Shown here: positions 1-64,000 of the stretch, one piece after another
How positions within the stretch are numbered: position 1 is the first letter of the stretch
How the letters are laid out: each line of letters opens with the position of its first letter
NCBI RefSeq assembly: GCF_000156375.1
Contig: NZ_DS996359.1
Span: forward strand, 713,797-777,796
Origin: Desulfovibrio piger ATCC 29098
GTDB lineage: Bacteria; Desulfobacterota; Desulfovibrionia; Desulfovibrionales; Desulfovibrionaceae
Direction of reading: 5' to 3'
Length of the DNA stretch: 64,000 bases
Notes under the pieces: generated by a model
Told to the model about the DNA's origin: nothing
Databases searched by the model: none
The model's input: only the letters and a program-made list of their open reading frames with translations
Position numbers and translations under genes: made by a program

Positions 1-1
1 G

Positions 2-31
2 AAACCCCTCCTCGCGTCAGCAGAGGGGTTC
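2..31 (-). terminator. Terminator of the hyf/ehr-like operon
   Basis: An 8-bp stem (AACCCCTC pairing with GAGGGGTT, loop about 12 nt) lies just past the stop codon of the leftward operon. On the minus strand the hairpin is followed by a short T run (TTTC) at the window edge, so only part of any U-tract is visible. Confidence 0.55.
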
Positions 32-52
32 CCCCTCCCCTCAATATCATTC

Positions 53-850
53 TTACAGCACGTCTTTTTCCGACTTCAGGCGCAGCAGGCCGTCGAGGAT
101 GCTCCAGGGGCTGGGCGGGCAGCCGGGCACGAAGAGCTGCACGTCGCACAGGGGCGGCAGACCGCCGCAGCATTCGTCGCTGTCGGCGAAAAGGCCGCCG
201 GAGATGGCACAGGAGCCCACGGCGATGGCGATGCGCGGCTCGGGCACGGCTGCCCAGGTGGCCAGCACGGCTTCGCGCATGTTGCGGCTCACGGGGCCGG
301 TGACCAGGATGCCGTCGGCATGGCGGGGCGAGGCCACGAAGTTGATGCCGAACTTGCCCAGGTCATAGACCAGGGTCCCCAGCACGTTGGTATCGGCCTC
401 ACAGGCGTTGCAGCCGGCGGCGCTGATCTCGCGCAGCTTGAGCGAGCGGGAGAACAGGCCGTTGCAGGCCTTGGGCTTGTGCAGGGGCCGGGGCCGGGCC
501 GTGACGATGAGGTCCTCACGGGCAAAGGCGGCCACGCGGTAGTCCCTGGTGAAACGGATCAGGCCCTCACCGCGTGCCGCGGTACAGGCACGGGCGCAGG
601 CTCCGCAGAACAGGCAGCGTCCCATGTCCAGGGCGATGCCGTCGGTCTCGCCGGCGGGGCCGGGCTCGGCGGGCGAGAGCTTGCGCAGGGCCCCGGTGGG
701 GCAGACGTCGAGGCAGGCGCGGCAGGAGCCGCAGTCCCCGGCCGCGATCTCGGGGCGTCCCATGTAGCGGGGCGAAAGGCCCGGCGCCTTGTGGGGGAAA
801 TCCAGCGTCCTGTATTTCTGGTGCAGGCGTTCCTTGAAGATGTCCAGCAT
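53..850 (-). CDS. Ferredoxin-NuoB fusion, small subunit of a hydrogenase-related complex (HyfH/HyfI-like)
   Basis: 265 aa, last gene of the operon. The N-terminal half is a 2x[4Fe-4S] ferredoxin (Cys40/43/46/50 and Cys79/82/85/89). The C-terminal half is a NuoB/HycG-like small subunit with the proximal-cluster cysteines visible as C147-x2-C150, C214 (GSC) and C244 (PGCPP). It would carry electrons from the ferredoxin clusters to a cluster next to the large subunit at the cytoplasmic face of the membrane arm. In E. coli Hyf the two domains are separate proteins (HyfH and HyfI); here they are fused. The ATG at 850 is chosen because an AGGAGG precedes it and it lies 14 nt after the large-subunit stop; a longer reading to 973 would run into that gene. 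Confidence 0.9.
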   Translation of the reverse strand: MLDIFKERLHQKYRTLDFPHKAPGLSPRYMGRPEIAAGDCGSCRACLDVCPTGALRKLSPAEPGPAGETDGIALDMGRCLFCGACARACTAARGEGLIRFTRDYRVAAFAREDLIVTARPRPLHKPKACNGLFSRSLKLREISAAGCNACEADTNVLGTLVYDLGKFGINFVASPRHADGILVTGPVSRNMREAVLATWAAVPEPRIAIAVGSCAISGGLFADSDECCGGLPPLCDVQLFVPGCPPSPWSILDGLLRLKSEKDVL

Positions 851-864
851 GTCAGTCCTCCTGC

Positions 865-2427
865 CTACAGGTCGTGGCCGCAATAGGAAAGGTTGAAGCT
901 CTTGTTGCAGAGCGGGAAGTCGGAGATCTGTTCGCCGCGCAGGGCCATTTCCAGACCGCTCCAGTTGTGCCACGAAGGATCATAGATCTTGTAGACGCCG
1001 AAGCGGCCTTCCGCATCCGTGACGGCCACATGACACAGCTCGCCGCGCCAGCCTTCCACCTGGGCCACGGCCAGCATGCCGCCGGGCAGGGCCTCGGGCA
1101 TGGGCGCACGCCAGAGGGCGGCATCGCTCTCGCCTTCGCGGAGCTTCTCCTCTTCGCCCAGACGGGCCAGATGCTGGAGGTCGGCTTCCACCAGGCGCAC
1201 GGAGTCGGCCACTTCCAGGCGGCGCACCGTGGCGCGGCCCAGCACGTCGCCGCCCTGGGCGGTGCGGATGTCGGTATCTTCCAGCGGCAGGCGGGAAAGG
1301 GGCGCATGGCGCCGGGCATCACGCGGCAGGCCGCAGGCACGCGCGGCCACGCCCACCATGCCGAAGTCCTCGGCGGTACGCAGGCTGACGCAGCCCGTGC
1401 CGGTCAGACGGTCCAGCACGCTGGGCGAGGCGAACATCACGTCCACGGCGCCCTTGACGTCACGCCAGCCCGCACGCAGGCGGTCCAGCAGGCCGCGGCA
1501 GGCAGCGGGATCCAGATCCCAGTTGACGCCGCCGGGGCAGACCAGGCCGCGCCCGAAGCGGTTGCCGCAGATCTCGGCGGTCATGTTGAGGAAGTCGCCG
1601 CGGATGCGGCCGTTCCAGGACGAGGTGGGCAAAAAGCCCGTATCGCCCGCGATGGCGCCCAGGTCGCCGGTATGGTTGGCCAGGCGTTCGAACTCCAGGC
1701 CCATGCGCCGCAGCAGCTGGGCACGCAGCGGCACGCTGACGCCCGCCAGACGTTCCAGCACCACGCTGTAGGCCGTGCAGTGGCCCACGCTGGTATCCCC
1801 CGCCACGCATTCCATGAGCGCGGCATCACGCAGGTGGGGGCCGCCGGCCAGCATCTTTTCCACGCCGCGGTGCTGGAAGCCCAGGCTGATCTCCAGATTG
1901 AGCACGTTCTCGCCGTAGCACTGGAAGCGGAAGTGGCCGGGCTCGATGATGCCCGCATGCACGGGGCCCACGGCCACTTCATGGACCTGGCCGCCTTCCA
2001 CGCGGTAGTGGTCGCACTGGGCCGGGCCGGGACGTTCCGCGCCCGAGGCGGGCGTGGTGTAGCGCACGGGCTTGAGCCAGGGGTGCCCCTCGGGGACGAT
2101 GCCCCAGGCCTCGTAGACCTCACGCTCGAAGCGCTGGAGCTGCGGGCATTCCTGGCTCATGGACGCATAGCGTTCCAGCGGCAGGCAGCGGGAGGCCCAC
2201 AGTTCCTGCTGCTGGTCATGGGCCATGACGCAGCACAGGCCGGCTGCGGCCGTATTGCCCGCCACCAGCGCCAGTTCGCCCTGGGCGTACAGGGCCCGGG
2301 GCAGGCCGAAGAAGGCCAGCACGCGCCAGCCGTGTGCCACCTGCGTCAGGATGGCGGCCCGCAGGGAGGCCGCGTCAAGACAGGGGATGTCGGCCAGTCT
2401 GGCCGGGGAAGCATAGGAAAAACGCAT
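865..2427 (-). CDS. NuoC-NuoD/HycE-like large subunit lacking NiFe cysteine pairs (Ehr-type)
   Basis: 520 aa. An N-terminal NuoC-like domain (about 1-130) is followed by a NuoD/HyfG-like large-subunit domain with the family landmarks GPVHAGIIEPGHFRF (154-168) and FQHRGVEKM (184-192). True group 4 hydrogenases bind NiFe through two CxxC pairs. At the first site this protein reads ECVAGDTSVGHC (single Cys207 and Cys217), and at the C-terminus PLCNKSFNLSYC (Cys507 and Cys516), so neither pair is present. That matches the energy-converting hydrogenase-related (Ehr) complexes rather than an active hydrogenase; the real substrate is unknown. Starts 3 nt after the hyfF-like stop with a GGAGG site. 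Confidence 0.88.
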   Translation of the reverse strand: MRFSYASPARLADIPCLDAASLRAAILTQVAHGWRVLAFFGLPRALYAQGELALVAGNTAAAGLCCVMAHDQQQELWASRCLPLERYASMSQECPQLQRFEREVYEAWGIVPEGHPWLKPVRYTTPASGAERPGPAQCDHYRVEGGQVHEVAVGPVHAGIIEPGHFRFQCYGENVLNLEISLGFQHRGVEKMLAGGPHLRDAALMECVAGDTSVGHCTAYSVVLERLAGVSVPLRAQLLRRMGLEFERLANHTGDLGAIAGDTGFLPTSSWNGRIRGDFLNMTAEICGNRFGRGLVCPGGVNWDLDPAACRGLLDRLRAGWRDVKGAVDVMFASPSVLDRLTGTGCVSLRTAEDFGMVGVAARACGLPRDARRHAPLSRLPLEDTDIRTAQGGDVLGRATVRRLEVADSVRLVEADLQHLARLGEEEKLREGESDAALWRAPMPEALPGGMLAVAQVEGWRGELCHVAVTDAEGRFGVYKIYDPSWHNWSGLEMALRGEQISDFPLCNKSFNLSYCGHDL

Positions 2428-2430
2428 GGT

Positions 2431-3966
2431 CTAGCCTCCAATGAGGGCCGCGCTGGCGCGCAGCAGCTTTTCGACGCCGTCGGGCATCCAGAAACCCAGC
2501 AGCAGCACGCACAGGCCCAGGGCCATGGGCGGCAGCACGCTCAGGGCGGACTCACGCGGGCATTCGGGCATGTCGGTGGGGCGGGTGCCCTGGAACATGC
2601 GCAGCACGGCCACGGACATGCCCACGAAGATGATGGCCAGGGCCAGCATGTACAGGGCGGCCACCAGCCACTGGCCCTGCTGCAGGATGCCCTTGAGGAT
2701 CAGGAACTCGCTGACGAACAGGCCGAACGGCGGCGAGCCCACGATGGCCAGGAAACCGCCCATCCACAGGGCGCCGGTGACGGGCATGGTCCAGCGCAGG
2801 CCGTGCACGTCGTAGCTGGAATAGGTGTGGTAGCGGGCCAGGATGTTGCCGGCCAGCAGGAAGAGCATGCACTTGGTCAGCGAATGGCACATGGCGTGCA
2901 GCATGCCGCCGAAGGCCGCAGCGCCGCCCAGGCCCACGGCCAGGGCCAGGATGCCCATGTGCTCCACGCTGGAGTAGGCCAGCATGCGCTTGTAGTGGCC
3001 CTGTCCCACGATGAAGATGGCGGCCACGAACATGGAGACCAGGCCGAAGAAGACCAGCAGCGTGCCGCTGAAGCCGCCCAGGCCCGCGCCCAGCATGATC
3101 TGGTGCCCGCGCAGGATGCCCAGGAAGGCACAGTTGAGCAGGGCGCCGGACAGCAGGGCCGAGACCAGCGAGGGGGCCTGGCTGTGGGCGTCGGGCAGCC
3201 AGTTGTGCAGGGGTGCCAGGCCCATCTTGGTGCCGTAGCCCACCAGCAGGAAGATGAAGGCCGCCTTGAGCCAGGGCAGATAGGTGGCCGCGCTCTGGGG
3301 CGCATCCAGCACGGCCAGGGCTTCGGCGCGCTGCTGGGCCAGATGGCGGAAGGCCTCCACCTGGTCCATGCTCTCCACCGGCGGCACGCCGGGCTCGTAG
3401 AAAGCCACGGAAAGCAGGATGTTGCCCAGCAGGGCCAGGGCGATACCCACGGAACAGATGATGAGGTACTTCCAGGTGGCTTCCAGCGACTGCTTGTGGC
3501 GGTGGAAGTAGATCAGGGGCGCGCTGGACAGGGTGGTGATCTCGATGCCCACCCACAGGGCGCCCAGATGGCGCGTGGTGGTGACCAGCGTCATGGCCGA
3601 GAGGAAGAAGCACAGGCAGGCCGTGAAGCGGCGTTCCGGGGCATTAGTGAAGGCCCGGCCGTCCAGGATGCTGGTGCGTTCGGTGATCAGGGCCTCGTCG
3701 CGCAGGTAGCCCACGCCGTAGACCGAGGCCACCAGAAAGAGCACGCTGGCCAGCACGAGGAAGAGCGTGCCCAGCGCGTCAGGCGCCAGCAGACCGGCCA
3801 GGGCCTGCGGATGCAGGCCGCCGCTCACATCGGCGGCCAGTTTGACGGAAAGGGCCGTGTGCAGCACGGCCGTGAGCAAGAGCAGGCCGCGGCAGACGGT
3901 GGTATTGCCCAGCAGCAGCATGAGCAGTCCGGCGCACAGGGGCGCAAACAGCAGACATTCCAGCAT
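2431..3966 (-). CDS. Proton-pumping membrane subunit, HyfF/NuoN-like
   Basis: 511 aa, hydrophobic throughout, with a Proton_antipo_M-type core (LLVGYGTKMGLAPLHNWLPD, then SALLSGALLNCAFLGILR). The conserved Lys and His of antiporter-like subunits sit in the segment GTKMGLAPLHNWLPDAHSQA. It is one of two such subunits in the operon and should translocate ions across the inner membrane when the peripheral arm is active. Ten nucleotides separate it from the upstream hyfE-like gene and three from the large subunit. Confidence 0.9.
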   Translation of the reverse strand: MLECLLFAPLCAGLLMLLLGNTTVCRGLLLLTAVLHTALSVKLAADVSGGLHPQALAGLLAPDALGTLFLVLASVLFLVASVYGVGYLRDEALITERTSILDGRAFTNAPERRFTACLCFFLSAMTLVTTTRHLGALWVGIEITTLSSAPLIYFHRHKQSLEATWKYLIICSVGIALALLGNILLSVAFYEPGVPPVESMDQVEAFRHLAQQRAEALAVLDAPQSAATYLPWLKAAFIFLLVGYGTKMGLAPLHNWLPDAHSQAPSLVSALLSGALLNCAFLGILRGHQIMLGAGLGGFSGTLLVFFGLVSMFVAAIFIVGQGHYKRMLAYSSVEHMGILALAVGLGGAAAFGGMLHAMCHSLTKCMLFLLAGNILARYHTYSSYDVHGLRWTMPVTGALWMGGFLAIVGSPPFGLFVSEFLILKGILQQGQWLVAALYMLALAIIFVGMSVAVLRMFQGTRPTDMPECPRESALSVLPPMALGLCVLLLGFWMPDGVEKLLRASAALIGG

Positions 3967-3975
3967 GGTCGCCCC

Positions 3976-4596
3976 CTAGTCGCGCAGGTCGTGGAAGCCC
4001 ACGTCGATGGATTCGAACGTGTGGCTGATGTGGTTGATGGCGATGCCCATGACGAAGACCGCCACGAAGATATCCAGCAGCAGGGTCAGCTCGAACCAGA
4101 CGGCACCGGCCGTCATGAGCGGGATGCCCAGCAGGAAGATGCCGTTTTCGGCCACCAGATAGCCCATGACCTGCGAGAGCGCCGTGGCGCGGCCCACCAC
4201 CAGCAGGAGGCCGCAGAACAGCGTGGTCAGGCCGGCGGGCAGGAGCAGGGGCGGGAAGAGGCCGGGCGTCATGGGCAGGCGGCCTTCCAGCCAGAGCGAG
4301 AAGACCAGGCAGGCCAGGCCGGTGAGCACGGCCAGGCCAAAGCCCAGACGGGGCTTGATGTGCGGGTCGGCACCGATCTGGCGGCGGGTGCGGTGCAGCA
4401 GCCAGGGCAGCAGGCCGCCCTTGATGAGCAGCACGGCCACGGCCAGCAGGGCATGGTCATGCATGAGCAGCAGGCCGCCCAGCAGGATGCCCTGCGCGGT
4501 CACCAGATTGATGAGCGTGCGCAGGCGGCCCATGCCCAGCAGGGCCAGGTTGTTGAGCGTCAGCAGGAAGAGGAAGAACTGGAAAAGAGCGCTCAT
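3976..4596 (-). CDS. Hydrogenase-4 component E-like membrane subunit (HyfE)
   Basis: 206 aa of nearly continuous transmembrane helices, with the HyfE-like pattern: an N-terminal helix pair, LINLVTAQGILLGGLLLMH, and a C-terminal region reading AENGIFLLGIPLM. HyfE resembles NuoK with extra helices and joins the antiporter-like subunits to the rest of the membrane arm. Starts at ATG 4596 preceded by GAGGT; it begins 3 nt after the NuoH-like stop, suggesting translational coupling. Confidence 0.87.
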   Translation of the reverse strand: MSALFQFFLFLLTLNNLALLGMGRLRTLINLVTAQGILLGGLLLMHDHALLAVAVLLIKGGLLPWLLHRTRRQIGADPHIKPRLGFGLAVLTGLACLVFSLWLEGRLPMTPGLFPPLLLPAGLTTLFCGLLLVVGRATALSQVMGYLVAENGIFLLGIPLMTAGAVWFELTLLLDIFVAVFVMGIAINHISHTFESIDVGFHDLRD

Positions 4597-4599
4597 GAT

Positions 4600-5532
4600 T
4601 TACCTCACCTGGGTCAGGATCAGGGCCAGGGCCGAAAGCACGGCCGCGCCGCCCAGCAGCACGGGCACCTTCTGCATGCGCAGACGGGCCATGACGGATT
4701 CCACGATGCCCACCAGCACGGCCACGGCAAAGATGCAGGCCAGCCAGCACAGGCTCTGCTGCCACAGGGGCAGGTCGGGCACCAGGATGCCCGCGGGCAG
4801 GGCCGCGAAGAACCACAGCTTGAGGGCCGCGCCGTACTCGATGAAGGAGAGGCTGGGGCCGGAGTGGTCCAGGATCATGACCTCGTGGATCATGGTCAGC
4901 TCCAGATGGGTGGTGGGGTCATCCACGGGGATGCGGCTGTTCTCCACCAGCAGCAGTACGAAGAAGACCACCGGCACCAGCAGCAGTTCGGCGCGTCCCA
5001 GCAGCCATTCGTGGGCCGGGCGGCCGCCCAGCATGCCGGAAAGGGAAAGCGCATCGTGCATGCCCAGGGTGGAACCCACGCCCACCAGGGTCAGCAGGCA
5101 GAGGAAGAGCACCGGCTCGGACAGGGCCGAGAAGGCGGCCTCGCGGCTGGCGCCCATGCCTTCAAAGGACGAACCGGTATCCAGGGCGGCCAGCATGGTC
5201 AAAAAGCGGCCCAGGCCCAGCAGGTAGGCGGCCAGCAAAAAGTCGCCGGAAAAACGCAGCGGCGAGGCCATGCCCCCCAGGGGCAGCAGGGCCAGGGCGC
5301 AGAGCACCGTGGCCAGGCCCACCACCGGGCCCAGCGTGAAGACGGGCGTGGTCACCTGGCTGATGACCTCGCCCTTGCGCAGGCCCTTGAAGATGTCGAA
5401 GTACAATTGCAGCACAGGCTTGCCGTGCCTGCCTGCCACCTTGGCCTTGATACGGGCTATGATGCCCGGCAGCAGCGGCGCCAGCAGCAGGGCCAGCGCA
5501 TACTGGAAACAGTAGAAGGCGAGATCGCTCAT
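4600..5532 (-). CDS. NuoH/HyfC-like membrane anchor subunit
   Basis: 310 aa. The cytoplasmic loop GKPVLQLYFDIFKGLRKGEV and the acidic pair in LLLVENSRIPVDDPTTHLEL are the hallmarks of NuoH/HyfC/EchB, the subunit that connects the peripheral arm to the proton channels. The start is the ATG at 5532, which overlaps the stop of the upstream NuoL-like gene as ATGA; the frame is open further upstream to 5622 but that stretch lies inside the neighbour and does not look like protein of this family. Confidence 0.9.
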   Translation of the reverse strand: MSDLAFYCFQYALALLLAPLLPGIIARIKAKVAGRHGKPVLQLYFDIFKGLRKGEVISQVTTPVFTLGPVVGLATVLCALALLPLGGMASPLRFSGDFLLAAYLLGLGRFLTMLAALDTGSSFEGMGASREAAFSALSEPVLFLCLLTLVGVGSTLGMHDALSLSGMLGGRPAHEWLLGRAELLLVPVVFFVLLLVENSRIPVDDPTTHLELTMIHEVMILDHSGPSLSFIEYGAALKLWFFAALPAGILVPDLPLWQQSLCWLACIFAVAVLVGIVESVMARLRMQKVPVLLGGAAVLSALALILTQVR

Positions 5533-7541
5533 GCGTGCAGCCCCCAGGCCAGCAACGCCACCAGCGTGGCGAGGATGTAAAGGATATAGAGATGGATCTT
5601 GCCGTGTTGCAGGATCTTGCACATGTTGCAGAGCTTTTCCACGCCTTCGAACAGCGGCGTGAACAGGCCCGTACGCAGACGGTCAGGGGCGGAGATGGCC
5701 ACCGAAGCCTTGCCGGGGAAGTAGCGGCCGTCCAGCTCCTGATGCACCTTCAGGCCCATGGCGCCGCCGAAGATGCGGCCCAGCGGCTCGGAGAAGGAGG
5801 CGTCCGTGTACTGCACGCGCGGGGTCCCGTACTGGTAGCCGCAGCCCCAGGTCTCTTCACGGCGCAGGCGGCCGGCGATGCAGGCCTTACGCAGCAGCCA
5901 CAGGGCGGCCACCAGGGCCAGCAGCACCATGCCCACCAGCGAGACCGTGCCCAGCATGTCGGCCACGCGCAGCATGACCTGCTGTCCGGCCACCGGATCG
6001 GGCAGGGGCGCGTTGACCGTGCTGATGAGCCAGCGGAAGCAGTGGCCGGAAGCCAGGCCGCCGGCCACGCAGAGGAAGGCCGGGATGGCCAGGGGCCAGA
6101 GATCGCGGGGACGGGGGCGGTGGGCCTCTTCCACACAGCGGCTGCGCGGCGCGCCCAGGAAGGTGATGCCGTAGGCCTTGGCATAGGTGGCGGCGGCCAG
6201 ACCGGAGACCAGGCCCAGCACCACCAGCGCCATGAGCAGGCCCAGCTGCTGTTCCACGCCGGGCAGGCTGGAACCGTCCAGCAGGGAAAGGGCCAGCACG
6301 AACTCGCCGGCAAAACCGTTGAAGGGCGGGAAGCAGGCGATGGAGACCGCGCCGATGCCGAAGGCGGCGCCCACCAGGGGCATGCGCTGTTGCAGGCCGC
6401 CCAGCAGCTCCATGCGCACGGTGCCGGTGGCGTGCAGCACCTCACCGGCGGTGAGGAAGAGCAGGCCCTTGAAGGCCGAGTGGTTGAGCATGTGGAACAT
6501 GGCGCCGGCCAGGCCCAGGGTGCCGATCCAGCTGTTGCCGCTGTGGCTGCCGATGAGCCAGGCGCCCACGCCCATGAGCATGAGGCCCATGTTCTCCACG
6601 CTGGAGTAGGCCAGCAGGCGCTTGAGGTTGCTTTGGGCCAGGGCCTTGAGGATGCCCATCAGCGCCGTGCCCAGCCCCAGGAACAGGGTCAGCCAGCCCC
6701 ACCAGGCCGGGGCGGCGCTGAGGGGGGCCACGAATTCGCAGCTGCGGATGATGCCGTACAGACCGGCGTTGATCATGGCGCCGGAGAGCAGGGCCGAGAT
6801 GTGGCTGGGCGCGGCCGGGTGGGCCTCGGGCAGCCAGACGTGCATGGGCGCGATACCGGCCTTGGCGCCAAAGCCCAGCAGGGACAGCACGAACAGGACC
6901 GAGGCCAGCGGCACCACGGGGCCTTCCTTGAGGGCCAGGACGGCAAAGGCCGTGTCGCCCGCGTTCTGCCAGAGCAGGCCGAAGAAGGCCAGCAGCAGGA
7001 CGGCGCCCAGGTGGGCGGCCACCAGATAGACCCACGAGGCGTCACGCACGTTGCGGTCGCTGTCGTTGAAGTCGATGAGGAAGAAGGGCGACAGGGACAT
7101 GACTTCCCAGGCCAGCAGGAAGAGCACGGCGTCGCGGGCCATCATGACCACGGCCATGCCCAGCACCAGCAGCAGATAGAAGAGCCAGTGGGCGGCCAGG
7201 TTATGCTCGCTGGCGCGGGTGTGGCGCAGCGAGATGCCCCCGGCACAGGCACAGACGAAGCCCAGACCGAAGACCGGCAGCAGGAAGACGCGGGAAAGGG
7301 CGTCCAGCCCCAGACTCAGACTGCCCACGGGCAGGCCCCAGGCCTGGGTCCACAGCAGGCTGCCCGTCCAGCTGTCCGTGAACAGGCCCGCCATGCCCAG
7401 GGCGCAGCCGCAGGCGGCCCCCAGAGGACCGAACAAATCGGCCAGCCGGGTCGTGGCGGGCGTGGGGCGGGCAAAAGCCAGCAGCCCCAGACCGGCGGCA
7501 CTGACCGCCAGTACACACAGAGCCAGTAAAATCAAAAACAT
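5529..7541 (-). CDS. NuoL/HyfB-like proton-pumping membrane subunit
   Basis: 670 aa, first gene of the operon. It has about 14-16 predicted membrane helices and the antiporter core (FLLAWEVMSLSPFFLI, then GFGAKAGIAPMHVWLPEAHP, SHISALLSGAMINAGLYGII). It would form the distal ion-translocating module. ATG 7541 is preferred over the in-frame GTG at 7547 because GGAG sits 7 nt before the ATG but only 1 nt before the GTG. The following gene overlaps by 4 nt. Gene order is B-C-E-F-G-HI; no separate HyfA or HyfD and no hyp maturation genes are nearby. Confidence 0.9.
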   Translation of the reverse strand: MFLILLALCVLAVSAAGLGLLAFARPTPATTRLADLFGPLGAACGCALGMAGLFTDSWTGSLLWTQAWGLPVGSLSLGLDALSRVFLLPVFGLGFVCACAGGISLRHTRASEHNLAAHWLFYLLLVLGMAVVMMARDAVLFLLAWEVMSLSPFFLIDFNDSDRNVRDASWVYLVAAHLGAVLLLAFFGLLWQNAGDTAFAVLALKEGPVVPLASVLFVLSLLGFGAKAGIAPMHVWLPEAHPAAPSHISALLSGAMINAGLYGIIRSCEFVAPLSAAPAWWGWLTLFLGLGTALMGILKALAQSNLKRLLAYSSVENMGLMLMGVGAWLIGSHSGNSWIGTLGLAGAMFHMLNHSAFKGLLFLTAGEVLHATGTVRMELLGGLQQRMPLVGAAFGIGAVSIACFPPFNGFAGEFVLALSLLDGSSLPGVEQQLGLLMALVVLGLVSGLAAATYAKAYGITFLGAPRSRCVEEAHRPRPRDLWPLAIPAFLCVAGGLASGHCFRWLISTVNAPLPDPVAGQQVMLRVADMLGTVSLVGMVLLALVAALWLLRKACIAGRLRREETWGCGYQYGTPRVQYTDASFSEPLGRIFGGAMGLKVHQELDGRYFPGKASVAISAPDRLRTGLFTPLFEGVEKLCNMCKILQHGKIHLYILYILATLVALLAWGLHA

Positions 7542-7867
7542 GAGCACACTCCGACATTCAGACCGTCAAAGTACACGATGCGGCCCTGCCATGGGCAGGA
7601 CCGCATCTGTGGAAACTTTTCTGGCGGCATGGTCCGAGCGCTCCTTCCCCGGAGACTTGCAGCGCCCATGCCGGACGGACAGACGGACTCCCTGTCCGTC
7701 AAGGGTTGTGGTTGCGCGTCCGTACCGGCCGGTACGGATCCCCCCTGCGTCGCCTTCCCCGGGCGGCGCATCCATATATGAGTTCGACCGGAGCGGGGGC
7801 GGCGGCGCACTGCCCGCCCAAAGGCGGCTTTGCGCTCGTCGGCATCCCCTGCTCCGGACACGGACAT
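7542..7867. other. Gene-free region with three inverted repeats upstream of the hyf/ehr-like operon
   Basis: No convincing ORF. It holds a near-perfect hairpin at 7578-7606 (GATGCGG...CCGCATC arms), a 9-bp stem at 7674-7700 (GACGGACAG / CTGTCCGTC), and a perfect 20-bp palindrome at 7719-7738 (TCCGTACCGGCCGGTACGGA). None is followed by a clear U-tract, so these look more like operators or leader structures than terminators. The first hairpin would lie in the 5' leader of the leftward operon. Confidence 0.5.
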
Positions 7868-8824
7868 CTAGGCCAGACCTTTGCGGATCTGTTCGTCGAA
7901 ATAGGCGATGGTCTTTTTCAGACCTTCTTCCAGCTGGACCTTGGGCTCCCAGCCCAGGACCTCGCGGGCCAGACTGATGTCGGGACGGCGCTGTTTGGGG
8001 TCGTCGCCGGGCAGGGGCTCGCAGATCAGCTTGGAGCTGCTGTTGGTGAGCGCGATGACCTTTTCGGCCAGTTCGCGGATGGTGAACTCGCCGGGGTTGC
8101 CCATGTTCACGGGGCCGGTGAAGTCGTCGGGCGTGGCCATGAGGCGGCACATGCATTCCACCAGGTCATCCACATAGCAGAAGGAGCGGGTCTGACTGCC
8201 GTCGCCGTAGATGGTGATGGGCTCGCCCTTCAGGGCCTGCACGATGAAGTTGGAGACCACGCGGCCGTCGTTGGGATGCATCTTGGGGCCGTAGGTATTG
8301 AAGATGCGGCCCACCTTGATGTTCACGTTGTTCTGGCGGCGGTAGGAGAAGAACAGGGCCTCGGCGCAGCGCTTGCCTTCGTCATAGCAGGAGCGGATGC
8401 CGTTGGGGTTCACATGGCCCCAGTAGCTCTCGGGCTGCGGATGCACATCGGGGTCGCCGTAGACCTCGCTGGTGGAGGCCTGGAAGATGCGCGCCTTCAG
8501 GCGCTTGGCCAGGCCCAGCATGTTGATGGCGCCGTGGACGCAGGTCTTGATGGTCTGCACGGGGTCGTGCTGGTAGTGGACGGGCGAGGCCGGACAGGCC
8601 AGGTTGTAGATCTCGTCCACTTCCACGAACAGGGGGAAGGTCACGTCATGGCGCAGCAGCTCGAAGCGCTTGTTGTCCATGAGCTCTTCCACATTGGAGC
8701 GGGCACTGGAAAAGAAATTGTCCACGCACAGGACTTCGTGCCCCTCGTCCAGCAGACGCGCGCACAGATGCGAGCCCAGAAAACCCGAACCACCAGTGAC
8801 AAGAACCCGTTTTCGCAAATGCAT
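7868..8824 (-). CDS. UDP-glucuronate decarboxylase / NAD-dependent sugar epimerase family
   Basis: 318 aa, the full length expected for bacterial UDP-xylose synthase-type short-chain dehydrogenases. The NAD-binding glycine motif is TGGSGFLG (10-17) and the catalytic YxxxK is seen in SCYDEGKR. The segments [19 protein letters not shown] and [10 protein letters not shown] are typical of UDP-glucuronate decarboxylases (UXS), which make UDP-xylose for surface polysaccharides. A GAGAGG precedes the ATG at 8824. It stands alone between the hyf/ehr-like operon and a rightward tatD gene. Confidence 0.88.
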
Positions 8825-9042
8825 GATAGCCTCTCAACGTAAAATGACAATAGGCGCAGAGAGTGTACGCCCTTGTCCCGGGACTGGCAATGCCTGAAAC
8901 GGGGCTTTTTCGCGGCAGGGCAGGGGCTTGCGTCCCGCGGCCGCCCCTGCTAGAAGCCATGCCAGACGGGCGCCCGGCCGGGGATGGGCGGTGTCCGTCC
9001 CCGGGGCAGCGTTGCCCGCATCCTCTCCATCCCGGATCCGTC

Positions 9043-9864
9043 ATGAGCCATAAGAAAGTTGAACGTATCGACCCCCTGACCCAGGCCCTGCCCTGCGTGG
9101 GCTGCGACAGCCACGCCCATCTGGACGGCGAGGAATTCGACGCCGACCGCGAGGAGGTGCTGGCCCGCGCCCGTGCCGCCGGTGTGGCCACCATCGGCAA
9201 CATCTTCCTGCATCCCGATACCTGGCGGCAGAAGCGTGCGTATTTCGACGCGCACCCCGAGGTCTTTTTCGTACTGGGCATCCATCCCTGTGACGGCCAG
9301 CAGTGCACGCCCGAGGTCATGGCCGCCATCCGGGACGCCTTTGCCGAGGATGGGCGCCTGCGTGCCGTGGGCGAGATCGGGCTCGATTTCTACTGGGACG
9401 ACTGCCCCAAGGAGATCCAGTACCAGGCCCTGCACGACCAGCTGCAACTGGCCCGCGAGCTGGAAAAGCCCGTGGTCATCCACTGCCGCAACGCCGAGGC
9501 CGAGACCCTTACGACCCTCGAAGCGCGCGGTTTTGCCGGCTATCCGCTGCTGTGGCACTGCTTTGGCGGCGATACCGACATGGCCCGGCGCATCATCCGC
9601 AACGGCTGGCACATCTCCATCCCCGGCCCGGTCAGCTATCCGGCCAACAAGGCCGTGCGCGAGGCCCTGGCCGTCATCCCTGACGACCGCCTGCTGCTGG
9701 AGACCGACAGCCCCTATCTTTCGCCCGTGCCCTGGCGTGGCAAGCGCAACGAACCGGCCTTCACGGTCTTCACCGTGCGCCATATGGCCGCCGCCCGCGG
9801 CATGGAGCCCGAAGAGCTCTGGCAGCTCTGCGGCGACAACGCCCGCCGTTTCTTCGGGGTGTAG
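9043..9864 (+). CDS. TatD family metal-dependent hydrolase (deoxyribonuclease)
   Basis: 273 aa. Metal-site motifs of the TatD amidohydrolase fold are in order: SHAHLD near residue 23, GEIGLDFYW, VIHCRNA, LWHCFGG and LLETDSPYL. Members are Mg-dependent 3'-5' nucleases or related hydrolases acting in the cytoplasm. ATG 9043 gives the family N-terminus (VGCDSHAHLD a few residues in); the frame is open upstream to 8863 but without family sequence. No strong ribosome-binding site is visible. Confidence 0.9.
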   Translation: MSHKKVERIDPLTQALPCVGCDSHAHLDGEEFDADREEVLARARAAGVATIGNIFLHPDTWRQKRAYFDAHPEVFFVLGIHPCDGQQCTPEVMAAIRDAFAEDGRLRAVGEIGLDFYWDDCPKEIQYQALHDQLQLARELEKPVVIHCRNAEAETLTTLEARGFAGYPLLWHCFGGDTDMARRIIRNGWHISIPGPVSYPANKAVREALAVIPDDRLLLETDSPYLSPVPWRGKRNEPAFTVFTVRHMAAARGMEPEELWQLCGDNARRFFGV

Positions 9865-9910
9865 CCTCGTGCGCTTTGGCGGCGGGCTCCGGGGGGAAGA
9901 GGCCCTTGGC

Positions 9911-10123
9911 GTTGCTGTCGATGCCCGTAGGGCTCCTCTGTCGCCAACGGGCACAGCCCTCCGGGCTGCCTTCGGTCGCGCGTTGCTGTCGATGCCCGTA
10001 AGGCTCCTCCGTCGCCAACGGGCACAGCCCTTCGGGCTGCCTTCGGTCGCGCGTTGCTGTCGATGCCCGTAAGGCTCCTCCGTCGCCAACGGGCACAGCC
10101 CTTCGGGCTGCCTTCGGTCGCGC
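9911..10123. repeat. Three tandem copies of a 71-bp repeat
   Basis: Copies start at 9911, 9982 and 10053, each beginning GTTGCTGTCGATGCCCGT. Copies 2 and 3 are almost identical; copy 1 differs at a few positions. A decayed fourth start follows at 10124. Each copy contains two internal inverted repeats (GCCCGT...ACGGGC and AGCCC-TTC-GGGCT), so each could fold as a compact two-hairpin unit. Because 71 is not a multiple of 3, reading through the array cycles through all frames, which explains repetitive but spurious open frames here. It lies between the ends of two convergent genes. Confidence 0.92.
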
Positions 10124-10314
10124 GCTGCCGTCGATCCTGCACAGCTTTCCGCTCGCAACGGACACGTCCGAGGGGGCCACCCGCTCGCCGGGCGGTGAGT
10201 GATGGTGGCGGGGCTTCTTCCCAGTGCGTTTTGCCAGGAAGGGCGACGGACATCATGTCGTGGAGGAGCTCACGATGCAGCTCTCCCGGTCTTGGGGGAA
10301 AACCATATTTGCAG
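10124..10314. other. Non-coding spacer between the tandem repeat and the terminator
   Basis: Holds the decayed start of a fourth repeat copy and no ORF, promoter or RNA that I can recognise. Confidence 0.5.
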
Positions 10315-10360
10315 AAAAAGGACGGGCGGTCGCTCAACCGGCGGCCGCCCGTCCTTTTAT
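10315..10360. terminator. Bidirectional intrinsic terminator
   Basis: A perfect 10-bp stem (GGACGGGCGG 10320-10329 with CCGCCCGTCC 10345-10354) is flanked by AAAAA on the left and TTTT on the right, so it can stop transcription from tatD (rightward) and from the rfb operon (leftward). Confidence 0.9.
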
Positions 10361-10399
10361 ATTGGGAGATGGGAAAAGGCCCCTTCTAAAAATACGCCA

Positions 10400-10900
10400 T
10401 TAGCCCCAGGTATAGGGGATGTCCTTCGTATCGGCGGGCAGGCGCTCGCCTTCTTCGGGATCGTGGGGCAGATCGGCACAGTTGCAGATCAGGGCCGGTT
10501 CGTCATTGGCGGCGGTGAAGCCGTACCAGACCCCCGTGGGGATGCGCAAAAGGCCGTAGTGGTCGGGGCGGCCCAGATATACTTCCCGCAACACGCCGCG
10601 GGTGGGCGAGTCGGGGCGGGCGTCATAGAGCACGAGCTTCAGCAGGCCGTGGGGCACGGTGTAGTACTGGGTCTGCCGGCGGTGGCGCTTCCAGGCCTTG
10701 ATGGCCCCGGGCAGGACCTCGGAGAAATAGACTTCTCCCAGATGCAGTTCTCCGTCCGCCGTCTCGGCGTGGGGACGCAGGGGAGAGTCGGGGCGCAGCA
10801 TGTGCATCACCGGACCGCCGGGGGTAGGGATGACCTTCAGGGGCTGGAAGCGGACACCGTCGATGCCCATGTCCGGGCACGAAGTTTCGGAACGTTCCAT
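10400..10900 (-). CDS. dTDP-4-dehydrorhamnose 3,5-epimerase-like sugar epimerase
   Basis: 166 aa, cupin fold of the RmlC family: GEVYFSEVLPGAIKAWKRHRR followed by YYTVPHGLLKLVLYD and LRIPTGVWYGF. The histidine in WKRH is at the position of the conserved RmlC active-site His. As the third gene after rfbF and rfbG it probably epimerises a CDP-4-keto-6-deoxyhexose rather than the dTDP sugar, but that is inferred from context. Start at ATG 10900 with AAAGGA 8 nt upstream; an internal ATG at 10870 is a weaker alternative. Confidence 0.82.
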   Translation of the reverse strand: MERSETSCPDMGIDGVRFQPLKVIPTPGGPVMHMLRPDSPLRPHAETADGELHLGEVYFSEVLPGAIKAWKRHRRQTQYYTVPHGLLKLVLYDARPDSPTRGVLREVYLGRPDHYGLLRIPTGVWYGFTAANDEPALICNCADLPHDPEEGERLPADTKDIPYTWG

Positions 10901-10925
10901 GGGGATGTCCTTTCTGGATAGCGGA

Positions 10926-10947
10926 CCCGCCCGGAAGACCGGGCGGG
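10926..10947. promoter_or_regulatory. Intercistronic hairpin between rfbG and the epimerase gene
   Basis: A 9-bp stem, CCCGCCCGG and CCGGGCGGG with an AAGA loop, directly follows the rfbG stop on the minus strand. No U-tract follows, so it may stabilise the upstream message or tune downstream expression. Confidence 0.5.
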
Positions 10948-10952
10948 CGGTC

Positions 10953-12062
10953 CTATTTCGTCCAGAGCTGTTCGCGCTGCTCGGCGGCGTTCACATAGGC
11001 CGCGATCTGGCCCAGGCTGAAGTCCAGCATGGACCCCTGTTTGGCGCCGTCGCCGCGATAGAAACGATGGTACCATTCGGCGGTGAAGCGGATGGTCTCC
11101 TCAAAGGTCAGGGTGGCTTTCCAGCCCAGATGGGCCAGGGCCTTGTCGCAGCAGAGCTTGAGCAGGGTGCATTCCTTCATGCCCGCCTGTCCGGCCTTGT
11201 CCATCTCGCTGCGGAAGCCGGGCCAGTGCAGGGCCAGGGCCTCCACCACTTCCGCCACGGTATTGTTGACGTTGGCGGCAGGGCCGAAGTTGTAGGCCTC
11301 GCCGCGGGTCTCGAAGGGGCCCTTGCGCGCGCCCAGCAGATGGGCGCCCAGCCACAGATAGCCGGACAGGGGCTCCAGCACCAGCTGCCAGGGGCGGGTG
11401 GCCCAGGGGCTGCGGATCTGCACGGCCTGACCGGCGGCCCAGGCGCGGGCGCAGTCGGGCACGATGCGGTCGGCGGCCCAGTCACCGCCGCCGATGACGT
11501 TGCCGGCGCGCACGGTGGCGCAGGCCGGACCATCCTTGAAAAAGCTCTTGAAATAGGAATGGGCGATGATCTCGGCGCAGCCCTTGGAGGCGGAATAGGG
11601 ATCGTCGCCGCCCAGGTGGTCGGTCTCGCGGTAGCCCCAGACCCACTCGTCGTTGCGGTAGCACTTGTCCGAGGTGATGAAGACCGCGGCTTCCACGCTG
11701 GGGCACTGGCGCACGGCCTCCAGCATGTTGAGGGTGCCCAGCATGTTGGCCTCGAAGGTCAGGGGCGCGTCTTCGTACGATTTGCGCACCAGGGCCTGGG
11801 CGGCCAGATGGAAGACCACATCGGGGCGGAATTCCTTCATGGCGCGGATCACGGCGTCACGGTCGCGGATGTCGCCGCGCACGTCCTGCACGTGCTGTTC
11901 CAGATGCATGGCCTCGAAGTGGGAGGGGCTGGTGGGCACGCAGTCGGCAAAGCCGCAGACGGTGGCGCCCATCTGGCTCAGCCACGCGGCCAGCCAGGAG
12001 CCCTTGAAACCGGTATGGCCGGTGATGAACACACGGCGGCCTTTATAGCAGTTGGCAAACAT
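10953..12062 (-). CDS. rfbG: CDP-glucose 4,6-dehydratase
   Basis: 369 aa short-chain dehydrogenase. NAD-binding motif ITGHTGFKGSWL (13-24) is the characteristic RfbG variant of GxxGxxG; TSDKCYRN and the catalytic YSASKG are also present. It converts CDP-glucose to CDP-4-keto-6-deoxyglucose for O-antigen or capsule sugars, directly after the cytidylyltransferase gene. The reading frame begins at ATG 12062. Confidence 0.93.
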   Translation of the reverse strand: MFANCYKGRRVFITGHTGFKGSWLAAWLSQMGATVCGFADCVPTSPSHFEAMHLEQHVQDVRGDIRDRDAVIRAMKEFRPDVVFHLAAQALVRKSYEDAPLTFEANMLGTLNMLEAVRQCPSVEAAVFITSDKCYRNDEWVWGYRETDHLGGDDPYSASKGCAEIIAHSYFKSFFKDGPACATVRAGNVIGGGDWAADRIVPDCARAWAAGQAVQIRSPWATRPWQLVLEPLSGYLWLGAHLLGARKGPFETRGEAYNFGPAANVNNTVAEVVEALALHWPGFRSEMDKAGQAGMKECTLLKLCCDKALAHLGWKATLTFEETIRFTAEWYHRFYRGDGAKQGSMLDFSLGQIAAYVNAAEQREQLWTK

Positions 12063-12142
12063 GGTCTTCTCCTGCCGGTCGCGCTCGCGCCGGCGTCATG
12101 ACGGAAGAATGGGAAGGGCCGCCGGGACGGCGCCCCGAGGAA

Positions 12143-12162
12143 GGCGGGGCCGCGGCCCCGCC
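12143..12162. promoter_or_regulatory. 20-bp perfect GC palindrome between rfbF and rfbG
   Basis: GGCGGGGCCGCGGCCCCGCC sits 9 nt past the rfbF stop codon on the minus strand. There is no U-tract. Together with the hairpin after rfbG it gives each junction of this operon a strong GC stem, which may act as an mRNA stabiliser or attenuator. Confidence 0.5.
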
Positions 12163-12170
12163 GGAAGGAT

Positions 12171-12935
12171 CTATTTCCAGAAGGCCTTGCCGCTGTCCCA
12201 CAGCTCGTTGAGCTTGATGGAGTCGCGCAGGGTATCCATGCACTGCCACTGTCCGGGGTGCTGGTACATGGAAAGCTGGCCTTCGGCGGCCAGGCGCTGC
12301 AGGGGCTCTTTTTCCAGATCGCAGGATTCGTCTTCGTCCAGATAGTCCAGGAACTCGCGTTTGAAGACGAAGAAGCCGCAGTTGATGTACTCGTTGAGCA
12401 CGGGCTTCTCTTCCCAGGACAGGATCTTGCCGTTCTCGTCGGTGCGCACGGTGCCGAAGCGCGAGGGCATGCGCACGCCGGTGAAGGTCCCGATGGTGCC
12501 GGACTTCATGTGGAAGTCGATGAGCTTGTTGATGTCGATGTCGGCCACGCCGTCACCATAGGTGACCATGAAGCGGTCGGTATCGATGTAGCGGGCCACG
12601 CGTTTCAGGCGGCCGCCCTTGAGGGTCTCCTGCCCGGTGTCGCACAGGGTCACGCGCCAGTCCTCGATCTCGCGGGGATGGGGGGTGATGGCGCCGCTGC
12701 GCAGGTCCACGGTGAAATCCGTGTTGCGGATGTTGTAGTCGTGGAAATACTGCTTGATGTATTCGCCCTTGTAGCCCAGGGGCAGGATGAAGTCCTTGAA
12801 GCCGAACCGGGCATAGATGTTCATGATGTGCCAGAGTACGGGCCGCCCGCCGATCTCGACCATGGGCTTGGGTTTGATGACGGTCTCTTCCCGCAGCCGG
12901 GTGCCCTTGCCGCCGCACATGATGATAACTTTCAT
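12171..12935 (-). CDS. rfbF: Glucose-1-phosphate cytidylyltransferase
   Basis: 254 aa. The nucleotidyltransferase signature MCGGKGTRLREET (6-18) is followed by KPKPMVEIGGRPVLWHIM, and YGDGVADID supplies the metal-binding aspartate. It makes CDP-glucose from CTP and glucose-1-phosphate, the substrate of RfbG encoded next. ATG 12935 is chosen because GGAGG precedes it and the product then begins at the family N-terminus; the open frame to 13100 is upstream DNA. Confidence 0.94.
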   Translation of the reverse strand: MKVIIMCGGKGTRLREETVIKPKPMVEIGGRPVLWHIMNIYARFGFKDFILPLGYKGEYIKQYFHDYNIRNTDFTVDLRSGAITPHPREIEDWRVTLCDTGQETLKGGRLKRVARYIDTDRFMVTYGDGVADIDINKLIDFHMKSGTIGTFTGVRMPSRFGTVRTDENGKILSWEEKPVLNEYINCGFFVFKREFLDYLDEDESCDLEKEPLQRLAAEGQLSMYQHPGQWQCMDTLRDSIKLNELWDSGKAFWK

Positions 12936-13093
12936 ACAGCCTCCGCCTGTCCCCCACAGGTGCGGGACAGCAGTTGCCAAAGGTTTTTTATCCCGACCGG
13001 CCGGGATGGCACGGTCAGCCGGCGGCGATGCTAGCAAAAGGCGTGACGGAAAAAAAGCCCTTGTTTCCCGGCCATTGGCGGCAGGGAGAACGC

Positions 13094-13122
13094 TTGGCAA
13101 CCACCGGCGTCTGCGCTATCTT
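13094..13122 (+). promoter_or_regulatory. Candidate sigma-70 promoter of the lipoprotein gene
   Basis: TTGGCA (13094-13099), 17-bp spacer, TATCTT (13117-13122), about 30 nt before the ribosome-binding site of the lipoprotein gene. Confidence 0.5.
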
Positions 13123-13161
13123 ATATGTCGCCCAAAAGTCATTTCCTGCATGGAGGCTCCT

Positions 13162-13824
13162 ATGCACAAGCATTGCAGATCCCTGTTGCTGGCGTCGCTC
13201 GCCCTGTCGTGCGGCCTGCTGGCGTCCTGCCTTTCGTCCGGCCCGGAAAAACCGCTCGGTGCCATGGCCGATGCCATGGAAAAGAACGATAGCGCCACCT
13301 TCCTGGCCCAGATCGACATGCCCCGGTTCGCCGCCAACGAGGCGCGGAACATGACCAACGAGAACGAGGCCCTGAACATGCTGGATTCCCTGGGGCAGGA
13401 TCTGGGGCTGGGCGGTATGGATCAGCTGCTGGGCAGCGCCCTGAACATGGAGGACAAACTCCGCAAAAGCCTGACCCGCGGTGTCTCCACCGGTGAGCTG
13501 ATGGCCCATTGCCGCAAGGCCGAGCGCCCGGACTGCCCGTGGGTGCCGGAATCGCTCAGGAACGCCAAGGTGGTGGAGCTGGGCCCCGAGGCGGCCGTGG
13601 CTTCCGTCACCACGCCCGCCGGCATGACCTCCTGGCTGGCCCTGTGGAAGCAGGGCGAGAACTGGCGCGTGGTGGGCCGTGCCGTCATGGAGAACATGGC
13701 CCGTGCCTTTGCCCAGGCCGGACAGGCCAAGGCCGCTCCCGCCGCGCCGGCCAAGACGCAGCAGCCCGCCGCCAAGCCCGCTCCCAAGCCGGCGCCCAAG
13801 AGCGACGGCGCTGTCACCTTGTAG
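13162..13824 (+). CDS. Predicted lipoprotein of unknown function with a Pro/Ala/Lys tail
   Basis: 220 aa. The N-terminus MHKHCRSLLLASLALSCGLLASC is a lipoprotein signal with a lipobox ending at Cys23 (an alternative LSC at Cys17). The middle is rich in Met, Asp and Glu and has a segment (AAVASVTTPAGMTSWLALWKQGENWRVVGRA) of the kind found in small NTF2/DUF-type ligand folds, where a tryptophan-rich strand ends the domain. The last 35 residues are low-complexity Ala/Pro/Lys, perhaps crossing the periplasm or binding peptidoglycan. GGAGG precedes ATG 13162. I do not recognise a named family. Confidence 0.78.
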   Translation: MHKHCRSLLLASLALSCGLLASCLSSGPEKPLGAMADAMEKNDSATFLAQIDMPRFAANEARNMTNENEALNMLDSLGQDLGLGGMDQLLGSALNMEDKLRKSLTRGVSTGELMAHCRKAERPDCPWVPESLRNAKVVELGPEAAVASVTTPAGMTSWLALWKQGENWRVVGRAVMENMARAFAQAGQAKAAPAAPAKTQQPAAKPAPKPAPKSDGAVTL

Positions 13825-13872
13825 ACAACGGCAAGATCACCGTCGTGTGACGGCAGGATGTCGTCAGGATGC

Positions 13873-13904
13873 CAAAAGGGCCGCTGGGAAGCGGCCCTTT
13901 TTTT
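13873..13904. terminator. Intrinsic terminator after the lipoprotein gene
   Basis: AAAAGGGCCGC / GCGGCCCTTTTTTT with a six-base loop. A-run on one side and T-run on the other allow use in both directions, serving the lipoprotein gene and the converging hflX. Confidence 0.9.
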
Positions 13905-14082
13905 ATGGCACCGGCACGTTGCGCGCCATCTGCATGCAACACCAAAACGCTATGCGGCGGCTTCCATGATCTTTCGTCAAAAGAGATCCGCCGCCTGTGG
14001 AGCGGGCAGGAAAAAAGGACAACAGGTTGGACGACGGCGCCCCGGACAAGGAGCGCGTCCGCGGTCTTGCCCCTGTGGCGTG

Positions 14083-15762
<1,680 letters not shown>

Positions 15763-15764
15763 GG

Positions 15765-16361
15765 CTAGGCCCCCGGACGCAGGTAGGAGGTGATGAGGGC
15801 GTCGTAGCGCGAGGTGGCTTCGAACGCACGCGAGGCCATGGCCTGACGGAAGTCCAGGCTGACCTTCATGTCGTGTTCCTTCATCTCCTGCATGGCGGTG
15901 GCGTACCATTTGGTCCCGGGCAGCACCAGGATGCTGTGGAAGTTCTTGGCAGCGGCGCGGATCATGCAGGGACCGCCGATGTCGATTTCCTCCACGGCCT
16001 GTTCGAGCGAGAGCTTGCGCTCCACGGCACCGGCAAAGTCGTACAGGTTCACGCAGACCAGGTCGAAAGGTTTGATCTCCTTTTCTTCCAGCGTGGCCAT
16101 GTGCTCGGGGATGTCCTTGTTGGCAAGGATGCCCCCGTGGATCTTGGGATGCAGCGTCTTCACGCGGCCGCCCAGGATCTCGGGGAAGCCGGTGACGTCA
16201 CTGACGGCCGTCACGGGCAGACCGGCAGCCTGCAGGGCCTTCATGGTCCCGCCGGTGGAGACCAGCTCCACGCCGTTCTGCGACAGGAAGGTGGCGAATT
16301 CCACCAGTCCGGTTTTGTCCGTCACGCTCAGGATGGCGCGGCGGATAGGAAGCATATCCAT
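15765..16361 (-). CDS. Stand-alone IMP cyclohydrolase (PurH N-terminal domain only)
   Basis: 198 aa. This is the MGS-like inosinicase half of PurH: RRAILSVTDKTGLVEFA, LVSTGGT, TGFPEILGGRVKTLHPKIHGGIL and ALITSYL. It closes FAICAR to IMP, the last step of purine synthesis. Bifunctional PurH is about 520 aa; the AICAR transformylase half is absent here and must be encoded elsewhere or replaced by another enzyme. AAGGAG lies 6 nt before ATG 16361. hflX follows with essentially no gap. Confidence 0.9.
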   Translation of the reverse strand: MDMLPIRRAILSVTDKTGLVEFATFLSQNGVELVSTGGTMKALQAAGLPVTAVSDVTGFPEILGGRVKTLHPKIHGGILANKDIPEHMATLEEKEIKPFDLVCVNLYDFAGAVERKLSLEQAVEEIDIGGPCMIRAAAKNFHSILVLPGTKWYATAMQEMKEHDMKVSLDFRQAMASRAFEATSRYDALITSYLRPGA

Positions 16362-16484
16362 ACGGATTCTCCTTGGCTCATGTTGGCATTATTGCCGCAG
16401 GTGATTTTGCCAGAAAAACGGTCCGTCCGCAATGCCGCGCTTGCGGCCGGCAACGCCTGCCGCTATGCTGGCGGCGGAGGTCCT

Positions 16485-17294
16485 ATGTCCATCAGACTCG
16501 TATCCTGGAACGTCAACGGCCTGCGTGCCGTGTCCGCCAAGCCCGAATGGCGCTGGTTCGCCGAGAACACCTGCGATGTCATCGGCCTGCAGGAGACCAA
16601 GGCCATGCCCGAACAGCTCAAGCCCGAGGTGGCCAGCCCCGAAGGCTGGGAGGCCCACTGGGCATCCAGCGTGGTGAAAAAAGGCTATTCCGGCGTGGCC
16701 GTGTTCAGCCGCATCAAGCCGCTGGCCGTGCGCTGCGAACTGCCCCAGCCGGAATGGCAGGGCGAAGGGCGCATCCTGCATCTGGAATTTGAAAAGTTCC
16801 ACTTCTTCAACGGCTATTTCCCCAACGGCGGCGCCGAGGAACTGGACGAGAACGGCAAGCCCATCCCCGGTCGTTTCAAGCGCGTGCCCTACAAGATGGG
16901 CTTTTTCGACGCCTTCACGGCCTATGCGGAAGAATGCCGCAAAAGCAAGCCCATCGTGGTCTGCGGGGACTTCAACATCGCCCACAAGGCCATCGACCTG
17001 GCGCGGCCCAAGCAGAACGAGAAGAACACCGGCTTTTTGCCCGAAGAGCGCGCTTTCCTGGACCGCTTCACGGCCATGGGCTATGTGGATACCTTCCGCC
17101 ATGTGCACGGCGATGTGGAAGGCCGCTATTCCTGGTGGTCGTATAAGATGCGCGCCCGCGAGAAGAACGTGGGCTGGCGCATCGATTATTTCTTCGTTTC
17201 GGAAGAGCTGAAACCGTACATCCGCGACGCCTGGATCGAGGACGACGTCTACGGTTCGGACCACTGCCCCGTGGGCCTGGAGCTGGACATCTAG
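16485..17294 (+). CDS. xth: Exodeoxyribonuclease III / AP endonuclease
   Basis: 269 aa endonuclease/exonuclease/phosphatase fold. Motifs are RLVSWNVNGLRA, IGLQETK (metal Glu), GDFNIAH, WWSYKMRAREKNVGWRIDYFF and the catalytic GSDHCPVGLEL. It cleaves at abasic sites and trims 3' ends in base excision repair. GGAGG sits 5 nt before ATG 16485. A possible TTGCGG-N17-TATGCT promoter lies at 16441-16469, which would give a very short leader. Confidence 0.94.
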   Translation: MSIRLVSWNVNGLRAVSAKPEWRWFAENTCDVIGLQETKAMPEQLKPEVASPEGWEAHWASSVVKKGYSGVAVFSRIKPLAVRCELPQPEWQGEGRILHLEFEKFHFFNGYFPNGGAEELDENGKPIPGRFKRVPYKMGFFDAFTAYAEECRKSKPIVVCGDFNIAHKAIDLARPKQNEKNTGFLPEERAFLDRFTAMGYVDTFRHVHGDVEGRYSWWSYKMRAREKNVGWRIDYFFVSEELKPYIRDAWIEDDVYGSDHCPVGLELDI

Positions 17295-17446
17295 CCCGGC
17301 GTCCCCGGACGGCATCCCTGCCGGGAGCACTGCGACCACAGAAGGCGCGGCCTTGCCCCACGGGCGGGCCCCGTCATTCCGGGGCATCGTGCCGGACATG
17401 ATCGTCCCGGCATACGCGCATCATCGAAGCATCAGAGGTGAGCCAC

Positions 17447-18175
17447 ATGAAAACCATCGGTCTTCTGGGCGGCATGAGCTGGGAAAGCACGCTGACCTAT
17501 TATCAGATCATCAACATGGTGACGGCCCAGACCCTGGGCGGTCTGCATTCGGCCCGCTGCCTGCTCTACAGCGTGGATTTTGACGAGATCGAGCGCTGCC
17601 AGCAGGCCGGGGACTGGGACAAGAGCGCCCGCATCCTGGCCGATGCCGCACAGGCCCTGGAGCGGGGCGGGGCGGATTTCCTGGTCATCTGCACCAACAC
17701 CATGCACAAGGTGGCCCCGCAGATCGCCGCCGCCGTGGGCATCCCGCTGATGCACATCGCCGACGTGACGGCCCGGCAGCTGCACATGGCGGGGGTGCAG
17801 CGCGTGGGCCTGCTGGGCACCCGCTACACCATGGAAGAGGATTTCTACACCGGCCGTCTGGAAGCCAACGGCCTGCAGGTGCTGGTGCCCGAGGCGGAAG
17901 ACCGGGCCGAGATCAACCGCGTCATCTTCGAGGAGCTTTGCCGGGGCGTGATCAAGGACAGCTCGCGCGAGACCTTTTTGCGGGCCATCCGGGATCTGGC
18001 CGCCCGGGGCGCGCAGGGCGTGATCCTGGGCTGCACCGAGATCGGCATGCTGGTGCAGCAGGAGAACATCGCCGTACCCCTGTTCGATACCACGCTCATC
18101 CATGCCCGCACGGCCGCGCTGGTGGCCATCAACGAGACGCCGGTGGATACCGAGCCGGTGAAGGTGAAGAAGTAA
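17447..18175 (+). CDS. Aspartate/glutamate racemase family protein
   Basis: 242 aa. The N-terminus KTIGLLGGMSWEST and the two catalytic-cysteine segments, VICTNTMHK and ILGCTEIGML, mark the PLP-independent Asp/Glu racemase superfamily. Full-length and intact, so it is probably an active amino-acid racemase; whether the substrate is aspartate or another amino acid cannot be told. AGAGG precedes ATG 17447. The sharply AT-rich insert starts within a few nucleotides of its stop codon, with no terminator between. Confidence 0.9.
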   Translation: MKTIGLLGGMSWESTLTYYQIINMVTAQTLGGLHSARCLLYSVDFDEIERCQQAGDWDKSARILADAAQALERGGADFLVICTNTMHKVAPQIAAAVGIPLMHIADVTARQLHMAGVQRVGLLGTRYTMEEDFYTGRLEANGLQVLVPEAEDRAEINRVIFEELCRGVIKDSSRETFLRAIRDLAARGAQGVILGCTEIGMLVQQENIAVPLFDTTLIHARTAALVAINETPVDTEPVKVKK

Positions 18176-18189
18176 AAAAGGAGATGATT

Positions 18190-19221
18190 ATGTTTGAGAT
18201 ATATTCGATTGATAAAGATAATGTAATTAATAGTATTTATCTGACGAGTAGGGTCACTTATGAATATGCCTTGATGAATATTGTTCCGCTGATGCAAAAA
18301 CTTGAATTTCAAAGAAAAATTCAAAGTCCTAAATTTTATAATCGATTGGCAAATGATATAGCAAGGGGCTGTATTATGCCTCCTCTCACTTTGGCTTTTG
18401 TAGAACCTAATATGGATAGATTGGAAAAAGATAGATTATCATTGCAAGGGTATGTAAATGATAATATTCGTAATGGATTTATACTTGATGGTATTCAAAG
18501 ATTGAATACCTTGCAGAGGAGTTCGAAGGAAGATGGATTTGATGATAACTTACCAATATTTTTTAACATATTGATATGTCCGTCAAATGATAAATTATTA
18601 TATAGGATGATTACATTAAATAATGGCCAGAAACCTATGACTGCTCGACACCAAATCGAAGTTTTATTGAGCAATATTTATAAATTTGATGGTGAAAATA
18701 TTAATGTTTTGACAGAGAAGGAAGCCCTTGGAGGCAGGGCAAGGGGAGCATTTAAGAAATCTAGCTTTATAAATGCTTATCTTGCATTTTTAAGTGGAAC
18801 AACAACTATTGATAATAAAAAAATTATTGAGGATAAATTAGATGAATTGCTTGCAACTCGTATTATAGAACAAGGAGTCGGTAGTAACGATATTGAATAT
18901 AGTGATGTTATATCTTTTATATCAAAGTGCTCAGTAGAGGAGGATGTGAGAAAATGGTTTCAAAATGAAAATAATTTAATAGGTTTTTCAGTTGCAATGA
19001 AAAAGAACTTTAATAATATAAGAATTTTTTCTCCAGATGAGTTACTAACTAAAATACAATTTATAGAAGATGTATTGTCGATGACAGAGGTGAGTAAAGT
19101 AAAAGTTAGTAGTCATCGGCGTAAGATGGTCAGTCAATATTTTAAGGATATCGTAAAAATTGATCAGCAGGGAATGGAAGCTGCTGAGGCTTTCATGTTT
19201 TTGTCAGATAAGGTTGACTAA
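18190..19221 (+). CDS. ParB/DGQHR-like protein of an AT-rich two-gene insert
   Basis: 343 aa. I do not recognise a named protein. The core reads GFILDGIQRLNTLQ (97-109) and, after a beta-rich stretch, TLNNGQKPMTARHQIE (142-156). This pair of motifs is the layout of DGQHR/DUF262 (ParB-superfamily) proteins, where a D-G-x-x-R loop and a later asparagine-containing segment form a nucleotide or DNA processing site; here D100, G101, Q103 and R104 are kept and the usual Gln after DG is Ile. The C-terminal half (about 190-343) is helical. Codon use is AT-rich (AGA, ATA) unlike every neighbour. GGAG lies 6 nt before ATG 18190; an in-frame ATG at 18184 is possible. The HEPN gene starts 1 nt after its stop. 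Confidence 0.8.
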   Translation: MFEIYSIDKDNVINSIYLTSRVTYEYALMNIVPLMQKLEFQRKIQSPKFYNRLANDIARGCIMPPLTLAFVEPNMDRLEKDRLSLQGYVNDNIRNGFILDGIQRLNTLQRSSKEDGFDDNLPIFFNILICPSNDKLLYRMITLNNGQKPMTARHQIEVLLSNIYKFDGENINVLTEKEALGGRARGAFKKSSFINAYLAFLSGTTTIDNKKIIEDKLDELLATRIIEQGVGSNDIEYSDVISFISKCSVEEDVRKWFQNENNLIGFSVAMKKNFNNIRIFSPDELLTKIQFIEDVLSMTEVSKVKVSSHRRKMVSQYFKDIVKIDQQGMEAAEAFMFLSDKVD

Positions 19222-19222
19222 T

Positions 19223-20065
19223 ATGGATGTAGGATCATTTTCTATTTCTGGAAGGACATCAATTGTAAATACCTTTTTGTTGGAAAGTTCATTTAAAAAT
19301 AACTATTTATTTGTAGTGCTGCTTTTGATTAAAGGGGCTTTTTCTATTCAAAATAGAAATTTACAAGTCAATACAGTTCAAGCTAAAGATCTTACTGTTC
19401 TCGGAGTATTAGGTGCAAAAGAAGATGTTCTTAATGACTATATAGGTAGAATAAATGGAATAAAAACTATTTCTGAAGAAATATATAGAAATAATAATTT
19501 TTATAAATTTGTTCTTTTAGAGTTATGCTCATGCTTTATTTATCAGCGCACAAAACAAGGTGGCATGGCTTTTTTGCATGTATATCGAATACTAGAAAAA
19601 ATTGCATATGCTATTCCGTTAATATATGTTCGAAAAACTACTGACTTTGATAAAACATTTGAACAATTAAAATCTTTTTTTAATTCTATGGATAAAAATA
19701 GTGGGGAGTTACTTTTTTTAAAAATAGCATTGAAAAAATTGTTAGATGATCAGGAGAAGGCCTATAAATTCCCCCTCAAGTTAGATAGTTCCGAAAAAAA
19801 ATGGATATCGATTTGTTTGTCTGAGGAGCATAAACAAAATCTGTTAAGTGGTACTAGTATTGAATTGACCATTATTGAATATATTGATTTTGTAGTCAAT
19901 ATTCGGAATCGTTTTTTTCATGCTCTTTCAGGAAAGAATCATTTATCTTTAGATTGTTCCATTAATCCTGAACTTGTTCTGCTTAAATGCTCTCAAGATT
20001 TTGTAAATATATTATGTTTCCTAATTGGAAGATTTTCGGAACCTTCTACTTTACAAGATGAATAG
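19223..20065 (+). CDS. HEPN-domain protein, probable RNase effector
   Basis: 280 aa, mostly alpha-helical. Near the C-terminus the sequence IDFVVNIRNRFFHALSG contains R228-N229-x3-H233, an exact match to the RNxxxH catalytic motif of HEPN ribonucleases that serve as toxins and abortive-infection effectors. The rest (helices at about 20-40, 92-135 and 160-180) has no motif I can name. It starts 1 nt after the ParB/DGQHR-like gene, so the two are co-translated. Both are AT-rich, which points to acquisition by transfer. Inferred role: host-RNA cleavage under control of the partner. Function untested. Confidence 0.78.
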   Translation: MDVGSFSISGRTSIVNTFLLESSFKNNYLFVVLLLIKGAFSIQNRNLQVNTVQAKDLTVLGVLGAKEDVLNDYIGRINGIKTISEEIYRNNNFYKFVLLELCSCFIYQRTKQGGMAFLHVYRILEKIAYAIPLIYVRKTTDFDKTFEQLKSFFNSMDKNSGELLFLKIALKKLLDDQEKAYKFPLKLDSSEKKWISICLSEEHKQNLLSGTSIELTIIEYIDFVVNIRNRFFHALSGKNHLSLDCSINPELVLLKCSQDFVNILCFLIGRFSEPSTLQDE

Positions 20066-20078
20066 CTATATTAATAAA

Positions 20079-20109
20079 TGGCCTAAGACCAGCTTATGGT
20101 CTTAGGCCA
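20079..20109. terminator. Bidirectional terminator closing the AT-rich insert
   Basis: A perfect 12-bp stem, TGGCCTAAGACC and GGTCTTAGGCCA, with a 7-nt loop. It lies 14 nt past the HEPN stop and 17 nt past the stop of the converging YdjM-like gene. Flanks are T/A-rich (TTCTTATAATT to the right, TTTATTAATA on the minus strand). Confidence 0.75.
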
Positions 20110-20125
20110 TTCTTATAATTATGGT

Positions 20126-20626
20126 TTAGAAATGCAGCACGGGCATGCCCAGCTGGCGGACGTGGCGGATGAGCTCCTTCATCTCCGGGCCCAGCAAAAA
20201 GCCCAGCAGGACGAGCATCACGCCCAGAAAGACATATTCGCCCACGCTGCCGGTGGAGCAGACCTTGAACGAGAGCTTGTTCTTGCGGGAGAAGGGATGC
20301 AGGGGGATGCCCGAAGGGGTCAGCATGTCCAGCACCACATGGCTGATGCCGCCCAGGCCGATGCCCAGCAGGGCGGGCTGCCAGTGCGGGGGCACCAGAT
20401 GGCTGCACGCCACCAGCAGGATGGCGACCCACCAGCCGAACCAGTGGGTGGTGCCGCGGTGGATCTGGTTGAAGGTGCGCTGCGGGTTGCGGGAGCGCTT
20501 GGCGATGGCCTGGTCGAGCTTGTCGGGCAGGATGGCGCCGAGACAGGCGGCGACCACGCCTTCCAGCGGCAGGTGCAGGGCCAGGGCGGCGCCGACGCCC
20601 GCCGTCTGGTGGGTGATCCATTTCAT
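20126..20626 (-). CDS. YdjM-like inner membrane metal-dependent hydrolase family protein
   Basis: 166 aa with about four membrane helices. It carries the family pattern of membrane-bound DUF457/YdjM proteins: THQTAG near the start, GAILPDKLDQ, IHRGTTHW and GGISHVVLDMLTPSGIPL, whose His and Asp residues are thought to bind metal. The biochemical role of the family is poorly defined. GGAG precedes ATG 20626. Confidence 0.85.
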   Translation of the reverse strand: MKWITHQTAGVGAALALHLPLEGVVAACLGAILPDKLDQAIAKRSRNPQRTFNQIHRGTTHWFGWWVAILLVACSHLVPPHWQPALLGIGLGGISHVVLDMLTPSGIPLHPFSRKNKLSFKVCSTGSVGEYVFLGVMLVLLGFLLGPEMKELIRHVRQLGMPVLHF

Positions 20627-20883
20627 GGGAGCTCCATAAGACTGGGGATGCCGTCCCGGAAGGCCGGGCGCGGGCTGCGGTCAAAGGGGCGGGCGGAGGC
20701 TTCTCCGCGTGTCCTGTTCCGGTAGCGGCGCATGCTGCCGGGCACGTAGGCAGAGGATGCGGGCTTTGTGGCGGCATCCGCTTTTGCGTGCGGCGGCAGG
20801 CGGCGAAAAAGAGGGGACCACCGGCAGAGCTCCCCGTCGTGCTGCGACAGAAGCGTCCGGCGGCCCCCTCCGTACGGATCGTT

Positions 20884-23154
20884 CTAACCGCAGCGGGAGA
20901 AGCCGCAGGCGGGGCAGATCAGGCAGCCTTCCTGGAAGACCAGGGGCTCGTCACATTCGGGGCAGCGGTGTTCCTCGATGTCGGCCACACCGGAACCCAG
21001 ATGTTCGTCCTTGAGGTAACGGCGTTCCAGCACCCAGGCGATGGCGTCCGGGATGGAGAGCAGCAGGCCCTTGCCGCGGAACACGGGGTGTTCGCCGCCG
21101 ATGCCCTTGATCTGGGCCACGATGTCGCGCACCTCCACGCCGGAGCGCAGAGCCAGGGACACCAGACGGCCGATGGCCTCGGCCTTGGCCGTGATGGAGC
21201 GGCCGGACTTGCCGATGGTGGCGAAGACCTCGAAGGGCTTGCCGTCGATCTCGTTGACGGTCAGGTACATGGCGCCCAGACCGGTCTGGATCTTCTGGGT
21301 GAAGCCCTGCACCACTTCGGGACGCTTGCGCACCACGCCCAGGCGGGGCTTTTCCGCAGGCGCGGGGGCTTCGCCGTCCATCTTCTTCTGGCCTTCGCCG
21401 GTGGCCAGCACCTGCAGGCTCTTGCAGCCGTCACGGTATACGGTGACGCCCTTGCAGCCTTCCTTGTAGGCCAGCCAGTAGATGTCGTGGATGTCCTGTT
21501 CGGTGGCGCTGTGGGGCAGGTTCACGGTCTTGGAAACGGCGTTGTCGGTATGGCGCTGGAAGGCGGCCTGCATGCGCAGGTGCCAGACCGGATCGATGTC
21601 CATGGCCGTGACGAAGACCTTGCGCATGGCGGCGGGCAGGGCATCCAGGGACTGGATGGAGCCTTTTTCCACCACCTGTTCCATGAGCTCGGGCGTGCCC
21701 AGACCGGCTTCCTTGAGGGCGGCCTCGAAATAGGGGTTCACTTCCACCAGGCGCTCGCCGTCCAGGATGTTGCGGGTGAAGCAGAGGGCGAACAGGGGTT
21801 CCACGCCCGAGGAGCAGCCGCCGATGATGGACAGGGTGCCCGTGGGCGCGATGGTGGTGACGGTGGCATTGCGGTAGGGGCCTTCGCCGCGCTGGGGGAA
21901 GACGGATTCCGCATAGGCCGGGAAGGGGCCGCGCTCTTCGGCCAGACGGGCCGAGGCGGCGTGGCCTTCGGCATTGATGAAGCCCATGATGCGTTCGGCC
22001 AGGGCGATGCCCGCCTCGGAATCATAGGGGATGCCCAGCTGGAAGAGCAGGTCGGCAAAGCCCATGACCCCCAGGCCGATCTTGCGGTTGCGGCGCACGG
22101 TCTCGTCGATGCGGTCCAGCGGGAAGCGCGAGGCGTCGATGACGTTGTCCAGGAAGCGCACGGCCAGGTGCACCACCTGCTTCAGGCCGTCCCAGTCGAT
22201 ACCGGCCGCGGCGGGGTCTTCATCACTCGCATGGCCGGGCACGAAGAAGCAGGCCAGATTGATGGAGCCCAGGTTGCAGGCCTCGTAGGGCAGCAGGGGC
22301 TGTTCGCCGCAGGGGTTGGTGGACTCGATCTCGCCCTGGGCGGGCGTGGGGTTGTCGCGGTTGATGCGGTCCAGGAAGACGATGCCGGGGTCGCCCGTCT
22401 GCCAGGCGCGGCAGACCAGCAGGTCGAAGATCTCGCGGGCGCGCAGGCTGCCGGTGACCTTGCCGGTGTGGGGATCGGTCAGCTCGTAGTTCTCGTCGCG
22501 CTCCACGGCCTGCATGAAGGCTTCGGTCAGGCCCACGGAAAGGTTGAAGTTGTTGAATTCCCCTTCCTTCTCCTTGGCCCGGATGAATTCCACGATGTCG
22601 GGATGGTCCACACGCAGGATGCCCATGTTGGCACCGCGCCGGGTACCGCCCTGCTTGATCTGCTCCGTGGCGGTATTGAAGATGCGCAGGAAGGAGACCG
22701 GGCCGGAAGCCACGCCGCCGGTGGAACCCACACGGCTGGCCTTGGGACGCAGGCGGGAGAAGGAGAAGCCCGTGCCGCCGCCGGACTTGTGGATCATGGC
22801 GGCGAACTTGACGGCATCGAAGATCTCTTCGATGGAGTCGCCCACCGGCAGGACGAAGCAGGCGGAGAGCTGGCCCAGCTCGCTGGCGGCGTTCATCAGG
22901 GTGGGGGAGTTGGGCAGGAATCGCCAGCTGGTCATCAGGTCGTAGAACTGGCGGGCCAGGTCTTCGGCGGTGAAGGGGGAACGCTCGTACTTGGCTTCTT
23001 CAGCGGCGATGGCACTGGCCACACGCCAGAAGAGGTCACGGGGCGTCTCGGTGCTGCCATCTGCTTTTTTGTGCAGATAGCGTTTCTGCAGCACCACTTC
23101 CGTGTTGGGCTTGAGCTGCGGCTCGGGCAGATCGTGAGGCATGGGAGGGATCAT
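20884..23154 (-). CDS. nrdJ: Adenosylcobalamin-dependent (class II) ribonucleotide reductase
   Basis: 756 aa. It reduces ribonucleotides using a B12-generated thiyl radical and needs no oxygen. Signatures are FLPNSPTLMNA, LSACFVLPV (active-site cysteine), GGGTGFSFSRLRP, STNPCGEQPLLPYEACNLGSINL (radical-site loop), and ATVTTIAPTGTLSIIGGCSSGVEP. The C-terminus carries a vitamin B12-RNR zinc ribbon with CPEC, CPAC and a terminal CG. The gene begins at ATG 23154; the leader upstream may contain a riboswitch (see 23161-23291). Confidence 0.95.
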   Translation of the reverse strand: MIPPMPHDLPEPQLKPNTEVVLQKRYLHKKADGSTETPRDLFWRVASAIAAEEAKYERSPFTAEDLARQFYDLMTSWRFLPNSPTLMNAASELGQLSACFVLPVGDSIEEIFDAVKFAAMIHKSGGGTGFSFSRLRPKASRVGSTGGVASGPVSFLRIFNTATEQIKQGGTRRGANMGILRVDHPDIVEFIRAKEKEGEFNNFNLSVGLTEAFMQAVERDENYELTDPHTGKVTGSLRAREIFDLLVCRAWQTGDPGIVFLDRINRDNPTPAQGEIESTNPCGEQPLLPYEACNLGSINLACFFVPGHASDEDPAAAGIDWDGLKQVVHLAVRFLDNVIDASRFPLDRIDETVRRNRKIGLGVMGFADLLFQLGIPYDSEAGIALAERIMGFINAEGHAASARLAEERGPFPAYAESVFPQRGEGPYRNATVTTIAPTGTLSIIGGCSSGVEPLFALCFTRNILDGERLVEVNPYFEAALKEAGLGTPELMEQVVEKGSIQSLDALPAAMRKVFVTAMDIDPVWHLRMQAAFQRHTDNAVSKTVNLPHSATEQDIHDIYWLAYKEGCKGVTVYRDGCKSLQVLATGEGQKKMDGEAPAPAEKPRLGVVRKRPEVVQGFTQKIQTGLGAMYLTVNEIDGKPFEVFATIGKSGRSITAKAEAIGRLVSLALRSGVEVRDIVAQIKGIGGEHPVFRGKGLLLSIPDAIAWVLERRYLKDEHLGSGVADIEEHRCPECDEPLVFQEGCLICPACGFSRCG

Positions 23155-23160
23155 GGCAGA

Positions 23161-23291
23161 CCTTTGGGTAAAAAGAAAAGCGGCTGGCCTCCCGCTGGGG
23201 GAAAGTCGGCACGCTGGATCGATCGGTTACGGGTCGGGCGGTCCTGGAACCGCACGGCGAAAGCCCTTTATACGCGTTCCCCGGGGGAAAA
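23161..23291 (-). promoter_or_regulatory. Possible cobalamin riboswitch in the nrdJ leader
   Basis: In minus-strand order the leader contains GGGAACGCGT, then GGACCGCCCGACCCGTAACC, then AGCGGGAGGCCAGCC about 40 nt before the nrdJ start. These resemble the GGGAA core, the C-rich ...CTGTAA segment and the B12 box (consensus AGYCMGGAGACCKGCC, about 10 of 16 positions) in the right order and orientation. The resemblance is partial and the central GCCACTG-like element is not clear. Not folded or scored. Confidence 0.33.
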
Positions 23292-23570
23292 TAAAGGCCC
23301 TCCTCCAGTGGAGAAGAAAAGCCCTCTTTTGTCTTATCCAATAAAATCAGGATGTTTTCGGGATAAATCGGCTGGAGGGACTGCCGGAGGGCCCACAGGG
23401 GGCAAATCCCCGCAGGGCCTTGCCCTGCAAAGGAAAAGGCGGCGAAAGAAAAATTTTTTCGGGCCCGGGAAAAAGATTTTTGTCACAGGGCGCCGGAAAA
23501 GCCGCTCCGGCAGAGCCTGCCGGGGCTGCTCCGCCTGGCCCGTGCCGCTGCCCGCCGCAGGGAAAGAGGC
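23292..23570. other. Gene-free stretch upstream of nrdJ
   Basis: About 280 nt without a supported gene. It contains A/T runs near 23450 (GAAAAATTTTTTC) and GC-rich spacer; it should carry the nrdJ promoter, which I could not place. Confidence 0.4.
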
Positions 23571-23608
23571 AGGAAAAACAAGGGGGAAGGGGTCGGGACC
23601 CCTTCCCC
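23571..23608 (-). terminator. Terminator of the RACo-like/Rsm22 operon
   Basis: A perfect 12-bp stem (GGGGAAGGGGTC / GACCCCTTCCCC, 2-nt loop) about 145 nt past the stop of the Rsm22-type gene. On the minus strand it is followed by CTTGTTTTTCC. Confidence 0.8.
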
Positions 23609-23753
23609 TCAGCTTTCGTTGCGTGGACGTCCGTCAGGCTCCGGACGGCCGGGCACGGCCGTTGCCGGTCAAGACGGGAGGCTTGTACGGCGGCCTACGG
23701 ATATGCGCATGAAGGCGCTTTTGACCGTTGCGGGCACTCCGCAGGCAGGGGGC

Positions 23754-25781
23754 CTAGTCCTCCCCACGGCCACGGCCGCGTCCGGACGCATCGCCCTGGC
23801 GTCTGTCTCCGGAGCGCCGGTCCCCGGGGCGGCGGCCATCGGGCCTGCGGTCGTTCCGGGGGAAGGCGCGGGGATCGTCGCGCCGGTCAGGACGGCCATC
23901 CTCATAGCGTCCGGGACGGCGGTCCTGATGCCGGGCCGGTCTTTCCGGGGCCTCGCGCCGGTCGTCCCGGCGGGGCGGTCGGTCGCTGCCGTTGCGGCGG
24001 TCGCGGAAGGACCCGTCTTGGCCGTCACGTTCGCCGGGGCGTCTGCCGAAGGGCCTGTCCCCGTATCTGTCTTCCTGCCGGTCACGGACGTTCCGGCGCG
24101 GTTCTTCGGGGCTTGCGGAGCGCCCCGGTCCGCGGCTGCCGCCGGAGACGGCGGGCAGGGCCAGCAGCAGGGCGCCGCTTTTGCGGTCCCGGCGGGGCGT
24201 GCCGGGATGTTCGTCCGCCTGGGCCCGGGCCGTGAGCTGCGCCCCCGAGGGCAGGGCCGCGGCATCGGGCACCACGGCCAGACCGGCGGCACAACAGGCA
24301 TAGCGGGCCTGACCGCGCAGACCGGGCACCACGAAGGGCGAGGAGAGCACACGCACGGGCCGGGGCTGGCGCAGCATGTCCACGGCTTCGCGGCTGTTGT
24401 CCGGGGCCTCGTCATCAAAATCGTCCATATCGTCGAACAGGCTCTCCCCGGCGGCCGGGTCGGCACGCAGCAACAGGGGGGCCAGGCTCAGGGCGCTCTT
24501 GGCCAGACCGGCGGCGGAGGACAGCTCCTGCAGCCATTGCGGCGCGCCCTCACAGTCGAAGGTGAAGTGGCACCAGCCGCGTCCGGCATGGGCATGGGCC
24601 AGCGGGCAGGGGGCCCGGTGCGTGCAGGGGGCCAGCGGCATCAGGTCGCGTTCCAGAGCGGCTTCACGCAGGCGGCTGATGGTCTTGCCGCCCAGACGGG
24701 TGCCGGGCTCCACGAAGAGGGCCGCGGGCAGCAGGGCCTCGTCGGCGCTGCCGGTCTCGTCTTCGTTCAGGGGCGCGGGCCAGCACAGGGGCTCCAGCTC
24801 GTCCAGGAGGCTTTCCAGACGGCGCACGCCGCCGGAGCCTTCCTCGTCCTCGTCGTCTTCGCGGTTCATCTGGCGGCTCTCGGCGCTCAGTTCGTTGAGC
24901 ACGTTGGCCGCCGTGAGCAGCCAGGGGCGCAGGTGGCGTTCCTGACGCTCCAGCGTGTCGGCCAGTTTGCGTTCCAGGCGCGGCATGTGCTCCAGCGAGC
25001 CCCGTTCCACACGCACCTGCCAGACGGGCTGGCCCAGGATGTCGCCCCAGGCGGCCATGACGTCACGGCCCAGTTCCATGGGCTGCACGGCATTGTCCAC
25101 GGCCAGCACCTGGATGGGCAGGGCGCGCCATTCGGGACGGGCCAGCCACAGGGCCAGCGGCACGCTCAGGGGGCCGGAACCGCCGTCCAGCAGCAGGGGC
25201 GTCTGGCCTTTTTCCAGCCAGAGGCGGGGATCGGGCAGGGGCAGGGAACGGAACAGGCGCGCCAGACGCAGCACGTTCCAGGGCAGGAAATAGTACAGAT
25301 AGGCACTGGTGCTGGCCGGGGAGCTCCAGTAGGGACGGTAGAGGCCGGAACGCTCACAGGTCAGCAGGCGCGAAAGGGCCTCGATGTCCGCAGGCAGGTT
25401 GCGGTAATGGGCGCTGCGCAGCGGGCGCACCGTGCGCAGGGCCTGCCCCAGGGCGTCCAGTTCCCGCCGGACCACGTCAGGCAGGGCGGGCAGTAGCTCG
25501 GATCCCATCTGCCACGGGGACGGGCGGCCGTCACGGGGCGTGCGGGATTCCCGCTGGCCGGGACGGCTCCAGCCGGAGAACTCTTCCGGGCGCCGCCGCT
25601 CGGCCTGTTCGCCGGTAAAGGAGGAATACTGGCGGCGCGGCGCTTCGGGACGGCGGCGTCCGCGTTCGCGGTCGTTGCGGGACTCTTCATGGAAAGAACG
25701 GCGTTCCGTCGGGCGGGCCGCGGGACGGGGACCGCGAGGGGCCGGAGCTTCACCGTATTTTTTCTGTCGGATATCGGACAT
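23754..25781 (-). CDS. Rsm22-family methyltransferase-like protein with Arg-rich tails
   Basis: 675 aa. The SAM-binding loop LLLDGGSGPLSVPLALW is at 196-212, and the cysteine cluster CTHRAPCPL (386-394) with GWCHF (402-406) is the hallmark of Rsm22-type (mitochondrial small-ribosomal-subunit assembly) methyltransferase-like proteins, thought to bind a metal or Fe-S cluster. Unusual additions are a basic N-terminal 85 residues and a C-terminal tail from about 555 made of Arg, Asp and Gly repeats, likely disordered and RNA-binding. The middle also has an acidic insert (DDEDEEG, 309-315). The ATG follows the stop of the RACo-like gene directly (TGA-ATG), so they are translationally coupled. Confidence 0.82.
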   Translation of the reverse strand: MSDIRQKKYGEAPAPRGPRPAARPTERRSFHEESRNDRERGRRRPEAPRRQYSSFTGEQAERRRPEEFSGWSRPGQRESRTPRDGRPSPWQMGSELLPALPDVVRRELDALGQALRTVRPLRSAHYRNLPADIEALSRLLTCERSGLYRPYWSSPASTSAYLYYFLPWNVLRLARLFRSLPLPDPRLWLEKGQTPLLLDGGSGPLSVPLALWLARPEWRALPIQVLAVDNAVQPMELGRDVMAAWGDILGQPVWQVRVERGSLEHMPRLERKLADTLERQERHLRPWLLTAANVLNELSAESRQMNREDDEDEEGSGGVRRLESLLDELEPLCWPAPLNEDETGSADEALLPAALFVEPGTRLGGKTISRLREAALERDLMPLAPCTHRAPCPLAHAHAGRGWCHFTFDCEGAPQWLQELSSAAGLAKSALSLAPLLLRADPAAGESLFDDMDDFDDEAPDNSREAVDMLRQPRPVRVLSSPFVVPGLRGQARYACCAAGLAVVPDAAALPSGAQLTARAQADEHPGTPRRDRKSGALLLALPAVSGGSRGPGRSASPEEPRRNVRDRQEDRYGDRPFGRRPGERDGQDGSFRDRRNGSDRPPRRDDRREAPERPARHQDRRPGRYEDGRPDRRDDPRAFPRNDRRPDGRRPGDRRSGDRRQGDASGRGRGRGED

Positions 25782-27452
25782 TCAGACTCCAAAGCGCATA
25801 TGGCGCAGGTAATCGGCATGGAAGCCGGGATCTTCGGCAACAGGGACGAGCGTGGCCGTCGCGCACCAGCGCGCCAGCGCGGGCAGGCGCCAGGGCTCGG
25901 CGGCCAGCAGGGCGGCACCATCCAGCGAGCTGTTGCCCACGGCACGCACACGCCGCCCCATGCCGGAAGGCAAAAAGCCCAGCTCTTCCAGACAGGCAGG
26001 CGGGCAATGCTCGCCCAGGGCACCGGCCAGGGCCAGACAGGCCACATCGGACGCGGCCAGGCCGGCGGCCCGCAGCAGGGCCTCCAGTGCCTGGGAGAAG
26101 GCGGCCTTGACCTTGAGCAGTTCCTCCACGTCGGCGGCGGCCAGCCATTGCCCGTACGGCAGGGGCAGGCACAGCCCCGTCCGGGACTGCCGGGGCGGCG
26201 GGGCCACACGCCGGGCCAGCGGTGAGGTGGGCGTGCGGAAATGGCCGTCGGCATCCAGGCAGCCCAGCCGCAGCAACAGGGCCAGCAGGGAAAGATAGCC
26301 CGTGGCGCTGATGCCCTGCACATCGGCTCCGGCGGCCAGAGGGCCGTCCACACTGTGGCAGGACAGGCCCAGGGGCGAGACCTCGAAATGGGTGATGCTC
26401 CCCGGCCCGGCCATGCGGCCGCACTGGGGCCCGATGCCTTCCAGGGCCGGGCCCAGCGGGACGCTGGCGAGCCACAGGCGCCCCTGGGCATCCACGAGGG
26501 CCAGCTCACCGTTGGTGCCCAGGTCGGCCAGCAGCAGCGGACGCGGCAGGCCGTCGGCCAGCAGGCGGAGCAGCCCGGCGCTGATGTCGCCGCCCACGAA
26601 GGGCGCGGGCAGGGGCGGGATCAGCAGCGGCGGCAGTCCTTCCACGGACAGGCCGCAGCCGCCCGCATGGCTGCGCCGGTAGGGCGCGGCGCACAGGCCG
26701 CTGATGTCCCTGTCCAGAAAAATGTCGGTCATGGCCGTATTGGCCGCCAGTACCAGCCGTTCCACGGGGATGTCGGGCAGGGAGGCCGTCTGCTGCCGCA
26801 GCAGGGCGGCCAGATGGTCGCGCACCAGCTGCGCGAGCCGGGCCCGGCCTTCGGGCATGCTGGCCACGGCCAGCCGGGACATGATATCCGCTCCTGCTCC
26901 AGCCTGCGGGTTGAGGTCGTGCCCTTCGGCCGCCACGGACACCGGCAGGGGCGGACGGCAGAGCTGGGAAAGATCGTCAGGGGCCGGTTCTTCCCGGCCG
27001 TCGGGAACGGCCAGCAGGCGCCAGTACAGGGACGTGGTGCCCAGATCCACGGCCAGGGCCAGATGCTCCTGTGCCGGGAGGGAGGGCGCGGCCGTGGTCG
27101 TGACCGTCATTTTTTCCGGGGCGGGCACGTCAAGATGCAGTTCCGGGCCCATGGCGTCAGTTATCTGACGACGGCAGGCCAGACGCCAGCCCCGGGCCAG
27201 CAGGTCAGGGCCCAGGATCTCCTCTTCTTCCGGCAGGGGCTCGGGCGCCACGGACAGGTCATGGAAACGGACCCGGCAGCGGCCGCAACGGCCCAGGCCG
27301 GAACAAAGGGGCACGGGCGCCGCCAGCCCGCCCAGCCAGACGGCCCGGGCCAGATCGTCACCGGGGGCCGCATGGCCGCAGCGCGGGGGCGCGGCCGGGA
27401 TCTCATCCTGCCCGGCGGTCGTGCGGGGCAGCTCATGGACACAAAGTTTCAT
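25782..27452 (-). CDS. RACo-like reductive activator of corrinoid proteins (2Fe-2S + ASKHA)
   Basis: 556 aa. The N-terminus is a [2Fe-2S] ferredoxin domain, C50-x5-C56-x2-C59 and C93. The remainder is an ASKHA ATPase-like fold with LAVDLGTTSLYW (134-145) and LLLADLGTNGELALVD. Characterised relatives (RACo, RamA) use ATP to reduce inactive Co(II) corrinoids in methyltransferases, so a corrinoid partner is expected, but none is encoded in this window. ATG 27452 gives the family-like MKLCVHE start; no strong ribosome-binding site is visible. Confidence 0.85.
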   Translation of the reverse strand: MKLCVHELPRTTAGQDEIPAAPPRCGHAAPGDDLARAVWLGGLAAPVPLCSGLGRCGRCRVRFHDLSVAPEPLPEEEEILGPDLLARGWRLACRRQITDAMGPELHLDVPAPEKMTVTTTAAPSLPAQEHLALAVDLGTTSLYWRLLAVPDGREEPAPDDLSQLCRPPLPVSVAAEGHDLNPQAGAGADIMSRLAVASMPEGRARLAQLVRDHLAALLRQQTASLPDIPVERLVLAANTAMTDIFLDRDISGLCAAPYRRSHAGGCGLSVEGLPPLLIPPLPAPFVGGDISAGLLRLLADGLPRPLLLADLGTNGELALVDAQGRLWLASVPLGPALEGIGPQCGRMAGPGSITHFEVSPLGLSCHSVDGPLAAGADVQGISATGYLSLLALLLRLGCLDADGHFRTPTSPLARRVAPPPRQSRTGLCLPLPYGQWLAAADVEELLKVKAAFSQALEALLRAAGLAASDVACLALAGALGEHCPPACLEELGFLPSGMGRRVRAVGNSSLDGAALLAAEPWRLPALARWCATATLVPVAEDPGFHADYLRHMRFGV

Positions 27453-27556
27453 GCCGCCACACTGCCTCAAGGCGCCGGGCAAGGCAAGCCTCGGAGCCTT
27501 GCCCGTTTGGCCTTGTTCTTGCATTCTTTTTCGCAAACTACGGGAAATCGACAGTC

Positions 27557-28261
27557 ATGAGCAGCATACTTTCACAGGAAGAGATCGCCGCCCTGTTGCA
27601 CGGCCTGCCCGCCGCCGGAGGAAAAGACGTTCCCCCGGCCGAAGCGGCCGCCCCTGCGGACGGAGAAGCACGGCTGGATGCCCTGGCCGCGCGCTGCGCC
27701 CGTCTGTGCGCCGCCAGCATGGAGGAGCAGCGGGGGCGCCTGCTGGAGCTGACGCCGCTGCCCGTGCGCCGCCGTCCTTTCGGCAGCGTGGCGGACGGCA
27801 TACGCGAAGCTTCCTGTTGCTGTGCCGTGGACCTGGAAGGGCTGGAAGAGCCCGCGCTGCTCGTGCTGGACAGGGCTTTCGTGTTCAGCCTGCTGGAAGA
27901 GTTCTTCGGCGCAGGGGGCTTCGAACGCCCGGGCCGGCGCCCCCTGACAGCGCTGGAGACCATGCTGGCCCGCAAGTTCGCGGACCGCTTTCTGGCCGCC
28001 TTCGACCTGGCCGGAAAGCCTTCGTCCTGGCATCCCCGCTGCGGCCACAGCCTGTCCCTGCCGCGTCTGGCCGTGCTGGTTCCCGATGAGCAGCCGGTCT
28101 GGCATCTGGCCTTCCGCAGCCTGCTGGGCGGACGTCCCGGGGCCCTGCACCTGTGCCTGCCCGAGGATTTCAGCACCCACCTGGCCGTACGCTCGGCCCT
28201 GCCCGGTCCCGGCCGGAAAAAAAATATCCCGGACGCGGCAGACGCATCCGGGATCGTATAG
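27557..28261 (+). CDS. FliM-like flagellar switch protein lacking the C-terminal SpoA domain
   Basis: 234 aa against about 330 for FliM. Residues 4-14 (ILSQEEIAALL) match the CheY-binding peptide of FliM (LSQxEIDALL). The middle (about 60-205) follows the FliM/CheC-like domain, with LLVLDRAFVFSLLEEFFGAGGF and LTALETMLARKFADRFLAAF. The SpoA/C-ring domain is absent: the protein ends after a short basic stretch. No other flagellar gene is in the window, so it may be a relic, a degenerate paralogue or a part of a non-flagellar switch. No strong ribosome-binding site precedes ATG 27557. Confidence 0.72.
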   Translation: MSSILSQEEIAALLHGLPAAGGKDVPPAEAAAPADGEARLDALAARCARLCAASMEEQRGRLLELTPLPVRRRPFGSVADGIREASCCCAVDLEGLEEPALLVLDRAFVFSLLEEFFGAGGFERPGRRPLTALETMLARKFADRFLAAFDLAGKPSSWHPRCGHSLSLPRLAVLVPDEQPVWHLAFRSLLGGRPGALHLCLPEDFSTHLAVRSALPGPGRKKNIPDAADASGIV

Positions 28262-28281
28262 CGGGCGTGTCTCCGGCCGGG

Positions 28282-29067
28282 CTAGCAGCCGCGTATCCAG
28301 TAGGTCTCGAAGCCGTCTTCCAGCCAGCCGTCTTCCAGATGGCGGAAATCCGCCTTGCGCAGCAACTCCCGGTATTCGTCGCGGGTACGGCGCCAGCCCC
28401 AGAACTGCTGGCGGCGGATGCCCAAAAAGTGCAGGAAACCGCGGATGACGATCTTGAGGGCGTTGACGAAGCTGCCGATGAAGCTGTCTTCCTGCAGCAG
28501 CGAGGCCGAAAGACAGATGAGCTGGCCACCGGGCACGAGCTGTGCCCGCAGTTCGCCCAGCAGGTGCTGGAGCTCGCGGGTGGGGATGCTGTAGTCCACG
28601 GCGGAAAGATAGATGACGTCATAAAAGACGTCCGGCGGCAGGCAGGCCGGGGGCATGCCGATATACATGCGCTCGTTGGGCACATGACGGCGCAGCCAGC
28701 GCATGCTGACGGTGCTGGGCTCGTTGACGTGCAGCTCCAGCTCGTCGGCCGACATCTCTTCCACGAGACAATGTTCCATATAGCCTACGCCGCTGCCGAT
28801 GGAGAGCACACGCAGCGGGCCGGAACCTTCAGGGCGCAGGGCGGCCTGTTCGCGCAGGCGCGCGGCCAGCCACTGGGCATCCTTGCGCTTGTTCTGCCGC
28901 CAGATGGCGGGCAGATCGTCCCAGTCCTTGAAGCGCCGGAACAGCTCTTCATAGAAAGTGGCGTAAAACTTGGGCTCCGCCAGATGGAAAAAAGAAATGT
29001 GCGAGAATGACGTAAAAGGGATTCCCTGCCAGCTTTCCTGATAAAAACGCCGCACATTTTCCTCCAT
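28282..29067 (-). CDS. Class I SAM-dependent methyltransferase of unknown substrate
   Basis: 261 aa. The SAM-binding motif I is LRVLSIGSGVGYMEHCLVEE (about 84-103) and motif IV/post-I segments DVIYLSAVDYSIP and LVPGGQLICLSAS follow in the usual order. The N-terminus (MEENVRRFYQESWQGIPFTSFSHISFFHLAEPKFYATFYEELF) is aromatic-rich; the C-terminus ends in a Trp/Tyr-rich region. Length and order fit a small-molecule or sugar methyltransferase. The start at 29067 has no clear Shine-Dalgarno, so it is less certain than the body. It converges on the FliM-like gene, 20 nt between stops. Confidence 0.78.
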   Translation of the reverse strand: MEENVRRFYQESWQGIPFTSFSHISFFHLAEPKFYATFYEELFRRFKDWDDLPAIWRQNKRKDAQWLAARLREQAALRPEGSGPLRVLSIGSGVGYMEHCLVEEMSADELELHVNEPSTVSMRWLRRHVPNERMYIGMPPACLPPDVFYDVIYLSAVDYSIPTRELQHLLGELRAQLVPGGQLICLSASLLQEDSFIGSFVNALKIVIRGFLHFLGIRRQQFWGWRRTRDEYRELLRKADFRHLEDGWLEDGFETYWIRGC

Positions 29068-29375
29068 AAAAGACAAAAGAGGGGGCGGGCCGGGGCCCGC
29101 GGACGGTGGTACGGCAAAGGGGCTCCCCCTGCCGGACGCAGCGCGATGATACCCCAGCCGGGCCATCCGCGCAACGTGCCGGAGGCATTGACGGGGCCGG
29201 AAGACAAAAAAAACTCGTTCGGGGCAAAAAAAGAAAAGGCCGGGGGAAATCCCCGTCATCATTTCAGGGCAGGACGGCTTTTGGGGAGATGTCGCGGGAA
29301 CGGCAGGGCCCAACAGACCTCTGTGGACCGCAGCGGGCCAGGGAGCGACGCGCGGGAGCGGCCTCCCGAAACGAA
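29068..29375. other. Gene-free stretch between pgk and the methyltransferase gene
   Basis: About 300 nt with no supported ORF. A short hairpin CGGGGG-AAAT-CCCCG lies near 29244, and A-rich runs at 29205-29235. It probably carries the methyltransferase promoter. Confidence 0.45.
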
Positions 29376-29411
29376 GACAAAAAGATCCCGGAGGGGCCAG
29401 GCCCCTCCGGG
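29376..29411 (-). terminator. Terminator of pgk
   Basis: A 12-bp stem (CCCGGAGGGGCC / GGCCCCTCCGGG, one-base loop) 11 nt past the pgk stop, followed on the minus strand by ATCTTTTTGTC. Confidence 0.9.
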
Positions 29412-29422
29412 AAATGAGTCAG

Positions 29423-30595
29423 TTATTCGCCGCGATCCTGCAGGGCGGCCACGGAGGGCAGCAGTTTGCCTTCCAGCAGCTCCAGGGAGGCACCGCCGCC
29501 GGTGGAGATGTAGCCCATTTTGTCGGCCAGGCCGTAGCTTTCCACAGCGGCCACGGAGTCACCGCCGCCCACCACCACGAAGGCGGGGGAGGCCGCCAGG
29601 GCTTCGGCCAGGGCCTTGGTGCCCGCGCCGAAGGGATCGGTCTCAAAGGCGCCCACGGGGCCGTTCCAGACCACGGTGGCGGCCTTCTGCAGCAGGCCGG
29701 CGTACAGTTCCACGGTCTTGGGACCCACGTCCAGGATCATCTCGTCGGCGGGCACCTTGTCCACGTCGCAGACCGTGGCGGTCTGGCCGGGGGCCAGTTC
29801 CTTGGCCGTGACCACGTCCACGGGCAGGGGCAGGGTCTTGCCCAGTTCCTTGGCCTTGGCCATGACCTTTTTGGCGTCGTCCACCAGCTCGGGCTCATAC
29901 AGGGACGTGCCCACGCTGTAACCGGCAGCGGCCAGGAAGGTGTTGGCGATGCCGCCGCCCACGATGAGGGTGTCCACCTTGCCCAGCAGGTTGTCCAGCA
30001 GGCCCAGCTTGGTGGAGACCTTGGAACCGCCGATGATGGCCATCAACGGACGGGCGGGAGCGTCCAGCACCTTGGCGAAGGCGTCCAGCTCGGCGGCCAT
30101 GAGCGGCCCGGCGCAGGCCACCTTGGCGGCGCGCACGGCCCCTTCGGTGGAGGAGTGGGCGCGGTGGGCGGCCCCGAAGGCGTCCATGACGTAGATGTCG
30201 CCCAGAGCGGCCAGTTTGGCGGCCAGTTCGGGATCGTTCTTCTTTTCGCCCTTGAAGAAGCGGATGTTCTCCAGCAGCACCACTTCACCGGGAGCGGCCT
30301 TGGCGGCGTCGAAGTCGGCGGCCAGCTTCACGGGACGGCCCAGCAGGCCGGAAAGGTGGGCAGCCACCGGCGCCAGGGAGAATTTTTCTTCCACCACGCC
30401 TTCGGTGGGACGGCCCAGATGCGAGAGCAGGACCACGCCCGCGCCCTTGTCCAGCGCCATGCGGATGCCGGGCAGGGCCGCACGGATACGTTTGTCGTTG
30501 GTGATGCGGCCATCCTTCATGGGCACGTTGAGATCCTGGCGGATGACAACGGTCTTGCCGCTGCACTCCATGTCCTGCAACAGTCTGATGGGCAT
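29423..30595 (-). CDS. pgk: Phosphoglycerate kinase
   Basis: 390 aa, full length. Motifs are IRQDLNVPM, LLSHLGRP, the DAFGAAHRAHSST loop, IIGGSKVSTK, VWNGPVGAFE and the C-terminal GGGDSVAAVE with STGGGASLELLEGKLLP. It makes ATP in glycolysis or 1,3-bisphosphoglycerate in gluconeogenesis. AAGGAGG precedes ATG 30595. It stands alone with its own terminator. Confidence 0.96.
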   Translation of the reverse strand: MPIRLLQDMECSGKTVVIRQDLNVPMKDGRITNDKRIRAALPGIRMALDKGAGVVLLSHLGRPTEGVVEEKFSLAPVAAHLSGLLGRPVKLAADFDAAKAAPGEVVLLENIRFFKGEKKNDPELAAKLAALGDIYVMDAFGAAHRAHSSTEGAVRAAKVACAGPLMAAELDAFAKVLDAPARPLMAIIGGSKVSTKLGLLDNLLGKVDTLIVGGGIANTFLAAAGYSVGTSLYEPELVDDAKKVMAKAKELGKTLPLPVDVVTAKELAPGQTATVCDVDKVPADEMILDVGPKTVELYAGLLQKAATVVWNGPVGAFETDPFGAGTKALAEALAASPAFVVVGGGDSVAAVESYGLADKMGYISTGGGASLELLEGKLLPSVAALQDRGE

Positions 30596-30952
30596 GTCTG
30601 CCTCCTTTTTGTCAGGGAAGGGATCACCGGGAAGGGCCGGGACACGGCGTCCGGTTTGTCAAAAAGATATGTTCCCCGAAGCGGAAAGTCCAGCCCGGCC
30701 CCGCAGGTCAAAGGGAATGCCGTCATCGGCAAGAGCCGCGGCCGCCGTTCCGCCTCCGAAGGGGGAGGACGGCATGGCGCGATGCCATCAAGAGAGCGTC
30801 CGTTTGTCCTGTGTGACGGCCCCCGGCAGGGGACACGGACCGGCATCTTCAGGGCTCACGGCACCATGTCCGTTATGCTGCCGGCTGACCGGTCTGCGGC
30901 GGCCCGGCACGTCCATGCGCCACCTGCGTGTCCGTCCGCTCCGGACAGGACG
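30596..30952. other. Gene-free stretch upstream of pgk
   Basis: About 360 nt between the tkt terminator and pgk. I see no ORF or RNA; the pgk promoter must lie here but is not distinct. Confidence 0.45.
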
Positions 30953-30992
30953 CAAAAAGGCCCGGGACCTTGTGGTCCCGGGCCATATTTTT
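30953..30992. terminator. Terminator after tkt
   Basis: An 11-bp perfect stem GGCCCGGGACC / GGTCCCGGGCC with a TTGT loop; on the minus strand it is followed by TTTTTGCG. It lies about 90 nt past the tkt stop. A T-run on the other side makes it potentially bidirectional. Confidence 0.85.
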
Positions 30993-31072
30993 ATGCGCTG
31001 TTTTTGGGGAGGGGAGTGTGCCGCAAGCAGCGACCCCCAAGGCCCCCCTCAACGGATCATATCAGTCCCGCA

Positions 31073-33067
31073 TTATCCCAGCAGCTGGCGGGCCATGTCG
31101 GCCAGGTGGGCGGCGGTGAAGCCGAAGTGTTCGGCCAGGGCCTTGCCCGGGCCGGAAGCGCCGAAAGTGGTCATGCCGAGCACGGCACCGTCCAGGCCCA
31201 CATACTTGCGCCAGTAGTCGGCGGCAGCGGCTTCCACGGCCACGCGGGCACGCACGGCGGCGGGCAGCACGCTTTCGCGATAGACGGTATCCTGGGCGTC
31301 GAAGCGCTCGCAGCAGGGCATGGAGACCACGCGCACCTTGCGGCCTTCGGCGGTCAGGGCCTCGGCGGCCTCAAGGGTGATGCCCACTTCGGAGCCGGTG
31401 GCCATGAGGATGAGCTCGGGGGTACCGTCGCAGTCACGCAGCACATAGCCGCCGCGGGCGATGGCCTGCACCTGGGCCTCATCACGGCTGACGAAGGGCA
31501 GGTTCTGGCGCGAGAGCGAGAGGCAGGTGGGACGGTGGGCGTTCTCCAGGGCGCACTGCCAGGCAACGGCGGTCTCCACGGTATCGCAGGGACGCCAGAC
31601 ATCCAGGCCGGGCATGAGGCGCAGGCCGGGCACCTGTTCGATGGGCTGGTGGGTGGGGCCGTCCTCGCCCACGCCGATGGAGTCGTGGGTGAAGACCCAG
31701 ACCGCACGGGTGCCCATGAGGGCCGCCAGACGCAGGGCGTTCTTGGCGTAGTCGGAGAAGACCATGAAGGTGCCGGCGTAGGGGATGAAGCCGCCGTGCA
31801 GGGCCAGGCCGTTCATGATGGCGCTCATGCCGAACTCGCGCACACCGTAGGCCAGATAGTTGCCGGTGCAGGTGGCGGGATCGAAGTTCACGGAATGGCT
31901 GGTCTTGGTGCCCACGGAGCCGGTCAGGTCGGCGGAGCCGCCCAGCATCTCGGGCAGGTTGCCCACCAGTTCTTCCAGGGCCTTCTTGGAGGCCACTCGG
32001 GTGGCGATGCTCTCACCGGCTTCCACGGCCTTCTTGACCATGGCGGCGGCGATGTCGGCCCAGTCGGCGGGCAGGTCGCCCTTCATGCGGCGTTCCAGTT
32101 CGGCGGCCATTTCGGGGCAGGCGGCGCGGTAGGCGTCGAAACGGGCCTGCCATTCGGCTTCGGCCTTCTTGCCGGCTTCACGGGCGTCCCAGGCGGCGGC
32201 GATGTCGTCCGGCACGGAGAAGGCGGGCTGATGCCATTCCAGAGCGGCACAGGTGGCGGCGGCCACGTCCACGCCCAGGGGCGAGCCGTGGCAGGAGGCG
32301 GAGTCGGCCTTGGAGGAACCGAAACCGATGTGGGTCTTGCAAATGATGAGGCTGGGGTGCTCGGCGTCGGCGCGGGCTTCGGCCAGGGCGGCATCCAGGG
32401 CCTCGGCATCATGGCCGTCCACGGGACCGATGACCTGCCAGCCGTAGGCTTTGTAGCGAGCGGCCACGTCTTCGGTGAACCAGCCGTCGATTTTGCCGTC
32501 GATGGAGATGCCGTTGGAGTCGTACAGGGCGATGAGCTTGCCCAGGCCCCACACGCCGGCCAGGGAGCAGGCTTCGTGGGACACGCCTTCCATGAGGCAG
32601 CCGTCACCGAGGAACACGTAGGTGTGGTGGTCGATGACCGTGTGTTCGGGGGTGTTGAAGCGGGTGGCCAGCATCTTTTCGGCCAGGGCCATGCCCACGG
32701 CAGACGAGATGCCCTGACCCAGGGGACCGGTGGTCATTTCCACGCCGGGGGTCACGTCGCATTCGGGATGGCCGGGGGTGCGGGAGCCCAGCTGGCGGAA
32801 GTTGCGGATGTCGTCCATGCTCAGGTCGTAGCCGGTGAGATGCAGCACGGCATAGAGCAGCATGGAGGCGTGACCGTTGGACAGCACGAAGCGGTCACGA
32901 TCCATCCAGCCGGGATTGGCGGGATTGTGTTTGAAGCCGTGGCGCCAGAGGGCTTCGGCCATGTCGGCCATGCCCAGGGGGGCGCCGGGATGACCGGAAC
33001 GGGACTTCTCGATGGCGTCGATGGCAAGGGCGCGGATGGCGTTGGCACACTGTCTGCGGGTAGGCAT
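31073..33067 (-). CDS. tkt: Transketolase
   Basis: 664 aa. The thiamine-diphosphate fold is seen in the N-terminal half ([60 protein letters not shown]) and the transketolase Pyr domain ([37 protein letters not shown]). It moves two-carbon units between sugar phosphates in the pentose phosphate pathway. Follows rpe by 19 nt in the same operon. Confidence 0.96.
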
Positions 33068-33086
33068 GATGCGGTCCTTTGTTGAG

Positions 33087-33818
33087 TTATTTTTTCAGGG
33101 CGCGGCCGGGCTGCCACAGGGCGGCCGCAGCGCAACGGGCATTGTGGGCATTGTCGGCCGCGGCCTGGGCAGCGGCCTGGAATTTCTGATGGCATTGGTC
33201 ATAGGGCGGGTGGCCGAAGAAGGCCGAGCCCGAGACCAGCACGTCGGCACCGTCGGCCACCAGCTGCGCGGTGTTCTCGGGGCAGGCGCCGCCGTCCACC
33301 TGGATGAGCACGTCCCCGGCACCGGCGGCGTTGAGCATGGCGCGGGTGGCGCGGATCTTGTCGAAGCTCTGGGGGATGAACTTCTGGCCGGAGAAGCCGG
33401 GGTTCACGCTCATGACCAGCACCATGTCCAGATCGGGGGCCAGCCAGCGCAGGGAGGCGATGTCCGTACCGGGGTTGAAGGCCAGACCGGCCTTCATGCC
33501 CAGGCGGCGGATCTCGCTGAGGGTGCGCTGGGGGTGACGGTCGGCCTCGGCGTGGATGACCAGCATGTCGGCCCCGGCATCACGGAAGGATTCCAGATAG
33601 CGGGCGGGCTCCTCGATCATGAGGTGCACGTCGAAGAAAAGTTTGCTGCTGCGTTTGCGCAGGCTTTTGATGACGGGCTGGCCAAAGGTGATGTTGGGCA
33701 CGAAGGCCCCATCCATGATGTCCAGGTGCAGCCAGGAGATGCCCGCGGCCTCAAGGGCGGCGAGCTCGTCGGCCAGACGGGAGAAATCGGCGGAGAGCAG
33801 GGAAGGAGAAAGGATCAT
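33087..33818 (-). CDS. rpe: Ribulose-phosphate 3-epimerase
   Basis: 243 aa TIM barrel. The N-terminus [18 protein letters not shown], the metal-binding [16 protein letters not shown], and [24 protein letters not shown] and [12 protein letters not shown] are all canonical. It interconverts ribulose-5-P and xylulose-5-P, feeding the transketolase encoded next. ATG 33818 follows an AGGAT; the frame is open upstream to 33893 without family sequence. The last 25 residues ([16 protein letters not shown] end) are longer than usual. Confidence 0.95.
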
Positions 33819-33889
33819 GCGGCATCCTGTGTAGGCTGCCTGTCGTGCAGGACCGCCGCGGCGTACTGCCGGAGCGGCAGGACAGGGGA

Positions 33890-34231
33890 TCACCGGCCGG
33901 CCAGAACGCGGCGCAGCTCGGTCAGCTCGTTTTTCAGCTTCAGCATCAGGGCCGGATCGCGCTTGCTGGCGGCGCGTTCCGGCAGGACCTCGTCCAGGGT
34001 GGCGCTGCCGTCCAGGATGCGGCGCGCGCCTTCTATGGTCATGCCCTTCTGGTGCAGCAGCTGCTGGATGCGGCGCAGCAGGGCCATGTCCTCTTCGGTG
34101 TAGAAACGCTGGCCCGAATCCGTACGCCGGGGAGCCAGCTGGGGGAACACCGTTTCCCAGAAACGCAGCACGGAAGTATTGAGGTTGAGCAGGGCGGCGG
34201 CTTGGCCGATCTTGTAGAGTTTTTCCGACAT
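33890..34231 (-). CDS. MerR-family transcriptional regulator
   Basis: 113 aa. The winged helix-turn-helix KIGQAAALLNLNTSVLRFWETVFPQL and the YTEEDMALLRRIQQLL helices are MerR-like; the C-terminal helix is only about 40 residues with no obvious metal-binding cysteines, so the ligand is unknown. It lies between pheT and rpe, all leftward. GAGGGAGC precedes the ATG. Its target is not visible in the sequence. Confidence 0.88.
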   Translation of the reverse strand: MSEKLYKIGQAAALLNLNTSVLRFWETVFPQLAPRRTDSGQRFYTEEDMALLRRIQQLLHQKGMTIEGARRILDGSATLDEVLPERAASKRDPALMLKLKNELTELRRVLAGR

Positions 34232-34387
34232 GCTCCCTCTCTTGCGGGTTTCACCGCGCGGGACGGGACCGCACGCAGTGCCACGGACCGCGGCCCCGCA
34301 AGGGGGCCGCAGCCCGTGGAAAACCGTATCAGCAGCACTTCCGTCACAGGGCAGGCAAGGCTTGCCCGGTACGGAAGGGACAGGCGG

Positions 34388-36790
34388 CTAGATGCGTACG
34401 CCCAGCGCCTGCACCAGGGATTGTGCCACCTTTTCCCGCACTTTGTCCACTTCCGCATCCTTGAGGGTGCGCTCGGCATGACGGAAGGTCAGGCGGAAGG
34501 TGAGGTTGCGTTCGTCGCTGCCTTCGGGGCTGAAGCTGTCCACCAGCACGGCACCTTCCAGCAGGGGCTGCTTCTGGCCCATGATCTGATCCAGGATGGC
34601 GCCCACGGTCACGCCCACGGGCGCGGCCACGGTGATGTCGCGGCGCACCGGCGGGAAGACGGCCAGGCTCTGGAAGCGCACCTGGGCGGCATCATGCAGG
34701 CGGCGCAGCACGTCGAGGTTGAGCTCGGCCAGCCAGACGTCCTTGCGGGCGTGGAAGCTGTCGGCCATCTCGGGACGCACGCGGCCCATGACGCCCACCT
34801 CGGTGCCGTCCACGCTCAGGCGCACGCAGGGCAGCAGGTAGGGATGGCCCTCGGCCAGTTCGCACACGGGGGCGGACAGGTTGAGGAAGTGCAGCAGGTG
34901 CTCCACGATGCCCTTGAGGTCGCTGTAATCCATGTCGGCTTCCACATGCGGCCAGGCGCTGTCGTGGCGCTGGCCGTAGAGGAGCACGCCCAGCATGCCG
35001 GTCTCGCTGGCGCCGGTGGCGTGGGGATCGTCGCTGGGAGCGGCCGTGAAGGTGTTGGCCAGCTCGAACAGGCGCACGCCCGCGGCACCCTGGGCCAGGT
35101 TGTTGCGCAGGTCATGCAGCAGGCCGGGAGCCAGTACGGTGCGCAGGGCATCCTGTTCGGCGGAGAGCGGGTTCATGATGGAGATGCGGCCTTCGGCGGG
35201 CAGGCCCAGCAGGTCCAGATCCTTGTGGCCCACGAAGCTGTAGTTGACGGCTTCGTTGAGGCCCAGACCGGCGCCCCAGTGGCGCAGGCGGGACCAGAAC
35301 TGGAAGGTGGACATGGGTTCGCCGGCGTGGCCCAGATCCTGCAGGAAGGCGGGCAGCTCGGGGGCGATGGTGTCCAGACCGTGCACACGGCCCACTTCTT
35401 CGATGAGGTCGGCTTCGCGGGTCAGGTCGGGGCGCCAGCTGGGCTGGGTGACCTGCCAGCTGTCGTCGCTGGTCTTCTCGATGGCGCAGCCCATGCCGGA
35501 GAGCACCTTCTCGTCGAAGTCGCGGCTCAGTTCCACGCCCAGCAGGGCATTGGCGCGGGCGGGGCGGAACTCGATCTGCACGGGCACGAAGGGCTTGGGC
35601 TCGGCCAGGGTGTAACCGGGGCAGACCTTGCCGCCGGCGGCGGCCACCATCATGGCGCAGGCACGGTCCAGGGCCCAGATGGAGCGCTTGTGGTCGATGC
35701 CGCGCTCGAAGCGGTAGGAGGATTCGGACGACAGGCCCAGACGGCGCGAGGTCTTGCGGATGGTGCCGGGACGGAACACGGCGCTTTCCAGGAAGACGTT
35801 GGTGCTGGCATCGTCGATCTCGGTGGCCTGGCCACCCATGACACCGGCCAGGGCCACGGCGCGCTCGGCGTCGCGGATGCAGAGGTCACGGGGATCGAGG
35901 GTGCGCTCCTGACCGTCCAGGGTGACGATCTTTTCGCCCTGGGCGGCGGGGCTGACGATGATGCGGTTGCCGCGCAGCTTGTCCAGGTCGAAGGAATGCA
36001 GGGGCTGGCCGCATTCGAAGAGGATGTAGTTGGTCACGTCCACGATGTTGGAGATGGGACGCACGCCCACGGCATGCAGACGGTGACGGATGCGCATGGG
36101 CGAGGGAGCGATCTTGACGCCGGCGATGACGCGACCGGCGTAAAGGTTGCACAGCTCGGGATCGCTGACTTCCACGCTGGGCAGGTCGCGGGCCGGGCCG
36201 TCCTCGCACAGGGGCAGTTCGGGGATGGTCAGGGGCAGGTTGAAGGCCAGGGCGGTCTCGCGGGCCAGGCCCAGCACGGAGAGGCAGTCGGCGCGGTTGG
36301 GGGTGATGGAGATGTCCAGCACCTCGTGATCCAGCTCCAGGGTGTCCACCAGACGGGTGCCGGGCACGGCGCTGTCGGGCAGGACCATGATGCCGCTGTG
36401 GTCTTCGGTGAGGCCCAGCTCGCGTTCGGAGCAGATCATACCGAAGGAGGGAGCGCCGCGCAGCTTGGCCTTCTTGATGACCAGGCCGCCGGGCATGGTG
36501 GTGCCCACCAGGGCCACGGGGACTTTCTGGCCGGCGGCCACGTTGGGGGCGCCACAGACGATGTCCAGCAGTTCGCCCTGGCCGGCGTCCACCTTGCAGA
36601 TGTGCAGGTGGTCGGATTCGGGATGGTCGACGCATTCCACCACATGGCCCACCACGATGGGGGCGATGGCGTCATAGGGGCGCACGATTTCTTCCAGTTC
36701 CAGGCCCAGCATGGTCAGCCGGTCGCCCAGCTCCTGTGCCGTGCCTTCATACGGGACGAATTCGCGCAGCCACGAAAGAGAAAGCAGCAT
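34388..36790 (-). CDS. pheT: Phenylalanyl-tRNA synthetase beta chain
   Basis: 800 aa, full length. Domains in order: tRNA-binding EMAP-like domain (VGHVVECVDHPESDHLHICKVDAG, about 47-70), B3/4 editing domain, B5 domain, the catalytic-like core, and a C-terminal ferredoxin-fold anticodon-binding domain ending in the family helix. It pairs with PheS to charge tRNA-Phe and edits Tyr errors. It follows a small secreted-protein gene instead of adjoining pheS directly. Confidence 0.96.
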   Translation of the reverse strand: MLLSLSWLREFVPYEGTAQELGDRLTMLGLELEEIVRPYDAIAPIVVGHVVECVDHPESDHLHICKVDAGQGELLDIVCGAPNVAAGQKVPVALVGTTMPGGLVIKKAKLRGAPSFGMICSERELGLTEDHSGIMVLPDSAVPGTRLVDTLELDHEVLDISITPNRADCLSVLGLARETALAFNLPLTIPELPLCEDGPARDLPSVEVSDPELCNLYAGRVIAGVKIAPSPMRIRHRLHAVGVRPISNIVDVTNYILFECGQPLHSFDLDKLRGNRIIVSPAAQGEKIVTLDGQERTLDPRDLCIRDAERAVALAGVMGGQATEIDDASTNVFLESAVFRPGTIRKTSRRLGLSSESSYRFERGIDHKRSIWALDRACAMMVAAAGGKVCPGYTLAEPKPFVPVQIEFRPARANALLGVELSRDFDEKVLSGMGCAIEKTSDDSWQVTQPSWRPDLTREADLIEEVGRVHGLDTIAPELPAFLQDLGHAGEPMSTFQFWSRLRHWGAGLGLNEAVNYSFVGHKDLDLLGLPAEGRISIMNPLSAEQDALRTVLAPGLLHDLRNNLAQGAAGVRLFELANTFTAAPSDDPHATGASETGMLGVLLYGQRHDSAWPHVEADMDYSDLKGIVEHLLHFLNLSAPVCELAEGHPYLLPCVRLSVDGTEVGVMGRVRPEMADSFHARKDVWLAELNLDVLRRLHDAAQVRFQSLAVFPPVRRDITVAAPVGVTVGAILDQIMGQKQPLLEGAVLVDSFSPEGSDERNLTFRLTFRHAERTLKDAEVDKVREKVAQSLVQALGVRI

Positions 36791-36831
36791 ATGTCATCTC
36801 ACTGGCCCCGCAGGGCCGGTTAGCAGTTGAT

Positions 36832-37215
36832 TCAGTTGAAGTCCCAAGCCGGTTTGCCCGGCGTGTCGGCGTCGGGATCCGGCAGGGGGCGGCTCTGTTT
36901 GCGTCCGTACGTGCCGTAGGCGCCGCCGCGGGGGCGCTTGCGGGGTTTCACTTCCTCGGGGCCGTAGTCCTTGAGCGGGCGGCCGTAGGCATCGGTATAG
37001 CCCATGCCGCGCTCGGTGGTGTTGCCGGCGTTGCCCATGGCGGGCAGGCCTTCGATGGGCTTGGGCCCGCCGGGCGGCTCAAGGCCGCTGTGGCGGGGGC
37101 TCAGGGCCGAGGCGGCCCAGGCATCACCGGCATCCAGCGAGGTACTGCCGGCGGCGCAGAGCAGGGCCAGCAGCACGGGGACACAGGCACGGCGGAGACG
37201 GACGGACAGAGGCAC
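36832..37215 (-). CDS. Small secreted protein of unknown function between pheS and pheT
   Basis: 127 aa, starting at GTG 37215. An N-terminal signal peptide (LRRACVPVLLALLCAAGSTSLDAGDAWA) is followed by a Pro/Gly/basic-rich segment with no domain I recognise (KPIEGLPAMGNAGNTTERGMGYTDAYGRPLKDYGPEEVKPRKRPRGG). Likely periplasmic and intrinsically disordered. It begins 10 nt after the pheS stop, inside a synthetase gene pair that is usually adjacent, so it is probably co-transcribed with pheS and pheT. Confidence that it is a real gene is moderate. Confidence 0.55.
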   Translation of the reverse strand: MPLSVRLRRACVPVLLALLCAAGSTSLDAGDAWAASALSPRHSGLEPPGGPKPIEGLPAMGNAGNTTERGMGYTDAYGRPLKDYGPEEVKPRKRPRGGAYGTYGRKQSRPLPDPDADTPGKPAWDFN

Positions 37216-37225
37216 GGGACCCACC

Positions 37226-38269
37226 CTAGGCGTGCAGGCCGAACTGGCCGAGGAAGCGCACGTCGTTCTCGAAGAACATGCGCAGGTCGCCGATGCCGTA
37301 CTTGAGCATGGCCACACGTTCCACGCCCAGGCCGAAGGCGAAGCCGCTCACATCGGCGGGGTAGCCCACGGAGGCGAACACGGCGGGGTCCACCATGCCG
37401 CAGCCCAGGATCTCCACCCAGCCGGTGGTCTTGCACACGCGGCAGGGCTCGCCGTTGATGTGGCCCTTGCCGCCGCACATGCAGCAGCTGATGTCCACTT
37501 CGGCGGAGGGTTCCGTGAAGGGGAAGAAGCTGGGGCGGAAGCGCACTTCGGTGTGGCCGCCGAACACGGAGCGCACGAAGGCGGTGAGGGTGCCGCGCAG
37601 ATGGGCCATGCTGATGTTCTGGCCCACCACCAGGCCTTCCACCTGATGGAACATGGGGGTGTGGGTCAGGTCGGAGTCGCGGCGGTAGACCTTGCCGGGG
37701 GCCACGATGGCCAGGGGAGGCTTGCGGCCCAGCATGGTGCGCACCTGCACGGGAGAGGTGTGGGTGCGCATGAGCACGCGCTCGGTGATGTAGAGGGTGT
37801 CCTGCATGTCGCGGGCGGGATGCTCCGGCGGCATGTTGAGGGACTCGAAATTGTAGAAGTCGTTTTCCACTTCCGGGCCGGAAGCGATGTCGAAGCCCAG
37901 CTTGTTGAAGATGCCGCAGATCTCTTCCATCACCAGGGTGGTGGGGTGCAGCGAACCGCGCCAGGGGGCGCGACCGGGCAGGGAGGGGTCGAAGCGCTTG
38001 AGGGCCTCGGCTTCGCGGGCCGCTTCCAGGGCGGTCTTGCGGGCGTCGAACAGGGCGGTGAGGCGCTCCTTGACGCTGTTGGCCTTCTGACCCACGGCGG
38101 GGCGTTCCGCGGGGGGCAGCTTGGCCATGGAGCTCATGGCCTGGGCCAGTTTGCCCTTGCGGCCCAGAAAGTCCACCCGCAGTTCTTCCAGTTCATCCAA
38201 CGAAGAAGCCCGGTCAAGACCTGCTTCGAGGTCTGTAACCAGGCTTTCCAGTACAGTCATCAAATCCAT
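37226..38269 (-). CDS. pheS: Phenylalanyl-tRNA synthetase alpha chain
   Basis: 347 aa. The coiled N-terminal region (about 1-85) is followed by the class II core: [83 protein letters not shown] and the zinc-like loop with CCMCGGKGH and [12 protein letters not shown] 38269 gives the expected start; the frame is open further upstream to 38401 but is not PheS-like. Confidence 0.95.
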
Positions 38270-38443
38270 GCGAATTCCCGGAGCCGCCGCAGGCGGCGTT
38301 ACGGTCAAAGGGACGGCCCTGACGGCCGCACACAACAGCGGCGGAGGGACACCATGTCCCGCCGCCACACGACAACAGGGCGCATGCCGCCGGGGCCGCA
38401 TGCCGCGGCATCCGGGGCGCGCCCGATCTTACCGGAATCTCCG

Positions 38444-38506
38444 GCGGAAAAAAAGAGCGCGGCATATCCCGCACGAGGAAAAACCTCACGCCAAGACATG
38501 CCGCGC
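38444..38506 (-). terminator. Terminator between rplT and pheS
   Basis: A 9-bp outer stem, GCGCGGCAT at 38457-38465 with ATGCCGCGC at 38498-38506, encloses a GAGG-AAAAA-CCTC inner stem. On the minus strand it is followed by CTCTTTTTTTCC. It lies 26 nt past the rplT stop, so pheS-pheT may be transcribed separately from the rplT unit. Confidence 0.75.
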
Positions 38507-38531
38507 ACTCAAAAAAGCTGTGGCGTGCCGA

Positions 38532-38882
38532 CTACAGGGCAGCCTTGGCCATTTCCACCACCTTGGCGAAGTCGTCCTTGTGGTAGACGGCGAGGTCGGC
38601 CAGAACCTTGCGGTTCAGGGCGATGCCGGCCTTGTTCAGGCCGTGCATGAGGCGGCTGTAGGACAGGCCGTTCAGGCGCGCGCCGGCGTTGATACGCAGG
38701 ATCCACAGGGTGCGGAAGTCGCGTTTGCGGTGCTTGCGGCCGATGAAGGAATACTGGAGCGAACGCTCCACAGCCTCACGGGCGGTACGATACAGACGGC
38801 TGCGGCCACCACGGAAACCCTTGGCCGCGCTCAGGTACTTTTTGTGCCGACGATGAGCGGCGAGACCTCTCTTCACACGCAT
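38532..38882 (-). CDS. rplT: 50S ribosomal protein L20
   Basis: 116 aa. The N-terminus [29 protein letters not shown] and the body ([30 protein letters not shown]) are typical L20. It assembles 23S rRNA early in 50S formation and represses its own operon in some bacteria. An AGGAGGG precedes ATG 38882. An unusually long 273-nt gap separates it from rpmI. Confidence 0.97.
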
Positions 38883-39155
38883 GGGGGGTACCCTCCTTTC
38901 GCCCGGCCAAGGCGGAGGTTTTGTGCCTGCCGGGGAAAAAAATTGATCCCAGATGGGGCGCAAATTGCTTGAAAAGAACGGCTTTGCGCTGGCCGTCGCC
39001 CCTGTGGGGCGCTGCGCCTCGCGGCGGTGCTGCGGCGGTCATGCCGCCTCCCGCATGCGGGCGCGCAATCCAGACGGATCAGAATTCACGCCGTCACGCT
39101 CTCGCGTTCCGGCACGGACGCTCCGCGCACGGAGCTTCCGCAAGGCTCGGGATGA
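38883..39155. other. Long rpmI-rplT spacer
   Basis: About 270 nt between two genes that normally lie close together. It holds a 12-bp palindrome CCCGCATGCGGG (39050-39061) and a CGCCCC-TGT-GGGGCG hairpin near 39000, but no ORF. Possible site of L20-dependent regulation. Confidence 0.4.
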
Positions 39156-39353
39156 CTAGCCGTTGGGCAGCATCCGGCGCACGGCCTTCTCGTTGGTGCG
39201 GTCAACGATGGCGGCCTGGCCCAGGCGCATCTTGCGGCCGGGAGCCTTCTTGGTGAGGATGTGGCGCAGATTCTGACGACGACGCTTGAACTTGCCGCTG
39301 CCGGTGAGCTCGAAACGCTTGGCCGCGGAACGCCGGGTTTTGATCTTGGGCAT
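39156..39353 (-). CDS. rpmI: 50S ribosomal protein L35
   Basis: 65 aa. [24 protein letters not shown] and the tail [11 protein letters not shown] are typical. AAGGAG precedes ATG 39353. It lies between infC and rplT, the standard order for this operon. Confidence 0.97.
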
Positions 39354-39374
39354 GATATACTCCTTAGCGAATAA

Positions 39375-39397
39375 CCTGCCCGTACACTACGGGCAGG
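39375..39397 (-). promoter_or_regulatory. 23-bp hairpin in the rpmI leader
   Basis: A perfect 10-bp stem CCTGCCCGTA / TACGGGCAGG with a 3-nt loop sits 11 nt upstream of the rpmI ribosome-binding site. In other bacteria L20 or IF3 control this operon through leader structures, so this could be such a site; no U-tract follows strongly. Confidence 0.5.
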
Positions 39398-39513
39398 AAC
39401 GGCATATTGCCTGAAAAAGCCGTGCGGCGCAAGTGCAAAAATGCAGGGGCGCGCAGGCAGTCCTGACGGCACAGGCCACCTGTGACGTCAGGAAAAAAGG
39501 CTCTGGCGAAGGA

Positions 39514-40044
<531 letters not shown>

Positions 40045-40045
40045 G

Positions 40046-41992
40046 TTAGGAGAAGCTATAGCGCATCCCTCCATTCTTGAAAGGCTCTTCGCTGTCCGTG
40101 CGGATCAGGGCAGCCACTTCCGCCACGGACTTGAGCCCCAGGTTGTCCCCATTGCGCAGACGCACATTGACGCCGCCCGCCTGCGCTTCCTTTTCTCCAA
40201 CCACCAGAATATACGGCACCTTGGCCAGCTGCGCCTCGCGCACCTTGAAGCCCAGCTTCTCGTTGCGCGTATCGGCCGTCACGCGGATCCCCAGAGCTTT
40301 CAGCTCCTCGCAGGCCTTGAGCGCGGCTTCGTTGTGGGCATCGGTGACCGTCAGGATCCGGGCCTGTTCGGGCGCCAGCCAGGTGGGCATGGCACCGGCG
40401 TACTGTTCGATGAGCACACCGATGAAGCGCTCCAGCGAGCCCATGATGGCCCGGTGCACCATGACAGGACGATGGCGTTCGCCGTCCTGGCCCACATAGG
40501 TCAGGTCGAAACGTTCGGGCAGGGTGAAGTCCACCTGGATGGTGGAGCACTGCCATTCGCGACCGATGCAGTCCAGCAGGCGCACGTCGATCTTGGGACC
40601 GTAGAAGGCGCCGTCGCCCTCGTTGATCTCGTAGGGCATGTCGGCCTTCTTCACGGCCTCGATCAGGGCATTGGTCGCCAGTTCCCAGGCTTCGTCGGTA
40701 CCGATGCTGTCCTTGGGACGGGTGGAGATGCCCACCTTGTAGTCGAAGCCGAACAGGTGCATCAGGTCGCGGATCAGGTGGATGACACCGAGGATCTCGC
40801 CTTCCAGCTGTTCGGGCGTGCACAGGATGTGGGCATCGTCCTGGGTGAACTGACGCACACGCAGCAGGCCGTGCAGGGTGCCGCTCTTTTCGTGGCGGTG
40901 CACCACGCCCAGCTCGAAGTAGCGCTGGGGCAGGTCACGGTAGCTGCGCAGATCGTTGCGGTAGATCAGCATGTGCGAGATGCAGTTCATGGGCTTGATG
41001 CCGTACTGATCGTCCTCGATCTGGGTGAAATACATGTTCTGGCGGTAGTGGTCGTAGTGACCGGAACGCTGCCAGGTCTCCACGCGCAGCAGCTGCGGGC
41101 CCTGCACCAGGTCATAGTTGCGCTTGATGTGCTCGCGACGCCAGAAGTCTTCCAGGATGGTGCGCATCATCATGCCCTTGGGCAGCCAGAAGACCATGCC
41201 GGGGGCCACGTCTTCATGGAAGGTGAAGAAGCCCAGTTCACGGCCCAGCTTGCGATGGTCGCGGCGCTTGGCCTCTTCCAGCTGCTTCAGATAGGCGTTG
41301 AGGGCCTTCTCGTCGGCAAAGGCGGTGCCGTACAGACGGGAGAGCATGGGATTCTTTTCGTCGCCGCGCCAGTAGGCACCGGCAGCGGAAAGGATCTTGC
41401 TGGCCTTGGAGAAGCCGGTGTGCGGCACGTGGGGGCCGCGGCACAGGTCGGTGAAATCACCGCAGGTGTACAGGGAGACCGTGTCGCCCTCGATGCCTTC
41501 GATGATCTCCACCTTGAAGTTCTCGCCCATCTTGCTGAATTTTTCGATGGCATCGGCCTTGCTCATGGTGGTGCGCACGAAGGGCAGGCGTTCGTTGACG
41601 ATGCGCTGCATCTCGGCTTCGATGGCCGGGAAGTCTTCGCTGGAGAAGGGCTTTTCCACGTCGAAGTCGTAGTAGAAGCCGTTTTCCACCGCAGGACCGA
41701 TGGTCACCTTGGCCGAGGGATAAAGCTTTTTCACCGCGGCGGCCATGACATGGGCCGTGGAATGGCGGATCATGCTCAGGCCTTCGGGAGAATCAGCGTA
41801 CACGGGAGTGATGTCGGTACACTGGGCGGGAACGGTGGCGGAAAGATCGCACAAAGTCTCCGTGCCCTCTGCGGTCACACGCGCAGCCACCACGGATTTG
41901 AATTTTTTGCCGCTCAGCGCTTTCTGCAGAACAGCGGCCACATCACCCTGTTCGGGGGCGTCCACCACCTGTCCTTCCACGCGGACATCCAT
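40046..41992 (-). CDS. thrS: Threonyl-tRNA synthetase
   Basis: 648 aa. Domains: TGS (1-~65), editing/second domain ([35 protein letters not shown]), class II core (EVYGD-like, [41 protein letters not shown]) and anticodon-binding C-terminal domain ([25 protein letters not shown]). It charges tRNA-Thr. First gene of the thrS-infC-rpmI-rplT cluster. Confidence 0.96.
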
Positions 41993-42030
41993 GCTTATAC
42001 TCCTTCAGGCGCCCTTGTCGGGCGTATGGT

Positions 42031-42070
42031 ACAAAAAAAGGAATGGGGAGGCTGAAAAACCTCCCCATCT
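42031..42070 (-). terminator. Terminator between tRNA-Val and thrS
   Basis: An 8-bp stem TGGGGAGG / CCTCCCCA with an 8-nt loop is followed on the minus strand by CTTTTTTTGT. It lies between the tRNA-Val 3' end and thrS, so it either ends the tRNA transcript or serves as a thrS leader attenuator. Confidence 0.8.
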
Positions 42071-42151
42071 TCAAAAAACGTGCTGCTTTCGTGCAGCTAT
42101 CTGGCGGGCACCGCCCCTGTCGCCACGGGCTCATGCCCTTATTATTTTATT

Positions 42152-42228
42152 TGGTAGGAACGAGCAGACTTGAACTGCTGACCCCTTCCGTGTCAAGGAA
42201 GTGCTCTAGCCACCTGAGCTACGCTCCT
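42152..42228 (-). tRNA. tRNA-Val(GAC)
   Basis: Read on the minus strand it folds as a cloverleaf: acceptor AGGAGCG with CGTTCCT (one G-U wobble), D-stem GCTC/GAGC, anticodon stem CTTCC/GGAAG with loop TTGACAC (anticodon GAC, valine), T-stem AGCAG/CTGCT with TTCAAGT, discriminator A and an encoded CCA. The T-rich DNA upstream of its 5' end (42270-42330) probably holds its promoter. Confidence 0.93.
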
Positions 42229-42401
42229 ACTCCAAGAGGCGAAGTCTTATCTAGCGAAAACCACCCCCTGAGTCAACAACTTTTTTTAATTTTTTTTTCT
42301 TTTTTATTTTCAGAAGGTTGTAGGAGCATTTTTGCCCATCTTTTTGCCCGTTTTTTGCGGGAGTCGCCCAAAATGCGCAAAGGGGCCTGAACGTGAGGAA
42401 C

Positions 42402-42440
42402 AAAAAAAGCGCATTTTTTTCGAAAAAAAAGCGCTTTTTT
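42402..42440. terminator. Bidirectional terminator after trmFO
   Basis: AAAAAAGCGC at 42403-42412 pairs with GCGCTTTTTT at 42431-42440 around an A/T-rich inner stem, with A- and T-runs on both flanks. It lies 26 nt past the trmFO stop. Confidence 0.9.
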
Positions 42441-42466
42441 CTCAGCGGATCAGAAAGACGGTCCCG

Positions 42467-43804
42467 CTACAGCCCCTGTTCCGCACGCCAGGCAGCGAAA
42501 CGTTCGCGTGCCCGGGCCGAGTAGAGGGCCTTGCGATCCTTCTTTTTGGCTTTTTCATCCAGTTCCGGCATGAGGCCGAAATGGGCATTGGACGGCTGGA
42601 AGTGCTTCACCGGGGTGCGCAGATGGTTGAGCAGGGCACCCAGCGCGCATTCCAGCGGCGGCAGGGCCAGCTCTCTGCCCTGGGCGCGGGCGGCCAGCAG
42701 CATGCCCAGCCACATGCCGCAGGCGGCGGATTCCAGATAGCCTTCCACACCGGTGATCTGCCCGGCCAGGAAGACGCGGGGCCGCGCCTTGAGCGACAGA
42801 TCCTCGTTCAGGGCCACGGGCGCGTTCACGTAGGTGTTGCGGTGCATGCTGCCGAAGCGGGCGAACTCCGCCTTTTCCAGACCGGGCACCATGCGGAACA
42901 CGCGCGCCTGTTCGCCATAGGTCAGCTTGGTCTGGCAGCCCACCAGATTGCAGGTCTCGCCGTTGAGGGTCTCGGCCCGCAGCTGCAGGATGGCCCAGGG
43001 ACGGCGGCCGGTACGCGGGTCCACGAAGCCCACGGGCTTCAGCGGGCCGAAGGTCAGGGTGCGCGGGCCGCGCTCGGCCAGGGCCTCCACCGGCATGCAG
43101 CCTTCGAAATGTTTCTCTTTCTCGAATTCCCGGGCGCCCACCTTCTGCGCTTCCAGTAGGGCATTGTAGAAGGCTTCGTATTCTTCCTTGTTCATGGGGC
43201 AGTTGAGATAGTCGCCGCCCGTTTCGCCCTTTTCCTGCCCGTAGCGCGAGGCACGGAACACGATGTCCATATTCAGGGAGTGCGTCCAGACGATGGGCGC
43301 GATGGCATCATAAAAATAGCAGTGATCGCCGCCCACCACCTCGGCCAGCGAGGCGGAAAGGTTCTCCGAAGCCATGGGCCCGGCCGCCAGCACCACGGTC
43401 TCGAAGCCGTCCAGCGCGGGATCGTCCAGGGACGTGATCTGCCGGTGCACCAGCGTGATGCCGGGCGTGGACCGGATGCGCTGCGTCATGGCCGCCGAGA
43501 AGGCCTCGCGGTCCACGGCCAGCGCCTTGCCCGCAGGCACGCGGTGGGCGTCGGCCAGCTCCATGAAGTCGCTGCCCAGTTCGCGCATCTCGGCCTTGAG
43601 CAGGCCGATGCCGGACGTCAGTTCGTCCGAGCGCAGGGAATTGGAACAGACCAGCTCCGCCAGCCCGTCATTGACATGGGCCGGGGAACGGAATTCCGGC
43701 TTCTGTTCGAACAGGGTCACTTGCAGACCGGCCCGCGCCAGACGCAGGGCACATTCGCAACCGGCCAGGCCGCCACCAATAACCGCATAGCTGTGTTCAG
43801 TCAC
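42467..43804 (-). CDS. trmFO: Folate-dependent tRNA uracil-54 methyltransferase TrmFO
   Basis: 445 aa FAD enzyme. The N-terminal dinucleotide motif YAVIGGGLAGCECALRLARAG, the catalytic-cysteine region and TFGPLKPVGFVDPRTG are TrmFO hallmarks. It makes ribothymidine at position 54 using methylene-THF as the carbon donor. The start is GTG 43804, since AAGGAG is 7 nt upstream; ORF extension to 43828 has no family sequence. Confidence 0.94.
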   Translation of the reverse strand: MTEHSYAVIGGGLAGCECALRLARAGLQVTLFEQKPEFRSPAHVNDGLAELVCSNSLRSDELTSGIGLLKAEMRELGSDFMELADAHRVPAGKALAVDREAFSAAMTQRIRSTPGITLVHRQITSLDDPALDGFETVVLAAGPMASENLSASLAEVVGGDHCYFYDAIAPIVWTHSLNMDIVFRASRYGQEKGETGGDYLNCPMNKEEYEAFYNALLEAQKVGAREFEKEKHFEGCMPVEALAERGPRTLTFGPLKPVGFVDPRTGRRPWAILQLRAETLNGETCNLVGCQTKLTYGEQARVFRMVPGLEKAEFARFGSMHRNTYVNAPVALNEDLSLKARPRVFLAGQITGVEGYLESAACGMWLGMLLAARAQGRELALPPLECALGALLNHLRTPVKHFQPSNAHFGLMPELDEKAKKKDRKALYSARARERFAAWRAEQGL

Positions 43805-44630
43805 GCCATCTCCTTTTGTTGGCCGCATCTTTGCCCAATCTGGGCCCGGAAGGCAAGGGGGAGCAGGAGCGGAGGCGGCGGGGAGGAAGGGGGCTGGTCT
43901 GTCTGTTGGCAGAGCCAGGGTCGTTCGGGGGAAGGGCTGCCTTTTGGAAAAGGCTCCCCTTCCCCCGTGCCCCCATCCCCGCGAAAACTTTTGTTCCGGT
44001 CAGTGCGAGGGGAGCGTGCGGGCGGCGGATGCCCCGGGCGCGTGGGTCTCCCGGAGTTTCCCTTTTACTATCGACGACCGCAGCGGGCTCTCTGGGTGCG
44101 TGGGGCGCCCGTGTGCGGCGTGGGCGTCTGTTGGGAGCCGTGATGGGGGACTGGGTACTGGAGCTGCGGAGGAGACGTTGCGACAGGCCTGTCATCGGGA
44201 GATGTTTTTTGTGTGGGGGGAGGAGGGTTGCCTGGATGCGGTGCGGGCAGATCCATCCCTTTATAAGAGGAGGGAGAGCTGGGGACAGGACGGTGCGCAG
44301 GGGGATGTCGTCGCCGGGACCGGCATAGCGGGAAAGAGTGAAGACAACAGGGGACGGATGGATGGGCCGTCCTTGCGGGAAAGAAGACAGGGGAGAAGCG
44401 GGTCGCCACAGGGCATCCGGCAGAGCGGCTGAAAAAAAATTTTTTTGCACAGGCATCGATCGGAACTTGCCGACAATGGTTCCTGAAAATCCCCGCAGGC
44501 GGCGTGCTTTCTTGCTGACAGAGAAGCGGATGGAGCGGTCCATGGGGCCGGCTGCGGCCTGTCCGTGAGTGTGGGCACAAAACGGCTGTCCCGTGTCCGT
44601 ATCCTGCGGGTCGGCAAGGCTTTGGGCCTC
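43805..44630. other. Long gene-free region upstream of trmFO
   Basis: About 825 nt with no supported gene. It contains one copy of a dispersed hairpin repeat (43925-43999, see below) and AT runs (A8T8) near 44430. Long open frames here are antisense shadows of GC-rich DNA. Confidence 0.5.
43925..43999 (-). repeat. Dispersed hairpin repeat, copy B
   Basis: On the minus strand it starts CCGGAACAAAAGTTTT, then a G-rich stretch, then a long imperfect stem whose arms are purine-rich (GGGGGAAGGGG) around a TTTTCCAAAA core. The same order and sequence appear on the plus strand at 62486-62570, so this is a two-copy family in inverted orientation. Confidence 0.6.
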
Positions 44631-44659
44631 TTGCCCGCTGTCCGCATGTGCGCTACATC
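44631..44659 (+). promoter_or_regulatory. Candidate dut promoter
   Basis: TTGCCC (44631-44636), 17-bp spacer, TACATC (44654-44659). The dut ATG is only about 8 nt beyond, which would make the mRNA nearly leaderless and would explain the lack of a ribosome-binding site. Confidence 0.4.
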
Positions 44660-44666
44660 TCACGCC

Positions 44667-45146
44667 ATGAGCAATTTTTCCGTACCCACCTGCCCCGTGC
44701 GCCTCGCTTTCGTGCGCGAAGGGGCCCGTTCCCTGTACGCCGGTCAGCTTGAACCGGCCACGGCCTTCTCGGCCGGTATCGACCTGCGCGCCTGTCTGGA
44801 CGAGGATAGTGTGCGCATCCCTGCCGGAGGCCGTTTTTGCGTGCCTGCGGGCATCAGCGTGCAGCCCTGCGAGGCCGGTTTTGCGGGTTTCCTCTATTCC
44901 CGCAGCGGCCTTGGTGCGCGCGAAGGCCTGACCGTGGCCCAGGGAGTGGGGGTCATCGACCCCGATTATACGGGCGAGATCCTCGTCATGCTGCTCAACA
45001 CCTCGGGCGAGGAGCGCATCCTCAAGCGTGGGGAGCGCATGGCCCAGCTTGTTTTCCAGCCCTTTGTCCGCCCTGTCTGGCAGGAGGTGGAGAGCCTTTC
45101 TGCTACGGAGCGCGGTGCGGGCGGCTTCGGACATACGGGACGCTAA
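44667..45146 (+). CDS. dut: dUTP diphosphatase
   Basis: 159 aa. The five dUTPase motifs are present in order: AGIDLRACL, the YSRSGLGAREGL region, GVGVIDPDYTGEI, ERMAQLVF and GAGGFGHTG. It hydrolyses dUTP to keep uracil out of DNA and to feed dTMP synthesis. ATG 44667 gives the family length; an in-frame ATG upstream at 44646 is possible. No Shine-Dalgarno is visible. Confidence 0.93.
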   Translation: MSNFSVPTCPVRLAFVREGARSLYAGQLEPATAFSAGIDLRACLDEDSVRIPAGGRFCVPAGISVQPCEAGFAGFLYSRSGLGAREGLTVAQGVGVIDPDYTGEILVMLLNTSGEERILKRGERMAQLVFQPFVRPVWQEVESLSATERGAGGFGHTGR

Positions 45147-45344
45147 TCTCCGCCGGGGGATGCCGTCGGCCGGGGCCATGAGGCGAGTGTTGCGGCGTGT
45201 GCCGCGGGCCATGCCTGCCGCTGGGCCGGGGACGTTTGTTTTCCCGGCGGGCCTCCCGTTTTTTCCAAAGCCTTTTCTGTTTCACGATTGCCGGGGCACG
45301 TGCCCCGTGGGATGGCGCAAGGCCTCCCAGCAAAGGAGTTGACC

Positions 45345-46547
45345 ATGTCCGACACATTTTCCGCCGTCAAAGCCCAGGAAGAAGCACTGCTTTGCCGTTC
45401 CTACAGCCGATATCCCGTGGCTGTGGTCCGAGGCAAGGGCTCGCGGTTGTGGGACGTGGACGGTAAGGAATATGTGGACCTGCTGGCCGGCATCGCGGTG
45501 ACCGCCCTGGGCCACTGCAACGACGAGGTCTGCGCCGCCCTGGAAGCCCAGGCCCACAAGCTCTGGCACGTCAGCAACCTCTTCTATCAGGAAGAGCAGC
45601 TGGAGCTGGCCCGCCTGCTGCTGAGCACCAGCCATCATGGCAAGGCCTTCTTCTGCAATTCCGGCGCCGAGGCCAACGAGGCCTGCATCAAGCTGGCCCG
45701 TCGCTACATGCGCAAGGTCAAGCAGCGCGACGCCTACGAGATCATCACCCTGGGCGGCTGCTTCCACGGCCGTACCTTCGGTGCGCTGGCCGCTACGGGC
45801 CGCGAGAGCCTGAGCGACGGTTTCACGCCGCTGCCCGAAGGCTTCAAGCAGGTGCCCGCCAATGACCTGGCCGCGCTGGAAGCCGCCATCACGCCCGCCA
45901 CGGCGGCGGTGCTGGTGGAAGTGGTGCAGGGCGAAGGCGGCATCGTGCCCCTGCCGGGCGATTACCTGCGCGGTGTGGAGGCCCTGTGCCGCAAGCACGA
46001 CATCCTCTTCATCTGCGACGAAGTGCAGGCCGGTCTGTGCCGTACCGGTACCTTCTGGGCCTTCCAGCAGCACGGCCTGACCCCGGACGCCATCAGCATG
46101 GCCAAGTCCCTGGCCAACGGCCTGCCCATGGGCGCCATGCTGGCCACCGACGAGATGGCCAAGGGCTTCGAGGCCGGCAGCCATGCCACCACCTTTGGCG
46201 GCGGCGCGCTGGCCTCCGGTGTGGCGGCCAAGTGCGTGGAGATCATGCTCCGCGACAAGCTGGCCGACCGTGCCGCCGAGCTGGGCAAGCATGTGATGGA
46301 CCGCGTCCGCGCCATCCAGGACAAGCTGCCCGGTACCGTGCGTGAAGTGCGCGGCCTGGGCCTGATGATCGGCATCGAGCTGGCGGTGGATGCCGCCGCC
46401 GTGTGGCGCGAACTCATCGCCCGCGGCTTCATCTGCAACCTGAGCCACGGCGTGACCCTGCGTCTGCTGCCCGCCCTGACCATCGACAAGGCCGACCTCG
46501 ACGCCTTTATCGATACGCTGGAAGACATCCTGCGCACGGCAAAGTAG
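45345..46547 (+). CDS. argD: Acetylornithine aminotransferase
   Basis: 400 aa class III PLP-dependent aminotransferase. Landmarks are FCNSGAEANEACIKLARRY, GGCFHGRTFGALAATG, VEVVQGEGGIVPL, IFICDEVQAG and the PLP lysine in SMAKSLANGLPMGA. It makes N-acetylornithine for arginine biosynthesis and may also act in lysine synthesis. GGAG precedes ATG 45345. Confidence 0.94.
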   Translation: MSDTFSAVKAQEEALLCRSYSRYPVAVVRGKGSRLWDVDGKEYVDLLAGIAVTALGHCNDEVCAALEAQAHKLWHVSNLFYQEEQLELARLLLSTSHHGKAFFCNSGAEANEACIKLARRYMRKVKQRDAYEIITLGGCFHGRTFGALAATGRESLSDGFTPLPEGFKQVPANDLAALEAAITPATAAVLVEVVQGEGGIVPLPGDYLRGVEALCRKHDILFICDEVQAGLCRTGTFWAFQQHGLTPDAISMAKSLANGLPMGAMLATDEMAKGFEAGSHATTFGGGALASGVAAKCVEIMLRDKLADRAAELGKHVMDRVRAIQDKLPGTVREVRGLGLMIGIELAVDAAAVWRELIARGFICNLSHGVTLRLLPALTIDKADLDAFIDTLEDILRTAK

Positions 46548-46571
46548 GCTGATTCCTTCAGACACATTCCT

Positions 46572-46612
46572 GGCTCCCGTGCCGCCGGCCGGTGCGGGAG
46601 CCTCTTTGTTGC
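46572..46612 (+). terminator. Terminator after argD
   Basis: GGCTCCCG at 46572-46579 pairs with CGGGAGCC at 46595-46602, followed by TCTTTGTTGCATTTTT, 25 nt past the argD stop. Confidence 0.8.
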
Positions 46613-46691
46613 ATTTTTGAGAGGGCAGCCTCAGTACGGCCCCTGTGGGCCCGCCGGCCCTGATTTTTTCTTTGGGTCTGCGGGCGGACTC

Positions 46692-46720
46692 TTTACAGGA
46701 TGGGGCGCCTGTGCTACACA
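46692..46720 (+). promoter_or_regulatory. Promoter of the DksA-like gene
   Basis: TTTACA (46692-46697), 17-bp spacer and TACACA (46715-46720). A 7-bp inverted repeat GCCTGTG-CTA-CACAGGC (46707-46723) overlaps the -10 and may be an operator. Confidence 0.5.
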
Positions 46721-46739
46721 GGCCCGCACCAATCCACTA

Positions 46740-46768
46740 CGGCAATCCCGGCTCATGCGGGATTGCCG
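46740..46768 (+). promoter_or_regulatory. Leader hairpin upstream of the DksA-like gene
   Basis: A perfect 11-bp stem (CGGCAATCCCG / CGGGATTGCCG, 7-nt loop) is followed by a CTTGCTTTAAGGAG that includes the ribosome-binding site, 22 nt before the start codon. Could be an attenuator or an RNA-stability element. Confidence 0.5.
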
Positions 46769-46790
46769 CTTGCTTTAAGGAGACAGATGC

Positions 46791-47009
46791 ATGGATGTTT
46801 TTGACCAGGCCACTGAACTTGAACGTCTGGACCGTGAAGCTGCCCTCTCCCGCGCCCGCGCTGCCATGGACCAGGGCGGTCCCGACTGGATCGACGGCGT
46901 GGCCTGCTGCCGCGAATGCGGCGAGCCCATCCCCCAGAAGCGTCTGGAGGCCCTGCCCGGCGTCGGTCTGTGCCGCGCCTGTCAGGAAGAACGCGAAAGC
47001 GGACGCTAG
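46791..47009 (+). CDS. DksA/TraR-type C4 zinc-finger protein
   Basis: 72 aa, the length of TraR-like proteins. The zinc-binding cysteines are C40-x2-C43 and C61-x2-C64 (CRECGEPIPQKRLEALPGVGLCRACQ), the classic DksA/TraR finger with the downstream helix. Short members bind the secondary channel of RNA polymerase and modulate stress responses without a long coiled-coil. AAGGAG is 8 nt upstream of ATG 46791. Confidence 0.9.
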   Translation: MDVFDQATELERLDREAALSRARAAMDQGGPDWIDGVACCRECGEPIPQKRLEALPGVGLCRACQEERESGR

Positions 47010-47033
47010 CATTTTTTGATAACGGACAACCGG

Positions 47034-47066
47034 AGGCCGGAGCCCTTGAGACTCCGGCCTTTTTGC
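47034..47066 (+). terminator. Terminator after the DksA-like gene
   Basis: Stem AGGCCGGAG at 47034-47042 with CTCCGGCCT at 47052-47060, followed by TTTTTGC. Confidence 0.9.
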
Positions 47067-47389
47067 GTTGGGCTTCCCTGTTTGCAGCGCGGCCCTGCAT
47101 AAGGGAGAGGCCTCCTGCAGGAGGCGTGGGGGCATGCTGGGGGGAAGACGTCCGGGATACGGGCAGGAGCCGTGTCTGCTTTTTTGCCGGGCCGGAGGAC
47201 AGGCGGCGATGGTGATGCGCTGTCCTTTTGCCGCATTGCGGTGATGTTTGAGGAAGCCGACGTGACAGGCCGTCCCTCATGGCGTTGTACGCTCCCGCTT
47301 GCGGAGAGGCCGCAGGACAGACCGGTGGCGCTGCCGGGCGATACCCGTCGCCGGACGGGGCGCGGGCTCTTGGCCGCTTCACGCAGGGC
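47067..47389. other. Gene-free spacer between convergent units
   Basis: About 320 nt with no ORF or RNA that I can support, ending at the roo terminator. Confidence 0.45.
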
Positions 47390-47422
47390 ATAAAAAAACG
47401 GCGTCCCCGTCTGGGGACGCCG
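47390..47422 (-). terminator. Terminator of the rbo-rub-roo operon
   Basis: A 10-bp stem CGGCGTCCCC / GGGGACGCCG with a GTCT loop, followed on the minus strand by TTTTTTTATG, 25 nt past the roo stop. Confidence 0.93.
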
Positions 47423-47447
47423 CAGGACATTCGGAAAGATGCGGGGC

Positions 47448-48653
47448 TTATTCGCCCTGGCACTTCTTCTTCAGGGCCTCGCCCACGGTCTTGCCCAGTT
47501 CCACGCAGGCGCGCAGGGCTTCGTGGCGCGGGGTCCAGTTGCACTTCACGAAATCGGCGGGCATGTCCATGCCCATGGAAGCCAGCATCTCGTGCAGGAC
47601 CTTGGCGGATTCGCCGGACCAGCCGAAGGAACCGAAGGCGCCGCCCACGCGGTTCTGGGGACGCAGGCCCTTCATGTAGGTCAGGGTGGAGGCCATCAGG
47701 GGCATGATGGTGTTGTTGTGGGTGGGGGAGCCCGCGATCACGGCGCCGCAGTTGGCCAGTTCGGTCATGATCTCGCTGTGATGGTTGCTCTTCACGGACA
47801 TCAGGCGGGTGGGCACGCCCACTTCTTCCAGACCGCTGCACACGGCATAGGCCATCTTTTCGGTGGAATGCCACATGGTGTCGTAGATCACCATGGCGCG
47901 CTGCTGGGGCTTCTGTTCGGCCATCTGGCGGTACATGTCCACGATGAACTTCACGGACTTTTCTCCGCGGTGGATCAGGCCGTGGTCAGGGGCGATCATG
48001 TCGATGTCCAGGCTCTCCACGATGGGCAAGGTCTTCAGCACCTGGGGAGAGTAGGGCAGCACGATGTTGTAGTAGTATTCCTTGATGGCGCGCACGAAGT
48101 CGCCCTGATCGTGCTCATCGGCATAGCGGTAGCTGGTGGCGATGTTCTGGCCGAAGGCGTCGTTGCTGATGAGCAGCTTGTCTTCGGGGATGTAGGAGAC
48201 CATGCTGTCGGGCCAGTGCAGCATGCGGGTCTCCTGGAAGATGATGTTGCGCTTGCCGATGTTCAGCTTGTCGCCGCTCTTGACCACTTCGATGGGCCAG
48301 TCCTTGCAGTCGAAGTAGCCCTGCATGGACTTGTAGCCCAGGGTGGAGACGAAGATCTTTTCGGGCTTCACGCGGGCCACCACTTCGGCCAGGCTGCCGG
48401 CGTGGTCGGGTTCCATATGGTTGCAGACGATGTAGTCGATCTTTTCGGGATCCATGATCTTGGCGATGCGGCACAGCATGTTGCCGGCCCAGCCGGGATA
48501 CACGGTATCCATCAGGACGTTCTTTTCGTCGCGGATCAGGTAGGCGTTGTAGGTGGAACCTTCGGGGGAGCGGGAATAGCCGTGGAAGTCACGGTGGTCG
48601 TAGTCCACGCAACCGACCCAGAAAATATCTTTTTTGATTTCAACGGGCTGCAT
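47448..48653 (-). CDS. roo: Rubredoxin:oxygen oxidoreductase (flavodiiron protein)
   Basis: 401 aa. The diiron site is H79-x-E81-x-D83-H84 in the beta-lactamase-like domain (NHMEPDHAGS), with further ligands in PDHGLIH. The C-terminal flavodoxin domain (VIYDTMWHSTEKMAYAV, SPTHNNTIMPL) binds FMN. It reduces O2 to water with electrons from the rubredoxin encoded next door, protecting an anaerobe. GGAG precedes the ATG. Confidence 0.96.
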   Translation of the reverse strand: MQPVEIKKDIFWVGCVDYDHRDFHGYSRSPEGSTYNAYLIRDEKNVLMDTVYPGWAGNMLCRIAKIMDPEKIDYIVCNHMEPDHAGSLAEVVARVKPEKIFVSTLGYKSMQGYFDCKDWPIEVVKSGDKLNIGKRNIIFQETRMLHWPDSMVSYIPEDKLLISNDAFGQNIATSYRYADEHDQGDFVRAIKEYYYNIVLPYSPQVLKTLPIVESLDIDMIAPDHGLIHRGEKSVKFIVDMYRQMAEQKPQQRAMVIYDTMWHSTEKMAYAVCSGLEEVGVPTRLMSVKSNHHSEIMTELANCGAVIAGSPTHNNTIMPLMASTLTYMKGLRPQNRVGGAFGSFGWSGESAKVLHEMLASMGMDMPADFVKCNWTPRHEALRACVELGKTVGEALKKKCQGE

Positions 48654-48766
48654 GAAAATTCTCCATTAGGGGATATTGTTCACGGTCAGGATGCCGCACA
48701 GGGCATAAACGAGCCTGCCCTGCCGCAGGGCGGCAGGGCAGGCGGAAAGGGCGGAAGAAACAGGGC

Positions 48767-48901
48767 TTAGGCCTGTTCGAACTGGTCCTTGCTCACGCCA
48801 CAGACGGGGCAGGTCCAGTCATCAGGCAGCTGGTCGAAGGGCACGTTGTCGTTTTCGGCGGGATCGTATTCGTAACCGCACACGCTGCAAACGTATTTCA
48901 T
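48767..48901 (-). CDS. rub: Short rubredoxin
   Basis: 44 aa: a rubredoxin with Cys5, Cys8, Cys31 and Cys34 binding one iron (VCSVCGY and TCPVCGVS). It lacks the loop that makes usual rubredoxins 52-54 aa, a form known from Desulfovibrio desulfuricans. It passes electrons to Roo. It lies between desulfoferrodoxin and roo, 19 nt after the first. Confidence 0.95.
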
Positions 48902-48920
48902 GGTGTCTCTCCTTATGAGC

Positions 48921-49301
48921 CTAGTTTTCGGCCTTCCAGTGGCCGTGAAGGTTGCAGTATTCGCGGGCGGTGACCTTTTCGGCGTCGGTCTTGAACACCG
49001 CTTCAGGCTTGTCGCCCGGCTTCAGGAAACAGGTCAGGCTCTGGTTGTCGGCCAGCAGCTCGATCCACTCGATGTAGTGGTTCTCGTCCATGGGATGGGC
49101 CACGCTGCCCACGGTCACCTTGTAACCGCCTTCGATCTTTTCGATCACGGGCACGTGCTTTTCCATGGCGCCGTCGGTGGAGCCTTCCTTCATGAGCTTC
49201 ATGTTCTCGCCACAGCAGACCAGGCTGGCGCCGCCGCCGTGGATGACTTCAACGATGTTGCCGCAATGGGTGCACTTATAAACTTCAAGCTGGTTCGGCA
49301 T
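48921..49301 (-). CDS. rbo: Desulfoferrodoxin (superoxide reductase)
   Basis: 126 aa. Center I has Cys10, Cys13, Cys29 and Cys30; center II has His49, His69, His75, Cys116 and His119, all at the known positions. It reduces superoxide to peroxide using electrons from rubredoxin. First gene of the oxygen-defence operon. Confidence 0.96.
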
Positions 49302-49420
49302 GATATTTGTCTACCTTTGTCCGCAGCCGGACAGTTGGGATCGGTGTTTGCATGTTGCCGGAACTCCTTCCGACGGAGCTATTTTGAACCAAGACGGCCC
49401 CGCTGTAAAGAGGTTTTCCG

Positions 49421-49450
49421 ACTATAATAGTAATTTTTCTTAATAAAGAA
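49421..49450 (-). promoter_or_regulatory. Candidate promoter of rbo-rub-roo
   Basis: On the minus strand TTCTTT is followed 18 bp later by TATAGT, about 120 nt upstream of rbo. The -35 region overlaps an inverted repeat (TTCTT-TATT-AAGAA) that could bind a regulator such as a Fur/PerR-type protein; the binding family is a guess. Confidence 0.35.
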
Positions 49451-49528
49451 CTTTTTCACAAAAGCCGTGTCCATACTGTCCCGGGGGATGCAGAGAAAAA
49501 AGTCTGTATATCTGGTGTGTTCCCCCCA

Positions 49529-50704
49529 TCAGTCGGCGGCAGCGGCGGGGGCGGCCGTCTGCTGGAGCATGGTGGGGCAGTCCGGAAGGGCCGGGGCATG
49601 ACGGCGCCGGATGCCCAGCACATTGGGCAGCTGGGCCCGCACATTGCCCGTGACCCAGAAATCGGCCAGGTGCCGGCCGCGCAATTCCTGGTGCAGCCCG
49701 GGGGAGCGGATCACCAGCCCGGCCTGCATGCCGCCCTCCACATACATGACGGTGCGCACATCCAGGGGCAGGTGGAGCAGGGCGTGGGCAAAGCTGTAGG
49801 CTTCCAGCGGTTCGCGGCAATGCAGGAAAAGGATCTTGCCCGTCCCGTCCTCGGCCACCGCCGAGATGGCGTACAGGGGACCGCCGGGAGACCAGAGGAT
49901 GCGGCGCTCGTCATTGATCATGCGGTAGTTCTGGATGACCAGGCGGTACTGCTCCAGCAGCTCCTGCCACTGGGGATCCTCGCGGGTCAGGATGTCGGCG
50001 CGGGGCAGGCCCTCCTGACGGGGACCGGCCACGAAAAAGGCGCCGAAGCGACGGACCAGGCGCTTGTTGTTGATGTAGTCGTCCTGCCGCATGTAGCCCG
50101 TGCTGGTGACGCCGTCGGGAAGATACATGCTGGCGTTGATGGCGGCCACCAGGTCATGGCTGTCGGCCCACTGGCCCAGGGTCAGGGCCGGATGCTTGTG
50201 GGCCGCGCTGGCATAGAGGCGAAAATCGAACAGCTCCGGGTCGATGCGCAGGACGGTCAGGGAGGCCTGTTGCCCGGCTTCGGATTGCAGGGAGAACTCC
50301 GCATACTCGAGCCCTTCTTCCAGGGCATTCCAGCGGGGAGCTTCCGGCAGGGCCGCATCGGCCTCGGCATCGCCGGCGGCTGCCGGGGCCTCTTCCGTGA
50401 GCGGCAGGCTATGGGTGGCGGCCGCGGGCAGGACCTCGTCTTCGGCGGGCAGGGGCGGCAGGCCGGGCAGCCCGGAAAGGTCGAGCTGCTCCAGTTCCAG
50501 GCTCAGGGAAGGCGCAGGAGGAGCGGGCGGAATGTCTCCTTCCGCTCCGGCTTTGACAGGGCAGAAGATCAGAAGGCAGAGCAGCAGGCACAACGGGCGG
50601 AGACAGCAGGCAAGGAGGGCATGCTGTCTGTGGCGGAGCAGAGCGGCAAAGGATGCGGGATGACAAAAAGCGGGTGCGACCGAAGCGTCCATACCTGCTG
50701 ACAT
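49529..50704 (-). CDS. Secreted NAGPA/phosphodiester glycosidase-family protein
   Basis: 391 aa from the ATG at 50704. A hydrophobic stretch (LLACCLRPLCLLLCLLIFCPVKAGA) suggests a signal peptide or N-terminal anchor. The C-terminal half carries the phosphodiester-glycosidase layout: AAINASMY, NYRMINDERRILWSPGGPLYAI, VMYVEGGMQAGL, typical of the NAGPA-like domain that removes sugar-phosphate groups. A Pro/Ala-rich linker (residues about 55-125) connects the two. Start choice is uncertain (an in-frame TTG upstream and a downstream ATG exist). Confidence 0.75.
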   Translation of the reverse strand: MSAGMDASVAPAFCHPASFAALLRHRQHALLACCLRPLCLLLCLLIFCPVKAGAEGDIPPAPPAPSLSLELEQLDLSGLPGLPPLPAEDEVLPAAATHSLPLTEEAPAAAGDAEADAALPEAPRWNALEEGLEYAEFSLQSEAGQQASLTVLRIDPELFDFRLYASAAHKHPALTLGQWADSHDLVAAINASMYLPDGVTSTGYMRQDDYINNKRLVRRFGAFFVAGPRQEGLPRADILTREDPQWQELLEQYRLVIQNYRMINDERRILWSPGGPLYAISAVAEDGTGKILFLHCREPLEAYSFAHALLHLPLDVRTVMYVEGGMQAGLVIRSPGLHQELRGRHLADFWVTGNVRAQLPNVLGIRRRHAPALPDCPTMLQQTAAPAAAAD

Positions 50705-50766
50705 AGAGCGCCCTTGTTTTTTTGGCAAGCATCAGGACGGTGGCGGGAGGGGGTAAACAAACTATA

Positions 50767-50794
50767 TTGACTTATCAAGTTATATTGATATAGT
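50767..50794 (+). promoter_or_regulatory. metF promoter
   Basis: TTGACT (50767-50772), 16-bp spacer, TATAGT (50789-50794), in an A/T-rich segment with two TATATTGA repeats 18 bp apart and an 8-bp inverted repeat AACTATAT / ATATAGTT that may be an operator. Confidence 0.6.
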
Positions 50795-50844
50795 TGGATG
50801 CATCGAAACCGTTTTTTTGATCCACAGTTCCCAGGAGTTTTGTC

Positions 50845-51717
50845 ATGCAGATCGCCCAGGCTCTCCGCCAGACAACCAAGCCTTTTGTTTCTTTGGAATT
50901 TTTCCCCCCTGCCGCGGAAAGTCATCTGCCGGAGTTCTACGAGACCGTGGAGCGCCTGCGCTCGATCGATCCCCTTTTCCTGTCCGTCACCTACGGTGCG
51001 GGAGGCGGCAAACAGCAGAACACGTTGAACGTCACGGCGGAACTGGCCCGCCGGGGCTTCACCGTCATGGCGCATCTGACCTGTGTGGGCGCCGAGCCGC
51101 AGGCCATCAGTGATTTCGTGGGCAACCTGCGCGCTGCCGGGGTCCACAACGTGCTGGCCCTGCGCGGTGACGCGCCGCGCGGCGTGAGCGACTGGGACTG
51201 GAACAAGGGGCATTTCCACAATGCCCGCGACCTCGTGCATTTCTTGCGTTCGGAGCATCCTGATCTGGGCATCGGCGTGGCTGGCTATCCTGCGCCCCAT
51301 CCCGATGCGGCCACCTTTGCGGCAGACCGGGCCTATCTGGCCGAAAAGCTGCGCGCCGGAGCGGATTTCGTCATCACCCAGCTTTTCTTCGATGTACGCG
51401 AGTATGAGTCCCTGGTCAGCTCGCTGCGGGCGGCCGGGCTGGAAACGCCGGTCATCCCGGGCATCCTGCCCATCCAGAGCTTCGACTCCCTGCGCCGCGT
51501 GCTGTCGCTGTGCGGGGCCAACATCCCGGGTAAGCTCTATCTGGAACTGGAGGCGGCCCACAACGAAGGCGGTGTGGAGGCCGTGCGCGAAGCGGGCCTG
51601 CGCTTTGCCGCCCGCCAGATCCGGCAGCTGCTGGATTGCGGTGCGCCCGGCATCCATCTGTACAGCCTCAACAAGTCCGAGATGTGCCTGCGCTTGGTGG
51701 AAGAAGCGGGCCTGTAG
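50845..51717 (+). CDS. metF: Methylenetetrahydrofolate reductase
   Basis: 290 aa TIM barrel. The N-terminus KPFVSLEFFPP, the motif SVTYGAGG, HLTCVG and GDAPRG and the LFFDV/PGILPI strands are typical MetF; FAD binds at the barrel. It makes 5-methyl-THF for methionine synthesis. GGAG precedes ATG 50845. Confidence 0.95.
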   Translation: MQIAQALRQTTKPFVSLEFFPPAAESHLPEFYETVERLRSIDPLFLSVTYGAGGGKQQNTLNVTAELARRGFTVMAHLTCVGAEPQAISDFVGNLRAAGVHNVLALRGDAPRGVSDWDWNKGHFHNARDLVHFLRSEHPDLGIGVAGYPAPHPDAATFAADRAYLAEKLRAGADFVITQLFFDVREYESLVSSLRAAGLETPVIPGILPIQSFDSLRRVLSLCGANIPGKLYLELEAAHNEGGVEAVREAGLRFAARQIRQLLDCGAPGIHLYSLNKSEMCLRLVEEAGL

Positions 51718-52027
51718 GCCATCCCCGCCGGGGAGGCCGTGATCAGTGCATACGAAGGGGCTGCCGGGATAGCCCGCGGTTCCCTGATAAAGAGCGGGAA
51801 GGGACATGCTCCCTTCCCGCTCTTTTTTTGTCCATGCCCGTGCGGGCAGCCGCGCGAGGAGGCAGTCTCCGTAACGGCAAGGTCTGTTCCAGGTCCTCCG
51901 GCTGTCCGTTCTGGCGTCACGGTAAGGCGTCGACCACGGAAGCCCCGGGCGCTTCGTCGTAACTGTTCTTTTTTTCACGATTTCGTATCCTGTTGACCAC
52001 CCCCGCTCTCCGGTTTTAGGGTTGTCT
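51718..52027. other. Spacer between metF and the MFS gene
   Basis: 310 nt with no ORF; contains the metF terminator at 51791-51830. Confidence 0.5.
51791..51830 (+). terminator. metF terminator
   Basis: A 14-bp stem (AGAGCGGGAAGGGA / TCCCTTCCCGCTCT) with a 5-nt loop and a following T7. Confidence 0.95.
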
Positions 52028-53416
52028 ATGAGTATCGCAAAAGAACATCGCTGGTTATTGCTGGCTGTCTGCGCGGCGCAATTCTTCATGCCGTTCATGG
52101 TGGCCGGGGTCAACGCCGTCCTGCCGCCCCTGGGGGAAAGCCTGGGGGCCAGTGCGCGTGAGCTCAGCCTGCTGGGGGCCGTCTATACGCTGGGACTGGT
52201 GGTGTTCCAGCTGGCCGGCGGCACCCTGGGCGACATCTACGGACGGCGCCGTGTCTTCCTTTTTGGCCTGAGCCTGTTCAGTGTGCTGGCTCTGGTGCTG
52301 GGCTTCATCCCTCACATCGACGTGTTCATCGGCCTGCGCCTGTTCCAGGGCATGGGGGCCGCCATGCTGAGTTCGTCCAGCCTGGCCCTGCTGGCCTCCG
52401 CCGCGCCCAAGGAGATGCGGGCCAGTTATCTGGGCCTCAGCAATGTGGCCGTTTATGCGGGCATCGCCTGCGGGCCGCCGGTGGGCGGTCTCGTGGCCGG
52501 CTGGCTGGGCTGGCGCTGGCTGTTCTGGGGCACGGGCCTGGCCGCGCTGGCCGCCATGTGCATCATGATCTTCCGGGTGCCGCTGGAGTGGCGCACCGCC
52601 GACAAGGAACCCTTCGACGTGCCGGGCTGTCTGCTCTATGGCGGGGCCATGGCGGCGCTGACCTTTGGGGCTTCCTGTATCGCGGACGATCATCTGGTGG
52701 GCGGGGGGCTCTTCCTGCTTTGTCTCGTGCTGCTGGCCTGTTTCGTCTGGCGTGAGCTGCGCAGCCCCTTCCCCATGGTGGACGTCCGTCTGCTGCGCAG
52801 GAACAGGGTCCTCAGCCTGTCGCTGGTGGCGGCCTTCGTCAACTACTGTTCCTTTTTCGGCATGGTCTTTTTCTTCAGCCTCTACCTGCAGGTGGGGCGG
52901 GGCTTCAGCGTGCAGGAAGCCGGTCTGATGCTGGCGCTCCAGGCCGCTGTGCAGTCCCTGTCCAGCCCGCTGGCCGCCCGCCTTTGCGACCGCTATGACC
53001 AGGGCCTCATCAGTACCGTCGGGACGGTGTTCTGCGGCCTGGGCCTGCTGAGTGCGGCCTTCCTGGACATGGATTCCTCGCTTTGGGTCATCGTGGGCGC
53101 GCAATGCCTTATCGGCGCGGGCGTCAGCCTGTTCGCCCTGCCCAATACCACCATCATCCTCGAAGCGGCCGGACCGCAGCGGGTGGGGCAGGCCTCCGGG
53201 CTGGTGGGCACGGTGCGCACGGCCGGCATGCTGGGCAACCTGACCATCATCACCCTGACCCTGAGCCTTTTCTTAGGCCATGAACCGGTGGGCACGGACA
53301 ATATCGACGCCTTCCTGCATTGCATGCGGGTGGACATGGTGCTGTTCGGTATCCTGAGCCTGCTGGCCGTGGGTTGTACCCTGGCCCGTAACAGCAGCGG
53401 CGCGAAGGCCGCCTGA
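52028..53416 (+). CDS. MFS drug-resistance-type efflux transporter (DHA2-like)
   Basis: 462 aa with about 14 predicted helices. The signature GGTLGDIYGRRRVFLFGL between helices 2 and 3 is the MFS motif A, and GPPVGGLVAGWLGWRWLFW is the motif C of the DHA2 (EmrB/QacA-like) antiporters. It would export a drug or metabolite in exchange for protons; no substrate can be named. ATG 52028 is preferred (AGGG six bases before) over the TTG at 52022. Confidence 0.88.
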   Translation: MSIAKEHRWLLLAVCAAQFFMPFMVAGVNAVLPPLGESLGASARELSLLGAVYTLGLVVFQLAGGTLGDIYGRRRVFLFGLSLFSVLALVLGFIPHIDVFIGLRLFQGMGAAMLSSSSLALLASAAPKEMRASYLGLSNVAVYAGIACGPPVGGLVAGWLGWRWLFWGTGLAALAAMCIMIFRVPLEWRTADKEPFDVPGCLLYGGAMAALTFGASCIADDHLVGGGLFLLCLVLLACFVWRELRSPFPMVDVRLLRRNRVLSLSLVAAFVNYCSFFGMVFFFSLYLQVGRGFSVQEAGLMLALQAAVQSLSSPLAARLCDRYDQGLISTVGTVFCGLGLLSAAFLDMDSSLWVIVGAQCLIGAGVSLFALPNTTIILEAAGPQRVGQASGLVGTVRTAGMLGNLTIITLTLSLFLGHEPVGTDNIDAFLHCMRVDMVLFGILSLLAVGCTLARNSSGAKAA

Positions 53417-53433
53417 ACCGGAGGCACGATGCC

Positions 53434-54096
53434 ATGAAGATATTCGCCGTCAACGGCAGCCCGCGCAAAACGGGCAATACGGCCACGGTGCTGGAACATT
53501 TTCTGGAAGGGGCACGCAGCGCCGGGGCGGATACGGAGCTGATCCATCTGTACGATCTGCGGGCTTCGGGCTGTCGCAGCTGTTTTGCCTGCAAGCTCCG
53601 GGGCGGGGCCTCATACGGGCATTGTGCCCTGAAGGACGACCTCACGCCCGTGCTGGCCGCGCTGGAAAAGGCCGATGGCCTTGTCCTGGGCAGTCCTGTC
53701 TATTTCGGCAATGTGACGGGCGCCATGCGTTCCTTCCAGGAGCGCCTGTGCTTCCCCTATCTGGTCTATGACCGCCAGCGCAGCACCATCGCGCCCCGTC
53801 GTCTGGCAATGGCCTGCATCTACACCATGAACGTGGATGCGGACACCATGCGGCAGCACGGCTACCCCGAAGCCCTGGCTGTCATGGAAGGCTATCTGGG
53901 GCGCATCTTCAGCACGCCCTCCGTCCAGTATGTGACCGATACCTGGCAGTTCGACGACTACGCCAGATATGTGGCCGACCGTTTTTCCGAGGCGGACAAG
54001 CGGCGCCGGCGCGAGGAGCACTTCCCGCAGGACTGCCGCCAGGCCTTCGCCATGGGGCAGGAGATGGTCCGAAAGCCGGCAGGGGCGGGCGCGTGA
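53434..54096 (+). CDS. Flavodoxin-fold oxidoreductase with an iron-sulfur type cysteine motif
   Basis: 220 aa. The NADPH-dependent FMN reductase fold begins KIFAVNGSPRKTGNTATVL, which binds the FMN phosphate. CRSCFACKLRGGASYGHC is the CxxCxxC...C motif of iron-sulfur flavoproteins of anaerobes, so it likely carries a [4Fe-4S] cluster. Function unknown: an electron-transfer or detoxifying reductase. It is 17 nt after the MFS gene and overlaps the next gene by 4 nt. Confidence 0.83.
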   Translation: MKIFAVNGSPRKTGNTATVLEHFLEGARSAGADTELIHLYDLRASGCRSCFACKLRGGASYGHCALKDDLTPVLAALEKADGLVLGSPVYFGNVTGAMRSFQERLCFPYLVYDRQRSTIAPRRLAMACIYTMNVDADTMRQHGYPEALAVMEGYLGRIFSTPSVQYVTDTWQFDDYARYVADRFSEADKRRRREEHFPQDCRQAFAMGQEMVRKPAGAGA

Positions 54097-54572
54097 GCCG
54101 TCACGCTGATATGCCGGAGGCGGAAGATGCCGTGCTGATGTTCCCGTCCCTGTCCCCGGCGGGGGAGGCGATCCCGGTGCGGTGGCATCTCCCGGCCGGT
54201 CTGGATGATTTTCCCGGAACGTCGGACTTCCATTTTTGGCGCCGGGCGCCGGAGAGCCCTGTGGGCGTGCTGCATCCGGCCGGGCATCCGGAAGAAGGCC
54301 TGCTGCTGGGCGAAGCCTGTGCTCTGGGCTGCGCCAGCCCCTTGCGACTGACAGCGGCCGAGCACGCGCTGCTGGGGAGCTGTCCGGCCGAAGGTCTGGC
54401 CTTTTTCTTGTGTCTGGGGGCCCTGACGGAGGAGCCGGGCCGGGCCGAAGTGCGCATCCGTGCCATACTGGCCGTGGCTCTGGACGGAGGAAGGGCCTTG
54501 CGCCTTTCCCTGCCGCAGGAGTTGCCGGAGCGGCTGCCCATGGAGCGGCTGTCGTCAGCGTCTCTGGCCTGA
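54093..54572 (+). CDS. Unknown protein translationally coupled to the flavoprotein gene
   Basis: 159 aa, starting at a GTG that overlaps the upstream stop (GTGA). I do not recognise it. It is compact, with Trp, Phe and Cys spread out and a C-terminal Leu/Pro-rich tail; I see no membrane segment or metal motif. It could be a small soluble partner of the flavoprotein. The overlap and absence of frameshifts argue it is real. Confidence 0.55.
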   Translation: MSRHADMPEAEDAVLMFPSLSPAGEAIPVRWHLPAGLDDFPGTSDFHFWRRAPESPVGVLHPAGHPEEGLLLGEACALGCASPLRLTAAEHALLGSCPAEGLAFFLCLGALTEEPGRAEVRIRAILAVALDGGRALRLSLPQELPERLPMERLSSASLA

Positions 54573-54880
54573 TCCCTTGAGACCGTGGTGGCGGACGCGG
54601 CCCGGGGAAGCGCGCCGTAGCGGGATATGTCCGGTGCAGGCCGCGGGATGCCCCGGTATGGATGTGACAGACCTCCGGTTGCCGCTGCCCGTCCTTCCGG
54701 GGCCGTTGGCAAGGCGGCGGCTCAGGAGCGGGAACGGCAGGACCCTTTATCCTTATATGTCCACGAGGGCAGTGCGGCTCCGGTCCGCGCTGCCCTGTTT
54801 TTATGCGCTCTGCGCCGGAATCCCCTTTGGCTGCAAGGGCATACGCCGGGACGGGAAGCGCAGGCCGCTTGCTGATAAAA
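54573..54880. other. Gene-free region upstream of the arsR-type gene
   Basis: About 310 nt with no supported gene; its last part becomes A/T-rich toward the operator at 54885. Confidence 0.5.
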
Positions 54881-54884
54881 CTAT

Positions 54885-54929
54885 AAAACTAGTTTTTTAG
54901 TTGACACAATGAAACTACTTTTTTAGTTT
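54885..54929 (+). promoter_or_regulatory. Operator/promoter of the ArsR-type regulator
   Basis: Two nearly identical 15-bp units ACTAGTTTTTTAGTT and ACTACTTTTTTAGTT start 26 bp apart (54888 and 54914), with a perfect inverted repeat AAAACTAGTTTT (54885-54896). A TTGACA (54901-54906) with TAGTTT (54924-54929) gives a promoter across them, so ArsR binding would block transcription. Confidence 0.6.
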
Positions 54930-54964
54930 GATGTTGACAGCATACTTTCCCAGCGTCTACACCA

Positions 54965-55306
54965 ATGGGCATGAATTCCTCGTATATCACCGCCCTGCCG
55001 GACGACTGGGAACGCGTGGCGCGGGTCTTTTCCGCCATGGGGGACGCCACCCGGCAGAGGATCCTCCTGCTTTTCGAGCCCGGGGAGAGCATCAGCCTCA
55101 GCAGCCTTGTGGCCACCGTGGGCCTGAGCCGCACGGCCGTGAGCCATCATGTGAACGTCCTCGTACGGGCCGGGCTGCTGATCCCCCGGCGGCAGGGCAA
55201 GGAAGTGCTTTACCGGCGCGACCTGCCCTTTGCCCTGGAGATGCTCGACCGGGTGCGGGATTACGCACTGGCCGAGCTGGCCGCGGAGCAGGGCGAGCGT
55301 TCCTGA
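54965..55306 (+). CDS. ArsR-family metal- or ligand-responsive repressor
   Basis: 113 aa winged helix-turn-helix (FSAMGDATRQRILLLFEPGESISLSSLVATVGLSRTAVSHHVNVLVRAGLLIPRRQGKEVLYRRD). There are no cysteines in the ligand positions, so it probably senses something other than a thiophilic metal. It likely represses itself and the lipid-enzyme gene starting 68 nt later. Starts at 54965 (or 54971); no good ribosome-binding site. Confidence 0.88.
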   Translation: MGMNSSYITALPDDWERVARVFSAMGDATRQRILLLFEPGESISLSSLVATVGLSRTAVSHHVNVLVRAGLLIPRRQGKEVLYRRDLPFALEMLDRVRDYALAELAAEQGERS

Positions 55307-55374
55307 GCCCGCCCTGAGCGGGCAGAGGCTTGGGCAGGGATCGCCGCCATGCACGGGTGCTGCAAGGAGTGCGC

Positions 55375-58300
55375 ATGAGCAGGCGATTTTTGCGACAGAC
55401 CGTCTCGCTGGGGGTGAGCTACACCCTCGGCACCTTCAACGACAATTTCTTCAAGCAGGCCATCCTGCTGCTGGCCGTGAGTATGGGCCATACGGCCGTG
55501 CAGGCCTGGGGCACCGTGCTTTTTTCGCTGCCCTTCGTCCTGTTCTCCGCCTGGGCGGGCTGGCTGGCCGACCGCTACCCCAAGTGCCGCCTGGTTCTGG
55601 CGGCCAAGGCCCTGGAAGTGTGTGCCATGCTGGCCGGGGGCTGGGGGCTGCTCCAGCTGCACTGGAGCGGCATGCTGGCCATGCTCTTCTGCATGGGGGC
55701 CAGCGCCACCCTGTTCAGCCCGGCCCTCAACGGCTCCCTGCCGGAACTGTTCGCCCGCGAGGACGTGCCCCGCGTCAACACCCTGTTCAAGCTGGCCACC
55801 ACGGCGTCCATCCTGCTGGGCATCACGCTGGCGGGCGGGGCCCTGGAACGGCAGTGGCTCGCCACGGAGATCCCCTTCGGACACTGGCTGGTGGCTGCCG
55901 TGGCCGTGGGCGTGGCGGTGCTGGGCCTGCTGTCCGTGTTCTTCATCCCTTACCGGCCCGCTGCCGCCCGCAAGGAAGATCTGCCGCCCTTCCCCTGGCT
56001 GGGGGCCCTGGATTCCGCCCGCGACCTGTGGCATCTGCGTGCCCGCCGGGGCATCTTCTGGTGCCTGTGCGCCGATGCCTTTTTCTATACCCTGTCCACC
56101 CTCGTCCTGCTGGAGATCAATGCCTACGGCGTGGCCCAGCTGGGCCTTGGCCCCACCATGGCCAGCCTGCTGCCCGGCGGGCTCATGCTGGGCATCTGCG
56201 CCGGGGCCGGTCTGGCGGCCCGCCGTGCCCGTGGGGACTGGCGGCGGAGCGTGCCCCGCGCCTGTGCCGGTATCGGTCTTTTGCTGGCGGTCGCCGGTTG
56301 CGTGCCCGTCGCGCCCGAGGCCTTCCGCTTCGGCCTGCTCTTTGCCTGCTATGCGGCGGTGGGCATCTGCGGCAGCCTGTACATCGTGCCGGTGTCCAGC
56401 CAGATCCAGCTGCTCCCGGCGGCGGAGGAAAAGGGCCGCATCCTCGGCACCAGCAATTTCTTTTCCTTTTCCGGCATGGCCCTGGCCGGGCCGGTCTATG
56501 CCCTGTTGTCCTTCCTGCCGCCTTCCGTGGCCCACATGCTGCTGGGCGGTCTTACCCTGATTTGGGCCGTCTTTTTTGCCCGTCGTCTCAGGGCCGCTTT
56601 TCCTGATGGCGATGATGGCGGCGACAGGAGCGGGGTGGAACGCGGCGGCGCTCCCGCAGGGGAGCCTCGCGGCCCCCGGGCCGCTTCGCGTGTCCGCATC
56701 CTGCTCTCCCGCATGCTGCTGGGCTGCGGCCGCTGCCTGCTCTCCCTGCGTTACCGTGTCCGGCTGGAAGGACTGGACATCCTGCAGGCCGAAGTGGCGC
56801 GGGCGCGTGAGCGGGGCAGGGGTGTGCTCGTCCTGCCCAACCATCCGGCCTTCATGGATCCGGCCCTGCTGTGCACGCATCTTGCCGCCTTCGATCTGCG
56901 GCCGCTGGCGGACAGCCATCAGATACGCCGCCCGTGGCTGCGGCCGCTGGCCGCGCTGACGGGCTGCATCTCCCTGCCGGATCTGCGCCGTGCCGGCCTC
57001 TCCGCCCGTGACCGGGTGAGGGAAGCGCTGGACAGCTGCGCCGCTGCGCTGGCCCGGGGCGAGAACGTCCTTTTGTATCCCTCCGGTGGTCTGAGCCGTG
57101 ACGGCGGCACGCATCTGGGCGGCAACAGCGGCGCATACCGGCTGTTGCAGGCCGTGCCCGACTGCGGTCTGGTCCTTGTACGCACGCGCGGCCTTTGGGG
57201 CTCGTCCTTCAGCTGGGCGTCAGGGGAGCCCGTGCTGGGCCGGGCGCTGCTGCGCGGGCTGGTGTCGCTGCTCTGTCACGGTCTGTTTTTCCTGCCCCGG
57301 CGGGAGGTGCGCATCACCTGCGCGCTGCCGTCCCGCCGTCCCATGGCAGGGGAGGGGGCCCGCCCGTACAATGCCCTGCTGGAGGCGTTTTATGATGCCG
57401 ACGGCGGGGAAAAGGTCTGTCCGCAGATCCTTTTTCCCTGGCGGGCCGGGGTGCCGTCCGTGGCGGGCACGGGCGCCGCATCGGCCCGGGTGGACGCCAC
57501 GCCGCCCCAGCTCGCCGCTGCCGACCGGGAAGCCGTGCTGCGCCTGCTGGCGGAAGCGTCGCCTCTGGGCCCGGAGTGGGACAGCCTCAAGGAAGACCAG
57601 CGCCTGGACACGGATCTGGGCTTGGACAGTTTGGCCCTGACGGAACTGGCCGTGCAGCTGGAAGAGCATTTCGGCCACGCTCCCGCCAGTCTGGAAGGCT
57701 TGCGCACGGTGGGGGACTGTCTGCTGCTGGCCGCCGGGCAGCTGCCGGAGGCCGCGCCGGCGGAAGCGCCGGAAGAGCCCTCCCCCTGGCTGGATGCCGT
57801 GCGGGCCCGCCCCGCCCGGGCGCTCAGCCTGCCTGATGCCCCCCATTTGCCGCTGGTCATGTTGCGGCAGTTGCGGCGCGCCCCGTCCCGCCCCCTGCTG
57901 GCCGACAACGGCCGGACACTGACGGCGCGTGCGTTCTGGATACGGGCCGTGGCCCTTTCCCTGCATCTGCGCCGCCGTTTGGGCAGCGGACAGCGGGTGG
58001 GCATCATGCTGCCCGCTTCGTCAGCGGCTTGTGTGGCCTGGCTGGCCGTGCTGCTGGCCGGGCAGACGCCGGTCATGCTGAACTGGACCACAGGGCCACG
58101 CAATCTGCGCCATTGCCTGCGCCTGGCCGGAGTAGGCCACATTCTCAGTGCCCGGGCCCTGCTGGACCGTCTGGAAGGCAGCGGCCTGCGCGAAGCCGCC
58201 GGGGAAGCCGGGGCCGCATGGCTGCCGCTGGAAGATGTGGCAGCCTCCCTGTCCCCCTGTCTGCGGCTGGAGGCCGCCTGTCGTGCGTTCCTTTCCATGG

Positions 58301-59421
58301 CAGGGCTCGAAGGCTGTGCCGTGCCCCGAAAGCTGTCCCCGCTGGCGGCCATTCTGTTCACCTCGGGCTCGTCGGCGGCGCCCAAGGGCGTGCCGCTCAG
58401 CCATGACAACATCCTTGCCAATTGCCGGGACGTGGCGGCCATCCTGGCCCTGGACAGCCACGACGCCATGCTGGCCATGCTGCCGCCCTTCCATACGCTG
58501 GGCCTCACGGGCAACATCGTGCTGCCGCTTTGTTTCGGCGTGCCGGTGGTCTTCCATGCCAATCCCACGGAAGGCGCCCGTCTGGACGCCGTGTGCCGCC
58601 AGTGGCGGCCGACCCTTCTGGTGGCGGCCCCCACCTTTCTGGAGGGTATGCTGCGGCAGGCCCGGCCCGGGGATCTGGCATCGTTGCGCGTGGCCTTCGT
58701 GGGTGCGGAGGCCTGTCCGCAGCGTCTTTATGATGATTTCGCCCGCCTGAGCGGCGGCGGGCTGCTGTGCGAGGGCTACGGCGTCACGGAATGCTCGCCG
58801 GTCATCAGCCTCAACCTGCCCGGCGATGCCCGCACGGGCACCATCGGCCGTCCCCTGCCTTCGGTGCGCACGGCCATCGTATCCGTGCAGGAGCCCCGGC
58901 GGCGGCTGGCAGCCGGAGAGACCGGGCTGCTGCTGGTGCGGGGCCCCAATGTGTTCGGCGGCTATCTGGGGCAGGGCAGCGATGACGGCCCGGCGTCGCC
59001 CTTCCTGCGTCTGGACGGCGAGGACTGGTACTGCACCGGCGATCTGGTGCGGGCGGACAGCGGCGGGCATATGACCTTTGCGGGACGGCGGGAACGTTTC
59101 GTCAAGCTGGGCGGGGAGATGATCTCCCTGCCGCAGATGGAGGCCGTGCTGGGGCGCCATTTTCTGGCGCCTGCCAGACAGGAAGGACCGGTGCTGGCCG
59201 TGGATGCGCTGGAAGAGGAGGGCCAGACCGTGCTGGTGCTGTTCACGACCCTGCCCCTGGATTGCGCCCGGGCCAATGCCGTGTTGCGTGAGGAAGGCCT
59301 TTCGGCCCTGTATATGCTGCGCCGGGTACGGCGGCTGGCGGCCCTGCCCCTGCTGGGCTCGGGTAAGGTGGATTACCGGAGCCTGCGGGCCCTGGCCGTG
59401 CAGGACGAACATAAGGTTTAG
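55375..59421 (+). CDS. Four-domain lysophospholipid repair fusion (LplT-PlsC-ACP-acyl-ACP synthetase)
   Basis: 1348 aa. Residues 1-~405 are an MFS/LplT-type transporter (about 12 helices) that flips lysophospholipids inward. Residues ~450-680 are a PlsC acyltransferase with the HX4D motif H490-PAFM-D495. Residues ~725-790 are an acyl carrier protein with the phosphopantetheine serine S752 in LGLDSLALTEL. Residues ~825-1345 are an AMP-forming acyl-ACP synthetase: LFTSGSSAAPKG (994-1005), YGVTE (1135), YCTGD and lysine K1331. E. coli needs separate LplT and Aas proteins and no built-in ACP. ATG 55375 has AAGGAG upstream. Confidence 0.9.
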   Translation: MSRRFLRQTVSLGVSYTLGTFNDNFFKQAILLLAVSMGHTAVQAWGTVLFSLPFVLFSAWAGWLADRYPKCRLVLAAKALEVCAMLAGGWGLLQLHWSGMLAMLFCMGASATLFSPALNGSLPELFAREDVPRVNTLFKLATTASILLGITLAGGALERQWLATEIPFGHWLVAAVAVGVAVLGLLSVFFIPYRPAAARKEDLPPFPWLGALDSARDLWHLRARRGIFWCLCADAFFYTLSTLVLLEINAYGVAQLGLGPTMASLLPGGLMLGICAGAGLAARRARGDWRRSVPRACAGIGLLLAVAGCVPVAPEAFRFGLLFACYAAVGICGSLYIVPVSSQIQLLPAAEEKGRILGTSNFFSFSGMALAGPVYALLSFLPPSVAHMLLGGLTLIWAVFFARRLRAAFPDGDDGGDRSGVERGGAPAGEPRGPRAASRVRILLSRMLLGCGRCLLSLRYRVRLEGLDILQAEVARARERGRGVLVLPNHPAFMDPALLCTHLAAFDLRPLADSHQIRRPWLRPLAALTGCISLPDLRRAGLSARDRVREALDSCAAALARGENVLLYPSGGLSRDGGTHLGGNSGAYRLLQAVPDCGLVLVRTRGLWGSSFSWASGEPVLGRALLRGLVSLLCHGLFFLPRREVRITCALPSRRPMAGEGARPYNALLEAFYDADGGEKVCPQILFPWRAGVPSVAGTGAASARVDATPPQLAAADREAVLRLLAEASPLGPEWDSLKEDQRLDTDLGLDSLALTELAVQLEEHFGHAPASLEGLRTVGDCLLLAAGQLPEAAPAEAPEEPSPWLDAVRARPARALSLPDAPHLPLVMLRQLRRAPSRPLLADNGRTLTARAFWIRAVALSLHLRRRLGSGQRVGIMLPASSAACVAWLAVLLAGQTPVMLNWTTGPRNLRHCLRLAGVGHILSARALLDRLEGSGLREAAGEAGAAWLPLEDVAASLSPCLRLEAACRAFLSMAGLEGCAVPRKLSPLAAILFTSGSSAAPKGVPLSHDNILANCRDVAAILALDSHDAMLAMLPPFHTLGLTGNIVLPLCFGVPVVFHANPTEGARLDAVCRQWRPTLLVAAPTFLEGMLRQARPGDLASLRVAFVGAEACPQRLYDDFARLSGGGLLCEGYGVTECSPVISLNLPGDARTGTIGRPLPSVRTAIVSVQEPRRRLAAGETGLLLVRGPNVFGGYLGQGSDDGPASPFLRLDGEDWYCTGDLVRADSGGHMTFAGRRERFVKLGGEMISLPQMEAVLGRHFLAPARQEGPVLAVDALEEEGQTVLVLFTTLPLDCARANAVLREEGLSALYMLRRVRRLAALPLLGSGKVDYRSLRALAVQDEHKV

Positions 59422-59597
59422 CCGGACGGACTGGATGCCGGAGCCCGTGCGCCGGGCAGATGGGCATCATCCGCCATCACCGTGAGGGCGGAAGGAGAAG
59501 CGGGAGCCAGGCCCGTGCTGTGGGCCGTCCCCGCTCTTCCAGCTCCGGTGGGACAGGCCCATGGAGAGGCGGCCTGTATAGCAGGAAGTTCCAATAG

Positions 59598-59634
59598 AAA
59601 AAGGGTGACGGTCTTTGCGACTGTCACCCTTTTG
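59598..59634. terminator. Terminator shared by the fusion gene and dnaJ
   Basis: AAAAAGGGTGAC / GTCACCCTTTT with a 13-nt loop. It lies 180 nt past the fusion gene stop and can act in both directions. Confidence 0.85.
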
Positions 59635-59685
59635 CATCAATGCTTTGGGGAAAGGAGGGGATCCGTCCTCGTGCGCATCCGCGCC

Positions 59686-60808
59686 CTAGTCCAGCCCCAT
59701 TTTTTTTGCCCAGCTTCTTGCCCAGCTTTTTGACCTTGTCCAGCGGGCTTTCGCTTTCCAGGCGTTCGAATTCACGCAGCAGCTCGGCCTGCTTTTCCGA
59801 GATACGGGTGGGGGTCAGGACTTTGACTTCCACCAGCAGGTCGCCGCGGTTGCTGCGGCCGGGGTAGGGCATGCCCTCGCCCTTGAGGCGCAGCAGGGTA
59901 CCGCTCTGGATGCCCTTGGGGATGTCCAGGGGCAGCGGGCCCTTGAGGCCGGGCACATCCACGCGGTGGCCGAGGGCCGCCTGTACGAAGCTGATCTCGC
60001 AGGTGTAGATGAGATCCTGGCCCTGGCGTTCGTACTTTTTGCTGGGCTCCACATGCAGGACCACATACAGGTCGCCTGGAGGCCCCCCGTGCTCGCCGGG
60101 TTCCCCTTCACCGCGCACACGCAGGCGGGTGCCGGTGTCCACACCGGCAGGGACGCGCACCACGATCTCGCGGCGTTCTTCCACGATGCCCTGGCCCTTG
60201 CAGCGGGGGCAGGGCTTTTTGATGACCTGACCGGTACCCTGGCAGGTGGAGCAGGGCATGGCGATCTGGAAGAAGCCCTGGGAATGGCGCACCTGACCGG
60301 TGCCGTGGCACTGGGGGCAGGTCTCAGGCTGGCTGCCCGGGGCGGCACCGCTGCCGGAGCAGTCGGGGCAGGTCACGTGCTTGGGCAGGGTCAGGGGGAT
60401 CTCGTCGCCCGTGGCGGCCTGCTCGAAGGTGACTTTCAGGTTGTAGCGCAGGTCGGCGCCCTGCATGGGACGGGGACCGCGTGCGCCGCCGGCGGAAGCA
60501 AAGCCGAAAAGATCGCCGAAGATATCGCTGAAATGGGCGAAGATGTCTTCGTTGCTGGTGAAGCCCCCACCGCCCATGCCGCCCTGCACGCCGGCATGAC
60601 CGAAGCGGTCATAGCGGGCGCGCTTTTCGGCGTCGCGCAGGACGTCATAGGCCTCGGCAGCTTCCTTGAACTTTTGTTCGGCTTCGGCGTCACCGGGGTT
60701 GTGGTCGGGATGGTAGCGCATGGCCAGCTTGCGATAGGCTTTTTTGATCTCGTCCTCGCTGGCGCTGCGGTCCACCCCCAGAACTTCGTAATAGTCTCGC
60801 TGTGCCAT
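59686..60808 (-). CDS. dnaJ: Chaperone DnaJ (frameshifted 3' end)
   Basis: Family-length DnaJ of about 373 aa. J domain with HPD (YHPDHNPGD), Gly/Phe-rich linker, four CxxCxGxG zinc repeats ([32 protein letters not shown]) and the substrate domain. The family C-terminus KLGKKMGLD needs seven A's in the run at 59700-59707, but eight are present, so the literal frame continues for about 20 residues through a stop in the terminator (59624). I give the end at the in-frame TAG expected without the extra base. Partner of DnaK; follows rpoZ by a few nucleotides. Confidence 0.9.
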
Positions 60809-60813
60809 GGCCT

Positions 60814-61053
60814 CTAGCCTTCGTTCTTGGCGGGCTCCTGACCTTCGGGCAGGGGATTGTACAGGCTCATGTCGTCAGGCAGCACCTTGCCCGCGGCGAT
60901 CTCGCGCAGAGCGGTCACGGCTTCCTTGTTGCGGCTTTCGATGAGGGGCTCATAGCCTTCACGGTACTGGCGCACACGCTTGATGGCCATCTGGACCAGC
61001 AAAAAGCGGTTGTTCACGCGTTCCTGGCAATCTTCCACAGTAATGCGGGCCAT
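60814..61053 (-). CDS. rpoZ: RNA polymerase omega subunit
   Basis: 79 aa. [30 protein letters not shown] and the [17 protein letters not shown] segment are characteristic. Stabilises beta-prime and mediates (p)ppGpp effects. GGAGG precedes ATG 61053; dnaJ follows in the same direction. Confidence 0.95.
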
Positions 61054-61280
61054 AGTTCCTCCGGCTTGCCCGCGAGACAGCGGGCGGAGTGTAAAAATGA
61101 ATGCCGCCGTACCCGACAGCAGCGGGCGCGGCGCAATAGGGGCAGAACTCTTTGCCTGCCCAAGCGAGTTATGCTATTGGTCTTTTGTGCGGCTGTCAAG
61201 GCCGGAGACCCGGAAAATCGTCCCTGCCTGTCCGCCGCCCCCGATCAACGCACTACATGCCCTGCGGGGCAGGAGGACAT

Positions 61281-62042
61281 ATGCGCGAAAAACGCTCCTA
61301 TGCGCAGGAGGTCTGCGTCAAGAGCGCCGGCAAGGCCATGCAGCAGACAGGCATGATCTGGCCCGGCTGCCGCATCGGCGTGGCCGTTTCCGGCGGGGTG
61401 GACAGCTTCGTGCTGCTCAAGACCCTGCATATCCGGCAGGGCATCGTGCCCTTCCGTTTCGAGATCATGGCCATCCATCTCAACCCCGGTTTCGACCCGC
61501 AAAGCCATATGCCGCTGGCCGCCTGGCTTTCGCAGCACGGCATCCCCTCGCATCTGGAAGTGACGGACTTCGGCCCGCACGCCCATTCGGCCGAGAACCA
61601 GCGCCGTTCCCCCTGTTTCCGTTGTGCCTGGCTGCGCCGCAAGCGTCTGTTCGAGCTGTGCTCGCAGTACAGGCTCACCCATCTGGCCCTGGGGCACAAT
61701 GCCGAGGATCTGGTCTCCACCTTTTTCATGAATTTGTGCCGCAACGGCCGCGTGGACGGCATGAGCATGAACGAGCCCTTTTTCGGCGGCAAGCTGCATC
61801 TGATCCGGCCGCTGCTGCTGGTGGAGAAGAAATACATCATCAAGGCCGCCAAGCAGTGGGAGCTGCCCCTGTGGGCCAATGCCTGCCCTTCGGCCGGCAA
61901 CACCGCCCGCAGCGACATGAGCGAGACCCTCAAGGCCCTGTACGGCGTGGCCAAGGATTCCCGCCGCTGCATCCTCAATGGGCTGAGCCGCTGGCAGCTG
62001 GAAAAGAACAGCCTGCCCGATGTGGCGGATGAGGAAGATTGA
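61281..62042 (+). CDS. TtcA/TtuA-family PP-loop ATPase (tRNA thiolation-like)
   Basis: 253 aa. The PP-loop VAVSGGVDSFVLLKTL is at about 33-48, and PCFRC (about 112-116) is a CxxC that in TtcA-type enzymes binds a [4Fe-4S] cluster; the second CxxC is not obvious. Likely a sulfur-transfer enzyme acting on tRNA. AGGAGG precedes ATG 61281. Confidence 0.83.
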   Translation: MREKRSYAQEVCVKSAGKAMQQTGMIWPGCRIGVAVSGGVDSFVLLKTLHIRQGIVPFRFEIMAIHLNPGFDPQSHMPLAAWLSQHGIPSHLEVTDFGPHAHSAENQRRSPCFRCAWLRRKRLFELCSQYRLTHLALGHNAEDLVSTFFMNLCRNGRVDGMSMNEPFFGGKLHLIRPLLLVEKKYIIKAAKQWELPLWANACPSAGNTARSDMSETLKALYGVAKDSRRCILNGLSRWQLEKNSLPDVADEED

Positions 62043-62285
62043 GCGGGGCCGGAAGGATGCCCGAGGGGTGCCTCACTCACTGCTGTGCCGATCCCGTAAC
62101 TTTGGGCATCGCTCACGGGCAACGGCCCTGCGGGGTGGCATCCGCTCCGCTCCCGCGTAGGAAAAATGACCTTCCCATCGCATGCTCTCTCCTCCAAGTC
62201 CCATTTTATTCAGGCTTGAGAGAACGGAGAGCGGCGTTTTCCGTAAATATTTTACCCCCCTGCCATAGGGGGGCCATGGAACGGC

Positions 62286-62313
62286 AAAAGGGCAGCCCAC
62301 GGGCTGCCCTTTT
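62286..62313. terminator. Bidirectional terminator after the TtcA-like gene
   Basis: AAAAGGGCAGCCC / GGGCTGCCCTTTT, 13-bp stem with a 2-nt loop and flanking A and T runs. Confidence 0.9.
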
Positions 62314-62485
62314 TTCATGTATGCAAGATGTCCTTTTACGGGAGCGCTCCGCGTGGGGGGCCCTGGCCCAGGCTGTTCCAGCGGGCAAAAACGCACCTGC
62401 CGGGACACAGGCCGCAGGACATATGCGTCCCAGGCGTGACAAGATGTCCTGCCCGTCGCCCGAAGGCGGGGACCGCCCATCCGGA

Positions 62486-62570
62486 CCGGAAGAAAAGTTT
62501 TTGGGAGGAGTGGGGGAGCATGAGGGGGAGAGGAGACCTTTTTTCAAAAAGGTCTCCTCTCCCCCTCATC
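62486..62570 (+). repeat. Dispersed hairpin repeat, copy A, with a 23-bp perfect stem
   Basis: Begins CCGGAAGAAAAGTTTT, then a G-rich stretch, then TGAGGGGGAGAGGAGACC...at 62521, whose exact reverse complement ends at 62568 after only a 2-nt loop. The 5' part and the layout match copy B at 43925-43999 in inverted orientation. Confidence 0.7.
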
Positions 62571-62612
62571 AAAACTACACTGCCTCAGGGCAGCGATGGC
62601 GCGCGTCGTATG

Positions 62613-63239
62613 CTAGACGCCCTTGGCCTTGAGCTCTTCCAGGAAGCCCTCGGGCACTTCAAAGCCCAGCTCGGCGGCCTTGCTGGCGGACTGGCGGGCT
62701 TCGGCGTACTTGCCGAGGTCGAACTGGGCAAGGGCCATGTTGTTCCAGGCGGGAGCAAAGGCGGGTTCCTTGTCCAGGATCTCCTTGCAGAGCTTTTCGC
62801 AGGCTTCGAAGTCGCCCTGCATGTAGTAGGCGGTGGTCAGGGCGTTCTTGGCCTGCACGAAGTCGGGATCCCACTTGAGGGCCTTCTTCAGGGCGGTGAT
62901 GGCCTTGTCCGGCTCGCCGCGCTGCAGGTGCACGAAGGCGATGTTGCTCCACGGCACGGGGAACTTGGCGCGGCACTGGGCGGCTTCTTCATTGTAGCGC
63001 AGGCAGCCTTCCAGGTCGCCGCGTTCCAGGCAGATGCCGCCGAGCTGCACGTAGGCTTCGGCCAGGTGGGGGGAGTTGCGCACGGCGTTGAGCAGGGCCT
63101 CTTCGGCGCCCACGAAGTCACGCTTGCTCAGCAGGGCCAGGCCCAGGTTGTAGTGATGGTTGGCGCACTGCTCGTTGGCCGCGATCTCCATCTTGAGGTC
63201 GGCAATATATTCGTCGATATCGTCGTAACGCTGTTTCAT
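62613..63239 (-). CDS. TPR-repeat protein
   Basis: 208 aa made of about four tetratricopeptide repeats (EQCANHHYNLGLALLSKRDFVGAEEAL, LAEAYVQLGGICLERGDLEGCLRYNEE, PVPWSNIAFVHLQRGEPDKAITALKKAL, AFAPAWNNMALAQFDLGKYAEARQSASKA). A scaffold with no enzymatic motif. It starts inside the stop of the upstream gene (ATGA). Confidence 0.9.
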   Translation of the reverse strand: MKQRYDDIDEYIADLKMEIAANEQCANHHYNLGLALLSKRDFVGAEEALLNAVRNSPHLAEAYVQLGGICLERGDLEGCLRYNEEAAQCRAKFPVPWSNIAFVHLQRGEPDKAITALKKALKWDPDFVQAKNALTTAYYMQGDFEACEKLCKEILDKEPAFAPAWNNMALAQFDLGKYAEARQSASKAAELGFEVPEGFLEELKAKGV

Positions 63240-63640
63240 AGGATGTGGCCCTCTTTTTTCAGCAGATCATGATACCAGAGGCAGAAGTCGGTGATGCCCT
63301 GGAATTTTTCGTCACGGTTCACAATACCCAGAGCGCATTCCAGCACGCCGCGACCATAGTCGTTGCCGTACTGCTCGTTCCTGGCGGCCTTGAGCTGGAG
63401 GAACTCGCGCACCAGCTGCTGGGTAGTGCGCTTGGTCACGTCCAGGCGTACGTCCAGAGGATCGTTGGGCTTCTGGAAGGGGTCCCAGTTATCGTAGCCG
63501 ATGCGGTCCACGAACTTGCGGCGCCGCGGGTTCATGCGCTCGTAGATCTCACGCTTGAGCTGTTCCTGTTCCTCGTTGAGGCGCTGGGGCGTGCCGTCGC
63601 GGAACACGGTAGCGGGAATGAAACTGAGCTCGGAAGGCAT
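63236..63640 (-). CDS. Conserved-looking protein of unknown function in a YkgJ/TPR operon
   Basis: 134 aa. I do not recognise it. It is rich in Arg, Glu and Asn with a segment EIYERMNPRRRKFVDRIGYDNWDPF, no signal peptide or cysteine motif. The 4-nt overlap with the TPR gene and close spacing to the YkgJ-type gene argue for a co-translated set. Confidence 0.6.
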   Translation of the reverse strand: MPSELSFIPATVFRDGTPQRLNEEQEQLKREIYERMNPRRRKFVDRIGYDNWDPFQKPNDPLDVRLDVTKRTTQQLVREFLQLKAARNEQYGNDYGRGVLECALGIVNRDEKFQGITDFCLWYHDLLKKEGHIL

Positions 63641-63650
63641 GGTGCGCTCC

Positions 63651-64000
63651 CTATTTTTCAGGCTTGGCCGGGCCGATGCCCAGGTAGGCCTCGTCGTAAT
63701 TGGTGATGAGTGCCATGGAGAGCGGCACGTAGACTTCGTGCAGCTCGCGGAAGCGGCTGTTGACGGTGCGGCCGATCTCGCGGCTCAGGTCTTCCAGGCG
63801 GCTCTGGATCTTGTCCAGATAGACGGTGGGGTACTGCTTGCCCTTTTCGAAGGCGGCGAAGCCGCAGACGTGGCCCTGGCCGGCGATGGCGGTGGGCACG
63901 CCGTAGAGGCGACAGGTGATGGGACGGGCCTGGTAGAGCAGGCAGCGGTCGTCATCGCCCAGCAGGGGGCAGCGGCACTTGATGCGCGCGGCTTCTTCCA
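63651..64000 (-). CDS. YkgJ-family cysteine-cluster protein (5' end beyond the window)
   Basis: Partial, about 116 aa visible. It contains CRCPLLGDDDRCLLYQARPITCRLYG, the CxC...C...C pattern of YkgJ/UPF0153 proteins, which probably bind a zinc ion or Fe-S cluster; roles in the family are poorly known. The start codon lies outside the window, upstream of position 64000. Confidence 0.85.
   Translation of the reverse strand, partial: EEAARIKCRCPLLGDDDRCLLYQARPITCRLYGVPTAIAGQGHVCGFAAFEKGKQYPTVYLDKIQSRLEDLSREIGRTVNSRFRELHEVYVPLSMALITNYDEAYLGIGPAKPEK

Follow-up and report, generated by a model that had tools for sequence, protein, structure and literature searches.

Energy-converting-hydrogenase-related (Ehr) complexes have been described as assemblies of the complex I/Ech type in which the CxxC motifs are missing and whose function is unknown (PMC10284858, PMC3569383, PMC6349859, PMC6728331). 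For the Ehr of Geobacter it has been suggested that the complex is non-functional and drifting (PMC13194489). In HycE of Escherichia coli formate hydrogenlyase 1, the proton-handling and canopy residues are E193, H284, R395, E437 and R478 (PMC9474812). The Pyrococcus MBS complex has neither a NiFe centre nor the quinone residues and works through a proximal cluster with three cysteines and open coordination; it keeps two of the four NiFe cysteines, and its equivalent of MbhL E21 is reported missing (PMC7684303).

We analysed a stretch of 64,000 nucleotides from Desulfovibrio piger ATCC 29098 (the window). At positions 53-7541 it carries six overlapping or adjacent genes on the minus strand, in the order HyfB-like, HyfC/NuoH-like, HyfE-like, HyfF-like, large subunit and small subunit. 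By rising coordinate they are:

53..850, minus strand: small subunit (EhrS-like), 265 aa; PF01058 7e-23, Fer4_7 1.5e-08; ligand cysteines 12/12
865..2427, minus strand: large subunit (EhrL-like), 520 aa; fusion of 30 kDa and 49 kDa parts; PF00346 1.7e-30, PF00329 1e-4
2431..3966, minus strand: HyfF-like antiporter-type (NuoN/M-like) subunit, 511 aa; PRK06458 8e-99, PF00361 1.5e-47; E142, K247 and K365 conserved
3976..4596, minus strand: HyfE-like (NuoK-like) membrane subunit, 206 aa; PRK11492 5e-12
4600..5532, minus strand: HyfC/HycD/NuoH-like anchor subunit, 310 aa; PF00146 2.5e-28
5529..7541, minus strand: HyfB-like antiporter-type (NuoL-like) subunit, 670 aa; PRK06521 4.5e-159; ATG at 7541; E148, K229 and K360 conserved

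This is a subunit set of the complex I/Ech type, including the antiporter-like membrane subunits, as expected of an Ehr. In the small subunit, an N-terminal 2[4Fe-4S] ferredoxin-type domain (HycF/NuoI-like) is fused to a proximal-cluster domain resembling NuoB and HycG. The operon stands alone in its neighbourhood. Reading of the translations gave, on the low side beyond an N-masked stretch, an HD-domain-like protein, a D-Ala-D-Ala ligase-like protein, an EamA-type transporter and a phosphate permease-like gene. The gene on the high side is nucleotide-sugar decarboxylase/epimerase-like. Neither in Desulfovibrionales nor at 80 named loci from other groups was a conserved partner gene found beside the operon, apart from an HTH+EIIA regulator-like gene; a diffusible donor, for instance ferredoxin, would fit this. 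The regulator-like gene (HTH_17 plus PTS EIIA) precedes the operon in 36 loci of other groups and is absent before the window operon, which also differs from the Ehr of Geomonas and several others in having one NuoL-like HyfB subunit rather than two. No RNA families were found within positions 1-9000 of the window, and no sigma-70-like promoter was found upstream of 7541.

The best PDB match of the large subunit, by sequence and by fold, was E. coli HycE (7z0s_E). In a quick tree of 67 sequences with some long branches and arbitrary rooting, the cysteine-less Ehr-like proteins (window, Geobacter/Geomonas and plasmid-borne relatives) split from HycE/HyfG, Ech, MBH and NuoD with an SH-aLRT of 100; here the Ehr references were the Geobacter/Geomonas loci L061 and L064, assigned by gene order and composition. 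Two changes, one each for Ehr and complex I, suffice to explain the NiFe trait on this tree. The initial annotation had matched the complex to the Ehr class and proposed aligning the large subunit with its homologues. The match was supported: the large subunit clusters with Geobacteraceae Ehr, apart from the NiFe hydrogenases and NuoD, and the subunit set and missing NiFe cysteines agree with the published description of Geobacter EhrL/EhrS (PMC3569383, PMC7894505, PMC10284858). Sequence comparison thus supports assignment of the operon as a complete Ehr complex. The further proposal of a new electron-driven ion pump was not supported as far as novelty is concerned, since the class already received its name in the Geobacter work; the window complex is a further member of it and no new system, and pumping is suggested by conserved residues only. 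Within the host's order, a hand count gave a close homologue in approximately 67 of 199 genomes, the large subunit of D. piger PG-251-APC-1 is 99% identical, and relatives at 44-58% identity are found in Verrucomicrobiota, Planctomycetota, Lentisphaerota, Acidobacteriota, Elusimicrobiota, Spirochaetota, Omnitrophota and others.

At its first site the large subunit reads E206-C207-x9-C217, and at its last C507-x8-C516. An ungapped alignment with the large subunit of the genome's own Ech (RVCSLC ... DPCVSC) places the NiFe ligands at A209, T212, S514 and G517; therefore C207, C217, C507 and C516 are not the ligands. The former NiFe sites lie as follows:

1792..1803, minus strand: first former NiFe site, where A209-G210-D211-T212 replaces CxxC; ungapped alignment with Ech RVCSLC; G210 and D211 in 100/100 relatives
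877..888, minus strand: second former NiFe site, where S514-Y515-C516-G517 replaces CxxC, within the C-terminal motif FPLCNKSFNLSYCGHDL; alignment with Ech and 100 relatives

The two CxxC ligand pairs of group 4 [NiFe] hydrogenases are thus absent, as the annotation had noted from the EC-x9-C and C-x8-C patterns. Among 100 relatives spanning many phyla, not one carries a pair of cysteines at the ligand positions (Cys occurs at 209 in four of them, and at 212, 514 and 517 in none), so the loss reflects neither chance nor a sequencing error. Instead, invariant G210-D211 and the C-terminal motif occupy the former sites across these relatives.

Could the complex nevertheless be an active NiFe hydrogenase with unusual ligands? 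HypD is encoded in the same genome (contig C44), which speaks for that reading, yet the genome also has an intact Ech operon with an adjoining HypA-like gene, approximately 93 kb from the window operon, and this true, separate Ech accounts for the hyp genes. Ech resembles the window complex in its ferredoxin-type clusters, proximal cluster spacing and NuoH-like anchor; however, the two large subunits are 25% identical, and that of Ech retains both CxxC pairs. The absence of hyp genes nearby, from which the annotation had argued, therefore holds for the neighbourhood but not for the genome, and the argument is weak in that form. It became strong in a wider search, where HypD was not found in 11 of 26 Ehr-bearing genomes, among them G091 and G161, rated 100% and 97% complete, and two isolates, Rectinema subterraneum and Geothrix paludis. 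Moreover, the large subunit stops where mature hydrogenases end after cleavage, so that it would need no maturation protease. Since all four ligand positions lack cysteine, hydrogenase activity is scarcely credible, and H+/H2 is, judging from these comparisons, unlikely to be an obligatory substrate.

Loss of the NiFe ligands could also mark a degenerate hydrogenase, a relic drifting towards loss as proposed for the Geobacter Ehr (PMC13194489). We found all six reading frames open, and dN/dS was 0.00-0.25 in all six genes when compared with a relative whose large subunit is 96.7% identical. Because all six genes are under purifying selection, the operon is not a relic; this test refutes the idea for the window operon and disagrees with the published suggestion, at least for this operon. 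The NiFe loss is, in addition, ancient, common to several phyla and accompanied by invariant new motifs, leaving decay a very remote prospect for the complex. The residues expected of a pump are also kept. In both antiporter-like subunits, TM5 Glu, TM7 Lys and TM12 Lys recur in at least 93% of 90-98 relatives, in keeping with the annotation's view that these subunits are intact, and the NuoH-like subunit has many charged residues conserved to the same degree.

The routes for electrons and protons are retained as well. As the annotation had observed for the proximal cluster, the small subunit keeps C188-x2-C191, C255 and C285 in hydrogenase spacing, together with eight ferredoxin-type cysteines. 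In the large subunit, HycE E193 (MbhL E21) corresponds to E162, present in 100/100 relatives, and H284, R395, E437 and R478 correspond to H252, R363, E405 and R461, present in 99-100 of 100; the same five residues recurred in a further set of sequences from Verrucomicrobiota and Planctomycetota. With clusters and proton path retained, the pocket would still be supplied with electrons and protons though it has no NiFe. The proton-path residues are a likeness to HycE and HyfG, as are the fusion of the 30 kDa and 49 kDa parts and the sequence and fold match. The differences are the missing NiFe ligands, the absence from the operon of a formate dehydrogenase or HycB-type partner, and the canopy Asp529, strictly conserved in hydrogenases and complex I, which is Asn512 in the window protein.

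The loss of NiFe and of the quinone residues, combined with an Mrp/complex I-type membrane arm, recalls Pyrococcus MBS/Mbx, and an MBS-like sulfane-sulfur reductase that reduces polysulfide or disulfide at the proximal cluster would suit a sulfur-metabolising anaerobe such as the host. Against this, all four proximal cysteines are present in hydrogenase spacing, here and in nearly all relatives, so that the cluster is fully ligated rather than open, and none of the four NiFe cysteines is retained where MBS keeps two. The counterpart of MbhL E21, missing in MBS, is the invariant E162, and MBS matches less well than HycE or MBH. Many Ehr hosts are not sulfur reducers. We consider a sulfur reductase of this kind rather improbable; on the residues compared, the window complex is probably not an MBS.

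The proximal cluster is not universal among Ehr. Its cysteines are lost, with all else kept, in relatives L074, L106, L108, L113 and L185. Replacement of the CxxC/C/C pattern, for example by SxxE/E/W, is seen in a few relatives from the Opitutae and Planctomycetales, which retain the cysteines of the ferredoxin domain, the proton path, the pocket and the four-cysteine set described below. The plasmid Ehr of Allomeiothermus silvanus and Mycobacterium branderi have also lost the proximal-cluster cysteines. How electrons would be delivered to the pocket in such members is difficult to see, and they are natural exceptions that any Ehr mechanism must explain. They would fit a redox-gated or purely structural ion transporter, whose peripheral arm performs no pocket catalysis and only controls ion flux: the plasmid-borne pair have lost the cysteines of this cluster, as have the few Opitutae and Planctomycetales proteins, whose subunits are otherwise intact. 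The window protein and the vast majority of relatives, however, have all clusters and the proton path intact, and a transporter of this type is disfavoured because selection would not keep them in a redox-dead arm. For the window complex it is therefore a rather improbable explanation.

Respiratory complex I (NuoD/Nqo4) shares with the large subunit its fold and the loss of all four NiFe cysteines, and with the complex its pump residues. The shared fold, the NuoH-like anchor subunit and two MqnA/MqnD-type matches in the window's genome would fit a ferredoxin:menaquinone oxidoreductase, a short complex I whose former NiFe pocket binds menaquinone. The residues argue otherwise. H38 and Y87 of Nqo4, the His and Tyr of the quinone headgroup site in complex I, correspond to I161 and G210, each found in 100/100 relatives, and the proximal cluster differs from the adjacent-cysteine type of complex I. 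The complex also has no NADH module, and its large subunit sits on a separate branch of the tree. A count covering the MqnA/MqnD and MenD routes in the 26 genomes searched for HypD found neither MqnA/D nor a true MenD over the cut-off in 16 of the 26 Ehr-bearing genomes, several of these 16 being MAGs and most having no completeness rating. Since that rating is missing for most of the 16, the count indicates that menaquinone is not obligatory rather than that it is never used. UbiA was dropped as a quinone marker for being too broad, and RnfC was over the cut-off in only 9 of the 26 genomes, with no consistent pattern. The menaquinone oxidoreductase is thus an unlikely candidate; classical menaquinone is unlikely to be an obligatory substrate, and the complex is probably not an ordinary quinone reductase.

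As the most economical mechanism we therefore favour, with modest confidence, a ferredoxin-linked ion pump that would perform proton-coupled chemistry on a non-H2 acceptor; its electron donor, its acceptor, the direction of the reaction and the ion moved are inferred. Electrons of low potential, most likely from reduced ferredoxin, would enter at the small subunit and cross three [4Fe-4S] clusters to the former NiFe pocket. There a non-H2 acceptor would be reduced in a proton-coupled step, and the energy freed would drive ion export through the HyfC/E/F/B-like membrane arm. Alternatively, the reaction may run in reverse, an ion gradient driving ferredoxin reduction. The dependence on ferredoxin and the pumping are suggested by the 2[4Fe-4S] domain and the conserved pump residues. 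Two findings count against this reading: the Asn at canopy position 512 and the relatives that lack the proximal-cluster cysteines.

One further feature concerns four cysteines of the large subunit, located outside the classical ligand positions:

1918..1920, minus strand: C170, near-invariant in the subfamily (99/100)
1567..1569, minus strand: C287, near-invariant in the subfamily (99/100)
907..909, minus strand: C507, near-invariant in the subfamily (96/100)
880..882, minus strand: C516, near-invariant in the subfamily (97/100)

They form nearly a set, with 94 of the 100 relatives carrying all four; the second-copy protein L128 and distant plasmid relatives have lost all or most of them. That these cysteines rebuild the former NiFe pocket as a new thiol-based redox or metal site is a speculative and doubtful idea. 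An AlphaFold model of the large subunit had a pLDDT of 86.8 and a pTM of 0.90, with residues 511-520 below 50. The first plasmid relatives had pointed to a link of the set with the ferredoxin domain, but this link was rejected: it rests on a single change on the tree and is contradicted both by L236/L237, which have full ferredoxin cysteines and no set, and by many relatives that have lost ferredoxin cluster I and kept the set. A ligand swap of C507N with P163C was also rejected, the two changes falling in different sequences.

Ehr complexes are found in many phyla and, according to the literature, have no known substrate. The presence of Ehr where no hydrogenase maturation and no menaquinone synthesis can be detected, with the hydrogenase proton path kept, removes both default substrates, and the value of the result lies in this exclusion and in the concrete residues named. 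The substrate question becomes testable in an organism that has a true Ech for comparison. If ion pumping were confirmed, gut sulfate reducers of the Desulfovibrio piger type would possess a second ferredoxin-linked site of energy conservation.

The main Ehr cluster excludes two group-4-like large subunits that also lack the NiFe cysteines, in which the site motifs differ (AERVSGVDSFAQ ... EASFGLTIAGCAR; ATFGLSVAENDR):
L170:802-1884, large subunit plus upstream frame, Burkholderia cenocepacia plasmid
L151, large subunit, genome G008

A broken Ehr large-subunit fragment with stops (L049; G150:C19:378482-379213) is a second copy in its genome, where an intact copy lies close by. In five Ehr small subunits the proximal [4Fe-4S] cysteines are partly or wholly lost, with CCCC replaced by, for example, SEEW or NEEW, despite retention of the ferredoxin-type cysteines and the large-subunit motifs:
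L113:9515-10357
L074:9489-10283
L106:9340-10266
L108:5179-5976
L185

Two near-duplicate Ehr-like operons are carried by a single Allomeiothermus silvanus plasmid, pMESIL01:
L155:8983-11132
L167

Both lack the cysteines of the NiFe site and of the proximal cluster, and of two ferredoxin clusters only one is left; the pair is an almost cluster-free complex I relative. Two differing Ehr operons also stand in tandem in a Verrucomicrobia genome (L128:9444-17425), with the four-cysteine set (C170, C287, C507 and C516 in the window's large subunit) present in one and absent from the other.

A gene for an HTH_17 plus PTS EIIA type 2 protein precedes the Ehr operon at 36 loci (L086:2207-2926 and 35 others), an arrangement seen in many non-Desulfovibrio genomes. 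This protein is a candidate regulator through which the nitrogen or sugar PTS may be connected with Ehr.
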